Assembly (NCBI GenBank): GCA_022566355.1
Contig: JADFJB010000175.1
Coordinates: 1 to 6,533, forward strand
DNA length: 6,533 nt
From: a candidate division KSB1 bacterium
Lineage (GTDB): Bacteria > Zhuqueibacterota > JdFR-76 > DREG01
Direction of reading: 5' to 3'
The stretch's first letter is position 1, and every line of letters starts with the position of its first letter. Below, one piece after another: positions 1-6,533 of the stretch. Below the pieces are notes generated by a model, which worked only from the letters and a program-made list of their open reading frames with translations, did no database searches and was not told the origin of the DNA. Both the position numbers and the translations under genes were made by a program.

Positions 1-152
1 ATATCGATCCCATTTTTGACCAAAATCAGAACTGGATTTGGACTTCGGATAAACAATCCGCCTCGGGTGCCTGGGTAGTCAATTTCAACGATGGCTACTG
101 CGCCATCATCCCTTTCAACTACGGCGAGGCCTCCGTTCGAGCAGTTCGCTGA
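1..152 (+). CDS. DUF1566-type (FISUMP / C-type-lectin-like) protein, C-terminal fragment
   Basis: Partial gene entering from the left edge. The frame with codons starting at position 3 is open and ends at TGA 150-152. It reads ...NWIWTSDKQ..., then WVVNFNDGY, and closes with SVRAVR. The W-T-S ... A-W-V-V-N-F-N-D-G ... V-R-A-V-R arrangement is the usual C-terminal end of DUF1566 / Fibrobacter-paralogous domains, which adopt a C-type-lectin-like fold and are often surface or secreted proteins. From AAT at 81 to GTT at 135, 18 of 19 codons end in C or T, including all of the Gly, Ala, Pro and Ser codons. That fits a DGR variable region in which template AAC/AAT codons have been mutated at their adenines. 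No reverse transcriptase, Avd or template repeat is visible here, so the DGR link is inference. The N-terminus and any signal peptide lie outside the window. Family call fairly sure; function of the whole protein unknown. Confidence 0.7.
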   Translation, partial: IDPIFDQNQNWIWTSDKQSASGAWVVNFNDGYCAIIPFNYGEASVRAVR

Positions 153-169
153 GAGGCAATCAGTTGTCT

Positions 170-198
170 ATTTGATTATTTGAATTATTTGATCATTT
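170..198 (+). repeat. Short ATTTGA tandem repeats after the DUF1566 stop
   Basis: ATTTGA occurs at 170, 178 and 187, with a fourth partial ATTT at 195, so the period is 8-9 nt. A T-run (200-207) and GATC follow. The tract begins 18 nt after the stop codon and is non-coding in all useful frames. It may be only AT-rich spacer, or part of the 3' context of a DGR target. Confidence 0.45.
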
Positions 199-217
199 AT
201 TTTTTTTGATCCTTTGT

Positions 218-250
218 GTGCGAGTGCAGCGAGCACGCTCGAAATTTTTT
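218..250 (+). terminator. Possible Rho-independent terminator of the DUF1566 gene
   Basis: CGAGTGC (221-227) can pair with GCAC plus TCG (232-241) around an AGCGA loop, with a 2-nt bulge. AAA and six Ts (245-250) follow. It is the only GC-rich spot in an AT-rich spacer and lies about 70 nt past the stop codon. A bulged stem plus T-run is reasonable but not strong evidence. If the upstream gene is a DGR target, this hairpin could instead correspond to the structured element found downstream of variable regions. Confidence 0.4.
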
Positions 251-272
251 GAGTCTTGTGAAAGTCAGTGGC
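251..272 (+). repeat. Solo copy of the AGTCTTGTGAAAGTC-GTGGC dispersed repeat
   Basis: The sequence from AGTCTTGTG (252) to GTGGC (272) matches the repeat units that border the GxxExxY gene at 2806-2875 and 3292-3342. The closest is the unit at 2834-2855, which on its complementary strand shares the CAGTGGC ending. It lies in plus orientation in the spacer between the DUF1566 gene and the permease, over 2.5 kb from the other copies, with no ORF attached. Confidence 0.75.
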
Positions 273-313
273 AACCTTTTCTAATCTCGTCCGTCTACTT
301 TTCCATTAATAAA

Positions 314-344
314 TTGCTTACATATTAATTAAAAAGGTTATAAC
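314..344 (+). promoter_or_regulatory. Possible sigma70-like promoter for the ABC permease
   Basis: TATAAC at 339-344 matches 5 of 6 positions of a -10 box. TTGCTT at 314-319 is a weak -35 (TTG conserved) with a long 19-nt spacer. Transcription would begin near 350, giving a leader of about 37 nt before the ATG at 388. The region is AT-rich, so chance matches are likely. Confidence 0.3.
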
Positions 345-387
345 TTTATGGATATTCAGATTTAAGCCTAAAAAAAGTGGAGCTTCT

Positions 388-2805
388 ATGCTAAAAAATT
401 ATTTCAAAACTGCACTGCGTAGTTTACTGAAGCACAAAGAATATTCGATCATCAATATCCTGGGCCTGGCAATCGGGATGGCATGCGTAATCCTGATCAT
501 GATGTTCGTGCAAGAAGAATTGAGCTATGACCAGTTTCATACCAACAAGGACCAGATCTACAGGGCCAATATTTCTTTCACAAATCCCCAAACCGGTGTT
601 ACCCAGCTAAGAGCCGTTGGTCCCTACCGGCTGGCAAAAGAATTAAAACCTGACTTTCCAGACTTCAAAATTATTCGATTCAATCCACAGGGTCGATCTC
701 TTGTTAGTTATGAAGACAAATCTTTTTATGAACTGGGCCTGGCATTTGTGGATCCGGAAGTCTTCCAGGTTTTCACTTTTCCATTGCTCGAGGGAGACCC
801 GCTAACGGTTTTAGATGAACCGTTCTCGGTGGTTATTTCAGAAGAAATCGCACAAAAATATTATGGTGATGAAGAACCGATTGGTAAAATTCTTACTTTT
901 AGAAGCAATGATTTCAAAGTGACCGGCATACTGGATAAGATGCCGGGCAATACACAATTTCAATTCGACATGTTCGCATCTATGAATTCAGCCGAACGGG
1001 TATTTCAGCGAATTGTACTGGAAAACTGGGGCGAGGGCTCTGCAGAAACATTTATCATGTTACCTAAAGATAAACGGCCTGAAGATTATGAAACACGCCT
1101 GGCTGCATTTGTCGATGTAAAAATACAAGCCTTCAGGCAAGCATCCCCACGTATCGTGCTGCAGCCGCTTTCAGATATCTATTTACATTCTCAAAATATT
1201 GCGGTATTTGCACCTGGCGGTGACAGTACGTATGTTTATGCTTTTACGGCCATTGCAGTTTTTATCCTCATCATCGCTTGTATTAATTTCATGAACCTGG
1301 CAACCGCGCGCTCGGCAAATCGCGCCAAGGAGGTCGGTTTGCGAAAAGTTGTCGGCGCCCATCGTTCGCAATTGATCTGGCAATTTTTGAGTGAAAGCAT
1401 CTTGCTTTCAATTTTGTCCCTGCTAATAGCTGTTGGGCTTGCCTATATATGCTTACCGGCATTCAATAGCCTGGCAGGCAAGGAGTTGGCTTATAATATC
1501 CTGCAAAATGGCCCAATGATTTTTGGACTAATACTCATTACACTTTTTGTAGGAGTCGTTTCAGGCAGCTATCCGGCTTTGTTTTTATCCGCATTTAAAC
1601 CGGTTAGCGTTCTTTCTGGAGCCGTTATGAAAGGCGTGAAAGGCGGTAAATTGCGGAAGTTTCTGGTTACTTTCCAGTTTGCCATTTCGATCTTTTTGAT
1701 TGTAGTGACCGCCATTGTTTACAATCAATTGCAATATGCCCGCAACCTCAAAATAGGATTCGATAAGGAACACCTGGTTCTCCTGCAAAACATACCACAA
1801 ACCATGCGGCAGCATTACGATCAATTCCGGACAGACCTGCTCAGCAATCCAAAAATTATTAATGCTGCGGCATCGTCCCGGGTGCCACCGGGCAGGCTTC
1901 AAAGTAGTCTGGGTACAAGACCGGAAGGCGTCCCGGAAGATCAAAGACGAGGTATGCAAACCGTGTGGACCGACTTTGACTTTATCGAATCCATGGGGTT
2001 TGAGCTTGCATCTGGCCGCAGCTTCTCACGCGATTTCACCACCGATGCAAGCAGCGCTTTTATTCTCAATGAAGCTGCTGTTAAAAGTATAGGTTGGACC
2101 AATGAAACTGCAATAGGTAAAAGTTTCGGCAGTTCGGAAATCAGAGACTGGGACAGCGGCCAGTGGGAGCAGAAAGATGGTTATGTTATTGGTGTGCTGA
2201 AGGATTTTTACTTCGAATCATTGCGGCAGGAAATTATCCCGACAGTCTATTTTATATCGCCGTACATGGCGTGGAATTATGTGATTCGTATTCAACCCGG
2301 AGATATCCAGGAAACCTTGGATTTCATCGAACAGAAATGGCTGGCATTAAATCCGGATCTGCCATTCTTATACACTTTCGTCGATGATAATTTCGAAAGT
2401 CTATACCGTGCCGAGGAGCAGCAGGGAAAAATATTCGGTGTATTTGCGATCCTGGCAATTTTCGTAGCCTGCCTGGGTTTGGTTGGTTTGGCGTCTTTCA
2501 CAGCCGAGCAAAGAACCAAAGAAGTGGGGATCCGTAAAGTGCTCGGCGCGTCGGTCAGTAATATCATCCTGCTGATGTCTAAAGAATTTACCTGGCTGGT
2601 TTTATTTGCTTTCATTGTGGCAGCCCCCTTTGCCTGGTATGTTATGGACCAATGGCTGCAGGAATTTGCTTATCATGTCCCATTAGGGTTGGGGACTTTT
2701 TTCCTGGCAGGTCTTATTTCCATATTAATTGCATGGCTGACTGTGAGTTACCAGGCGACGAAAATTGCGCTAACCAATCCGGTGAATGCATTGCATTATG
2801 AATAA
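388..2805 (+). CDS. ABC transporter permease, MacB/FtsX superfamily (MacB_PCD + FtsX, duplicated)
   Basis: Inner-membrane permease subunit of a MacB/LolC-like type VII ABC system. Such proteins couple cytoplasmic ATP hydrolysis to movement of a periplasmic domain rather than to a classical pore. The 805 residues form two similar halves. Predicted TM segments lie at about 21-42, 283-305, 335-358, 377-400, 425-446, 683-703, 732-752 and 766-788. Large periplasmic MacB_PCD regions occupy about 45-280 and 455-680. Each half carries the conserved cytoplasmic coupling motif after its FtsX helix: NRAKEVGLRKVVGA (311-324) and QRTKEVGIRKVLGA (708-721). The C-terminus NPVNALHYE is also typical. Length matches the ~800-aa family common in Bacteroidota and related phyla. 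The ATG has GGAG at 379-382, 5 nt upstream. No ATPase, membrane-fusion or outer-membrane partner is adjacent, so this is an orphan permease whose substrate cannot be told. The TAA stop is followed at once by a repeat copy. Confidence 0.93.
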   Translation: MLKNYFKTALRSLLKHKEYSIINILGLAIGMACVILIMMFVQEELSYDQFHTNKDQIYRANISFTNPQTGVTQLRAVGPYRLAKELKPDFPDFKIIRFNPQGRSLVSYEDKSFYELGLAFVDPEVFQVFTFPLLEGDPLTVLDEPFSVVISEEIAQKYYGDEEPIGKILTFRSNDFKVTGILDKMPGNTQFQFDMFASMNSAERVFQRIVLENWGEGSAETFIMLPKDKRPEDYETRLAAFVDVKIQAFRQASPRIVLQPLSDIYLHSQNIAVFAPGGDSTYVYAFTAIAVFILIIACINFMNLATARSANRAKEVGLRKVVGAHRSQLIWQFLSESILLSILSLLIAVGLAYICLPAFNSLAGKELAYNILQNGPMIFGLILITLFVGVVSGSYPALFLSAFKPVSVLSGAVMKGVKGGKLRKFLVTFQFAISIFLIVVTAIVYNQLQYARNLKIGFDKEHLVLLQNIPQTMRQHYDQFRTDLLSNPKIINAAASSRVPPGRLQSSLGTRPEGVPEDQRRGMQTVWTDFDFIESMGFELASGRSFSRDFTTDASSAFILNEAAVKSIGWTNETAIGKSFGSSEIRDWDSGQWEQKDGYVIGVLKDFYFESLRQEIIPTVYFISPYMAWNYVIRIQPGDIQETLDFIEQKWLALNPDLPFLYTFVDDNFESLYRAEEQQGKIFGVFAILAIFVACLGLVGLASFTAEQRTKEVGIRKVLGASVSNIILLMSKEFTWLVLFAFIVAAPFAWYVMDQWLQEFAYHVPLGLGTFFLAGLISILIAWLTVSYQATKIALTNPVNALHYE

Positions 2806-2855
2806 AGCCACAGACTTACACAGACTAAAACGGGCCACTGACTTACACAAGACTA
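2806..2855. repeat. Left terminal repeat: two ~27-nt units in tandem
   Basis: Unit 1 is 2806-2827 (begins AGCCACAGACTT, ends GACTA). A linker AAACGG follows, then unit 2 at 2834-2855 (begins GCCACTGACTT, ends AAGACTA). The GCCAC starts are 27 nt apart. Both units read in the same orientation, opposite to that of the right-hand block and of the solo copy at 251-272. Confidence 0.8.
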
Positions 2856-2875
2856 GTCTGTGAAAGTCTGTGGCT
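2834..2875. terminator. Back-to-back repeat palindrome between convergent genes, possible bidirectional terminator
   Basis: Unit 2 (2834-2855) is joined head-to-head to an inverted unit (2854-2875, begins TAGTCTGTG, ends GTGGCT) with a central GACTAGTC. The two arms are complementary over about 20 bp apart from two substitutions and one extra base, so a long hairpin with almost no loop can form in either transcript. It lies between the stop codons of the permease (+) and the GxxExxY gene (-). No U-run follows on either side, so terminator function is inferred from position and structure. Confidence 0.45.
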
Positions 2876-3247
2876 CTATACGATGCGTCTTTTGAATTCC
2901 AGTTTTTCACCAAAGTTCACCAACAATCCAATGTGTATTCCGGACGCCTTGAGGTAATGAATCAATTGTGCTTCGTTTTGTGGTATTAAACTATTTACCG
3001 CCTTAATTTCAATAATTACTGTATCTTCCACTACAATATCTGCTTTAAACTTGCCAATCAATTGATTTTTATAATTAACATTTAGCAATTTCTGGGTTTC
3101 GGCCTTTAGATTTTTATTTCTAAATTCAATCATTAGGGCTTTTCCATAAACAGATTCCAGAAATCCAGCACCCAACTCATCATGCACAATGTAAAAACAT
3201 TTAATGATATTTTTTGTTAGATTTTCATAAAGGAATTCGTTGTTCAC
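2876..3247 (-). CDS. GxxExxY family protein (PD-(D/E)XK nuclease superfamily, PDDEXK_3)
   Basis: This 123-residue protein carries the motif that names the family, G28-F-L-E31-S-V-Y34, inside HDELGAGFLESVYGKAL. It is followed by the likely nuclease core: D70 (KADIVV), then E80-I-K82 in VIIEIKAV, and Q94 in NEAQLIHYLKA. The order D...E-x-K...Q is that of the PD-(D/E)XK fold, so the catalytic residues appear intact. Length is typical for the family, whose biological role is not settled. The start is GTG at 3245-3247, supported by GGGGAG at 3253-3258 with 5-nt spacing; there is no better ATG. The TAG stop directly touches a repeat copy ending at 2875. The gene is the sole occupant of a repeat-bounded interval, suggesting it acts on those repeats or travels with them, but that is inference. 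Cytoplasmic; no signal peptide or TM segment. Confidence 0.88.
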   Translation of the reverse strand: MNNEFLYENLTKNIIKCFYIVHDELGAGFLESVYGKALMIEFRNKNLKAETQKLLNVNYKNQLIGKFKADIVVEDTVIIEIKAVNSLIPQNEAQLIHYLKASGIHIGLLVNFGEKLEFKRRIV

Positions 3248-3273
3248 TTAATCTCCCCATCTTTATTTTCAAT

Positions 3274-3303
3274 ATTTTAGCAGTGGCCGTTTTGTCTTGT
3301 GAA
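3274..3303 (-). promoter_or_regulatory. Predicted promoter of the GxxExxY gene, -35 inside a repeat copy
   Basis: On the minus strand, TTCACA (3303-3298; 5 of 6 to TTGACA) and TAAAAT (3279-3274; 5 of 6 to TATAAT) are separated by 18 nt. Transcription would start near 3267, about 9 nt before the Shine-Dalgarno and 20 nt before the GTG. The -35 hexamer is part of the conserved repeat (GTGAA on the plus strand). Confidence 0.45.
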
Positions 3304-3342
3304 AATCTGTGGCCGCTTTTAGTCTTGTGAAAGTCTGTGGCT
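3281..3342. repeat. Right terminal repeat: two full units plus a truncated third
   Basis: Full units are 3320-3342 (TAGTCTTGTGAAAG..., ends GTGGCT) and 3293-3313 (TGTCTTGTGAAAA..., ends GTGGC). A truncated CAGTGGC lies at 3281-3287. GTGGC starts at 3283, 3309 and 3337, so periods are 26 and 28 nt. Linkers CGTTTT and CGCTTTT are the complement of the linker in the left block. Orientation is opposite to the left block. The outermost unit overlaps the OCD stop codon. Confidence 0.8.
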
Positions 3343-4339
3343 ATTTTTTCCCACCAAATTCAACCCAGGTGCCCTTACCGGCTTTACACATTTTTTGATA
3401 AATGTGATACGCAGATGCGATATCCTCCACAGCTAAACCCAGGGATTTAAACAGAGTGATTTCATCCTCAGATTTTCGTCCATCAATTTTGTCCAGAAGT
3501 ATTTCTCCGATTTCACCCTGAATATGACTGTCATCGATGGCGCCTTCTTTTTTGGGAAAAAGAAAATCACCTGCTTCATTGATTGTAGACTCTACTCTAT
3601 CCACAATCAGGCGTGATTTGACCACAGCTGTTGTATCCAGTTCTCGAGCATATTTGACGCTGGAACCAACGGCGTTGATATGGGCGCCAGGCGCCAGCCA
3701 CTCCCCCATTAAAATAGGTTCTGTTGCTGATGTGGTTGTACAAATGATATCCGCGCCATCAACTGCTTCCTTTACAGTATGAACTGGCTCTATCTCAATG
3801 TTATGTTTTGCTGACTCATTTTTCATAAATCGTTTTGCATTTTCTTCGTTTCTACTCCAGACTCGGACCCTGGTGATTTTACGAGCATGAATCATAGCCT
3901 CTAAGTGAGACCGAGCCTGCACACCCGAGCCAAGGATCGCGAGGTTGCTGGCAGATTCTTTCGCCAGTAGCCTGGTTGCCACTCCACTCACTGCGGCGGT
4001 GCGAATGGCCGTGATTTCGCTTGCATCCATTATTGCTAAAAGTCGCCCATGTTTCGTTTCAAAGATCATCACCGAACCCTGGTGAGAATCATATTCTGTT
4101 TCATGGTTACCCGGAAATACACTTACCGCTTTCAGTCCCATAACTTCGGGTTCGCCTAAATAACAGGGCATCATTCCCAGAATTCCACTGCGATCCGGCA
4201 ACTGTAAGCCCCAACGTAATGGATTTACTGCATTTCCCAATGCCAGGGTTTTTAGGGTATCGGACATAAGTTCCATGCATTCTCGCATGGGCAGATATTC
4301 TCGGACTTCTTTGTGGTTTACAAGTAGAACGACCATCAT
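3341..4339 (-). CDS. Ornithine cyclodeaminase / mu-crystallin family NAD(P)-dependent dehydrogenase
   Basis: A 332-residue cytoplasmic enzyme of the OCD_Mu_crystall family, which includes ornithine cyclodeaminase, archaeal-type alanine dehydrogenase and ketimine reductase. Visible landmarks are R42 in PLRWGLQLP and K70 in MGLKAVSVFPGN, family carboxylate-binding positions. Others are SEITAIRTAAVSG (107-119), the Rossmann loop G137-S-G139-V-Q141, the DIICTTT strand (197-203), HINAVGSS (220-227) and AVEDIASA near the C-terminus. True ornithine cyclodeaminases, as I recall, carry a catalytic Asp just after the NAVG motif (G-G-D-x-P-G-K). Here the sequence is S-S-V-K-Y-A-R-E-L-D, so an alanine-dehydrogenase or imine-reductase activity is more likely than ornithine deamination. 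Two adjacent ATGs (4337-4339 and 4334-4336) are possible starts. GAGGTG at 4341-4346 fits the second better. The TAG stop shares its AG with the neighbouring repeat. Confidence 0.9.
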   Translation of the reverse strand: MMVVLLVNHKEVREYLPMRECMELMSDTLKTLALGNAVNPLRWGLQLPDRSGILGMMPCYLGEPEVMGLKAVSVFPGNHETEYDSHQGSVMIFETKHGRLLAIMDASEITAIRTAAVSGVATRLLAKESASNLAILGSGVQARSHLEAMIHARKITRVRVWSRNEENAKRFMKNESAKHNIEIEPVHTVKEAVDGADIICTTTSATEPILMGEWLAPGAHINAVGSSVKYARELDTTAVVKSRLIVDRVESTINEAGDFLFPKKEGAIDDSHIQGEIGEILLDKIDGRKSEDEITLFKSLGLAVEDIASAYHIYQKMCKAGKGTWVEFGGKK

Positions 4340-4505
4340 TCACCTCAATTAATTTATCGATTTCCATCGCTTAAGAGACTGAGTAAAAACTCAAAATTTC
4401 GTATCCGTCAGTATTCGCCATACACGGAAATACCATTTGCTGAAATCTTTATTGTACGGGCAAACACGCATTTCATGAACAAGGGCTAACCTCTATTCTC
4501 TGTTC

Positions 4506-5213
4506 TCAACATCTTGCCATTTTTCGTTTTTTGCCTATTCGATCTTTGTCCTTAACTTTCTGGATATAGTCTGGTGCATCGGGTACTTTGCAGGCTGTTC
4601 CACCCATATCAACTTCAACTTTTCCTATTTTTTCGGCGATAGCAGTGGCTTTATTGGTTAGAGAGGCAATATAGGTTCCAACGGCGATAACAAAGCCATT
4701 CATCGTAAACCTGACCCGGTTCTGTGAGTTGTGAATATTTCTCGCTACCCTATCCAATAATCCTTCAAATATTTTGATATCCAAATCGCTATCCGGTTTT
4801 ATGGAAACCAAATTTGACAGCGTCGACCAACCCGCGGATGCGATCCCTTCTTTCTCTGATTCAATCCATTCCAGGCCCAATTCCATTCCATAGCTGCTTT
4901 CTGCTGCGATCCATGCGACCGTATATTCGCTGATCATATACCAGTAAGCTTCTTTTACCCATTTATTGAGGTCACTTCTTGAGATTTTGTTTTCATCGGC
5001 GATAAGACCCGCAAGATACATGGCATCTGAATTTCCTGTAGCGTATAGTTCCATGGATAATTCATGGTGCTTTTTTACTTTTTTTTGGATTTTTTTCAGG
5101 TCTTGAACTTTAACTCCATAAAACGGTTCTCTGGCGCCATGTTTAAGGAATATCTTTTTCGTTCCTTCATCTCCATAACCTTTTAATTCCTTTAATATTT
5201 TTTCAGTTGTCAT
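4506..5213 (-). CDS. DNA alkylation repair protein, AlkD-like HEAT-repeat family
   Basis: This 235-residue all-helical protein fits the HEAT-like-repeat DNA glycosylase superfamily (AlkC/AlkD). The N-terminus shows the family pattern F31-Y-G-V-K-V-Q-D-L-K-K-I (compare FGVRVPDLRKI). The central helices carry AYWYMISEYTVAWIAAES (89-106) and SAGWSTLSNLV (126-136). The C-terminus has VDMGGTACKVPDAPDYI (201-217) and a basic RIGKKRK tail. B. cereus AlkD uses Trp109, Asp113, Arg148 and Trp187 to excise alkylated bases. The WD and RR motifs around those residues are not recognisable here, so this appears to be the CKVP-type subfamily, whose glycosylase activity is uncertain. AAGGAG at 5219-5224, 5 nt from the ATG, is a strong ribosome-binding site. 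It lies 166 nt upstream of the OCD gene on the same strand, with no obvious terminator between, so readthrough is possible. Cytoplasmic. Confidence 0.85.
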   Translation of the reverse strand: MTTEKILKELKGYGDEGTKKIFLKHGAREPFYGVKVQDLKKIQKKVKKHHELSMELYATGNSDAMYLAGLIADENKISRSDLNKWVKEAYWYMISEYTVAWIAAESSYGMELGLEWIESEKEGIASAGWSTLSNLVSIKPDSDLDIKIFEGLLDRVARNIHNSQNRVRFTMNGFVIAVGTYIASLTNKATAIAEKIGKVEVDMGGTACKVPDAPDYIQKVKDKDRIGKKRKMARC

Positions 5214-5303
5214 TACGTCTCCTTATTGCTGCAAATATTTAGTGTATGGCGCGTTTTAATGCGATATAGTTGTTGTATGTAATTGATGAACTGGATGATT
5301 TTA

Positions 5304-5801
5304 TCAGATATTTATTTTGGCTATTTTATTATGAATATCGTTTACTTGCTTTAAAGCGGCCGATCCATACCAGGGATGCAATTCCATGATTAACCTGCCA
5401 GCCTTTATCGCCGGATCGGTCTCCGTCAACTTTTTCGCTTCCTCAACAGTCTCTACATCGAAAATATAAATTCCTCGAAATTCACCGCCATCCAGAAAAG
5501 GACCGGCTAAAGTCAGTTTTCCTTCATCTGCTAATCTCCGGATATTTTCCATATGAGCTTGCTGTAATTTTGCAGCCGTTAGGGAATCCTGGTCGCGATT
5601 GGGACCGGCTTTGAGAAAGGCTAAAACATATTTCCTCATGCCATATTCATCGGCGCCCAATTTTGAGGCAAGTTCTTGATCAAAAACTATTCTTTCAGAT
5701 TGGGATTCATGGTTTGCTTCTTTTGTGTTCTCATGATCTGAGGTGCAGCTCAATATTATTATTGAACCTATTATTAGCATAATTACAATTTTTGTTTTCA
5801 T
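5304..5801 (-). CDS. YCII-domain (YciI-like) lipoprotein
   Basis: The start was set at ATG 5799-5801 because AAAGGA (5809-5814) lies 7 nt upstream and because this start yields a proper lipoprotein signal: MKTK, a hydrophobic core (5-17), then I-L-S-C19. The open frame continues 32 codons further upstream, but that extension has no signal character and is probably untranslated. The mature 147 residues begin with a charged linker (20-50), followed by a YCII domain at about 55-150: MRKYVLAFLKAGPNR, H83 in QQAHMENIRRL, AGPFLDGGEFRGIYIF (99-114), D129 in TDPAIKAGRLIMELHPWYG. The ferredoxin-like YCII fold uses a conserved His/Asp pair in some members, and H83 and D129 are candidates. Most YCII proteins are small and cytosolic; a lipid-anchored copy would sit at the periplasmic face of a membrane, probably the outer one. 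Role unknown. Confidence 0.85.
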   Translation of the reverse strand: MKTKIVIMLIIGSIIILSCTSDHENTKEANHESQSERIVFDQELASKLGADEYGMRKYVLAFLKAGPNRDQDSLTAAKLQQAHMENIRRLADEGKLTLAGPFLDGGEFRGIYIFDVETVEEAKKLTETDPAIKAGRLIMELHPWYGSAALKQVNDIHNKIAKINI

Positions 5802-5953
5802 AGAGGATTCCTTTACGCCCGGTCCACTCCCAGGTCTTGAGTAAACCATTAATAATTGTGAATTGCAGTTTAATCCAGCAAGATTAAGATTATTCAAGCT
5901 CTATAATAAAAACAACCGTATTACCGGGAATACCCTATTTCATTTATTTATGT

Positions 5954-5975
5954 AAAAACCATTAAAGCTGGTTCT
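5954..5975 (-). terminator. Possible Rho-independent terminator of the small membrane-protein gene
   Basis: On the minus strand, AGAACCA (5975-5969) pairs with TGGTTTT (5961-5955) around a GCTTTAA loop. This gives seven pairs including one G-U, and the hairpin runs directly into five Ts. It begins 9 nt past the TAG stop at 5984-5986. The position is ideal, but the stem is AT-rich and weak. Confidence 0.4.
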
Positions 5976-5983
5976 TACTTGAT

Positions 5984-6393
5984 CTATTCATTCTTTCCGT
6001 AAACCAATCCAATACAAAGTCCGGCAGCAGCAACTTCAAGTGTATACACCAGGGCCAGTACAAAGATTGGACCCAAGCCTAACATAAACATTGAACCAAA
6101 GAAAAAGCCAAACGGAATGCCGGCGAAAAGACCCATTAAAACACCAAAACGTAACCCTTCAACCGCTGGTGTTCCACTACTATAACCTTTGGGATAGATA
6201 TATGCCATAATGAAGTTCATAACCAAAACGGCAAGAACCGGCAAAAAAATCGAACCTTCCATCGATGCGCCAGTGGGTTCATAGAGTGCACTTGCCATGT
6301 AGCTTTTCAAGATGATTCGCTCAACTAAAATATAAGCGATAGTGTTACCGACGAAACCGGCAAGTGTGGCAAGAAGAAGTTTCTTTTGTTCAT
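5984..6393 (-). CDS. Small multi-pass membrane protein, frame broken near the start codon
   Basis: The main open frame (5984-6310) encodes 108 residues starting only at an internal TTG, with no ribosome-binding site. Upstream the same frame stays open and encodes KLLLATLAGFVGNTIAYILV, an evident first TM helix, but contains no ATG, GTG or TTG before the TGA. A well-placed ATG at 6391-6393, with AAAGGAA at 6401-6407 and 7-nt spacing, is in a different frame and stops after 22 codons (TAG 6325-6327). One extra A in the A-rich tract at 6380-6387 would join the two into a 136-residue protein starting MNKRKLLLAT. TM helices of the joined protein fall near 6-24, 48-66, 80-101 and 106-131 (its own numbering), with GLRFGVLMGLFAGIPFGFFFG conserved-looking. 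It resembles DUF1761-like four-helix membrane proteins, but I do not recognise it firmly. A real 1-nt deletion, an assembly error or recoding are all possible. Confidence 0.6.
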
Positions 6394-6533
6394 GGTTTAG
6401 TTCCTTTCATTTAATCATGAAGTAAACATAATTTGTGGTCTAACATTTTTCTTCACCATAATAGAGCAATTAAGGGGTTTATTTTAAAAATGCAAGACTT
6501 TTTTTTAAATTTGAAATGGGTTAAATGCATAAA
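6394..6533. other. Intergenic leader upstream of the small membrane-protein gene
   Basis: AT-rich sequence with no credible gene. On the minus strand a TATTAT (6463-6458) could be a -10 box, but no matching -35 lies at 16-18 nt. A six-codon ATG-to-TGA frame (6410-6390) overlaps the downstream ATG as ATGA. Nothing else recognised. Confidence 0.3.

Follow-up and report, generated by a model that had tools for sequence, protein, structure and literature searches.

A single GxxExxY nuclease gene, set between inverted arrays of short repeats, occupies an intergenic gap in the genome of a candidate division KSB1 bacterium, and the question raised by this locus is whether the gene and the repeats form one unit and, if so, of what kind. 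The window analyzed here is the whole 6,533-nt stretch of DNA that contains it (contig JADFJB010000175.1). We consider the 0.54-kb unit to be probably a REPtron-like mobile element, in which a single PD-(D/E)XK nuclease is combined with inverted arrays of a word recognized by its clade. In open-access PMC articles, no paper was found on the role of GxxExxY/PF13366 proteins or on the repeats.

The nuclease gene and its arrays in the window

The GxxExxY/PDDEXK_3 nuclease gene (2876–3247, minus strand) encodes a protein of 123 aa, which matches the HMMs PF13366 PDDEXK_3 (E 7e-39, 133.2 bits, cut-off 22) and TIGR04256 GxxExxY (E 8e-40, 135.8 bits, cut-off 35), and its GTG start at 3247 aligns with the ATG of relatives. 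The motif residues G28xxE31xxY34, D70, E80-x-K82 and Q94 are all present, as is Y98, which completes a QxxxY motif with Q94; the original prediction had described D70, E80-x-K82 and Q94 as apparently intact. A comparison of 96 relatives shows 85–100% conservation at G28, E31, Y34, D70, E80, K82, Q94 and Y98. In these relatives E80 is replaced by D in 11%, and N111 and R120 are nearly invariant. The window nuclease is a PD-(D/E)XK protein of the QxxxY (RecB/Cas4-like) type, with a nuclease fold of the dsDNA type, and not an HUH transposase. PF13366 is its sole Pfam match, and the HUH Y1 transposase domain (PF01797) that characterizes REPtrons is absent. An AlphaFold model built from a five-sequence alignment had a pLDDT of 51, and its Foldseek matches were meaningless.

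The element is bounded on the left by the stop codon of an FtsX/MacB permease gene (388–2805, plus strand; stop 2803–2805) and on the right by the stop codon (TAG, 3341–3343, minus strand) of a convergent gene of the ornithine cyclodeaminase (OCD) family (3341–4339). Given these two stops, the gene and its arrays fill the whole 535-bp gap, just as had been proposed from the sequence. The neighbors are ordinary, and the other genes nearby belong to the DNA alkylation repair (HEAT-like) family (4506–5213) and encode a YCII-domain protein (5304–5897).

The repeat unit measures 27/28 nt and is built of two 10-nt half-words (CCACAGACTTACACAGAC); the 20-nt unit is matched four times in the window at up to three mismatches, whereas 0.01 would be expected by chance. 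The left array, against which the nuclease stop codon (TAG, 2876–2878, minus strand) directly abuts, consists of two minus-strand units at 27-nt spacing, the outer one at 2806–2827 (AGCCACAGACTTACACAGACTA, an exact match to the cognate word) and the second at 2833–2855 (GCCACTGACTTACACAAGACTA), followed by a plus-strand unit in the opposite orientation at 2854–2875 (AGTCTGTGAAAGTCTGTGGCT). Pairing of this third unit with the first gives the left array a 26-bp hairpin of its own. On the right, a partial unit recognized from its sequence at ~3281–3289 (plus strand, half-word CAGTGGCC) precedes two plus-strand units at 28-nt spacing, located at 3294–3314 (GTCTTGTGAAAATCTGTGGCC) and 3321–3342 (AGTCTTGTGAAAGTCTGTGGCT, outer). 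The outer end of this array, TAGCC, contributes to the stop codon of the neighbor, its final two bases lying within the OCD stop. The inverted arms pair 2822–2853 with 3294–3325 (84%) and 2827–2855 with 3320–3348. Inverted terminal arrays of 27-nt units, proposed at ~50 bp, are therefore real, but the left one has a more complex layout than a plain arm. A solo unit without a gene is found at 252–272 (plus strand), upstream of the FtsX-permease gene.

Flanking arrays and word grammar across GxxExxY loci

GxxExxY genes are present in 52 of 59 related genomes, with up to 17 matches per genome, and many of the copies are broken, truncated or interrupted; most of the genomes compared are MAGs. S23, RAYT and DUF559 genes each have their own repeat class and were thus unsuitable as neutral controls; positions ~1 kb away took their place. 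For the first 31 GxxExxY loci with full flanks, the 300 bp on one side were matched in inverted orientation with the 300 bp on the other, as was done for pseudo-gene positions ~1 kb away, and an inverted-repeat score of at least 12 was reached by 84% of the loci and 4% of the 56 pseudo-gene positions. The association extends to the full set, with 66% of 101 loci scoring at least 12 against 3.4% of 87 controls, and with word pairs in both arms at 64 of the 101 genes against 0 of 89 control positions. About a third of the 101 loci have no clear arms under the criteria applied, some of them being decayed or distant-subfamily genes. Enrichment of repeats at other GxxExxY loci, on which the original prediction hinged, is thus borne out by both measures.

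Within a locus the two arms match far better than arms of different loci do (56% vs. 1.5% at a score of at least 16), which indicates that each locus has its own word; a single universal repeat for all GxxExxY loci is ruled out by the 1.5% of cross-locus matches. The word-to-word length of the elements has a median of 540 bp, and no second gene recurs within them. The first word lies at most 15 nt from a facing stop codon in 21 of 84 cases. Of six records outside the genome set, taken from a plasmid collection, four (Bacteroides finegoldii, Bernardetia, Fusobacteria ZRK30 and Treponema) have similar inverted flanks, which are strong in B. finegoldii and weak in Fusobacteria ZRK30 and Treponema. 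Positive records numbered 0 of 50,697 phages and 6 of 72,556 plasmids, and viral contigs yielded 0 relatives and 0 exact word matches; carriage by phages or plasmids is accordingly unsupported. In genomes of family f16, some PF13366 matches lie in frames of 240–330 aa, some with two tandem domains (G035:C37, G057:C225 and others), and the flanks of this larger subfamily show no short-word arrays.

The words obey a shared grammar, CRCNRA plus a base X, repeated every 8, 9 or 10 nt and facing inward on both sides. X is identical in 298 of 327 word pairs within loci, compared with 40% expected under independence. Word features were mapped onto a tree of 101 nuclease proteins, which comprises only 117 columns; 18 of the 101 loci have no assignable X, and the others fall into the classes T (39), G (35), A (5) and C (4). 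X requires 4 changes on this tree, where 1000 label shuffles averaged 33.7 and never went below 27; the fit is looser for the fifth word base, with 12 changes (24.7 when shuffled), and for the word spacing, with 17 (37.2 when shuffled). Host family, with 67 changes against a shuffled mean of 70.5 and minimum of 65, is close to random, which implies that GxxExxY genes pass between families almost freely. Each nuclease clade bears its own matching word, and the genes are horizontally transferred. The proposed pairing of gene and repeat is therefore supported, through both the enrichment at other loci and the way words follow the nuclease tree. Repeats also occur near GxxExxY genes as the original prediction had stated, but the CTGTG-rich form named there is one dialect of the wider grammar.

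The window illustrates the same behavior. Genes with X = G, T, C and T (L009, L010, L011 and L012) coexist in its genome, and the closest relatives of the window nuclease belong to other phyla (an Alphaproteobacteria MAG, 70%, and an Armatimonadota MAG, 66%), whereas the best one inside its own phylum reaches 52%. The 19-nt window word GCCACAGACTTACACAGAC is 19/19 identical in L017, from an Alphaproteobacteria MAG, and in L021, and close variants of it are found at L018 and L022. Fourfold-degenerate sites compared with the four testable relatives (L017–L020) are saturated, with 25 of 82 identical. That the word has been kept while neutral sites were randomized points to selection or concerted copying, and the simplest cause would be its recognition by the nuclease of the clade; from the co-variation we infer that this nuclease binds the word directly. 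The G clade is set apart at nuclease columns corresponding to window positions 97, 101, 113, 114, 117 and 118, which are candidate specificity positions confounded by descent, since X changes independently only four times.

Solo copies, insertion sites and alternative origins of the arrays

Solo copies of the words are dispersed through genomes and are tied to the presence of the cognate gene. The window word (at most 2 mismatches in 19) has 27 copies in its own genome, which carries one cognate gene. Elsewhere in the phylum, 81 genomes contain 0 copies within 1 mismatch and six at 2 mismatches, the latter in three genomes and five of them readable as words with X = A or X = T; no copy of the reversed control pattern was counted. 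The solo copies comprise single units (L232, L245), tandems (two units at L248, four at L250) and hairpins (L246, L253, L255), and L245 and L248 share homologous flanks around one and two units, respectively. T- and G-word copies together average 12.2 in the 52 PF13366-positive genomes and number 0–1 in the 7 negative ones (p = 0.0014), with reversed-pattern controls for both near zero. The repeats are thus not equally frequent in genomes that lack the gene, whereas equal frequency would have undone the original prediction; the window word itself gives 27 copies against 0–3 elsewhere.

Exceptions are G037, with 26 G-words, and G026, with 11, in which all nucleases detected belong to a different X class. 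Repeats can thus persist or move without a detected nuclease of the matching clade, and these G-words may be either relic or trans-mobilized arrays. The high word count of G002 is due in part to hitchhiking of a hairpin in an IS-like element: at ten sites (L309–L318), a T-word hairpin array lies within an IS-like element that ends in GTGTTAC and is present in multiple, near-identical copies. The copies differ in how many words they contain but are nearly identical otherwise, L312 lacking a stretch of words and L317 having an altered word, which suggests array-specific instability.

The orphaned words of G037 and G026, the excess of solo over gene-bearing arrays and the occurrence of RAYT genes in 51 of the 59 genomes would also fit a scheme in which the repeats are a mobile unit moved in trans by a host recombinase or unlinked transposase, with the nuclease as cargo or regulator and the co-variation as mere linkage. 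We regard this as unlikely. Linkage alone predicts drift as at neutral sites, whereas the words are identical despite saturated fourfold sites and stay matched between the two flanks of the gene. Moreover, a second gene is never recurrent in the elements, and genuine RAYT loci of these genomes have repeats of a different, palindromic kind.

Markedly less probable is a role of the arrays as operators or other control sites for a chromosomal defense or toxin-like nuclease, with the solo copies acting as decoys or protected self-sites. PD-(D/E)XK proteins are common in defense systems, and tandem half-words spaced ~10 nt apart resemble protein-binding sites; however, operators are needed on the promoter side only, whereas most loci have inverted arrays at both ends, many gene copies are truncated or broken, a partner gene is absent, and the solo copies are scattered and of variable length.

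The REPtron-like reading is also informed by sites at which the element is precisely present in one genome and absent in another. A GxxExxY element is located between dnaN and recF in G048 and G053, which are 97% identical there, while their congeners G036 and G024 read dnaN-TGA-AAT/TAT-ATG-recF, with a 3-nt gap and no element; in G080 the gap is 8 nt. What is inserted is the gene together with its two inverted arrays (TTTAGCCACGGATNNGCACGGAT ends), and neither coding frame is disrupted. The empty site of G036 and G024 contains no word, and at most a short A/T-rich AAAT is seen on each side, with no clear target-site duplication visible. This was the only same-genus empty site obtained, and at this one locus it delimits the element against relatives lacking it, as had been envisaged. 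Between nuoH and nuoJ, a broken element in G033 (L217) is absent from G035, whose gap carries a solo heptamer-like array instead. Presence and absence at these junctions indicate that elements are gained as a unit, arrays included. Since the empty dnaN-recF site is repeat-free, insertion is not explained by simple homing into a pre-existing array; of the minimal homing- or REP-like system proposed originally, the REP-like part is supported, and classic homing gains no support from this site.

Core-operon junctions seem to be landing places common to the GxxExxY and S23 classes. An S23 gene (L080) lies between nuoK and nuoL in G035. The oxidoreductase-wecB junction is filled in both G021 and G017, and G009 lacks synteny there. 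Beside the GxxExxY gene of G017 at this junction (L273, G017:C3), between the ORFs at 3372–3890 and 5059–6783, two extra short ORFs resemble, as judged by eye, an MNT-type nucleotidyltransferase and a HEPN-like partner, whereas G021 has the GxxExxY gene only.

The position of elements at gene ends and inter-cistronic junctions, including the 21 of 84 first words close to facing stops, and the frequency of intergenic repeat arrays in the genomes studied could suggest that the arrays are host-side repeats, such as terminators or junction repeats, which the gene prefers as insertion sites. This is improbable, slightly more so than control by operators: the word tracks the nuclease tree and not the host, several words coexist in one host, each paired with its own gene, and the repeat-free dnaN-recF site implies that array and gene arrive together relative to the sister species. 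An origin by chance, assembly artefact or contamination is practically negligible even though most genomes are many-contig MAGs and repeats break assemblies, given that the architecture occurs at none of the 89 control positions, that reversed patterns are near zero in genome counts and that the complete, named record of B. finegoldii has it too; chance is ruled out by the shuffles and pseudo-gene controls.

Relation to known systems and parallel gene–repeat classes

In REPtrons, a RAYT/TnpA-REP HUH transposase gene is accompanied by inverted REP/BIME/REPIN repeats that are also dispersed intergenically, with enzyme class and repeat class varying together (PMC8266576, PMC2817692, PMC3116915); tnpA-REP is mostly single-copy, without evidence of mobility (PMC8266576). 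The GxxExxY gene likewise lies between inverted copies of its cognate repeat, which is also dispersed through the genome, and its clades co-vary with repeat sequence, as the few changes of X on the nuclease tree document. The two differ in the enzyme, PD-(D/E)XK (PF13366) instead of HUH Y1 (PF01797), and in the repeats, which are direct words with a period of 8–10 nt and not GTAG/CGTC-tagged palindromes. In addition, multiple copies, horizontal transfer and presence/absence polymorphism are frequent for the GxxExxY gene. The REPtron is the nearest functional analogue of the GxxExxY element, and membership fails on enzyme class and repeat form.

Homing endonuclease genes offer a second comparison, being selfish, sequence-specific single nuclease genes spread by break repair, as proposed here for GxxExxY. 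However, the one empty GxxExxY site examined, dnaN-recF, has no recognition word, the element bears many putative target copies at its own ends, and its insertion is intergenic, without an intron or intein. With IS elements and MITEs, the GxxExxY elements share inverted terminal repeats, multiple copies, intergenic location and gene-less derivatives, but they lack a DDE, HUH or serine/tyrosine recombinase gene and hence the defining transposase, and their ends are tandem word arrays in place of unique TIRs, with no clear target-site duplication at dnaN-recF.

Under the REPtron-like reading, nuclease protomers would bind half-words that lie roughly a helical turn from each other, and the nuclease would cleave within or beside the array. 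Break repair could then copy array units, or the entire gene-bearing unit, to new places, and it could alter the number of units in an array. Whether GxxExxY nucleases as a whole make up a class of mobile elements that is widespread and lacks a recognized transposase, with nuclease and clade-specific word as an interchangeable recognition pair and with S23 and DUF559 as parallel classes, is in our judgment evenly balanced. GxxExxY is a common and widely annotated family, and the tie between clade and word offers it a testable function in the form of sequence recognition governed by a readable code; ~100 natural protein–word pairs are available, in which the single base X tracks the protein tree. 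The abundant CTGTG-, CCGCA- and CACGGAT-type intergenic repeats of environmental bacteria would thereby be explained. If parallel classes such as S23 and DUF559 do exist, repeat-coupled single-gene elements would be general, extending beyond REPtrons, and elements made of one gene plus its cognate repeat would form a general and largely unrecognized part of bacterial genomes.

S23 genes (23S rRNA intervening-sequence protein, PF05635) with their heptamer arrays look like a parallel gene–repeat class. They resemble the GxxExxY elements in that a single small gene lies within inverted short-period arrays in the same genomes, and differ in having a four-helix bundle fold and a word of period 7. 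At the S23 loci L052–L081, genes are found between inverted heptamer arrays, e.g., TCAGCTATCAGCTTTCAG and GTTCCGGGTTCCGAGTTCCGGGTT, and G000 has 18 S23 matches. Lag-7 autocorrelation at S23 loci is 0.342 against 0.266 in controls, and the inverted-flank score is at least 12 in 67% against 6%. The DUF559 (PF04480, Vsr-like) loci L112–L141 often lie between CCCCCTT..AAGGGGG or CCCTCTCCCT..AGGGAGAGGG palindromes, and 48% of DUF559 loci, against 6%, score at least 12.
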